Shown: in pieces, positions 1-30,385 of the stretch | Numbering within the stretch: position 1 is the stretch's first letter | Layout: each line of letters starts with the position of its first letter | Source of the DNA: a virus | DNA length: 30,385 nt | Reading direction: 5' to 3' (one strand) | Virus record (IMG/VR): IMGVR_UViG_3300007234_000057 | Coordinates: 1-30,385 of that record | Made by a program: the position numbers and the translations under genes | Notes under the pieces: generated by a model | Databases searched by the model: none | What the model was told of the DNA's origin: nothing | The model's input: only the letters and a program-made list of their open reading frames with translations

Positions 1-13
1 TTAGAGAAACTCA

Positions 14-235
14 ATGCTTGATATTATTTTAAGTGATTTATGGGATAGTCTTGATCTATTAATTACATGTGTAATTGTAACTGGAACTATAATTTTGAAT
101 ACTTTTATTGCTTTTAGAATAATGTTTATGGTTCAAAATTATCAAGACCCAATAAATGCATTTAAGAAAGAAAGCAATCCAATCGAAGACGTTTTTAAAA
201 ATAACGAAGAGTATAAAAAAATTAATGCCGTTTAG
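14..235 (+). CDS. Small single-pass membrane protein, unknown function
   Basis: A 73-residue protein with one strongly hydrophobic stretch at about residues 14-40, followed by a charged, Lys/Glu-rich tail. This looks like one membrane span with a cytoplasmic tail. The SD is weak (GAGA a few bases before ATG). Its end overlaps the next small gene by 11 bp, and that gene overlaps the large terminase, so it belongs to the same rightward transcript. Membrane proteins of this size near a terminase are sometimes holins or pinholins, but nothing here identifies it as one. I do not recognise a family. Confidence 0.6.
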   Translation: MLDIILSDLWDSLDLLITCVIVTGTIILNTFIAFRIMFMVQNYQDPINAFKKESNPIEDVFKNNEEYKKINAV

Positions 236-425
236 ACGTGGGTTCGAAATTAATAAAAAATACAAATTTAAAGATGACGATGGCCTTTATACCTTTATTG
301 GTATTACATCTCAGACGAACCAATCTCGTGCATGTCTTGTATTTCTTGATACTGAGCGACATAAGAGACGCAGAATTAAAATCGAAAAAGCTAAAGAGCT
401 AATAATACATGAAAGCAACACTTAA
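225..425 (+). CDS. Small basic hypothetical protein upstream of terminase
   Basis: A 66-residue protein starting at ATG 225, which reads MPFRRGFEINKKY. The frame is open further upstream to an ATG at 156, but that start would lie deep inside the preceding gene, so 225 is preferred. The composition suggests a small beta-rich fold (alternating hydrophobic residues around KKYKF and YTFIGIT) with a basic C-terminal half rich in Arg and Lys. It overlaps the terminase start by 17 bp. The place just before TerL is where small terminase subunits often sit, but no helix-turn-helix is visible, so I do not assign that role. Confidence 0.6.
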   Translation: MPFRRGFEINKKYKFKDDDGLYTFIGITSQTNQSRACLVFLDTERHKRRRIKIEKAKELIIHESNT

Positions 426-1695
426 TTATAATCAATCAATTATTTTTAATGCCATATTTAATGAAGATATGACAATAAAGCATGACTGCCCTAGAGAAAT
501 AGCTTTTTGGGGCGGTTATGGCAGCGGTAAATCGTGGGTGTCAATCTTAATTGCTTACTACTTATGCTATAAACATCCAAACGTACAATTATTGATGACA
601 CGTTATAGTTATCGACAACTTAAAGATACTTGTATTGTTCAGTTTATTAATGCGTTTCCACCTGAAAAATATGGCTATACGCACATGAAAGCCGATCATG
701 AGTTTGAATTTCCGAATGGAAGCAAGATTATTTTTAGGTCATTTGACGACCCACGAAAAATATTGAGTAGCAGTTATGATGCCGTCATTATGTGTCAGGC
801 AGAGGAACTCAAAGAGGAACACTTTTTAGGTGCCTTAGGACGACTAAGGGGAACGGCACTACCGGTTAAACTTATATTTACGGAGGGGAATCCACGTTAC
901 GGCTGGTGTAAAAAGCGTTATCATGATGACCAGCCGCCTAAGGATTGCTTGTATATTAGAGCAACAACATACAGCAATAAAAAGAACTTACCTAAAGACT
1001 ATATTAAAAACATGGAAGAGAACTACCCTCCAAGTTACATACAGCAGTTTCTTGAGGGTAACTGGGATTCAACCCAGAATGCGGTCTATGACCAATTAAT
1101 GAGCCATCATATTATCCCAAGACGACAGATACATGATCACTGGTATAAATGCATTGGGCTCGATCATGGAACACGTGTTGATACAAGTATCGTTTTTGGA
1201 GCAAAAGACGAATCTGGTAATATATATACTTACGATGAATGGCACAAGCCTCAACCAACAATAAATGAAATTGTCCAAGCGTGTAACAGATACGGACCAA
1301 TGCCAATTATTGCCGATTACAGCATGAAAGTACAAGATCGTGACTATGGTTCATGGTGGAGTGACTTGAAATCTCATGGCTTAAATCTTATTGAAGCTGT
1401 TAAAGAGAAGTCAGGAAATATCTTATTAGTCAATCAATTATTATTTCAGAACAAACTATTCTTTTTTGATAACATTCCATATGTTATAGATCAACACAAA
1501 AACTATATGTATGTAGACAAATTACATGCTAATGATGACCAGTTTAAGGTTGTAAAAAAGAACGATCACTCATGCGACGCTGTTCAATATATGGTAAGAC
1601 ATCTAAAAAATGTTGAAGTACAAAACCCAAGTGCGAAATGGGCTTTAATAAATGACAAGCCAACGTTGGATGATTATGTCAAGGGAAGAGCCTAA
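409..1695 (+). CDS. terL: Terminase large subunit (packaging ATPase/nuclease)
   Basis: A 428-residue protein with the two-domain layout of phage large terminases, which translocate DNA into the prohead and cut concatemers. The N-terminal ATPase has Walker A GGYGSGKS at residues 35-42 and a Walker B with catalytic acidic pair (AVIMCQAEEL, residues 125-134). The C-terminal RNase H-like nuclease shows the expected acidic residues: Asp252 in GLDHG, Asp303 in IADYS and Asp390 in HSCDAVQY. The length matches PBSX-type terminases. The start ATG overlaps the preceding ORF. A candidate small subunit lies downstream rather than upstream. Assignment to the family is secure; the packaging strategy (cos or headful) cannot be read from it. 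Confidence 0.95.
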   Translation: MKATLNYNQSIIFNAIFNEDMTIKHDCPREIAFWGGYGSGKSWVSILIAYYLCYKHPNVQLLMTRYSYRQLKDTCIVQFINAFPPEKYGYTHMKADHEFEFPNGSKIIFRSFDDPRKILSSSYDAVIMCQAEELKEEHFLGALGRLRGTALPVKLIFTEGNPRYGWCKKRYHDDQPPKDCLYIRATTYSNKKNLPKDYIKNMEENYPPSYIQQFLEGNWDSTQNAVYDQLMSHHIIPRRQIHDHWYKCIGLDHGTRVDTSIVFGAKDESGNIYTYDEWHKPQPTINEIVQACNRYGPMPIIADYSMKVQDRDYGSWWSDLKSHGLNLIEAVKEKSGNILLVNQLLFQNKLFFFDNIPYVIDQHKNYMYVDKLHANDDQFKVVKKNDHSCDAVQYMVRHLKNVEVQNPSAKWALINDKPTLDDYVKGRA

Positions 1696-1726
1696 ATATG
1701 CCTAATACAATAAAGGAGTAACGAAA

Positions 1727-1765
1727 ATGAAAAAAAACAAAAAAAAGAAACCAAAAAAATATTAA
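1727..1765 (+). CDS. Possible 12-residue lysine-rich micro-ORF
   Basis: Between TerL and the next gene an AAAGGAG SD (about 1712-1718) is followed at normal spacing by ATG 1727 and a 12-codon frame encoding MKKNKKKKPKKY. Nine of its twelve residues are Lys, Pro or Tyr, with eight Lys. A second, almost identical SD precedes the 1786 gene. The reading frame is short enough to arise by chance in A-rich DNA, so its main support is the SD. It could be a real basic micropeptide, a leader peptide or a decayed gene start. Confidence 0.3.
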   Translation: MKKNKKKKPKKY

Positions 1766-1785
1766 AAGATTTAAAGGAGTAAAAA

Positions 1786-2364
1786 ATGAGTAATGATGTA
1801 CAAATGGCTTTAAGTCAAATTGAAAATAAAGTTCATAAGGCAATTAATAATATAAATGAAAGCATTGATTCACGCATATCTATGGCTGTTAAGTCAGAGA
1901 TTTCTAATAGTATTGAGTACAATGTAAACAATCACCTTAAAGCAATAGAAAAAATAAGCGTAGAAAAACCACTCTCTGTTGAACAATTAACAAGGCTATA
2001 TCAAGATGTGTATCAAGCACTTCAGGACTTAAAAATAAATACAAATGGATATGGACTATATGAATCTATGCAGCATCTTAATAATGCATTTCAAAACAGT
2101 CAATCTAAATTACAAGAAGTATGTAATAACGTCGAAAAATTAATTCAAAACAAATACATTGAAGCTGAAATTACAGGCGAACATCTAAAATATCTTTATG
2201 ACAAATCTGGCGTAGCACATGACAAAATAGCTGCTCACTTCAATGTTTCAATTCCAACAGTTTATACGTGGCTGAATGGTAAAACTAAAAGCTTAAAAGT
2301 TAAAAACGAATTAAAAATATACTTAGAAAACATAATAAAACAAGAGGAGGCAAAAAATGCCTGA
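1786..2364 (+). CDS. Coiled-coil protein with C-terminal helix-turn-helix; candidate small terminase
   Basis: A 192-residue protein with a strong SD (AAAGGAGT, about 1773). Residues 1-120 are predicted helical with heptad-like hydrophobics and many Gln, Asn and Glu, suggesting a coiled coil. Residues about 125-180 hold a helix-turn-helix: the segment around DKIAAHFNVSIPTVYTWLNG fits the HTH used by DNA-binding small terminase subunits and by simple repressors. Its place directly downstream of TerL and its likely oligomerising coil make a DNA-recognition packaging subunit plausible, but small terminases usually carry the HTH at the N-terminus. A transcription factor is the alternative. It overlaps the next gene by 8 bp. 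Confidence 0.7.
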   Translation: MSNDVQMALSQIENKVHKAINNINESIDSRISMAVKSEISNSIEYNVNNHLKAIEKISVEKPLSVEQLTRLYQDVYQALQDLKINTNGYGLYESMQHLNNAFQNSQSKLQEVCNNVEKLIQNKYIEAEITGEHLKYLYDKSGVAHDKIAAHFNVSIPTVYTWLNGKTKSLKVKNELKIYLENIIKQEEAKNA

Positions 2365-2722
2365 TTATGATTTCAAGTGTAGGTCATGTGAACACATTTT
2401 CACAAAGTTTTTCAGCGTGCATGAAGAGCATAGAGCCAATTGCGTAAAATGTCTAAGTACACATACATACAGATATATGGGTAACAATAATATAGCTGTT
2501 CATGGATTTACAACTTATCCCGACCCTAGAGGCTTAGAAGGGGAGCTGACTATGGCACAAATTAAAGAAATTGAAAAAAAAGAAAAGTTAGTATATTTGG
2601 GGCATGAGGATGCAAAAAAAGAAGCAGCAAAAAATAAAAAATATATTCAAAAAAAGAATAGTGAAAATTTGCACAAATCAATCGATAATGAAATAAAGAA
2701 GATTTGTAAAATGCAATGCTAA
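2357..2722 (+). CDS. FmdB-type zinc-ribbon protein
   Basis: A 121-residue protein. The N-terminal 45 residues match the FmdB putative regulatory zinc ribbon: PDYDFKCRSCEH followed about 18 residues later by CVKC, giving a CxxC-x(n)-CxxC metal site. The rest is highly charged (runs of Lys and Glu) and ends near CKMQC. The SD GAGGAGG lies just before ATG 2357 inside the preceding gene. FmdB-like ribbons are common as small orphan genes near phage terminases, where their role is not established. It overlaps the next ORF by 7 bp. Confidence 0.8.
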   Translation: MPDYDFKCRSCEHIFTKFFSVHEEHRANCVKCLSTHTYRYMGNNNIAVHGFTTYPDPRGLEGELTMAQIKEIEKKEKLVYLGHEDAKKEAAKNKKYIQKKNSENLHKSIDNEIKKICKMQC

Positions 2723-2910
2723 ACTCTAAAAATCTTGATGACTATAACGAAATAGATTTTACGGGCATTGAGTTCTTATTTTACACAATTTTTCAAGGGC
2801 AATATTATCTGGCACTTTGTGAACAAGATTTGTTTTATGAGGATTTAAATATTTTGAAACATTTAAACGATCTAAGAAAAATGAATGGCATTTGGATTAA
2901 TTTAAACTAA
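2716..2910 (+). CDS. Hypothetical protein, 64 residues
   Basis: A short acidic and aromatic-rich protein (many Asp, Asn, Leu, Phe and Tyr) with no recognisable motif. It starts within the end of the zinc-ribbon gene and stops 10 bp before the nuclease gene, so it is probably translated by coupling. There is no strong SD of its own. The tight packing is the main reason to accept it. Confidence 0.5.
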   Translation: MLNSKNLDDYNEIDFTGIEFLFYTIFQGQYYLALCEQDLFYEDLNILKHLNDLRKMNGIWINLN

Positions 2911-2920
2911 TGAGGTGACT

Positions 2921-3286
2921 ATGAAAAAAACAGAATATAAATATAAAGCACAAGTATACAATGTCGTCGATGGCGATACCTATGATGTAATAATTGATTT
3001 AGGTTTTGATATTAGCGTCAAGCATAGAATTAGACTATTTGGTGTAGATGCATATGAGAGTAGTCTTCGTGGTAATACAACGCCAGAAGAAAAAATTAAA
3101 GGCTTAAAAGCTAAAGATTTTTGCGAAGAAACTTTTAAGAAAGCACATGCAAACAAATCATCTGTTATTGTCGAAACGATACAAGATAAAAAAGGTAAAT
3201 TTGGCCGTTATTTAGCTAAGGTGTATATCGATGGTGTGTCTATTGCTGACATGCTTGAAGAAAAAGGATTTCTAAAAAATGCTTAA
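2921..3286 (+). CDS. Staphylococcal-nuclease-like endonuclease (SNase fold)
   Basis: A 121-residue protein of the thermonuclease family, which hydrolyses DNA or RNA in a Ca2+-dependent way. Visible signatures are VVDGDTYDV (Asp19, matching Asp21 of the staphylococcal enzyme), RLFGVDAYE (Arg38, Asp43 and Glu46, matching Arg35, Asp40 and Glu43) and KFGRYLAKVY (Arg96, matching Arg87). All catalytic positions are kept. ATG 2921 is chosen because a GAGGTG SD sits directly before it; a GTG at 2915 would fall inside that SD. There is no signal peptide, so it probably acts in the cytoplasm on host or phage DNA. It overlaps the next gene by 8 bp. Confidence 0.9.
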   Translation: MKKTEYKYKAQVYNVVDGDTYDVIIDLGFDISVKHRIRLFGVDAYESSLRGNTTPEEKIKGLKAKDFCEETFKKAHANKSSVIVETIQDKKGKFGRYLAKVYIDGVSIADMLEEKGFLKNA

Positions 3287-3746
3287 TATTTTAGGAAATC
3301 TTTTGGGTGGGGTTGTCAATACAGTTGGCGACGTAGTTAAGAAAGATCAGGCAATAAAAGAAATAAAACAAAAAGGTAAGCTTGAGTTGGCCAAAGCAAA
3401 AATGGAAGCTCAAATCGAAAAAATAAAAACAGACAATCAACTAAAAATTGCTAAAGTACAAGCAGAAATTGCCTATCAAACAAGAACGTACGAAGGCGAC
3501 AATGCGTATGATTTGGCAGTGTTAGAGCAAAACAAATATTCGTACATGGATGAATTTCTAAAATGCACAATTATTGCATTAGATGCCTATGTATTTTATA
3601 GATATGGCTTAGACGGACTAGAAAAAATGCCAATGTGGTTGCAATTAGCCAATATAATGATGCTAGTTTCTACAATGGGAGGAAAAGACATATTAAGAAT
3701 GTTTACTAATGGCGGACTTAAAGGATTAGTAAAAAAAAAACGGTAA
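3279..3746 (+). CDS. Holin-like membrane protein (three-TM holin type), frame 0 product
   Basis: A 155-residue protein. The N-terminus (residues 1-22) is an amphipathic or hydrophobic helix. Residues 22-75 form a long charged helix rich in Lys, Glu and Gln. The C-terminal half has two hydrophobic helices (about 93-110, with ALDAYVFYRYG, and 118-135, with LQLANIMMLVS). This layout, with DEFLK before the hydrophobic part, resembles the three-TM holin family found near lysis genes of phages and gene transfer agents; this is resemblance by eye. The gene ends in an A10 tract followed by CGG TAA. A -1 shift at the tract joins it to the transpeptidase-like frame, giving a fusion of about 311 residues. 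Confidence 0.65.
   Translation: MLNILGNLLGGVVNTVGDVVKKDQAIKEIKQKGKLELAKAKMEAQIEKIKTDNQLKIAKVQAEIAYQTRTYEGDNAYDLAVLEQNKYSYMDEFLKCTIIALDAYVFYRYGLDGLEKMPMWLQLANIMMLVSTMGGKDILRMFTNGGLKGLVKKKR
3720..3740 (+). promoter_or_regulatory. Candidate -1 frameshift / slippage signal
   Basis: An AAAGGA SD-like hexamer (3720-3725) lies 9 bp before the heptamer A AAA AAA (3734-3740), which ends an uninterrupted run of ten A (3731-3740). In the zero frame the run is read as AAA AAA AAA CGG TAA. A -1 slip enters the frame that encodes the transpeptidase-like domain. An internal SD about ten bases before an A-rich slippery site is the arrangement known to stimulate frameshifting in E. coli dnaX. Transcriptional slippage on the A10 run is also possible. 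No convincing downstream stem was seen. Confidence 0.55.
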
Positions 3747-4213
3747 ATGACCAAAACGTAACAAATTCTAAAATAGTCACGACTAAAACAGAATCTAATA
3801 TAAACCAGTCGAATTCGACCCCTTTACAATATGATTTATTGTTTAATGTCAAAAGCACATCTGCAAATGCAAAACTTGGGTTCTTATGTATAGGACAAAA
3901 TAAATATATTTGTGTTAGTGGCAAGTATGGATTGGGGGCATTGCCAAAGGGTATGTACAAAATAAACAAATGTTACAAGTTGAAGCCTATTAAAGGTAAA
4001 ACAGAACCTTATACAGGGAAAGAGTTCCCATGGGTTGCTAAACTAACACCGCAATTTAAAACTAATCGATCAAAATTGCTAATACATCCTGACGGTGGCG
4101 TGGAAGGGACTAGAGGATGTATAGGGATTAAGAATAAAGACAAACAAGCCTATGAGCAGATAAGTAATTTATTAAAAGTAAAAAAAGAATTGATATTGTA
4201 TGTAAACAAATAG
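3737..4213 (+). CDS. L,D-transpeptidase-like (YkuD-type) domain, probably made as a frameshift fusion
   Basis: The frame encodes a peptidoglycan-active Cys/His domain: LLIHPDGGVEGTRGCIGI resembles the HxxG-x(n)-GC[IV] active site of L,D-transpeptidases, with the likely catalytic Cys near base 4118. KYGLGALPKGMYKI is the usual upstream glycine-rich strand. The frame is open from 3722, inside the holin-like gene, yet contains no ATG or GTG, and the first TTG (3839) has no SD and would cut into the first strand (YDLLFNVK). Entry by -1 shift at the A10 tract is therefore the best explanation. Residues 154-185 of the fusion would be a Ser/Thr/Asn-rich linker. Placed next to a holin-like gene, it is likely part of lysis or cell-wall penetration. 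Confidence 0.7.
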   Translation, partial: KTVNDQNVTNSKIVTTKTESNINQSNSTPLQYDLLFNVKSTSANAKLGFLCIGQNKYICVSGKYGLGALPKGMYKINKCYKLKPIKGKTEPYTGKEFPWVAKLTPQFKTNRSKLLIHPDGGVEGTRGCIGIKNKDKQAYEQISNLLKVKKELILYVNK

Positions 4214-4252
4214 TAAAATAAATATTGGAAAAGTATGAGCGCCATGTTCATT

Positions 4253-4272
4253 GGGGTAATTAATTTTACCCC
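4253..4272. terminator. Hairpin between convergent genes, possible bidirectional terminator
   Basis: GGGGTAA (4253-4259) pairs with TTACCCC (4266-4272) around a 6-nt AT loop, between the end of the rightward lysis region and the end of the leftward portal operon. The 3' arm touches the stop codon of the leftward gene. There is no long T run on either side, so termination is inferred mostly from position. Confidence 0.4.
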
Positions 4273-4610
4273 TACAAATCTTTTAGATGTTCATTTAATC
4301 TTGTGTAACGACTTATCATAATTCGTTTGTACAATTCAGGTAATTCGGTTTTTATTTTTGTTTTTGTTTCTCTATTACAATGAAATAAATTTTCGTAATA
4401 TCTTAAATATTTTTTTAATAAATTTTTTCTTATTAAAGCTGAATCTCTATAACTGTAACCTATATTGCTTAAATCTATTTCTGTTTTAAGACGTAAAATT
4501 TGTTTTGCTGTATTTATATCTTCTATACTTAAATCTTGTTTATATGCGTTTATTTTGTTTTCTACAATATTAATTGCAGTAAATTTAATAATGGTATATA
4601 CGTTATCCAA
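4272..4610 (-). CDS. Hypothetical protein, last gene of portal operon
   Basis: A 112-residue, Lys/Ile/Leu-rich protein predicted to be almost all helix, with no Cys pairs or catalytic motif that I recognise. The start is TTG immediately after the stop of the upstream gene, with no good SD, so translation is probably coupled. Its place downstream of the portal suggests a head-related or accessory role, but the sequence itself does not show one. Confidence 0.6.
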   Translation of the reverse strand: MDNVYTIIKFTAINIVENKINAYKQDLSIEDINTAKQILRLKTEIDLSNIGYSYRDSALIRKNLLKKYLRYYENLFHCNRETKTKIKTELPELYKRIMISRYTRLNEHLKDL

Positions 4611-4943
4611 TTACTTTTTTTTATAACGCTCTACGATGTTTTTACCAATTTGTTTTAGGCGTCTGACATCGTCATAGTTTTTGGGGACGGGAAAACTCCA
4701 TCGCCTCATTTGGTTAGCAGCAGGCGTTGGCCTTCCATGCTTATCTTTTAAAGGTTGTTTTTGTTTTAATATTTGCGATGCCTTTCTTAAAACAAACTTT
4801 CCTCTTGTCAGCCTTCTAGCTGAAGAAGCAGAAGAAACATCCCTAACGGGGCGAGCAACATTACCACCTGACCGATTATAAGCAGCCATTCTTTTATTTG
4901 TTCTTCTGTCATACCGTTTATATTTTTCCTCAGCCGATAACAT
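4611..4943 (-). CDS. Highly basic small protein next to portal
   Basis: A 110-residue protein with many Arg and Lys spread over its length, low acidity and a Ser/Ala-rich segment (VSSASSARRL). The C-terminal half has a distinctive stretch, KDKHGRPTPAANQMRRW, then VPKNY and a basic end. Its start directly follows the portal stop (TAAATG). The charge suggests nucleic-acid contact, for example a head-internal or portal-associated protein, but no family is recognised. It is not a histone-like HU protein: the characteristic arm motif is absent. Confidence 0.65.
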   Translation of the reverse strand: MLSAEEKYKRYDRRTNKRMAAYNRSGGNVARPVRDVSSASSARRLTRGKFVLRKASQILKQKQPLKDKHGRPTPAANQMRRWSFPVPKNYDDVRRLKQIGKNIVERYKKK

Positions 4944-6938
4944 TTAACCTATTCCCGTGATATAGCTTGGTACTTGTGGTGTTTCAGGCATTGGAGGTTG
5001 TGGCGTTGTTAACCCTAAGCTGTCTGTTATGGTACTGATTGCCGATACTTGTTGTTCTATAGGTAATACACCAATTAATTCAATAATATCTTTTAAGCTC
5101 ATGTTTACGTTTTTAATATATGCATTAAAATCAGGTTCAGGTAATGGCACTTGCGCCTGCTCGTCTTGCTCTTCTTTTATCTTATTAATAATTGCTCTGT
5201 AATTAGGATAATCGAGTGTCTTTAATATAAGCTCTTTAACGTCTGGGTTGTTTATGTCACCAAAAATGCCTTGTTGCGCTAATTGTAATGTGGTTGCAGC
5301 GATTGCTGATTGTGATTGTGGTAATGAGCTACCGGCGGTGATTTCTATTTCGTACTCACCCAGCGTTAAATCGGATTTAATTGTTTCGATAGACGGAATT
5401 AATTCATTAGTTATTTGTTGTTTATCATATTTATTAATATTCATTTCCCCGTTTTCATCAAGTTCCATCGAAATAAATTGTGAGCCGCTTGCCATTCTAA
5501 TAATTCTTGGCTGATTATAATATAACTGTATCAACACTATTGCTTTGTTACTTATGTCAGTAAGAAATGTCTTGAAATTACGTTGCATCTCTCTTATAGA
5601 TGACATTGGCGATTCAATTAAGTCTCGTACCATTTGACCACTATTAACACCAGTTGGTCTCTCGCCTGATAACATAATTTCATTAATACGTGCTATTTTA
5701 TATGCATCTTGTTTCAGATCCTGTATATGCTGTCGTATTAGGCTAATATCTTGAGTTAATTTGTTGGTCACAAGCAATGGTTGTATTAGTGGATCCCCGG
5801 GTTTGGAATAAATTAAATCAAAGTTTCCTTTGAACTCCTTTTCATAAGATTTAGGAATTATAAGCATACTTTTATATTTCATACTTAATTCTTGTAATTT
5901 TGAGTAATTATAAGTTAATTTTTGCTGGATATGCATAAGTTCCTCAACCGTTCCCTGACCAATTAACGTATCGCTATGTGTTGGACTGTAGGCACTAAAA
6001 GGAAATCCAAAAGGATAATCAATAGCTCGATCTTCAATTATTTCTTTTCCACTATATATAATTAGTCGCCCATTAGGATATTTAAAACGCTCTTCTTTTT
6101 TCATTGCTTTATCTTCTGCTGAATCGTCATCTAATGGAACAAGCACCGTATCATCTTTTATGTAGCATTCAATTAATTCGAGATTGTGTTCAGTTCCACT
6201 TGGAATAACCTCGCTTTGATTAGCATACATTTGATTTGACGTCGTTACATCACCATCCGTAAGCTTAGTTGATATTACTCTATTGTTTGTAGAGTCCATG
6301 CCAACAGTTGCCGATGGTTTACTTAATTTATCAATTTTTTTAAGTATTTCAGGTTTGTTTTTATATTGGTTGATCAAATCAAAACGACTAATAACACGTT
6401 TCACAAAAATATAGTTGCAATTTTCGATGCTTGTTGCCCCCGGCTCAGGATAAAAATTACAAGGGTTTACTCTTTCAATTCGGACATCCCCTAACCCATT
6501 ATTAATAGATTGATTCCATATAATCTTAGCAATCCCGACCCCATATATCTCACCATCACGCATGATAAGCTGATTAATGTTAGATAACTGACTATTCTTT
6601 TTTATGTTTTCCCAACAGTCGTTCAATATATCTGCGATGGACTCTAATTGATTTAAATTATCAAAATTTTGATGTGATAAAGTTGCCGGTTTTACGCTTG
6701 TTGTGATCATAGCATCTAGCGCAGTTGTACATTTAGTTTCTACGATCGGCTTGATGATATTATATTGAGCGTTTCCTTTTTTAGTTTCCCCATATGTTTC
6801 ATTATCGCCAGATAAACCAGTGATAGGTGTAAAAACTCCATCATAATAATCTTTGTATTTTTTGAAATTTTCTGTAAAATTATTTTTCTTTGCTGCTGTA
6901 TACAACGCATTTATATATTTAATTAACCTATTATCCAT
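4944..6938 (-). CDS. Portal protein
   Basis: A 664-residue protein with the character of podovirus portals, the dodecameric ring through which DNA enters and leaves the head. The N-terminal third has the typical pattern of a helical start, QYNIIKPIVETKCTTALD, then a beta-rich crown region with GVGIAKIIWN and RVNPCNFYPEPGA, where a conserved NP-x-NF-x-DP type segment is expected. The centre contains PFSAYSPTHSDTLIGQGTVE, and the C-terminus is Pro/Gln-rich. The size fits P22-like portals. It is the first gene of a three-gene leftward operon, opposite in strand to terminase and capsid. No clear SD precedes ATG 6938. Confidence 0.85.
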   Translation of the reverse strand: MDNRLIKYINALYTAAKKNNFTENFKKYKDYYDGVFTPITGLSGDNETYGETKKGNAQYNIIKPIVETKCTTALDAMITTSVKPATLSHQNFDNLNQLESIADILNDCWENIKKNSQLSNINQLIMRDGEIYGVGIAKIIWNQSINNGLGDVRIERVNPCNFYPEPGATSIENCNYIFVKRVISRFDLINQYKNKPEILKKIDKLSKPSATVGMDSTNNRVISTKLTDGDVTTSNQMYANQSEVIPSGTEHNLELIECYIKDDTVLVPLDDDSAEDKAMKKEERFKYPNGRLIIYSGKEIIEDRAIDYPFGFPFSAYSPTHSDTLIGQGTVEELMHIQQKLTYNYSKLQELSMKYKSMLIIPKSYEKEFKGNFDLIYSKPGDPLIQPLLVTNKLTQDISLIRQHIQDLKQDAYKIARINEIMLSGERPTGVNSGQMVRDLIESPMSSIREMQRNFKTFLTDISNKAIVLIQLYYNQPRIIRMASGSQFISMELDENGEMNINKYDKQQITNELIPSIETIKSDLTLGEYEIEITAGSSLPQSQSAIAATTLQLAQQGIFGDINNPDVKELILKTLDYPNYRAIINKIKEEQDEQAQVPLPEPDFNAYIKNVNMSLKDIIELIGVLPIEQQVSAISTITDSLGLTTPQPPMPETPQVPSYITGIG

Positions 6939-7064
6939 TGTCTTATAATACTATATATAATAAAACCATTTTTTTGTTTTATTATATTTTTTCATAAAAT
7001 ATTTTTAATAAATATAAAAATTAATAAAATGCAATTGAGAATCAATAAATATATTATTTAATAT
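6939..7064. promoter_or_regulatory. AT-rich divergent intergenic region
   Basis: These 126 bp, nearly all A and T, separate the leftward portal operon from the rightward capsid operon, so promoters for both should lie here or just outside. On the + strand TTGAGA (7035-7040) and TTTAAT (7057-7062) are 16 bp apart, but the predicted transcript would begin inside the 7065 gene, which weakens the call. On the - strand several TATTAT or TATAAT-like hexamers lack a matching -35. Neither flanking gene has a visible SD. Confidence 0.35.
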
Positions 7065-7451
7065 ATGGATATTAGATACGGACAGCTATTGCAAGTCAAA
7101 GAAAATGTAGATATGACTTTTATGTGTGATGGTATACTGCCTGCTGGACAGTCTGGTTATACCGAAAAGCACTATAAAATTAGATTTGGTAGTGCTGTAA
7201 TCACACTACCCGAAAGAATAGTTTTAGAGATGTTCGAAGAGTATAAAGTTTCTCAGATTATAGTCGAAGAGCCAGTATCGCCAGTTAATGAGGTAATTGA
7301 AGAAGAGTCTGCTAATAAAATTAATGATTTATCGAAACTAAAAAAAGATGAATTAATTCACATGGTTCACACTGCACTACCCGACAAAGATTGCAGCTCA
7401 CTTAAAAAAGATGAGTTAATTAAGATTCTTGAAGGTCCAACAAATGCATAA
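7065..7451 (+). CDS. Hypothetical protein with C-terminal SAP/HeH-like helices
   Basis: A 128-residue protein. The N-terminal 60 residues are beta-rich with a glycine turn (LPAGQSGY), like small head-associated proteins. The centre is Glu/Val/Pro-rich and looks like a linker. The C-terminus repeats LKKDELI twice (around 96 and 116) in a helix-extended-helix pattern resembling SAP or Rho N-terminal-like DNA-binding motifs. It is first in the capsid operon and overlaps the next gene by 8 bp. There is no SD before ATG 7065, so a leaderless or atypical start is possible. Confidence 0.65.
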   Translation: MDIRYGQLLQVKENVDMTFMCDGILPAGQSGYTEKHYKIRFGSAVITLPERIVLEMFEEYKVSQIIVEEPVSPVNEVIEEESANKINDLSKLKKDELIHMVHTALPDKDCSSLKKDELIKILEGPTNA

Positions 7452-7776
7452 AGATAAAAAAGATAAGATTATGGTTGTTTTTGGTTCTCAGCCAGAAGAA
7501 AACGATTATAAAGAAAACAAAAAAAATAACAAAGAAGAAAAATCAGAATCTCGACTAGAATATACGAGAGAAGATTTTGGGGGATATACGCCTATGGAAC
7601 TAGTTAATAAGCTAGAAGAGTCCAAGGATGCGATCGCTAAAGGTAGTACTAAAGAGGCTATAATGGCTCTTGATTCATGTATTGTTCGGATAACGGGTAA
7701 GCAATTACCAGAGAACGACCCGAACAGTTCATTGCAGACAGACCCATTTTACGACCTTAAACAGTCACTATCTTAA
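7444..7776 (+). CDS. Hypothetical protein preceding the scaffold
   Basis: A 110-residue protein starting at ATG 7444 with GAAGG about eight bases upstream; a TTG at 7429 in the same frame is less likely. After a short beta-like start (KIMVVFGSQP) comes a Lys/Glu/Asn-rich low-complexity stretch, then a helical part (MELVNKLEESKDAIAKG) ending near DPFYDLKQSL. Small proteins at this position before the scaffold are frequent in podovirus head modules, but I cannot assign a function. Confidence 0.65.
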   Translation: MHKDKKDKIMVVFGSQPEENDYKENKKNNKEEKSESRLEYTREDFGGYTPMELVNKLEESKDAIAKGSTKEAIMALDSCIVRITGKQLPENDPNSSLQTDPFYDLKQSLS

Positions 7777-7797
7777 AAAAATTTAGGAGGAAAACCG

Positions 7798-8586
7798 ATG
7801 GCAGAAGACATCCAAGCTGATGTTGCACCGGAGCAAGTCCAACCAGAAGTCACCCATGTTACATTTGGGCAAGGCGAGAATACGGACACTTTGGGCAATA
7901 ACAATGGACAAGTTGAAAGCGAGTCTATAAATTCATGGGAAGGGGATAAGCGTTTTGAATCGCACTGGGCCAAAGACCCAAATAAAATGTATGAATCATT
8001 GCGTTATCATGAGAAACGACAAGGTGACTTTGACAAACAGATTAATGATTACAAATCTCAAGTCGAAGAACTCCAAAAATATAAAAGCGACTATAATGAC
8101 ATGGAACAGTTGTTCAATCACCCGCAACTCGGAAGTGAATTAATAGACGTAATAGAAAAATATAACAAAGGTAATCAAGAACAAGTTTCCCCACAAACTT
8201 CTATTCAAGATGATAGACTAAACGATTTATTATCATGGAAAGACAGCATTGAAAAACAAGCCTTGTCACATTATGAAACTCAACAGCAAAATGAAGCTTT
8301 TTCAAAGATTGATAAATTAAACGATCAGTATGCGATTGCGTACGATAAAAATCAATTTATTGCTGAAATGAATAAAGCCCAAATCCCTAAACATCTTTGG
8401 TTTAACGAGTATAAGGCCAACGTGTTTGATCAAGTGATTGCTAAACATGGCACTAAAGTTGCCGAGCAAGCAAGCGAAAAAAAACAATCTGCGCAAAGTG
8501 TTCCAATCGGAACAAGTAAGATTGGCAATAACGTTTCAAATAATGATTGGGTACAAGATTTAAAAAATGCTGTGGGTGCGAATTAA
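7798..8586 (+). CDS. Scaffolding protein (head assembly)
   Basis: A 262-residue acidic, Gln/Glu/Asp-rich protein without Cys, predicted mostly helical with a coiled-coil centre (about 75-120), and ending in a short positively balanced tail (NDWVQDLKNAVGAN). Composition, length and its place immediately upstream of the major capsid gene are those of podovirus scaffolding proteins, which guide prohead assembly and then leave. A strong AGGAGG SD (about 7783) precedes ATG 7798. No protease domain is visible. Confidence 0.8.
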   Translation: MAEDIQADVAPEQVQPEVTHVTFGQGENTDTLGNNNGQVESESINSWEGDKRFESHWAKDPNKMYESLRYHEKRQGDFDKQINDYKSQVEELQKYKSDYNDMEQLFNHPQLGSELIDVIEKYNKGNQEQVSPQTSIQDDRLNDLLSWKDSIEKQALSHYETQQQNEAFSKIDKLNDQYAIAYDKNQFIAEMNKAQIPKHLWFNEYKANVFDQVIAKHGTKVAEQASEKKQSAQSVPIGTSKIGNNVSNNDWVQDLKNAVGAN

Positions 8587-8625
8587 TAAAAACTTGTTCT
8601 TAAAAAGAATAAAGGAGTAAAAAAA

Positions 8626-9621
8626 ATGGCATTTACAGCCGACCAACTAAATCAAGTTTATGCGGTAGTACCTTCTGCAATTGAAAAAGAAATTATTAAT
8701 CAATTGTTAGTAACTACAGCACTTTTAAACACTGTAACTAAAAAACCTATTCTTGAATATTTCGACGGTGGAGCTGATATTCAGATCCCAGTTCAAAAAG
8801 CAAAAAATAAGTCTGGCGGTTTTTTTAGTGGTGGATTTGATCAGAGAGACATTAGCTCTAATCAATTAATTACTAATGCAAAGTTTGATCTTAAATATCA
8901 AGATTACTCAGTTACTACAACCCTAAAAGAAATTGCCCTTACTTCAGGAGCAAACGCAGTTGTAAGTTTAATTGAAGAAAAAGTAAAATTAGCTGCACAA
9001 GACGCTGCTAACGTTATGGCCGAAGGATTGTTCGGGTCAGGCTCTGATAGTGATGGTTTTGCAATCAATGGATTTACAGACATTTTTGCTGCTTCTGGAA
9101 CTGCTTACGGTGGATTAACAAACACTGATTTTGACGATAATACTACTTGGTTGACAGAAATTGACACATCTACTAATACAATCAATTTTGCAAACATCAA
9201 CGGATTAGTAGGTAAATTAATTAATAAAGGTGGTCAACGGTACGCGCCTAAATTAATGATATCTAACTCGTATGTACAAGATAAGTTTTTAAATTCTCAG
9301 CAATCACAGCAACGCTTCACAAGTGAAAACGATTTAAAATCTGGGTTTGCCGGCGTTAAATTTAGAAATATTGACTGGTTTGTTGACGAATATTGTCAAG
9401 GGTCAGGGGATGCAGCTGTGGATGATAACCATTTGTATATCATTGCGCCTGAAACAATGAGCCTCAAGTATAAATATGGTTTTGAAGGCAAAAACGCCCC
9501 AACAAACGTGAATGCTCCATTGCCCAATCAGTCAGCAGTTCTATCTAAGCACGACATGGCTTACAATTTGGTTTGTAAAGCTCGCAGATACAATGGTGTC
9601 TTCAAAAATTTACAATCATAA
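8626..9621 (+). CDS. Major capsid protein
   Basis: A 331-residue protein with features of HK97-fold capsid proteins of podoviruses: a helical N-terminus (QLNQVYAVVPSAIEKEI), an E-loop-like glycine-rich region (KNKSGGFFSGGFDQRD), a spine-helix-like segment (VVSLIEEKVKLAAQDAANVM) followed by GLFGSGS, and a C-terminal beta-rich P-domain containing APKLMISNSYVQDKF. A very strong SD (AAAGGAGT, about 8611) and a position after the scaffold suit the most abundant virion protein. There is no N-terminal delta domain, consistent with a separate scaffold. Confidence 0.9.
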   Translation: MAFTADQLNQVYAVVPSAIEKEIINQLLVTTALLNTVTKKPILEYFDGGADIQIPVQKAKNKSGGFFSGGFDQRDISSNQLITNAKFDLKYQDYSVTTTLKEIALTSGANAVVSLIEEKVKLAAQDAANVMAEGLFGSGSDSDGFAINGFTDIFAASGTAYGGLTNTDFDDNTTWLTEIDTSTNTINFANINGLVGKLINKGGQRYAPKLMISNSYVQDKFLNSQQSQQRFTSENDLKSGFAGVKFRNIDWFVDEYCQGSGDAAVDDNHLYIIAPETMSLKYKYGFEGKNAPTNVNAPLPNQSAVLSKHDMAYNLVCKARRYNGVFKNLQS

Positions 9622-9646
9622 TAAAATTTAGAAAAAGGAGTAAAAT

Positions 9647-10153
9647 ATGTCATACATTAACGCAATTGATACAGATGATTTAGTAAACCCATCTAGCAAC
9701 AGAAAATATGATCTTGGTGCTAAGTTTGTTGACTACAACGATACAAATGCAATTAACAAAGAATACGTATATGCTAAAGCACATGGCGCATTAACACAGT
9801 ACCAGCCATATCAATTATCAGTTTTAAACACTGCTGGAGCAGAAGTTTCAACTAAAGCCCCTGCAACTACTGCAAGTGGCGCTACTGTTGTTGTTCCTCA
9901 AGTAGCTGTAAGTTCTGGGTACTACGCTTGGTTCTTAGTCAAAGGTGTTGGTACCGTATTAACCACTGACACTTTTGCAGCAGGTGATTACGCTGAAGTA
10001 TTGAACGCAGGCACTGGATTTAAATTAGACGGTGGTGTTTCTGGTTCAACTGCTGAAGGTGCGGGTTCCGTTGGAATCGCAACTACTGCAACTAGCGGTG
10101 GTTCAGCATCTTTCGTATTATCAGGTAACGTAGTAGCTGTAGCGGCTTCTTAA
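9647..10153 (+). CDS. Probable head decoration / cement protein
   Basis: A 168-residue protein following the capsid gene with its own strong SD (AAAAGGAGT). After a 40-residue N-terminal arm it is Ala/Gly/Ser/Thr/Val-rich with short beta strands (YYAWFLVKGVGTV, AAGDYAEVL), like small beta-barrel decoration proteins that bind the outside of heads. A similar strand pattern occurs in the two fibre proteins of this phage. The function is inferred from composition and position. Confidence 0.65.
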   Translation: MSYINAIDTDDLVNPSSNRKYDLGAKFVDYNDTNAINKEYVYAKAHGALTQYQPYQLSVLNTAGAEVSTKAPATTASGATVVVPQVAVSSGYYAWFLVKGVGTVLTTDTFAAGDYAEVLNAGTGFKLDGGVSGSTAEGAGSVGIATTATSGGSASFVLSGNVVAVAAS

Positions 10154-10162
10154 TAGTTTTTA

Positions 10163-10184
10163 GGGTGGTGGCCACGTGCCACCC
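10163..10184 (+). other. GC-rich hairpin after decoration gene
   Basis: GGTGGC (10167-10172) pairs with GCCACC (10178-10183) around a CACGT loop; an alternative pairing GGGTGG with CCACCC (10163-10184) also exists. This is the strongest GC hairpin among the late genes and lies in the 45-bp gap between two genes. There is no T run after it, so it is more likely an mRNA 3'-end stabiliser or weak attenuator that sets expression of the abundant head proteins apart from those downstream. Confidence 0.5.
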
Positions 10185-10198
10185 CCACAACTAAGATA

Positions 10199-10585
10199 AT
10201 GGCAAATTACCAAGATATAATTGCAAACAATGGAATTAAGTACTTCGCGTCAACTGGGACTGGTACAGATACCGACCCTTACATTCCATCAACGTCAACG
10301 GCGATTAGTGCCGAAGAGGTATCTAGTATTACTAATTTTAATGTGTCTATAGGCACAAGTAGCACACAAGTTTTAGCTGCAAACAGTAACAGAAAATTAC
10401 TAATATTAGTTAACGACAGCGATGAGCCTATTTATGTGTCACTAGGGGCAACAGCAACGCTTAATAATGGTATTCGTTTAAATGCAAGCGGTGGGGCGTT
10501 AGCATTGGATAACCCCATATTTAAAGGGGTAGTTAATGCAATATCAGCGAACGGAAGTAAAACGCTTGTAGGTGCCGAGGGATGA
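10199..10585 (+). CDS. Small beta-rich structural protein
   Basis: A 128-residue protein rich in Ser, Thr, Asn, Ala and Gly. The C-terminal 70 residues carry a pattern common in phage appendage proteins: SNRKLLILVNDSDEPIYVSL, then GIRLNASGG, which suggests a compact beta sandwich. Its TGA stop overlaps the fibre ATG (ATGA, 10582-10585), so the two are likely co-translated and may act together in the head or tail appendage. The SD is weak. Confidence 0.65.
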   Translation: MANYQDIIANNGIKYFASTGTGTDTDPYIPSTSTAISAEEVSSITNFNVSIGTSSTQVLAANSNRKLLILVNDSDEPIYVSLGATATLNNGIRLNASGGALALDNPIFKGVVNAISANGSKTLVGAEG

Positions 10586-12162
10586 CATACATCTATAACC
10601 CAACTGAAGGTGGCGGTGGTGGTGGTTCAGATAAGTTTTTATCATCACTAGGCTTTGACACTGGAACAGGTGTTCTCACAGCTACGATGAACGATAGTGC
10701 AACAAGAACCGTAGATTTAGATGGACGATATTTAGAAAACGTCGTAGAAGACACAACGCCACAATTAGGTGGAGACTTAGATTTAAATAGCAGTGACATA
10801 ACTGGTACAGGCGATATAAATATAACAGGCTCTGGTACTCTGTCAGGCGATTTGACAGTAGACACTAATACGCTATATGTCGATTCAACAAATAATCAAG
10901 TAGGCATTGGCACAACAACACTAGCAGAGGCGCTCACTGTCAATGGCAACGTTGAAGCTGACAACTTTATTGGTGGCTTACGTGGTGAGGTGCAATTTAA
11001 AGCTAAAGCCGGTGAGGCAATAACAAAAGGTGACCCATTATATATCTCAGGGTTTGATGTAAGTGGAAATACTCCGGTCGTTGGCATTGCTGATGCAAAT
11101 GATGCTAATAAAATGCCAGCGTTTGGGTTAGCTGAAAGTACAGTTTCTAATAGTGCATCTATAAATGTAGTTACTTTTGGGACATTGTCAGGAATAGATA
11201 CAAGCTCATTTAGTTTAGGTGATATTTTATATGTTTCTGACACAGGTACACTGACAGCAACAAAACCTTATGGTGAGTCATCAAAAGTACAAAACATTGG
11301 GAAAGTTCAACGAGTACATGCTAGTGCAGGAAGCATAAAAGTCGGTGGCGCAGGTCGTACTAATGACGTGCCTAATCTTAACGATGGGAATGTGTTTATT
11401 GGTAATGCAAGCAATACATGGGAAGCTAGGGCCTTAACCCTTGATGATATCTCAGAAACAGCTACAAATAAGCATTTTACAGCTAGCGACAATACTAAAT
11501 TAGATGGCATCGCAACGGGTGCAGAGGTTAATGTAAATGCCGACTGGAACGCAGTTAGTGGTGATGCGCAGATATTAAACAAACCAACAACAATTACAAG
11601 TGCAGAACAAACTAAGCTAGGGCATATATCCGTTACACAGGCAGTGGACCTAGACACGATGGAATCAGATGTAACAACTAACAACGCCAAGGTGACCAAT
11701 GCAACTCATACAGGTGACGTCACAGGTGCCACAGCTTTAACGATCGCTGATGAAGCCGTTACCAATGCAAAAATGGCACACGTTGCAACAGGAACGGTTA
11801 AGGGCAGAACAACAGCAGGTACAGGCGATGTGGAAGATATAACAATATCAACAACACTTAAAACAGCACTGGGTTTAGTTAAAGGCGATGTAGGGCTTGG
11901 GAATGTAGCAAATGTAGATACGACTAATGCAAGCAATATATCTAGTGGAACATTAGCAGAAGCACGACTACCTAGTATAGATGCGGATAATACGACAATT
12001 AGTAATTTAACAGTTACAAATTTAAAAGCTGGAGTACTTGATACAGATTTAACCAGTGTTAGTGCAAGTCATGATACGCTTGCAAGCGCTAAAGCAATAA
12101 AAGATTATATAGATGAAAGGGTACAGTATGCGTTGGATAATGCTACGCAGTATTTTGGGTAA
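10582..12162 (+). CDS. Tail fibre / appendage protein
   Basis: A 526-residue elongated, Thr/Asn/Asp/Gly-rich protein without Cys. After a glycine run (residues 9-14) come repeated beta elements with the fibre motif YVDSTNNQVGIGTTT near residue 100, a beta domain containing KAGEAITKGDPLYISGF (about 145-260), and further low-complexity beta repeats (ADWNAVSGDAQILNKPT). The C-terminus is a short helix (SAKAIKDYIDERVQYAL) of the kind that trimerises fibres. It probably mediates host binding. The ATGA overlap with the preceding gene indicates coupling. Confidence 0.8.
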   Translation: MTYIYNPTEGGGGGGSDKFLSSLGFDTGTGVLTATMNDSATRTVDLDGRYLENVVEDTTPQLGGDLDLNSSDITGTGDINITGSGTLSGDLTVDTNTLYVDSTNNQVGIGTTTLAEALTVNGNVEADNFIGGLRGEVQFKAKAGEAITKGDPLYISGFDVSGNTPVVGIADANDANKMPAFGLAESTVSNSASINVVTFGTLSGIDTSSFSLGDILYVSDTGTLTATKPYGESSKVQNIGKVQRVHASAGSIKVGGAGRTNDVPNLNDGNVFIGNASNTWEARALTLDDISETATNKHFTASDNTKLDGIATGAEVNVNADWNAVSGDAQILNKPTTITSAEQTKLGHISVTQAVDLDTMESDVTTNNAKVTNATHTGDVTGATALTIADEAVTNAKMAHVATGTVKGRTTAGTGDVEDITISTTLKTALGLVKGDVGLGNVANVDTTNASNISSGTLAEARLPSIDADNTTISNLTVTNLKAGVLDTDLTSVSASHDTLASAKAIKDYIDERVQYALDNATQYFG

Positions 12163-12435
12163 ATGATGGCAAGTATTACAGATCAACTAGATAAATACAG
12201 ACGACGACTTGAGGACAAATACATTCACGAAGACATGACTGCAAAACAAAAAGCAGATAGAAAAATTGTAATAGATATGGGAATTGATGCTATGGGGTAT
12301 GGCATTCATGACTTTTCACAAAAAATTGAGAAAGATGTAAATAGACATAAATTGATATTGAAGGGCATAATAAGTGGTATTGCGATTGTCTCAACGGCTT
12401 TGATTGGGATTGTTATTCAGCACTTATTGAGTTAG
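12163..12435 (+). CDS. Small protein with C-terminal membrane span
   Basis: A 90-residue protein (ATG at 12163 or 12166) with a charged helical N-terminal two-thirds and one C-terminal hydrophobic helix, about residues 66-88 (LILKGIISGIAIVSTALIG). The start touches the fibre stop. A tail-anchored protein between fibre and adaptor genes may be an accessory lysis protein or a virion membrane-contact protein; the sequence does not decide. Confidence 0.6.
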   Translation: MMASITDQLDKYRRRLEDKYIHEDMTAKQKADRKIVIDMGIDAMGYGIHDFSQKIEKDVNRHKLILKGIISGIAIVSTALIGIVIQHLLS

Positions 12436-12443
12436 GAGTAAAT

Positions 12444-13370
12444 ATGTTAGTAAGCGACGTTATAGATAGAATTAATACGGCTATAAGTGATGAGGACAGC
12501 ACCAAAGCTACAAGCAGTTTGTTTACAAATAAAAGAAAAGTTAATCAACTAAAAAATGCACTAGATGTGTATGCAAGTACAACTAAGGGTATTGAGGATA
12601 TTTATAGTACAGTTGTAAATTTATCAAGACGTGTTGTTGCAGGACCGACAGATGCAATAAGGTCTGAAGCGTATAGAATGGCCTATATATGGGTAACAGG
12701 AACGAAATACCCCTTAAATTATAAAGATTTAAATTTCGTTACGAGTGAGTTTCCGCATGCCACAGACGGAGGAATCCCAAGGTTTTTTAATGTGTGGGAC
12801 AACGAAATAACAATATACCCTGAAAATACAAATACCCCACAAACAACCACGCTTGACGGTGCAATTAGTGACAGCGCTACAACAATTACTGTAGCATCTA
12901 CTAATAATTTTCCCGATATAAACGGACGAATAACAATTAATAATGAAAAAATCCGTTACACAGCAAAAACAGCAACAACGTTTAGTGGATGTACTAGAGG
13001 CATTGAAAATACAACCGCAGCAAGTCATAGCAATACCGATACTGTCACACATAATAATTTTATTTTGTATTATAGAAAAAAACATTTTGTCATTAGTGTA
13101 GATGCTAATGACACCATATCAGCCACTGATTTAGCTAAAGAAATGGAAATCCCAGACGAGCATATTGAATCAATTATCGATTTAGTTGCGTATCGTTTAT
13201 TAATTCTAATTGATGATTACGCTAGGGCAGACCGCTATAAAATTGACGCAGCAGCCTTCTATAAGCAAGCAGCTAACGAAATACAAGCTGGATATGCAGA
13301 CGTTATACAAGCAGGTATGATTGGCGGAGCCTATGACTGGGAAGTTAACAATATAGGGAGTACAATTTGA
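12444..13370 (+). CDS. Head-to-tail adaptor-like protein with inserted beta domain
   Basis: A 308-residue protein. The N-terminal 120 and C-terminal 90 residues are helical and resemble the short adaptor proteins that bind under the portal in podoviruses (for example the P22 gp4 or T7 gp11 role). Between them, at about 132-205, sits a beta domain with NNFPDINGRITINNEKIRY and FSGCTRGIE, a module seen in many phage tail proteins. It lies directly before the nozzle gene, as adaptors do. The SD is AGGAGT. Stop and next start overlap as TTGA. Confidence 0.7.
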   Translation: MLVSDVIDRINTAISDEDSTKATSSLFTNKRKVNQLKNALDVYASTTKGIEDIYSTVVNLSRRVVAGPTDAIRSEAYRMAYIWVTGTKYPLNYKDLNFVTSEFPHATDGGIPRFFNVWDNEITIYPENTNTPQTTTLDGAISDSATTITVASTNNFPDINGRITINNEKIRYTAKTATTFSGCTRGIENTTAASHSNTDTVTHNNFILYYRKKHFVISVDANDTISATDLAKEMEIPDEHIESIIDLVAYRLLILIDDYARADRYKIDAAAFYKQAANEIQAGYADVIQAGMIGGAYDWEVNNIGSTI

Positions 13371-15133
13371 GCTTTGTTGTAGAGTCGTACCAATCTAAAG
13401 GACTACGAGACGATAAAGGGCGCAAGTTTGTGTCGCCTGATTATTTTTACAACATAGAAAATATGAACTATGACAGCATTATAGGGTGTCGTAGAATAAA
13501 AGCACCAAGTGTTCAATATAACGTAGGAAGCAATCAAATTGATGGTGGTTTTGATTTTCGGTATATTGATTCAGTAGGGCAATTTCAAAGTGAAAAAATA
13601 ATTGTTCAAGGGGGCTCAATCGTTAAAGACTTCCTGACTAGCCCGAGTACAATTTATACAGGATTAACAGCCGGTAAGAAATGCACGTTTGGGATTCTTA
13701 ACGATAAATTATTTATTTCAAATGGGTTCGATTATCCGTTGGTGTATGACGGAACTTATGTAAAACAAATGGGCGCACCTACTGCTAAAGACTTACTAGT
13801 TGCCGGTGGACTAACTGGTGACTACTATTACGCTATGAGCTACGTTGTTGATGGGGTTGAACTTATATTAGGGACTATTAGCAACACCATAACCGTATCA
13901 AGTAAAAGTATTGATCTTGATTTACCAGTTGGGATTGCTACCTGTACATCACGTAAAATATACCGTACAGAAGCAGGCGGAAGCACATTAAAGCTACTAA
14001 CAACGATTAATGATAACACGACTACAACGTATCAAGATAACACAGCTGACGGCTCACTAAGCGCAAATATTCCTAGTACGAACAGCTCATGCCCAACACC
14101 ACAATTTATTACTGTTAAAGACGAAAAGATTATAGGCGCAGTTAATGCTAATAGACCAAACTACTTGTATGTCACAGAGTACGAGGTAGAAGTATTTTTT
14201 AACACGTCCGGGGTATATGATGTTTCTGGTGTAGGTAATGACAATTCACCACTAACCGGCTTAATTGAAGACTATAATCAAATGGTTGTTTTTTCGGAAA
14301 ACCATATATACTTGGCGGATACGTCAGGCTTAACCACAAGTGTGAAACAAACTACATCTAACGTGGGCTGTATTGATGGTTTTAGTATCGCTAGAATACC
14401 AGAAAATGACGTATTGCAAGGTGGTATTATGTTTGTTTCTAATTTGTATGATGTCCGTATTTTTAGTGGTAACATTGCCACCAACCTTGCGACAAGTTTT
14501 GACAATTTAACAACAAATAATTTTAGTTCGGCTTTAAACAAAGATAGTTTAAAGAATCAACTAAAAGATAATCCACTAGAAGCAGCATTTTATGATTATA
14601 AGTATCATCTAATTGCTGAAACGTTTATGTATGTTTATGACATACGTAATAGTGGTTGGACAAAGTATTTTATAAAAACAACAAGTTATCAGCCAACGTA
14701 CTGGCGGTTTTTTCAGATCAATGAAGATTTGTATGTTACGCAGAAGAACGCAGGGATTGTTGAGCAAATGTATAATGCACTGACCTACAGAGGCGAAGAA
14801 CTGACAGCATTTTTTGAGACCCCTGAAATTGCTGTGGGAACAGAAAAGAAGTTTTATAAAAATCTTTATGTGTATTATGACAAATCAGGAAGCAATACAT
14901 TGACAGCACTTGCCACAATAGACAGCACTAAAACAGTAACGGCCACCATCACATACGATGGGGCGTATTATGATTTTGATTATTACGATGAAGATTATTT
15001 CGAAACCACAGAGGACGAAGAAGATTATAAAGTCGTATACATAAATAAATACGCTAATTGGATGCGGTTTAAGATAAGCACACAAACTCAAGCAGTGATT
15101 AAAGGTTGGAAACTGGAGGGTAGAGTTGTTTGA
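13367..15133 (+). CDS. Tail nozzle / DNA stabilisation protein
   Basis: A 588-residue beta-rich protein with blade-like repeats (FGILNDKLFISNGFDYPLVY, GDYYYAMSYVVDG, NQMVVFSENHIYLADTSG) typical of podovirus nozzle or stabilisation proteins such as P22 gp10 and T7 gp12, which plug the tail end and hold DNA in the head. The C-terminus is Tyr/Asp-rich. The start is TTG 13367, supported by GGGAG seven bases upstream and the TTGA overlap with the adaptor stop. Length and order (adaptor, nozzle) agree with this role. Confidence 0.75.
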   Translation: MSFVVESYQSKGLRDDKGRKFVSPDYFYNIENMNYDSIIGCRRIKAPSVQYNVGSNQIDGGFDFRYIDSVGQFQSEKIIVQGGSIVKDFLTSPSTIYTGLTAGKKCTFGILNDKLFISNGFDYPLVYDGTYVKQMGAPTAKDLLVAGGLTGDYYYAMSYVVDGVELILGTISNTITVSSKSIDLDLPVGIATCTSRKIYRTEAGGSTLKLLTTINDNTTTTYQDNTADGSLSANIPSTNSSCPTPQFITVKDEKIIGAVNANRPNYLYVTEYEVEVFFNTSGVYDVSGVGNDNSPLTGLIEDYNQMVVFSENHIYLADTSGLTTSVKQTTSNVGCIDGFSIARIPENDVLQGGIMFVSNLYDVRIFSGNIATNLATSFDNLTTNNFSSALNKDSLKNQLKDNPLEAAFYDYKYHLIAETFMYVYDIRNSGWTKYFIKTTSYQPTYWRFFQINEDLYVTQKNAGIVEQMYNALTYRGEELTAFFETPEIAVGTEKKFYKNLYVYYDKSGSNTLTALATIDSTKTVTATITYDGAYYDFDYYDEDYFETTEDEEDYKVVYINKYANWMRFKISTQTQAVIKGWKLEGRVV

Positions 15134-15605
15134 AGTTAAAGAAACTAAAATTTCTGTTAATGAGGTTATAGACAATGCGGAAGCTATAATTGCAACAGGT
15201 GAACCGGTAGAGATGCCATTAACTCATCGTTTTACTGACGGTATGTACATTAGAGAAATATTTATGCCTGCAGGAACATTGCTAACATCTAAAATACATA
15301 AAACGAGACATCCATTCGTGGTAAGTAAGGGAAAGTGTATAGTTTACGATGGAAGCAAGCCAGAAACTATAAGCGCACCTTACACAGGAATAACAGAAGC
15401 AAATACAAGAAGATTGCTTTACATTGAAGAAGATACTATCTGGACCACGTTTCACGTCACAAATAAAACCGATGTTGATGAAATAGAAAAAGAAATTATA
15501 AAAGATCATAAAAATAATTTAGTAGATGAAGAATTATTAAAAGAATTTAATAAAATTAACCGATCTAATAATACAACTATTAAAAATAAGGAGGCATTAC
15601 AATGA
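15126..15605 (+). CDS. Cupin-like protein in tail region
   Basis: A 159-residue protein. Residues 30-130 look like a single cupin barrel: MPLTHRFTDGMYIREIFMP, then GTLLTSKIHKTRHPFVVSKG, and later TIWTTFHV, with His residues at the spots where cupins bind metal. The C-terminus is a charged helix. TTG 15126 is chosen because GGAGGG lies five bases before it. Such proteins occur between tail genes in many environmental phages; whether it modifies a sugar or is structural is unknown. Confidence 0.7.
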   Translation: MFEVKETKISVNEVIDNAEAIIATGEPVEMPLTHRFTDGMYIREIFMPAGTLLTSKIHKTRHPFVVSKGKCIVYDGSKPETISAPYTGITEANTRRLLYIEEDTIWTTFHVTNKTDVDEIEKEIIKDHKNNLVDEELLKEFNKINRSNNTTIKNKEALQ

Positions 15606-16171
15606 GTTGGGTAGCTATCGGAGCAGCCGTTACTGGGGCTGTTGTTACAGGAGCTTTTACGAGCGAACAACAAAAAAAGGCGAGGGAACAAGAAGAGGCG
15701 CTGACAGAACAACAATTAGAACAGCAAAAGGAGCTAACAGAACTACAATTAGAACAGCAAAAACAGCAATTTTTAGGTATTGAGCGTGGTCAAGAAGAAG
15801 CACAACAAAGAGCAACACAAATAGGTCAAAAAGCGCAAAAACAGTTTATGGCAGCTACTGAAGGTCGCCCGCAACAAATATCACGAATACAAGAAATAAT
15901 TAGACAACAAAGACTGCCAGAACAACAACAAGCAATAAAACGAGGTCAGTTAGCACAGCAACAAGCAGGCGTTAGAGGTCCAGAAGCGGCTCAAATCACT
16001 TCAATGTTGGCGGGACGATTAGGTCGTGAACTTGGGTTTGACGTTGAGAAACTAGCGTTAGAGGAAGAGTTAAGGCGTCAGAGAAGCCGGGAGCAGTTGG
16101 CCGGACAACGTGGTTTAGTATCATTAGGACAACAATTACAGCCAATTAAAAGATATGGAGAGCGTGCATGA
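15602..16171 (+). CDS. Putative internal virion / ejection protein, Gln-rich coiled coil
   Basis: A 189-residue protein with an N-terminal hydrophobic, small-residue segment (VAIGAAVTGAVVTGAF), then a long Gln/Glu coiled coil containing repeated QLEQQKELTELQ-type units (about 25-90), and an Arg-rich C-terminal half with PEAAQITSMLAGRLGREL. A hydrophobic start plus long coil, in a row of three such genes after the nozzle, is typical of short-tailed phage ejection proteins that form a conduit across the envelope. Strong SD AAGGAGG. It overlaps the next gene as ATGA. Confidence 0.7.
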   Translation: MSWVAIGAAVTGAVVTGAFTSEQQKKAREQEEALTEQQLEQQKELTELQLEQQKQQFLGIERGQEEAQQRATQIGQKAQKQFMAATEGRPQQISRIQEIIRQQRLPEQQQAIKRGQLAQQQAGVRGPEAAQITSMLAGRLGRELGFDVEKLALEEELRRQRSREQLAGQRGLVSLGQQLQPIKRYGERA

Positions 16172-17331
16172 AGGGGCAGCCACGTAATCAACTAAATATG
16201 GCTGCAATGCCAACTAGACCAACACAAGAACAAATGACAGCAGAACTACTTGCAAGCGGTCAGCCAATACAGCCAATGCAACCACAACAACCAAGCCCAG
16301 TTGATAACTTGATTGGTGGTTTAGGACAAGGTGCTAAAGGTTTATTGCAAGGATTTGGTGATTTTGTAAATGCGCAGAAAGACACGCCAGAAGGCCGACT
16401 ACTACTTAATAACATGCTTGCAGGCGTAACAGTTGCGTTAGGAGCTGACCCAACGATTGGTGCTAGTATCGTTCAGCAAGGACAAGAACAGTTTAAACTT
16501 GGATTAGCTAAACGAGAAAAAGAAAGTGAACGTGAATTTGAATTAGAAAAATTAGGTTTAAAAGAATCGCAAGAATCTAAAAAAGCAGAAAAAGACAGAC
16601 TAAAAAGTATTGCAGCATTAGAAAAAGAAGAAAGACAATCACGTAGAGATTTTGCAAAGGCAGGATTTATTCCAAAATTGGCTGATGATCCAAATTTACC
16701 ACCAGAATTATCTATAGAATTTACAAGCCCTGTTAGTGGCGAACCTATACAGTTAGTAAAGCAATCGGAAGCAACAAAAAGACAAGTAGACGTTTTTCAA
16801 AATGGGCAAAAAACAAAAATGTATGCTAATAGTGTTGAAGACGCTAAAAAAATAAAAGATATAAATGAAGCGTCTGAAAAAATTGATCGTTTAACTACAA
16901 GCTTGATTCAAAGTAGAAATAAATATACAGGTGGAGTTTTAGACCCAAAATTAAAAGCAAAAATGAACCAAGACATTACCGATTTAAGATTAGCTTATAA
17001 AAAAATGGCACAATTAGGGGTTATATCTGAATCCGACGTGAAAAACTTTATAGAAAAAGCACTCCCAGACCCGACACGTATCACATTAAGACAAAACATT
17101 ATAGAATCAGAATTAACAAACTTTAGACAACGTGCTTTAGAAGATCGAGACGCAGCTTATGAGGGTAGAGTTTATAATTATCAACGTCCTATTAAGCCTA
17201 TGGCAGACAATAAACAAAAAAATGTAAACGATTTGAAATATGATGCACAAGGAAACATTGTAGTTCCTGAAAATTTATCAAGATTATCAACAGGGGCCAG
17301 AATTATAGGAGTTAGAGATGCCAATTTTTGA
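16168..17331 (+). CDS. Putative ejection protein
   Basis: A 387-residue protein. The N-terminus (1-50) is Pro/Gln/Met-rich, followed by a Gly/Ala hydrophobic part (DNLIGGLGQGAKGLLQGFG; LAGVTVALGADPTIGAS), then a long Lys/Glu helix (about 105-165) and a mixed C-terminal half with predicted coils (about 230-330). This suits a virion protein stored in the head and released into the host. It overlaps both neighbours (ATGA at its start, 14 bp at its end), so stoichiometric production is likely. No enzymatic motif was seen. Confidence 0.65.
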   Translation: MKGQPRNQLNMAAMPTRPTQEQMTAELLASGQPIQPMQPQQPSPVDNLIGGLGQGAKGLLQGFGDFVNAQKDTPEGRLLLNNMLAGVTVALGADPTIGASIVQQGQEQFKLGLAKREKESEREFELEKLGLKESQESKKAEKDRLKSIAALEKEERQSRRDFAKAGFIPKLADDPNLPPELSIEFTSPVSGEPIQLVKQSEATKRQVDVFQNGQKTKMYANSVEDAKKIKDINEASEKIDRLTTSLIQSRNKYTGGVLDPKLKAKMNQDITDLRLAYKKMAQLGVISESDVKNFIEKALPDPTRITLRQNIIESELTNFRQRALEDRDAAYEGRVYNYQRPIKPMADNKQKNVNDLKYDAQGNIVVPENLSRLSTGARIIGVRDANF

Positions 17332-18904
17332 CATACAAACACCTAGCGGAAAAATAATTTCCATTGAATCTAATACCCCACCAACACAGCAAGAAATAGA
17401 AGAGGCAACTTTAATTGTTGAAGGACAACAAGTAGACCCAATAAGAGCATCACTAAGCGAACAACAAGTTCCTTTAGCACCAACACGATTAGATCGTGAA
17501 TTAACAGAACAAGAAAAAAAGAATTTAAAAGTATTACGTCAAATTGCTACACAAGCCCCAGCAGCAGCAGTAGGTTTAGCAACTGGTGGGATGTCAATTC
17601 CTGCACAAGCTGGAATACAAGGCTTACTATCAGCAGCTGGAACTATAGCAGAAAAAGCCATTACACCAGAAGAACAAAAAGTGATAGGGGAAAGCCCTTT
17701 AAAAGAGGCTGGGATGGTAGGATTAACAGCAGCAGGATTAGAAGCAGCATTGCCATTAGCGGGCAAAGCCCTAAGCAAAACGGCGAGGCAGGGAGCTAAA
17801 TTATTAAGAAAAGTCCCAGAGCAAATTTTGAAACGTAGTACACAAATAGAAAAAGGTGCAATAAATAAAGTCATTGATAATCCTGAACTATTCACAGCTC
17901 AAAAAAATGAAAATTTAGCGGATGATATATTGACTGACTTAAAACAAGTCCAGCAGATGGCGAGTGATGAATATGAAGCATCACTTAATGCTTTGCCAGA
18001 ATCTTTTAAACTAGCTAAATACAAAAATATAAACAAAAATTTAAAATCAGCTGTTAAAAGTAAGGATTTGAAAAAATTAGCTAAAAAATATCAATCAATA
18101 CAACAAGATTTATTGGAAGATGTAGACGAAAATTTATTAGAAAAGGTAATAGAAGGGGATAGAATTACACTTAATGAATTTATGATTTTAAATCGTAGTT
18201 TAGGAAATATTGAAAGAATGACCCCTAGCTCAAGACTTCAACCGGATGTAATTAATGCATTTTCAAAAATTAAAAAGAAAATATCAGACAATATAAGTGA
18301 TGCGGTACCAATTAAAAAAATAAATAAGCGATATGCAAAAAAAATTGAACCAGTAAAAAACGTTGAAAAAAAATTAAGATCGTATGACGCTCAAGGAAAT
18401 GCATATATAGAAGACACTAAAATTAACACACTTTTAACCGATGCTAAAAAAATATTAAAAGATAAACGAACAGTTAAGCAAAAACAGTTTAAAGATTTAA
18501 ATAAAATAGGCAAAATTCTGGGCGAAAAAAATAAATACTCAAAAATATTAGAAGATGAAGCAGTCAAGGATTTAGTACAAGAAGGAATGGCAAAAAATAA
18601 ATTATCACTCAGTGAGATTGGGGTATTAGGTACTTTAGGTTTTGGTGTAAGCCCTTTATTGACTGCCTCTATTGGCCCCACATTATATGGATTAAGGCAA
18701 AGTGGAACAACTGAAAAGCTTATAGAAACTGCTGCAAAACTAAGAAAACCAGTCCCAGAGCAAATAAAGCCAAGTGTTCCAAGTCCAATTAGGCAAGCTA
18801 TGCAAGCAGCAAGAAAAGTAACAAGCCCAGTTATAAGTAGACAATTAGGCGGTTACTTAACAACACAAACAACAGAACAAATTAAAAAGGAGCGTGAATT
18901 ATAA
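17318..18904 (+). CDS. Putative ejection protein, largest of the set
   Basis: A 528-residue protein beginning with a small domain seen in phage internal proteins (MPIFDIQTPSGKIISIES, then PTQQEIEEA). Residues 85-160 contain several Ala/Gly hydrophobic helices (AAAVGLATGGMSIPAQAG; GLTAAGLEAALPLAG) that could insert into membranes. The central 200 residues are Lys-rich helical, and another hydrophobic segment lies near 430-455. No lytic transglycosylase motif is visible. With the two preceding genes it forms the presumed ejection module. Its stop overlaps the fibre ATG by one base. Confidence 0.65.
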   Translation: MPIFDIQTPSGKIISIESNTPPTQQEIEEATLIVEGQQVDPIRASLSEQQVPLAPTRLDRELTEQEKKNLKVLRQIATQAPAAAVGLATGGMSIPAQAGIQGLLSAAGTIAEKAITPEEQKVIGESPLKEAGMVGLTAAGLEAALPLAGKALSKTARQGAKLLRKVPEQILKRSTQIEKGAINKVIDNPELFTAQKNENLADDILTDLKQVQQMASDEYEASLNALPESFKLAKYKNINKNLKSAVKSKDLKKLAKKYQSIQQDLLEDVDENLLEKVIEGDRITLNEFMILNRSLGNIERMTPSSRLQPDVINAFSKIKKKISDNISDAVPIKKINKRYAKKIEPVKNVEKKLRSYDAQGNAYIEDTKINTLLTDAKKILKDKRTVKQKQFKDLNKIGKILGEKNKYSKILEDEAVKDLVQEGMAKNKLSLSEIGVLGTLGFGVSPLLTASIGPTLYGLRQSGTTEKLIETAAKLRKPVPEQIKPSVPSPIRQAMQAARKVTSPVISRQLGGYLTTQTTEQIKKEREL

Positions 18905-19908
18905 TGGCAGTACCAAATATAAGTGAACTAATCACCTGGTCAGGAACTAAATTTACAAATACGGACTGGAATGATAATTGTAATAAATTAATACAATTTT
19001 TAGCAGATGGCACGTATGACCTAAATGTAAATCAAATTACAGCATCAACTTACGTTGGCATCCCCTCAGACCAGTTTTCAACAATTACCGCAGGTGAAAA
19101 CCTAACAGCAGGTGATATTGTAAGAATTAGTGGTGGACAGGCGTATAAGGCAAGCAATGCTACTAGCGCAGGGGTTACCTCTGTTGTGGGGGTTTGTAAT
19201 ACCACTGTATCCAGTGGCGGAACAGTTAAAATTGACTATGGTTTTTATAATTCGTTTAGTTCTTTGACCGCAGGAACATTGTATTACATAGGGACTAGTG
19301 GTGCGATAACATCAACGAAGCCAAGTTTATACCCAGTAGAAATTGGTCGAGCGGTTAGCGGAACAAGAATTAACCTTAATTTTAGAGAAGATGACAAGCC
19401 AACTGGAACAATTATTAGTACAGCCTTAACGTCAGCCCCTAAAGGGTATCTTGAATGTGATGGTTCAGCAGTTAGTAGAACAACACACGCACGTTTATTT
19501 AGTGAATTAGGTGTTATTTATGGCAATGGTGATGGAAGTACTACTTTTAACTTGCCTGATTACAGAGGCCGATTTTTAAGAGGGTTTGACAACACAGCAG
19601 GAACAGATCCGGACGCAGCGTCACGTACTGATCGAGGCGATGGTACGACAGGCGATGCGGTTGGTACAAAGCAAGATGATGCGTTACAAGGCCATCATCA
19701 TCGTGTAGGGCAAAGCGATACTTCTTTTCTTTATCGAGATACAGATCAAAGAGCAGATACAGGGTCAGGAGATTCATTTAAAAATGGAGTGTCTGGAACA
19801 CAAATTGACGCTCGTTTGATAGTGACTGATAGCGTAAACGGCAATCCACGCATAACGTCTGAAACACGTCCAACAAACATCAACGTCATGTACTGCATAA
19901 AACTATAA
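18904..19908 (+). CDS. Tail fibre / tip protein with phage tail collar domain
   Basis: A 334-residue protein. Residues 60-160 form a beta domain similar in pattern to one in the 10582 fibre (AGENLTAGDIVRISGG, LTAGTLYYIGTSG). Residues about 165-225 are a phage tail collar domain: PKGYLECDGSAVSRTTHARL, then YGNGDGSTTFNLPDYRGRFL. The C-terminal part is His/Asp-rich (QGHHHRVG) and ends with ETRPTNINVMYCIKL, the usual end of collar-type fibres. An AAGGAG SD lies about 11 bases upstream. A receptor-binding or baseplate-tip role is likely. Confidence 0.85.
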   Translation: MAVPNISELITWSGTKFTNTDWNDNCNKLIQFLADGTYDLNVNQITASTYVGIPSDQFSTITAGENLTAGDIVRISGGQAYKASNATSAGVTSVVGVCNTTVSSGGTVKIDYGFYNSFSSLTAGTLYYIGTSGAITSTKPSLYPVEIGRAVSGTRINLNFREDDKPTGTIISTALTSAPKGYLECDGSAVSRTTHARLFSELGVIYGNGDGSTTFNLPDYRGRFLRGFDNTAGTDPDAASRTDRGDGTTGDAVGTKQDDALQGHHHRVGQSDTSFLYRDTDQRADTGSGDSFKNGVSGTQIDARLIVTDSVNGNPRITSETRPTNINVMYCIKL

Positions 19909-19909
19909 A

Positions 19910-20164
19910 ATGGAACTTTTTCGATACGCACCGTCACTTTACACACTAATACAAACCGATAGCGGACAATTTTTTTTATTATGCTTTGCGTACGGAATTA
20001 TGGGTATTTACATATACAAAATGTTTAACAAGATAAATTCAATACAAAAAGACATGGAAAAATATAAAAATCAAACTGATGACAATATAAAAAAGGTATT
20101 TGAAGAACTAAAACAAGTATCTCGTGTTGTCTATAAAATGGCTGGAAAACTAGAAATTGACTAA
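19910..20164 (+). CDS. Small protein with N-terminal membrane span and coiled tail
   Basis: An 84-residue protein with a hydrophobic stretch at about 19-39 (GQFFLLCFAYGIMGIYIY) and a Lys/Asn/Glu-rich helical tail. It starts 1 bp after the fibre gene without an SD and overlaps the peptidase gene by 8 bp. In the company of a putative peptidoglycan peptidase it could be a holin or spanin-like lysis protein, but no lipobox or holin family pattern is evident. Confidence 0.6.
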   Translation: MELFRYAPSLYTLIQTDSGQFFLLCFAYGIMGIYIYKMFNKINSIQKDMEKYKNQTDDNIKKVFEELKQVSRVVYKMAGKLEID

Positions 20165-20627
20165 GATTTACATACATTTCCATAACGAAAAATTTAGTAT
20201 TCTAAATCCTTTGTTTTACACAACGGCAATAATTAAGTTTTTCACAAATGATATTTTTTATCATGTTTCAATTCAAATTAACAATATTTACTATGAAGCT
20301 AACTTTTTTAATGGCGTAATAAAATCTAAGAAAATTTCATCTAATATAGGTTTAACTTATGTTTTGGATGTAGACACTAAAACAAAAAGCAAAATCGTAT
20401 CTGAATTAAATGCGCTTATTGGGGCAAAGTATGATTACTTAGCGTTATTATCTGGATTCTTTGGAAAAAAAATACAATCAAAAAAAGCTTATTTTTGTAG
20501 TGAGATTTGTGACATAGTCACGAAAAATGTTTTAGATGTTAGTATTAAAAATATGAATACGAATCCAAGCCCGAAAGATGTGAGAATGATCTTAACCGGA
20601 GCAAAAATAAAAACCATCGTTAAATGA
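20157..20627 (+). CDS. Permuted NlpC/P60-like cysteine peptidase (YiiX/YebB type)
   Basis: A 156-residue protein with the circularly permuted papain-like pattern: FYHVSIQINNIYYEA, giving His36 and Glu47 on neighbouring strands, GAKYDYLALLSGFFG in the middle, and AYFCSEICDIV with the probable nucleophile Cys114 towards the end. Related enzymes cut peptidoglycan peptides or lipid and peptide bonds. TTG 20157 is used; it overlaps the previous gene. Placed after the fibre gene, it may serve lysis or wall penetration, or act inside the host. No signal peptide. Family assignment is by motif only. Confidence 0.65.
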   Translation: MTKIYIHFHNEKFSILNPLFYTTAIIKFFTNDIFYHVSIQINNIYYEANFFNGVIKSKKISSNIGLTYVLDVDTKTKSKIVSELNALIGAKYDYLALLSGFFGKKIQSKKAYFCSEICDIVTKNVLDVSIKNMNTNPSPKDVRMILTGAKIKTIVK

Positions 20628-20659
20628 TTGTATTTTATGCAATGATTGTGTTTTATGCA
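20624..20659 (+). repeat. Tandem 18-bp duplication
   Basis: Two adjacent 18-bp units (20624-20641 and 20642-20659) differ at a single base (A to G at position 9). They begin at the ATGA overlapping the peptidase stop and end in the start of the next gene. Because 18 is a multiple of three, the frame from 20624 stays open. Confidence 0.85.
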
Positions 20660-20665
20660 AAGTAA
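20624..20665 (+). CDS. Possible 13-residue hydrophobic peptide from the tandem repeat
   Basis: ATG 20624 overlaps the peptidase TGA as ATGA and opens a 13-codon frame, MIVFYAMIVFYAK, that ends at TAA 20663-20665. Each 18-bp repeat unit encodes MIVFYA exactly; the single base difference is synonymous (GTA/GTG). It has no SD and would depend on coupled translation. It may be only a linker that brings ribosomes to ATG 20655 of the next gene. Confidence 0.25.
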   Translation: MIVFYAMIVFYAK

Positions 20666-20870
20666 AATAAGTAGTATTAGTGAAACAACATTGCAAGTTT
20701 TAAGCGATGTAGCCTGGAATGTGTTGATTATTAGCCCCTTGGCATATTATCGTCATGGTATCAAAACAGAAGCGATAACAGAACTATTTGTTTTATCGTT
20801 AATCTACAATTTTGTGAAATCTTATGCAATTAGAAGAAAATTTAACAAAAAACAAAAAAAATGTGACTAA
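20655..20870 (+). CDS. Small membrane protein
   Basis: A 71-residue protein from ATG 20655 (an upstream TTG at 20646 lies in the repeat). It has hydrophobic stretches at about 18-31 (AWNVLIISPLAYY) and 41-56 (ELFVLSLIYNFVK) and ends in a Lys/Arg/Asn-rich tail. The two-span hairpin with a basic tail resembles small holins. No SD is seen; translation is probably coupled to the preceding frames. It overlaps the next gene by 47 bp. Confidence 0.55.
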   Translation: MQSKISSISETTLQVLSDVAWNVLIISPLAYYRHGIKTEAITELFVLSLIYNFVKSYAIRRKFNKKQKKCD

Positions 20871-21036
20871 TCTCAAAAAACAATGTGATAATCTTGCATC
20901 ACAACTCAAATCTATTGAGGATTTAACTCGAGTACGTTGGGACAATATCGATAAGGTAATTAATATTTTTAAGTATTCAATTGCTATTATTATTTTAATA
21001 AATTTAACAATCTTATTTTTTATAATAGGTTATTAA
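20824..21036 (+). CDS. Small coiled-coil protein with C-terminal membrane span
   Basis: A 70-residue protein: a Lys/Asn-rich coiled-coil N-terminus (about 3-40) followed by a very hydrophobic C-terminal helix (SIAIIILINLTILFFIIGY). It is the last rightward gene and runs 17 bp into the end of the convergent VRR-NUC gene. The topology (coil plus single span) is like an inner-membrane spanin component turned around, but I cannot assign it. Confidence 0.55.
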   Translation: MQLEENLTKNKKNVTNLKKQCDNLASQLKSIEDLTRVRWDNIDKVINIFKYSIAIIILINLTILFFIIGY

Positions 21037-21373
21037 GGATTAGTAAATCTACTAAGTCATTTGATGTTCCATAACCACATATCCCTTTGTTGTTGGCCAC
21101 ATTATCAAGAAAGCTTTTCTGTAGAACTGTTGGTTTTTTACCATAACGTTTAACCTCAAAAGCAAAAAACAAACCTTCGTTTGTGAATCCTATAATATCA
21201 CTAATCCCTGCATGACCGAACTTAACCATACGTGGCCCTTTTTTTGATTCGTACTTGGCCATTCCAACGTTGTTGCGCCATGCTATCACTTTACTAACGG
21301 CAAGAATGTTTAAACATCGAGTTTGATGCTGTTTTTCGGTTAAATGTTTATTTAGTTCAGAATTTATTTTCAT
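21020..21373 (-). CDS. VRR-NUC domain nuclease
   Basis: A 117-residue protein with the VRR-NUC pattern of the PD-(D/E)xK nuclease superfamily: WRNNVG, GHAGISDIIGF (metal-binding Asp), EGLFFAFEVKR (catalytic Glu-x-Lys), then KKPTVLQKSFLDNV and a C-terminal helix. Phage VRR-NUC proteins process branched DNA during replication or packaging. ATG 21373 is taken as start; the frame is open up to ATG 21400 and TTG 21418, but the conserved part begins at SELNKH. It is the last gene of the replication operon. Confidence 0.85.
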   Translation of the reverse strand: MKINSELNKHLTEKQHQTRCLNILAVSKVIAWRNNVGMAKYESKKGPRMVKFGHAGISDIIGFTNEGLFFAFEVKRYGKKPTVLQKSFLDNVANNKGICGYGTSNDLVDLLILNNLL

Positions 21374-21408
21374 TATGCTATAATTGTATTGTAATCTCAT
21401 CACACCAC

Positions 21409-21456
21409 GCCAGGGCAACCATAGTTTGTTTTTTTGATTGTTGTACTAGCCCTGGC
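21409..21456. repeat. 8-bp perfect inverted repeat with 32-nt loop
   Basis: GCCAGGGC (21409-21416) and GCCCTGGC (21449-21456) are exact reverse complements, lying across the end of the 21446 gene and the start region of the VRR-NUC gene. On the leftward transcript the 3' arm falls just before the possible upstream starts of the nuclease, so it could modulate its translation. There is no T run in the minus direction to make it a terminator. Confidence 0.4.
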
Positions 21457-21823
21457 CACCATAATTCATATCAATTAATTCTTGTTCCAATGCGCTTAAT
21501 GCAAGGTAATAGCGTTGCATAATGTATTTTTTGAACATTTTAGTTGGGTATTTATTTCGAGCCATTTCTATGTTTGTGTATGTTAGTTGGAATCTGTGTT
21601 TTATCTTAATAAATTCTCTAGGCCAATAATCGTTAACAATTGTATTAATTTCTTTATTAGTATAATTCAGTTCTTTTAAAGCATGTATTGCATCATTTTT
21701 TGCTTTAATTTTAGTGTCCCTTGCGAGCTTATAGCTGGCGTAGCTATCATCGCTGTAGATTCTACCAACCTTACTTATAATTTTTTGTTGCAGATACTCT
21801 ATAGAAATTGTTTTAACGTTCAT
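21446..21823 (-). CDS. Hypothetical protein of replication operon
   Basis: A 125-residue basic, helical protein with many Lys, Tyr, Asn and Ile. There are no Cys pairs and no nucleotide-binding motif; YWPREFIKIKHRF in the centre is distinctive but not known to me. An AAGGAAAT SD lies before ATG 21823. It sits between a Lys-rich 52-residue gene and the VRR-NUC nuclease, so it is probably expressed with replication functions. Confidence 0.65.
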   Translation of the reverse strand: MNVKTISIEYLQQKIISKVGRIYSDDSYASYKLARDTKIKAKNDAIHALKELNYTNKEINTIVNDYWPREFIKIKHRFQLTYTNIEMARNKYPTKMFKKYIMQRYYLALSALEQELIDMNYGGQG

Positions 21824-21971
21824 TTTTTATTTCCTTAATTTTAGATTTATTTACTTCATAATTTTGATTTAACTTTTTTTCATTTAACTTTTTTTCATTT
21901 AATTTTGTGTTATTTTTTTTTGGTTTTGGTTTAGGGCTTTGATTATGCCCAAATCTTGCACGTATATTCAT
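21813..21971 (-). CDS. 52-residue lysine/asparagine-rich protein with LNEKK repeats
   Basis: This short frame begins at ATG 21971, which overlaps the TGA of the upstream gene as ATGA, behind a strong SD (AAAGGAGT, about 21977-21984). It encodes a basic low-complexity protein: MNIRARFGHNQ, a KPKPKK segment, then tandem KLNEKK units and a charged tail, ending 11 bases inside the next gene. A 15-bp DNA repeat underlies the KLNEK units. With SD, overlap and operon context it is very likely translated. A disordered nucleic-acid-binding role is plausible. Confidence 0.7.
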   Translation of the reverse strand: MNIRARFGHNQSPKPKPKKNNTKLNEKKLNEKKLNQNYEVNKSKIKEIKNER

Positions 21972-22519
21972 TTATACTCCTTTAATAAGTTTTTTAATGG
22001 ATTAACCCCATTAGCTACATTCTTTTTAGCTTCAATATAAACCGTATTAGAGCCTGCAATCTGTTTAATATTATGCTTATTAGGGCTTTCAATAAGCTCA
22101 ATTTTTTTGTTTTTCAAATCCACATATAATTTTTTAGCCTCCTTTTCAATAAATGCCCAATGCTCAGATAGACAATTCTCACATCGTTCTTTGCCAATAA
22201 TCTGTTTTATGGTGTAAACGTCATCATCAATGGGATTCCAGTCATAAGGATTTTTTGCCTGCTTACGAAAACGCTCTAAAAACTCATTAACTTGGTTATC
22301 TGGTATATTGTTTACATAATCTATGATATTTTTTAATTTTGGTGCAAATTCTGATGTCTCAGCATGCTTATTTAATGCCTCATTAAGCAATTTTAAATCA
22401 ATCTGCCTTTCGATAATTGCTTTTGCCAATTCTTTAATTTGTATTTGCTTGTCTTCTTGGCCTACTAATGCGTAGGCTTTCAAAATCATTGCTGTGACTG
22501 TTTTTTCGTAGTTATTCAT
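21968..22519 (-). CDS. Hypothetical replication protein, possible helicase loader
   Basis: A 183-residue mainly helical, Lys/Asn/Glu-rich protein. Near residue 120 GKERCENCLSEHW offers a CxxC pair. No Walker A is present. In lambdoid genomes the gene one or more places after the origin-binding initiator encodes a DnaB loader (lambda P), of similar helical type and size; this is why the loader role is suggested, but the sequence does not prove it. It starts right after the upstream stop. Confidence 0.55.
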   Translation of the reverse strand: MNNYEKTVTAMILKAYALVGQEDKQIQIKELAKAIIERQIDLKLLNEALNKHAETSEFAPKLKNIIDYVNNIPDNQVNEFLERFRKQAKNPYDWNPIDDDVYTIKQIIGKERCENCLSEHWAFIEKEAKKLYVDLKNKKIELIESPNKHNIKQIAGSNTVYIEAKKNVANGVNPLKNLLKEYK

Positions 22520-22897
22520 TTATTTCAATGCCTCTCTGCGTTTAATTTTAAGAATAATCCAATCATGACCGAACTTAGCTTCTTTTAAGCTAGTGTATCT
22601 TTTAATATATCCGTCATAATCTTTGTCATCACTAAATATCATTGTCTCGAAAATTAAAGGGGTTATTGAAGTTTGAGCCATCGCATGATCTTTCATCAAG
22701 CATATTGTTGAAATTGTATAATTTTTAGTTGTCCAACTTTTTACATCGTAAGAAAAACATCCTAAGTTGAATTTGTCGCATTTAATTTTCTGGTCGTCTC
22801 TAACTTTTGGGTCTATCTTCATGTATTCATTCCATGCGCATTCAACAACACAATCATTCTTTTTGTCATAATAATAATATTTCTCGTATTCATTCAT
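22520..22897 (-). CDS. Hypothetical protein
   Basis: A 125-residue protein with an unusual Tyr-rich start (YEKYYYYDKKNDC) and four Cys spread over the length (NDCVVECAW; FNLGCFSYD; STICLMKDHAMA). It appears alpha/beta, with no family recognised. GGGGGG just upstream acts as the SD for ATG 22897. It is a member of the replication operon between the initiator and the loader candidate. Confidence 0.6.
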   Translation of the reverse strand: MNEYEKYYYYDKKNDCVVECAWNEYMKIDPKVRDDQKIKCDKFNLGCFSYDVKSWTTKNYTISTICLMKDHAMAQTSITPLIFETMIFSDDKDYDGYIKRYTSLKEAKFGHDWIILKIKRREALK

Positions 22898-23347
22898 TTA
22901 TTTCCCCCCAAAAATCTTTTTATATTTCATGTACATTTTTCCCATATCCTGAATTTCACATAACCCTCTATAAACAAGGCATACAGACTCTAATCTCCAT
23001 TCCATAGGATTATGATAAATACATAAGCCATCAACTAAATGTAAACTGTTATTATATAAAATCTCATTAATCTGTTTTTTTACCCCATTCCCTTGTATAT
23101 CAATACCTAAGTCAATTAAGTACTTAAACCCCTCCCCATTATCCGAAACCATAATTGAATAATCATCAAGCTCTGTTATATATAGATTCCAATTAGTACC
23201 ATTAATCCCTTTTAACTGATACACATCTTTATCTTTTCGGCCTACTTCAGTTGTTTTTATCCAATACCCGGCTTCCGAATAACCTTTAAACCAACCTTCA
23301 TTTATTGCACATTTTAAAAAAAACATATACTTTTCAATTAATTTCAT
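22898..23347 (-). CDS. Hypothetical protein
   Basis: A 149-residue protein. The first 90 residues look beta-rich (VYQLKGINGTNWNLYITELD; DYSIMVSDNGEGFKY), the rest helical with a Tyr/Lys-rich end. No catalytic motif is recognised; the DNGEGF segment recalls, only superficially, the GHKL ATPase D-x-G-x-G motif, and the rest of that fold is absent. An AGGAG SD precedes ATG 23347. It directly follows the initiator gene. Confidence 0.6.
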   Translation of the reverse strand: MKLIEKYMFFLKCAINEGWFKGYSEAGYWIKTTEVGRKDKDVYQLKGINGTNWNLYITELDDYSIMVSDNGEGFKYLIDLGIDIQGNGVKKQINEILYNNSLHLVDGLCIYHNPMEWRLESVCLVYRGLCEIQDMGKMYMKYKKIFGGK

Positions 23348-24169
23348 TTATTTTTCTCCTGTTAATTCATTGAAAATGCTTTGCAGTTTATCTTGTGGCT
23401 CTTGTTTTTTTTCGCCTTTGTATTTACCTTCAACAATTTTTAGCCAGTTGTTCGGACTACAAAACACCCAGTCGAAGTCCGCCTTCCAATCATTCCCATT
23501 AGTGCCTAAAAGGAACGGTGAATCTTGTATGCAGCTAAATATTTCTTGTATGTTAAATCCATTTTCTTTTTGGCGGGATTTGATGCCATTAATACGCTTG
23601 GTTGTTAATTGTCTAATTTCAGACAACCCATTACTTTTGGCAAATGCATTCCAAGATTCAAGAATTAATTGATAATGGTTAGACTTCTTTTTAGTAATAG
23701 TATTTATACTATTACTTTTTATTTTATTATTATTATTTATTAATACTTCTTTATTTATATAGTTATGGGATTTTCCCTTTTCTTGATATGGGATTTTCCC
23801 ATTACTAGATGTGGGATTTTCCCATTCCTTGTTTGTGGATTTTTCCACTTGTTTTTCTAAAAGTGTATATAAAACCTCCAAATCAATGGTGTACCAGTTT
23901 TTACATGGATTGCCTCGTCGTTCAATTTTTAAGATGCCCTTATTTTTTAGTGTCTTTTTTATAGTTCTTTGCTCATCTGTCGATAATCCAGTTTCAAACT
24001 CAAATTGTTGAATAGTATGCGCAAACCAACTATCGTATATAGTGTGGCGTTGCCAATGTAAACACTGGCTTAAAAATAAAGCGCAATTTGTATTCATTAT
24101 TCGCAAAAATGGTCGATGAAATACAATTGGCTTATCTAAAAGCGTTAGCAATAAATTTTCATAGTTCAT
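23348..24169 (-). CDS. Replication initiator (lambda O / replisome organiser type)
   Basis: A 273-residue protein. Residues 1-100 form a winged-helix DNA-binding domain: QQFEFETGLSTDEQRTIKKT followed by GILKIERRGNPCKNWYTI, the pattern of phage replisome-organiser N-terminal domains. Residues about 110-165 are a low-complexity Asn/Lys/Ser linker encoded by the origin DNA. The C-terminal 100 residues contain a conserved type of segment ending in FDWVFCSPNNWLKIVEGKY, as in replication proteins that contact a loader or helicase. AAGGAG precedes ATG 24169. The iterons and AT-rich stretch inside the gene support initiator function. Confidence 0.8.
   Translation of the reverse strand: MNYENLLLTLLDKPIVFHRPFLRIMNTNCALFLSQCLHWQRHTIYDSWFAHTIQQFEFETGLSTDEQRTIKKTLKNKGILKIERRGNPCKNWYTIDLEVLYTLLEKQVEKSTNKEWENPTSSNGKIPYQEKGKSHNYINKEVLINNNNKIKSNSINTITKKKSNHYQLILESWNAFAKSNGLSEIRQLTTKRINGIKSRQKENGFNIQEIFSCIQDSPFLLGTNGNDWKADFDWVFCSPNNWLKIVEGKYKGEKKQEPQDKLQSIFNELTGEK
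23690..23848. other. Predicted replication origin inside the initiator gene
   Basis: Four near-identical palindromic iterons, core GGGATTTTCCC, start at 23767, 23790 and 23813, with a diverged copy TGGATTTTTCCA at 23836-23847. The spacing is 23 bp each time, about two helical turns. Since 23 is not a multiple of three, the repeats pass through all reading frames, so it is the DNA that is conserved and not a peptide. On the promoter-distal side lies an almost pure A/T tract (23690-23766), a likely unwinding element. The order iterons then AT-rich DNA, inside the initiator gene, is that of lambda ori in the O gene. Confidence 0.8.
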
Positions 24170-24179
24170 GTGGAACTCC

Positions 24180-24479
24180 TTATAAAACCTCTGGGATATA
24201 CTGTTTTAGTTTATCTGCATTAATTGTATACCAATTCTTAGGGGGGATACCTCGACGCTCAGTCTCTAGTATTTCAAGATCGTATAAACGTTTTTTAATG
24301 GCTAATTGTTGTGTTTTAGATAACCCAGTATTTAAAGACATTTGATCGGCAGTAACTAAAAACCAGTCTTTATTAGCAAAAAGAAATTCATTAATCATAA
24401 AACTCATAAATAAAGCCTCTTTTGCGTTTAGAAAAGGCAGTAAACCAATAAAAAATATAATGTGTTTTTGTTTGTTCAT
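24180..24479 (-). CDS. Stand-alone winged-helix protein, paralogue of the initiator N-terminus
   Basis: A 99-residue protein whose TGLSKTQQLAIKKRLYDL and ETERRGIPPKNWYTIN segments align with the same parts of the downstream initiator, so it is the DNA-binding domain alone, without linker or C-terminal domain. The N-terminus is more hydrophobic (HIIFFIGLLPFLN). AAGGAG precedes ATG 24479, and it is the first gene after the operon promoter. It could compete for the iterons, act as operon autoregulator at the 24502 palindrome, or be a copy-control protein. The stop is 10 bp before the initiator start. Confidence 0.75.
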   Translation of the reverse strand: MNKQKHIIFFIGLLPFLNAKEALFMSFMINEFLFANKDWFLVTADQMSLNTGLSKTQQLAIKKRLYDLEILETERRGIPPKNWYTINADKLKQYIPEVL

Positions 24480-24501
24480 AGAAACTCCTTAATATTAGAA
24501 T

Positions 24502-24521
24502 TTCACTATTTAGGTAGTGAA
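24502..24521. promoter_or_regulatory. Palindromic operator candidate in the replication-operon leader
   Basis: TTCACTA (24502-24508) and TAGTGAA (24515-24521) form a 7-bp inverted repeat with a 6-bp spacer. It begins about 9-10 bp downstream of the predicted start point of the 24537-24565 promoter and ends before the SD of the first gene. This is a good place for a repressor site or an mRNA hairpin. The winged-helix protein encoded next is a candidate ligand. Confidence 0.55.
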
Positions 24522-24536
24522 TTTGTTTATATTAGT

Positions 24537-24565
24537 ATAATACAAGTATATGTATTTTATGTCAA
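24537..24565 (-). promoter_or_regulatory. Sigma70-type promoter of the replication operon
   Basis: On the minus strand a perfect -35 TTGACA (24560-24565) is followed after exactly 17 bp by TATTAT (24537-24542, five of six matches to TATAAT). Transcription would start near 24530 and run leftwards into 24479 and the rest of the operon. A terminator lies immediately upstream, which isolates it from the early genes to the right. Confidence 0.85.
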
Positions 24566-24566
24566 C

Positions 24567-24596
24567 AAAAAAAAGGCCACATAAAAATATGTAGCC
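24567..24596 (-). terminator. Rho-independent terminator of the early leftward operon
   Basis: On the minus strand GGCTACAT pairs with ATGTGGCC (8-bp stem with one G-U, loop of 6 nt) and is directly followed by eight T (24567-24574). This is a textbook intrinsic terminator for transcripts coming from the SSB region. It abuts the -35 box of the replication promoter. Confidence 0.85.
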
Positions 24597-24649
24597 TCTA
24601 AACAAATTCAATATAATTATACATTATTCTTATAAGTAAAAGCAAATGA

Positions 24650-24678
24650 TGGGCTATGCAATGAAAAAACATAGCCCA
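24650..24678. repeat. Stem-loop 2 of intergenic cluster
   Basis: TGGGCTATG (24650-24658) pairs perfectly with CATAGCCCA (24670-24678), 9 bp, with an A-rich 11-nt loop. There is no T run on either side. Confidence 0.75.
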
Positions 24679-24691
24679 ATTAAGCATTCAT

Positions 24692-24716
24692 GCTGTACAT
24701 AAGGGTAATGCACAGC
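24692..24716. repeat. Stem-loop 3 of intergenic cluster
   Basis: GCTGTACAT (24692-24700) pairs with ATGCACAGC (24708-24716), 9 positions with one A-C mismatch, with a 7-nt loop AAGGGTA. Confidence 0.65.
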
Positions 24717-24760
24717 CCCATATCGTGATCTCTTAATAGTAATTATATAATATGTGTGGG

Positions 24761-24805
24761 GATAGCTGCAAGAGTAGTTTCTCAAGTAGGACGCTTACAG
24801 CTATC
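24761..24805. repeat. Stem-loop 4 of intergenic cluster, long loop with inner hairpins
   Basis: GATAGCTG (24761-24768) pairs perfectly with CAGCTATC (24798-24805). The 29-nt interior can form a small hairpin (GAG with CTC around TAGTTT) and possibly GTAGG with CTTAC, which would give a multi-branched fold. It is the most complex element of the cluster. Confidence 0.65.
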
Positions 24806-24852
24806 ATATAGTCTATTGTAATTATAATATATTTAAAGTATTAAAAGCAATT

Positions 24853-24883
24853 AGTAGTGTTAGCCTGAGCAACTAACACTACT
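24853..24883. repeat. Stem-loop 5 of intergenic cluster, 11-bp stem
   Basis: AGTAGTGTTAG (24853-24863) pairs perfectly with CTAACACTACT (24873-24883), loop CCTGAGCAA. It is the longest perfect stem in the window. On the minus strand it is followed by AATTGCTTTT, a weak T-rich tail, so it may be a first, leaky terminator after the lipoprotein gene. Confidence 0.75.
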
Positions 24884-24902
24884 GTTGTTTCATAACCGAT
24901 TG

Positions 24903-24924
24903 TACTTTATTTTTTTTTAAAGTA
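24903..24924. repeat. AT-rich stem-loop directly after the lipoprotein gene
   Basis: TACTTTA (24903-24909) and TAAAGTA (24918-24924) are inverted around a run of eight T. The stem has only two G-C pairs, so it is weak alone; it may protect the 3' end together with its neighbour. Confidence 0.4.
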
Positions 24925-24928
24925 TATG

Positions 24929-25168
24929 TCAATATGTGGTTATTTCTGTTTCTTGCTTAATTGTATAACTTCCGGTTGCCATAATATACTCATCATTGAA
25001 TTTTAAATAAACCTCTGTGTTTGCAATATATTCATCTATAAGAATGCCGTTATCATATTTAGAAATTACATATCTTTTATTGTCTTCCAATGCTTGAGTT
25101 TGGAGCTTACCACAGCAAACTAAAAAGCAAGAGGTAATAATAATTAGTATTATTTTATATTGTTTCAT
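24929..25168 (-). CDS. Small predicted lipoprotein / secreted protein
   Basis: A 79-residue protein from ATG 25168 with a lysine then a hydrophobic signal (IILIIITSCFLVCCGK): the Cys pair after LV fits, loosely, a signal-peptidase-II lipobox. The mature part is about 55 residues with several short strands (KRYVISKYDNGILID, EYIMATGSYTI). TTG or ATG starts further upstream lie deeper inside ssb. Small phage lipoproteins made early are often superinfection-exclusion factors (for example T5 Llp); this is inference from topology and timing. It overlaps ssb by 14 bp. Confidence 0.65.
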   Translation of the reverse strand: MKQYKIILIIITSCFLVCCGKLQTQALEDNKRYVISKYDNGILIDEYIANTEVYLKFNDEYIMATGSYTIKQETEITTY

Positions 25169-25484
25169 TTTTAATCTGTGGTACAAAGTCAACCTTATTA
25201 ATTAAAAAGTTATTGGTGTATACAGTAACGCCTTGCTTGTCATATTTGTGATTTTGAAGTGTTGCCTGTATGCAGATTGGCATATCTTTTTTAAAGTATT
25301 CTTGTAAAAACATTGCGGTCTTACCCCAAGCTGTCATATCGAAGAAATCACTGATACGCCGCCCTTGTTCGTCTTTTCTGTTACTAGGGACACGCACTGT
25401 TAAGCGTACCATTGCATCCCCTTTCTCTGTCATCCTGTATTCAAGGTCTTTTGTAATTATTCCTATTAATGTAAAGTTTTGCAT
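25155..25484 (-). CDS. ssb: Single-stranded DNA-binding protein
   Basis: A 109-residue OB-fold SSB: FTLIGIITKDLEYRMTEKG at the N-terminus, then MVRLTVRVPSNR, the typical FFDMTAWGKTAMFLQEYFKK segment, and PICIQATLQNHKYDKQG followed by a final strand. It coats ssDNA during replication and recombination. It ends at VPQIKNETI and lacks the flexible linker and acidic DDDIPF-type tip with which bacterial SSBs recruit partners. An AAGGAGT SD precedes ATG 25484. It is in an operon with Gp157-like and annealing proteins. Confidence 0.9.
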   Translation of the reverse strand: MQNFTLIGIITKDLEYRMTEKGDAMVRLTVRVPSNRKDEQGRRISDFFDMTAWGKTAMFLQEYFKKDMPICIQATLQNHKYDKQGVTVYTNNFLINKVDFVPQIKNETI

Positions 25485-25496
25485 TTTTTATACTCC

Positions 25497-25985
25497 TTAT
25501 TTAATATTTAAATTTTGTTTTTCAACTAGTCGGCAACCTGTTATTTCTAATCCATTTTTCAAAGCTGTTTTAATTGCTGTTTTGTTTGGTGCTATTGTTG
25601 TTTTAGTTGTTTTATATTCTTCTAATAGCTCATTGATAGAATCTTCATCTACTTCAACAACGGTTGATTTTCTTGTTTTAAAATTCAGTAGATTTGATTT
25701 AAATTCACCGTACATATTAATCAAGCCTATAACTGAACGTGATAGCAATTCTATTTTAGTTTTATTGCGTTTTTTAAGTGCTTGTAAGCGTTTAATTTCT
25801 TCATCAATTTGGCCGTTTTCATGTTGAAGATTGTTTATAATGTAGTAATAATTAGTAGCTGTATCATCACGCTTTTCAACATTAATTGCTAATAATTGTT
25901 CTGCTTGTTCTGATACCACGCCATCATCATCAATAATATCGTTTAAAATTATTTCGTATTCTTTTTTAATCGTCCAAAGTGACAT
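25497..25985 (-). CDS. Siphovirus Gp157-like protein
   Basis: A 162-residue protein matching the pattern of the Gp157 family: MSLWTIKKEYEIILNDI at the start, a long coiled coil (ENGQIDEEIKRLQALKKRNK), then RSVIGLINMYG, KTRKSTVVEVDE, and an end with NKTAIKTALKNGLEITGCRL. Members sit next to SSB and recombination genes in many phages; one was linked to resistance to infection in Streptococcus, but the biochemical role is unclear. AAGGAGT precedes ATG 25985. Confidence 0.85.
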   Translation of the reverse strand: MSLWTIKKEYEIILNDIIDDDGVVSEQAEQLLAINVEKRDDTATNYYYIINNLQHENGQIDEEIKRLQALKKRNKTKIELLSRSVIGLINMYGEFKSNLLNFKTRKSTVVEVDEDSINELLEEYKTTKTTIAPNKTAIKTALKNGLEITGCRLVEKQNLNIK

Positions 25986-26009
25986 TTTTTATACTCCTTC
26001 TATTTAGCT

Positions 26010-26510
26010 CTATTTGTAATTGCGATCAACTAGTTGTTTTACAAACCAATAGTATTGTTTCTCACTTTTAATTCCGTTGTTCCATGAGTCGCTAATTTCG
26101 ATTAATAAGGACTCATTATTATTAGCCTGTTCTAGTAGTTTTTTTTCCCATTCGTTTTTTTCTTTTGGTTTTTGTTGTTGTTGAGTAATAGCGTTTACGA
26201 CTTCGTCAGCACTCGCAATGCTTGAATTTATGCCAATGCCAAAGTTTCCCAAGCAACGGCCAACGGCTGACGTTTCGCAGTTCTCTATATAGCTAGTTTT
26301 ATTTATGTATGTACTATCTTCTTTTTCATAGGCATGGCCAGTAGAGACAACCTTGTCATTAATTATTAACGTTGCTTTCATAACACACACGCCATTATCA
26401 TTAGAAATTATTTCAGTTAGTAATTGGGCGTCTTTATAATTTTGTCTTAAATGTGTGATTCGCTCGTGAACTTCTACATACTCTTTACCTTTGATATTAA
26501 CTGTTTTCAC
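26010..26510 (-). CDS. Erf/Rad52-like single-strand annealing protein candidate
   Basis: A 166-residue protein. Residues 15-110 show a pattern common in phage recombination proteins: ERITHLRQNYKDAQLLTEII, STGHAYEK, and the strongly conserved-looking SYIENCETSAVGRCLGNFG, followed by ASADEVVNAI. This ETSA-GRAL type motif is typical of Erf/Rad52-superfamily annealing proteins. The C-terminus is a Gln/Lys linker and a short helical end. GTG 26510 is the start, with GGAGGT eight bases upstream. Its place beside SSB and Gp157 is the usual one. The family call is by pattern only. Confidence 0.6.
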   Translation of the reverse strand: MKTVNIKGKEYVEVHERITHLRQNYKDAQLLTEIISNDNGVCVMKATLIINDKVVSTGHAYEKEDSTYINKTSYIENCETSAVGRCLGNFGIGINSSIASADEVVNAITQQQQKPKEKNEWEKKLLEQANNNESLLIEISDSWNNGIKSEKQYYWFVKQLVDRNYK

Positions 26511-26655
26511 TATCCATTACCTCCAGTATCTTTCTTGCAAAGTGTACTGCCTCGTCACGAGACAACACACTGCGGTACATTAACAAATCATTTTCAAAAA
26601 AGCGGGCAATCAAACTTGGCTCGGCGTCCATGTCATATATTTCTACTTCTTCCAT
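26497..26655 (-). CDS. Hypothetical 52-residue acidic protein
   Basis: From ATG 26655 (sharing TAATG with the preceding stop) this frame encodes an acidic, helical protein: MEEVEIYDMDAEPSLIARFF at the start and SRDEAVHFARKILEVMD near the end. GAGGTG lies about ten bases upstream. It overlaps the next gene by 14 bp and its last codons contain that gene's SD. Overlaps on both sides and the SD support it as a real gene. No family is known to me. Confidence 0.7.
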   Translation of the reverse strand: MEEVEIYDMDAEPSLIARFFENDLLMYRSVLSRDEAVHFARKILEVMDSENS

Positions 26656-26834
26656 TAGAAGGGCACCTCATCGTTTATCGGTAATTTATTAATTACAGAC
26701 TCTTTTAAATTGATTGTTGCAATAGTTTTTTTGTTTTGGTGATATATGCAAACGTCGCCGTAGCCATTGCAATCGATATAAGTTGTATTGTTAGGCACAA
26801 TATTAAGCGCATTAAGTAATTTATTAAGCAACAT
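26655..26834 (-). CDS. 59-residue protein with SSB-like C-terminal tip
   Basis: From ATG 26834 (overlapping the preceding stop by 11 bp) this frame encodes a small alpha/beta protein, MLLNKLLNALNIVPNN at the start and a central YIDCNGYGDVCIYHQ beta hairpin. Its last residues, PINDEVPF, closely resemble the D-D-D-I-P-F tip that ends bacterial SSB proteins and docks repair and replication enzymes. The phage SSB in the same operon lacks such a tip. The protein may present the docking signal separately or block it in the host. The stop is shared (TAATG) with the next gene. Confidence 0.7.
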   Translation of the reverse strand: MLLNKLLNALNIVPNNTTYIDCNGYGDVCIYHQNKKTIATINLKESVINKLPINDEVPF

Positions 26835-26961
26835 TTAACGACTCCTCGAATTCTATAACATGCTCCCAGTCCACACCTTGGCAATCTATATCATTGCAGT
26901 CAGGGTCTTTGCACATGTTGCATACCTCCTCGTAATATGTTGGAATTTGAAATCTATCCAT
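26824..26961 (-). CDS. Cys-rich 45-residue protein, first gene after promoter P2
   Basis: ATG 26961 follows GGAGGT by four bases; a second, better spaced GAGGAGGT lies before an internal ATG (26916), which would give a 30-residue form. The longer product is acidic and contains CNMCKDPDCNDIDC, four Cys in a C-x2-C-x4-C-x4-C order that could hold zinc, followed by an acidic helix (EHVIEFEES). The short form loses the first Cys. It overlaps the next gene and is read from the 26992-27020 promoter. No family is recognised. Confidence 0.65.
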   Translation of the reverse strand: MDRFQIPTYYEEVCNMCKDPDCNDIDCQGVDWEHVIEFEESLNVA

Positions 26962-26991
26962 TTGTACCTCCATAGTTTTTTTGATAATTAT

Positions 26992-27020
26992 ATAGTAATA
27001 CAACGTATTGTTAATGTCAA
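26992..27020 (-). promoter_or_regulatory. Early promoter P2
   Basis: On the minus strand TTGACA (27015-27020) is followed after 17 bp by TACTAT (26992-26997, four of six matches). The predicted transcript begins near 26985 and first meets the GGAGGT of the Cys-rich gene. The -35 box lies within the operator that is shared with the 29927 promoter. Confidence 0.7.
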
Positions 27021-27023
27021 TAC
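26997..27023. promoter_or_regulatory. Operator O2, GTATTG-N7-CAATAC
   Basis: GTATTG (27005-27010) and CAATAC (27018-27023) form an inverted repeat with a 7-bp spacer; an additional inverted half-site AATAC (26997-27001) pairs with GTATT across three bases. The site overlaps the -35 of P2 and starts one base after the stop of the ribbon-helix-helix gene. The same arrangement recurs at 29917-29940. Confidence 0.7.
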
Positions 27024-27024
27024 A

Positions 27025-27177
27025 TTATTTATAATTATTATTAATATATTCACGAATCGCAGTATTAATGATCCAGGACTTGGTTACCCAAGGCTGTTTT
27101 TCTGTAATCTCTATTAGTTTTACGTGCGAGTCCGAATCCATTTTAAAAGTTACTGGGATTTTATTTTGTTTTTTCAT
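27025..27177 (-). CDS. Ribbon-helix-helix (Arc/CopG-like) repressor candidate
   Basis: A 50-residue frame from ATG 27177 behind AAGGA, overlapping the preceding gene's end. KIPVTFKMDSDSHVKLIEI followed by VTKSWIINTAIREYI has the layout of a ribbon-helix-helix protein: a short beta strand with alternating residues (VTFKM) that would read DNA, then two helices. Such proteins bind inverted repeats as dimers or tetramers. It is the last gene of the 29873-27025 operon, and the same repeat overlaps the promoter of its own operon and the promoter just downstream of it, so autoregulation is likely. Confidence 0.75.
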   Translation of the reverse strand: MKKQNKIPVTFKMDSDSHVKLIEITEKQPWVTKSWIINTAIREYINNNYK

Positions 27178-27451
27178 TTTTGAGTTTCCTTATTATTTTT
27201 TTGTTAAATTTATCCACCGCCTCAGATAAGGTGCAATTTTTATAATAAGATGTTGTCGATTGCTTAGTATTTGGATTAAATGAAAAGCAGCATATTTCAC
27301 CACTGTTGGTGTAAGTTGCCATCATCTCATCATCGCAATAGAATTCTCTTGGATCAGGTTCTTTATAATAAAGGTCCATCCAATACTTTTGATCATCTTT
27401 TAGTTTTTTTGCTGCCTCTAATGCTCGCTCTCTCGAAATATCGTTATTCAT
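27161..27451 (-). CDS. Hypothetical protein
   Basis: A 96-residue protein: a helical start (ISRERALEAAKKLKDDQKYW), an acidic DPREFYCDDEMMA segment, a beta part (YTNSGEICCFSFNP) with a Cys pair, and a Lys-rich helix to the end. No family is recognised. It overlaps its upstream neighbour as ATGA and has GGAG before ATG 27451. It is an early gene by position. Confidence 0.6.
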   Translation of the reverse strand: MNNDISRERALEAAKKLKDDQKYWMDLYYKEPDPREFYCDDEMMATYTNSGEICCFSFNPNTKQSTTSYYKNCTLSEAVDKFNKKIIRKLKNEKTK

Positions 27452-27747
27452 TTATTTACTCCATAAACACTTCCATATTTAACTAAATTATCAATCATCC
27501 AGTCATAACCAAGAAAGTTGCCTGATACTTTATCTCTTGGCTTTGCGATTTTAGCTTCTATACCAATAGTAAACGGGTCATTCCATGAATAATTAAATCT
27601 GGCCATACTATTATTTGATAATCCAATACCCCCCAATTCTTCAGCTCCTAATGATCTTGCAATACTATATTTTTTATTTTGCATCAATTCCCTTGATCTT
27701 ACAGGCCATCCGCTTATATCAATTGTAAAAATTACTCGTTTATTCAT
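27448..27747 (-). CDS. Hypothetical protein
   Basis: A 99-residue protein with a beta start (RVIFTIDISGW), a helical RSRELMQNKKYSIARSLG stretch, then a Gly/Ser/Asn-rich centre (GGIGLSNNSMARFNYSW) and SGNFLGYDWMIDNLVKYG near the end. No known motif. It overlaps the DUF4116-type gene upstream as ATGA and the next gene likewise, showing strong translational coupling. GGAGG precedes it. Confidence 0.6.
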   Translation of the reverse strand: MNKRVIFTIDISGWPVRSRELMQNKKYSIARSLGAEELGGIGLSNNSMARFNYSWNDPFTIGIEAKIAKPRDKVSGNFLGYDWMIDNLVKYGSVYGVNK

Positions 27748-28418
27748 TTTTGAGCCTCCATATGTTTAATCCATAAGTTTACAATTTCAAATTGCAATTC
27801 ATAGCTTGCATAAAACCACGCATGAGTATACTGCCCCAATGCTTGCATCACAACCTCACGATCCCCACGCAATTCCTCACTGGCATACTCCAACGCACGC
27901 CCATCCTGCTTGACCGCTTCTATCACTACCTCACGATCATTTTTCAGGTCTTTGCTCGCATATCGCAAACAGTATCCATCCTGCTTGACCGCCTCGAGTA
28001 CAACCTCACGATCATTTTTTAATTCTTCACTGGCATACTCCAACGCATACTCCAACGCATGCCCCCAGTCTTTGACCGCTTCCATGACAAACTCACGATC
28101 CCCACGCAATTCCTCACTGGCATACTCAAACGCAGGCCCCCAGTGTTTAACCGCTTCCATGACCACCTCACGATCACCACGCAATTCCTCACTCGCAGAT
28201 TCCAAGGCAAGACCATACCTTTTAACAGCTTCCAGCACAACCTCACGATCACCTTGCAATTGCTTACTGGCATACAAAACCGCAAAACCATCGTGTTTCA
28301 CTGCTTCCATGACGAGTTCACGATCACCACGCAATTCGTCACTAGCATACAAAAACGCACTAGTATCATTTTTCACTGCTTCTAGCACTTCTTCTTTTGT
28401 ACTGTTTTTATTTATCAT
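27744..28418 (-). CDS. DUF4116-type repeat protein, 7 units
   Basis: A 224-residue protein built from 25-residue units with the consensus DGxALxYASEELRGDREVVxEAVK; DUF4116 in other organisms covers about two such units. A 16-residue cap (MINKNSTKEEVLEAVK) precedes seven units (residues 17-195), and a diverged final unit ends the protein (FYASYELQFEIVNLWIKHM). The fifth unit is four residues longer through a duplicated ALEY. Alternating helices suggest a solenoid that binds a protein or nucleic acid. No catalytic residues and no signal peptide. GGAGG precedes ATG 28418, which overlaps the upstream paralogue as ATGA. Confidence 0.8.
   Translation of the reverse strand: MINKNSTKEEVLEAVKNDTSAFLYASDELRGDRELVMEAVKHDGFAVLYASKQLQGDREVVLEAVKRYGLALESASEELRGDREVVMEAVKHWGPAFEYASEELRGDREFVMEAVKDWGHALEYALEYASEELKNDREVVLEAVKQDGYCLRYASKDLKNDREVVIEAVKQDGRALEYASEELRGDREVVMQALGQYTHAWFYASYELQFEIVNLWIKHMEAQK
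27834..28370 (-). repeat. Coding 75-bp tandem repeats (gene 1)
   Basis: Seven head-to-tail units, six of 75 bp and one of 87 bp; the longer one contains a 12-bp tandem duplication (28035-28058). Bases 28281-28376 are identical to 28865-28960 in the neighbouring paralogue. Confidence 0.85.
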
Positions 28419-29302
28419 TTTTTTTCCTCCATATGTTCAACCCATAAGTTTGCAATTTCAAATTGCAACCAATCGCTTGCATATTTACACGCATATACAT
28501 TTTGCCTCATTGCTTCTATCACCACCTCACGATCACCTTGCAATTCCTCACTGGCATACTGCAACGCACTCCCCCAGTCTTTCACCGCTTCCATGACAAC
28601 CTCACGATCACCACGCAATTTTTTACTAGCATATTTCAACGCAAGACCATACCTTTTAACAGCTTCCAGCACCACCTCACGATCACCTTGCAATTCCTCA
28701 CCGGCATACAACAACGCAAAACCATCGTGTTTCACTGCTTCCATGACAACCTCACGATCACCACGCAATTCCTCACTGGCATACTCCAAGGCAAGACCAT
28801 ACCTTTTAACAGCTTCCAGCACCACCTCACGATCACCTTGCAATTCCTCACCGGCATACAACAACGCAAAACCATCGTGTTTCACTGCTTCCATGACGAG
28901 TTCACGATCACCACGCAATTCGTCACTAGCATACAAAAACGCACTAGTATCATTTTTCACCGCTTCCATGACAACCTCACGATCACCTTGCAATTGCTTA
29001 CTGGCATACTCCAACGCACAACCAAACTCTTTCACTGCTTCTAGCACAAACTCACGATCACCTTGCAATTGCTTACTGGCATACTCCAACGCATGGATAT
29101 TCTGCCTGAATGCTTCCAGCACAACCTCACGATCACCACGCAATTCATCAGACGCAAACCTCAACGATGAAGCAGACTCCATAATGGCTTCCAGTACAAC
29201 TTCACGATCCTCTTTTAATTCCTGACGTGCATACTGCAACGCGTAACCATCATTTCTAACGGCTTCCATCACTTCTTCTCTTGTACTTTTTTCATCTATC
29301 AT
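28415..29302 (-). CDS. DUF4116-type repeat protein, 10 units
   Basis: A 295-residue paralogue of the neighbouring repeat protein: a 16-residue cap (MIDEKSTREEVMEAVR), exactly ten 25-residue units (residues 17-266) and a diverged final unit with LQFEIANLWVEHM. Units 6-7 and 8-9 are nearly identical, pointing to a recent 150-bp duplication. Each unit has the constant GDREVV core and a variable part of the form xxxxALxYA, where surface residues differ from unit to unit. It is cytoplasmic by lack of signal. GGAGG precedes ATG 29302. I infer a host-interaction or decoy role only from early position and repeat architecture. Confidence 0.8.
   Translation of the reverse strand: MIDEKSTREEVMEAVRNDGYALQYARQELKEDREVVLEAIMESASSLRFASDELRGDREVVLEAFRQNIHALEYASKQLQGDREFVLEAVKEFGCALEYASKQLQGDREVVMEAVKNDTSAFLYASDELRGDRELVMEAVKHDGFALLYAGEELQGDREVVLEAVKRYGLALEYASEELRGDREVVMEAVKHDGFALLYAGEELQGDREVVLEAVKRYGLALKYASKKLRGDREVVMEAVKDWGSALQYASEELQGDREVVIEAMRQNVYACKYASDWLQFEIANLWVEHMEEKK
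28505..29254 (-). repeat. Coding 75-bp tandem repeats (gene 2), ten units
   Basis: Ten units of exactly 75 bp. Bases 28641-28747 are identical to 28791-28897 (107 bp, offset 150 bp). Despite its regularity this is coding sequence, not a CRISPR array: the units abut without spacers and keep the reading frame. Confidence 0.85.
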
Positions 29303-29674
29303 TTATTTTCCTCCATTCACAACATTTTTTTCGACAAACATTGTTTTGCTTTGACATCTTAGATATCTATTCGTTTTTAATTCATAATCCATATTGATTT
29401 GATCTGGGTTTATTTCAATTCCCCATGAAGTAACCCTATAAGGCCGTCCACGCCTATCTATAAGAACACCATCGATGTCTATACTAAGAGCAAGACCGTT
29501 GTCGTAGTAAGCCCATGCATCACTATAGAACTCATAGAACTTTGAATCGTTACCAAGTTTTTTACTTCCTTTAATTTGTATTTTTGTACCGTATTCATTG
29601 TTTTTTTTTACAAATTTATCAAAAATAAAAAATTTAATTGCAAAGATAACTGCAATAATTCCACCTAACTTCAA
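29303..29674 (-). CDS. Membrane-anchored hypothetical protein
   Basis: A 123-residue protein with an N-terminal hydrophobic segment (GGIIAVIFAIKFFIFDKFV) as signal anchor and a mostly beta C-terminal domain of about 100 residues (KFYEFYSDAWAYYDNGLALS; GVLIDRRGRPYRVTSWG). TTG 29674 is the start, with GGAGGT upstream and a TTGA overlap with the preceding gene. It is the third gene of the early operon. A periplasmic or membrane-surface role is likely. Confidence 0.6.
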   Translation of the reverse strand: MKLGGIIAVIFAIKFFIFDKFVKKNNEYGTKIQIKGSKKLGNDSKFYEFYSDAWAYYDNGLALSIDIDGVLIDRRGRPYRVTSWGIEINPDQINMDYELKTNRYLRCQSKTMFVEKNVVNGGK

Positions 29675-29805
29675 TATTCACCTCCGTATTTAATTATGAA
29701 CCACCCCATAAAAATCAATACAATCCAATAGCTAAGGCCAAACAATGCCATAACGCTTAATATACACGATATTGTGATTCCTATTGCCGCTAGTCTTGGG
29801 CGCAT
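29671..29805 (-). CDS. 44-residue hydrophobic protein
   Basis: From ATG 29805 this frame encodes a small membrane protein: MRPRLAAIG, then hydrophobic TISCILSVMALFGL and WIVLIFMGWFII with a short turn (SY) between, and a KYGGEY end. It probably spans the membrane twice or once. It overlaps both neighbours (16 bp upstream, TTGA downstream), and its last codons contain the GGAGGT SD of the next gene. Missed easily because of its size. Confidence 0.6.
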   Translation of the reverse strand: MRPRLAAIGITISCILSVMALFGLSYWIVLIFMGWFIIKYGGEY

Positions 29806-29873
29806 CGATACTCAACCCCAACAATAACACCATCACGAATCTCAGTTATTTGCATCTCTGTATTTATTATCAT
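29790..29873 (-). CDS. 27-residue protein, first gene after promoter P3
   Basis: ATG 29873 lies eight bases after GGAGG and opens a 27-codon frame beginning MIINTEMQITEIRDGVIVG and ending RCAQD. It is the first frame of the early operon, directly downstream of P3. The good SD supports translation; it may be a small functional protein or a leader peptide that couples ribosomes into the next gene, with which it overlaps by 16 bp. Confidence 0.5.
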   Translation of the reverse strand: MIINTEMQITEIRDGVIVGVEYRCAQD

Positions 29874-29903
29874 TTTTTCAACCTCCATAGTTTTGTTATT
29901 AAC

Positions 29904-29932
29904 ATATTAATATATAGTATTGCTGTTGTCAA
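29904..29932 (-). promoter_or_regulatory. Early promoter P3
   Basis: On the minus strand TTGACA (29927-29932) is followed after 17 bp by TAATAT (29904-29909), a weak -10. The leader resembles that of P2: both have ACTATGGAGGT before the first gene. It would transcribe the 29873-27025 operon. Confidence 0.6.
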
Positions 29933-29940
29933 TACGTATT
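29917..29940. promoter_or_regulatory. Operator O3, GTATTG-N7-CAATAC
   Basis: GTATTG (29917-29922) and CAATAC (29930-29935) repeat the O2 arrangement with the same 7-bp spacer and are followed directly by a further half-site GTATT (29936-29940). The site covers the -35 of P3 and lies upstream of the divergent ParB-like gene, so one protein could control both directions. Confidence 0.7.
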
Positions 29941-29973
29941 ATAATATATTTGCTTTTCTCTTAAAAAGTTTTG

Positions 29974-29979
29974 TATAAT
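29974..29979 (+). promoter_or_regulatory. -10 box of the divergent ParB-like gene
   Basis: A perfect TATAAT lies eight bases before ATG 29988; TTGCTT (29950-29955) is a poor -35 at 18 bp. The transcript would start about two bases before the ATG, so the gene may be leaderless; no SD is present. Confidence 0.45.
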
Positions 29980-29987
29980 ATTAAAAT

Positions 29988-30385
29988 ATGGTTGATGTTT
30001 TACATATACATAAGGTATTGCCGGTGTCTAATATAAGAGCCAACAAAGGGCAATTAATAGAAAAGGGCATACCAACAAATCCAAGAAAAATAACAAAAGA
30101 TAAGTATAACTTATTGTTGCAGTCATTAGAGAAGAGCAACCTAACACAGATAAGGCCACTTGATGTTATAGAGCATGATGGTAAGTATATTGTGTTGTCA
30201 GGGAACCAGAGGCTTAGAGCATTAAAAGAGCTAAAAATTAAAGAAGTTCCATGTAATATATTGAGGGATGATTTAGAGCCAGAGACTTACAGACAGATTG
30301 TGTTACAGGCTAACACGAACTATGGGGAACATGACGATGATCTATTGGCGAATGAGTGGGATGCGGTAGAATTGCATGAGTGGGG
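29988..30385 (+). CDS. ParB/Srx-domain protein, N-terminal part (cut by window end)
   Basis: The frame from ATG 29988 stays open to the window end (132 complete codons). It shows the ParB/sulfiredoxin-type domain: NPRKITKDKYNLLLQSLEKS at 31-50, then YIVLSGNQRLRALKELKIKE (the GxxR signature) and VPCNIL. The segment after it (NYGEHDDDLLANEWDAVELH) is what follows ParB domains in phage proteins fused to a DNA methyltransferase. A ParB-methylase fusion acting on DNA modification is therefore possible, but the catalytic part is outside the window. The start may be leaderless; a downstream start is not excluded. Confidence 0.75.
   Translation, partial: MVDVLHIHKVLPVSNIRANKGQLIEKGIPTNPRKITKDKYNLLLQSLEKSNLTQIRPLDVIEHDGKYIVLSGNQRLRALKELKIKEVPCNILRDDLEPETYRQIVLQANTNYGEHDDDLLANEWDAVELHEW

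Follow-up and report, generated by a model that had tools for sequence, protein, structure and literature searches.

A ten-adenine tract links a holin-like gene to a startless L,D-transpeptidase frame in a viral genome: a likely case of recoding by RNA-polymerase slippage

How can a cell-wall enzyme be produced from a reading frame that has no usable start codon? This question is raised by a locus in the virus record analysed here, of which the whole length of 30,385 bases is called the window. In this locus, a holin-like frame and an L,D-transpeptidase (LDT)-like frame meet at ten A. The preliminary description placed a -1 shift at this site, giving a protein of about 311 residues. Coordinates and frames were confirmed, the frame relation was found to be kept in diverged relatives, and translation with a -1 shift inside the A10 tract gives a predicted fusion of 311 amino acids. 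The elements of the locus are the following:

3279..3746, plus strand: holin-like membrane protein gene, 155 aa; PHROG 2524 match, E 4e-12
3731..3740, plus strand: A10 tract, putative site of slippage, read in the zero frame as ..A AAA AAA AAA CGG; A9-A11 in 26/26 distinct junctions
3744..3746, plus strand: zero-frame stop TAA, one codon past the A tract; TAAATGA in nearly all relatives
3720..3725, plus strand: SD-like AAAGGA; in one membrane-domain type only, hence not a required element
3722..4213, plus strand: -1 frame without usable start, 163 codons; Ser/Thr/Asn linker and predicted L,D-transpeptidase domain
3802..3826, plus strand: palindrome AAACCAGTCGAATTCGACCCCTTTA within the linker; conserved even at its synonymous sites, and present in unrelated phages too
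4085..4129, plus strand: catalytic motif HPDGGVEGTRGCIGI, with the codons of His at 4085 and of Cys at 4118; family-invariant HPDG...GT.GCIGI

The last part of an SNase-like gene is overlapped by the holin-like ORF, whose own 3′ end reads GTA-AAA-AAA-AAA-CGG-TAA. The A AAA AAA heptamer occupies positions 3734-3740. The AAAGGA motif reported upstream of it is indeed present, but at a spacing of eight bases, not nine, and it is confined to the membrane-domain type of the window. A10 is the longest A run of the window; on the coding strand of the predicted genes, 14 A/T runs are of exactly eight and just two are of at least nine. The gene at 29303-29674 is the sole other predicted gene having a coding-strand run of nine A. 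At 27744-29302, two neighbouring minus-strand ORFs are built of DREVVMEAVK..G.ALEYASEELRG-type repeats. Three further assemblies match the window at 100% over 4.2-6.5 kb, including the A10 tract. The host could not be assigned from the terminase, whose matches were all below 60% identity and spread across many hosts, or from the portal, which gave one weak match.

Relatives were collected as viral contigs matched by each half or by the junction pattern, and were then submitted to frame analysis. In 24 of the 26 distinct junctions, the enzyme lies in the -1 frame behind A9, A10 or A11. These junctions have what is expected of a recoded gene, namely two overlapping frames in a conserved relation and a slippery site within the overlap. 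In one locus (L005), the A11 counts the first base of AGG and the enzyme frame is -1. One junction carries A9 with the enzyme in the +1 frame (L056 group; loci L174-L177 are 97.5-98.7% identical, with A9 in all four). The remaining one answers the earlier suggestion to look for a fused single-frame gene: it is a natural in-frame A11 fusion (L110, L179, L180), 99.4% identical in L110/L180 to an A10 form (L121). Separately, the two ends of contig 3300021379_001448 (L004 and L039) overlap by 139 bases and differ solely by A11 versus A10, which may correspond to within-sample variation of the tract length or to an assembly artefact. Identity among the membrane halves goes down to 38%, and two membrane-domain types exist, with a mutual identity of only about 40%. 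Either type is paired with LDT domains 80-88% identical to that of the window, which indicates that modules have been exchanged around the tract.

Both the startless frame and the tract bear marks of selection, as the alignments make apparent. The median dN/dS of the LDT frame is 0.17 (range 0.05-0.36, 118 pairs), indicative of purifying selection, and its HPDG...GT.GCIGI pattern does not vary. The tract codons are AAA in 66 cases out of 66 and never AAG; the non-tract lysines of the membrane gene are encoded by 247 AAA and 57 AAG (about 19% AAG), and 37 of the 40 invariant codons of this gene show synonymous variation. These counts come from related sequences, hence no formal p-value is given, and shared ancestry may partly contribute to the absence of AAG from the tract.

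What is encoded behind the tract? Pfam searches pointed to Tlde1_dom (E 2e-6) and YkuD (E 0.003), both near but below the curated cut-offs. In an AlphaFold2 model of the natural fusion L110 (27 rows), the enzyme domain has a pLDDT of about 80. Foldseek alone gave no significant match to this domain in the PDB, and a PDB sequence-profile search returned chance matches only. When Foldseek candidates were aligned with VIA-align, the top 50 rows were all L,D-transpeptidases or carboxypeptidases, with Z scores of 11.4 for YkuD (1y7m), 11.1 for Csd6, 11.0 for Bd1075 and 10.7 for Tlde1a (7uma). According to this model, the enzyme half has a YkuD/Tlde1-type L,D-transpeptidase fold with a catalytic His/Cys motif. 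The predicted fold and the HPDG...GT.GCIGI pattern are shared with the Tlde1, YkuD, Csd6 and Bd1075 L,D-transpeptidases and L,D-carboxypeptidases; in contrast to these, the predicted enzyme is phage-borne and joined to a holin-like domain. No match to the LDT frame was obtained by tblastn against GenBank phages. In three distant relatives (L191-L193), the enzyme is a standalone gene with its own ATG, in two cases directly behind a small membrane gene. This arrangement is the two-gene counterpart of the fusion.

The 155-aa protein begins with a hydrophobic N-terminus, followed by a charged helix; towards the C-terminus come two hydrophobic segments and then the KKKR tail, which is strongly positive. 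Its hydrophobic segments are weak to moderate in strength. The family that it matches significantly, PHROG 2524, is functionally unannotated. This family also includes ACA1 gp23, called a holin by its authors on the basis of an HHpred match to GTA_holin_3TM. The other membrane-domain type (L038) has itself a weak match to GTA_holin_3TM (E 0.009, below cut-off). GTA_holin_3TM and PHROG 2524 proteins are like the present one in length and hydrophobic layout. However, in the GenBank members that were inspected, ACA1 gp23 and that of Vibrio phage 1.101.O, no annotated LDT gene follows, unlike in the window. The AlphaFold2 model of the membrane half was poor (pLDDT mostly 40-65) and no fold is claimed.

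Between the tract and the enzyme domain, the linker carries a palindrome whose distance from the tract ranges from 11 to 56 bases; its consensus is TTTTAAACCnGTCGAAWTCGACCnSTTTARA. Beyond this family, it recurs at other loci (L371, L400, L412 and others). It is present in unrelated AT-rich phages, with 25 of 39 AT-rich matches against 2 of 27 GC-rich ones. It is also found in phages and satellites of the Firmicutes Streptococcus, Staphylococcus and Lactobacillus, in several cases just past a gene end. Rfam gave no match for positions 3600-4300 or for five palindrome loci, and the palindrome was not found in a literature search of partial coverage.

Considering these data, the locus is probably a recoded two-product gene, encoding the 155-aa protein and the 311-aa fusion, and the likeliest cause would be slippage of RNA polymerase. 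Several other explanations may be envisaged. The enzyme might be initiated separately, at TTG 3839, at a non-standard codon or by reinitiation after TAAATG. TTG 3839 is indeed the earliest possible start of the -1 frame, and the zero-frame stop runs into TAAATGA in nearly all relatives. The preliminary description held that the enzyme has no usable start. This point stands, but TTG 3839 is not the sole candidate, being followed by more TTG and one ATG. All of them, TTG 3839 included, fall within the enzyme domain. The position of the first start differs among relatives, and L101 has none ahead of the catalytic motif. The frame is coding and devoid of a usable start, as expected of the downstream part of a recoded gene, and separate initiation is very improbable. 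Re-initiation at TAAATG was rejected, its ATG being in the zero frame, which closes within 15 codons in 19 of the 19 sequences listed. A simple fused gene, broken only by an error of sequencing or assembly, would fit the error-prone nature of homopolymers and the existence of the in-frame A11 version. Yet the same frame recurs in independent assemblies and in many diverged relatives, with the zero-frame stop directly behind the tract, and such an error is hardly credible. Another model would be phase variation, where replication slippage alters the tract length and virions switch between the short protein and the fusion, with no recoding. It accounts for A10 and A11 in near-identical genomes (L121, L110) as well as in the overlapping ends of a single contig (L039, L004), and for A9 with a +1 enzyme in the L056 group. 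However, a random switch would spread over the three frames, whereas a single one is used in 24 of 26 junction types, and the A10 of the window is exactly common to three other assemblies. We view this model as improbable.

The choice of the slipping machinery is less clear-cut. Programmed -1 ribosomal frameshifting on A AAA AAA alone agrees with the phase of the heptamer, correct in all -1 relatives, with AAAGGA upstream of it in the type of the window and with stable downstream stems in several relatives. The preliminary description had retained such a shift and pointed to AAAGGA ahead of the heptamer. In that form it is not supported: the motif is absent from the other membrane-domain type, and the downstream stems stand at variable distances, 11 to 56 bases from the tract. 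Moreover, seven A would suffice and A AAA AAG would be acceptable, yet at least nine A are kept and AAG is absent. In E. coli, A_AAA_AAA is far weaker than A_AAA_AAG (PMC5009743). Furthermore, a -1 ribosomal shift cannot serve the +1 genotype of the L056 group. In vitro, ribosome sliding is robust on A11 but little is seen on A9-A10 (PMC4363877). Ribosomal frameshifting as the only cause is therefore judged unlikely. RNA-polymerase slippage is favoured over it, short of proof, because the feature that is kept is a run of at least nine uninterrupted A, as expected for transcriptional slippage, and not a heptamer with stimulators. Since AAAGGA is type-specific and the stem distance variable, the site is accounted for no less well by polymerase slippage. 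In transcripts, insertions at A/T runs are mostly of one base and become exponentially more frequent as the run lengthens (PMC5574713); one inserted base is precisely what gives access to the -1 frame. With enterobacterial polymerase, slippage occurs on runs of nine A and above (PMC6260861, PMC5009743), and transcriptional slippage at the A11 of tssM reaches about 20% (PMC4256274). Counting against polymerase slippage, poly(A) slips less readily than poly(T) with the E. coli enzyme (PMC6260861).

In the mechanism that we propose, default expression would yield the 155-aa holin-like membrane protein. In part of the expression, slippage at the A9-A11 tract would lead to reading of the -1 frame and append the linker and the L,D-transpeptidase/carboxypeptidase-type domain, for a total of 311 aa. 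Most likely, the mRNA would gain one A through slippage of RNA polymerase; a -1 shift of the ribosome on A AAA AAA may act instead or in addition, and the same protein would result from either. That -1 recoding at the A tract joins the membrane protein to the enzyme, as first put forward, is supported by the frame relation, purifying selection, the want of a usable start and the A11 relative. In a minority of copies, the fusion would then tether to holin-like oligomers an enzyme that trims or edits the wall; its role may lie in lysis, in wall editing or in exclusion. A membrane-anchored wall enzyme, as initially suggested, is plausible, but the positive tail before the linker argues, by the positive-inside rule, for a cytoplasmic C-terminus of the membrane half. 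Because of this location, the enzyme would stay in the cytoplasm and reach the peptidoglycan only at or after membrane opening. Elsewhere in the window, the protein encoded at 20157-20627 has a significant match to PHROG 1128 and presumably resembles, judged by eye, a permuted NlpC/P60-type hydrolase. It lies beside small membrane genes (19910-21036), with which it possibly forms a second lysis module.

A main short protein and a minor product with a -1 C-terminal extension are made from one gene by programmed frameshifting in lambda (gpG/gpG-T) and T7 (10A/10B). However, these systems use a classical slippery heptamer with stimulators, whereas here an A9-A11 tract is found and a membrane protein would gain an enzyme domain. 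A long A run shortly before the zero-frame stop is shared with TssM1 of Citrobacter rodentium and MxiE/Spa13 of Shigella. In these bacterial secretion genes, an added A gives the longer product by transcriptional slippage; here slippage is proposed from sequence alone, for a phage membrane/wall-enzyme gene whose tract is kept across a diverse family. In one phage precedent, a wall-lytic function is reportedly divided over overlapping frames; its enzyme is different from the present one, and it is not known to include a holin-like half. A holin-enzyme fusion by frameshift was not found in a literature search of partial coverage.

Is the arrangement particular to this family? A pattern scan was made for A9-NRR-TAAATGA behind upstream ORFs of 60 codons or longer, and AAG-broken Lys runs served as the control. 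Among the matches listed, many of which are related, 40 of 41 gene ends continue for at least 60 codons in -1, against 2 of 14 in the control, where many are related as well. At least seven gene families show the signature of an A tract with a -1 continuation. In a second family (L044, L048, L083, L084, L092 and others), A10, a stop and a startless -1 frame follow each other. There, a membrane domain extends a protein that we take by eye to be EF-hand-like; 16 distinct sequences carry A10, and no start is conserved among them. At the tract, one C-terminal half is found joined to either of two unlike N-terminal halves, and tblastn of this -1 frame against GenBank phages gave no match. At L070 2189, a 733-aa ORF ends in an A tract and its -1 continuation is CHAP-like (Pfam E 4.5e-5, just below cut-off). 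Some cases, which on reading by eye we presume to resemble T4-gp20-type portals, have early possible starts and are weaker examples. It is tempting to imagine, as a tentative proposal that we hold possible rather than probable, that at least nine A followed by an immediate stop constitute a widespread phage recoding cassette. Acting by RNA-polymerase slippage, it would add C-terminal domains to unrelated proteins and double as a joint for module exchange.

At such a locus, gene callers would annotate a small membrane gene, and the enzyme, for want of its own start codon, would be misplaced or lost. Were the signature general, numerous phage proteins would carry C-terminal domains missed by annotation, cell-wall enzymes among them, and slippage could be studied in metagenomes as in a natural test set. 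Should a minority of the holin-like copies indeed bring a wall enzyme with them, the arrangement would be new to phage lysis or wall editing.
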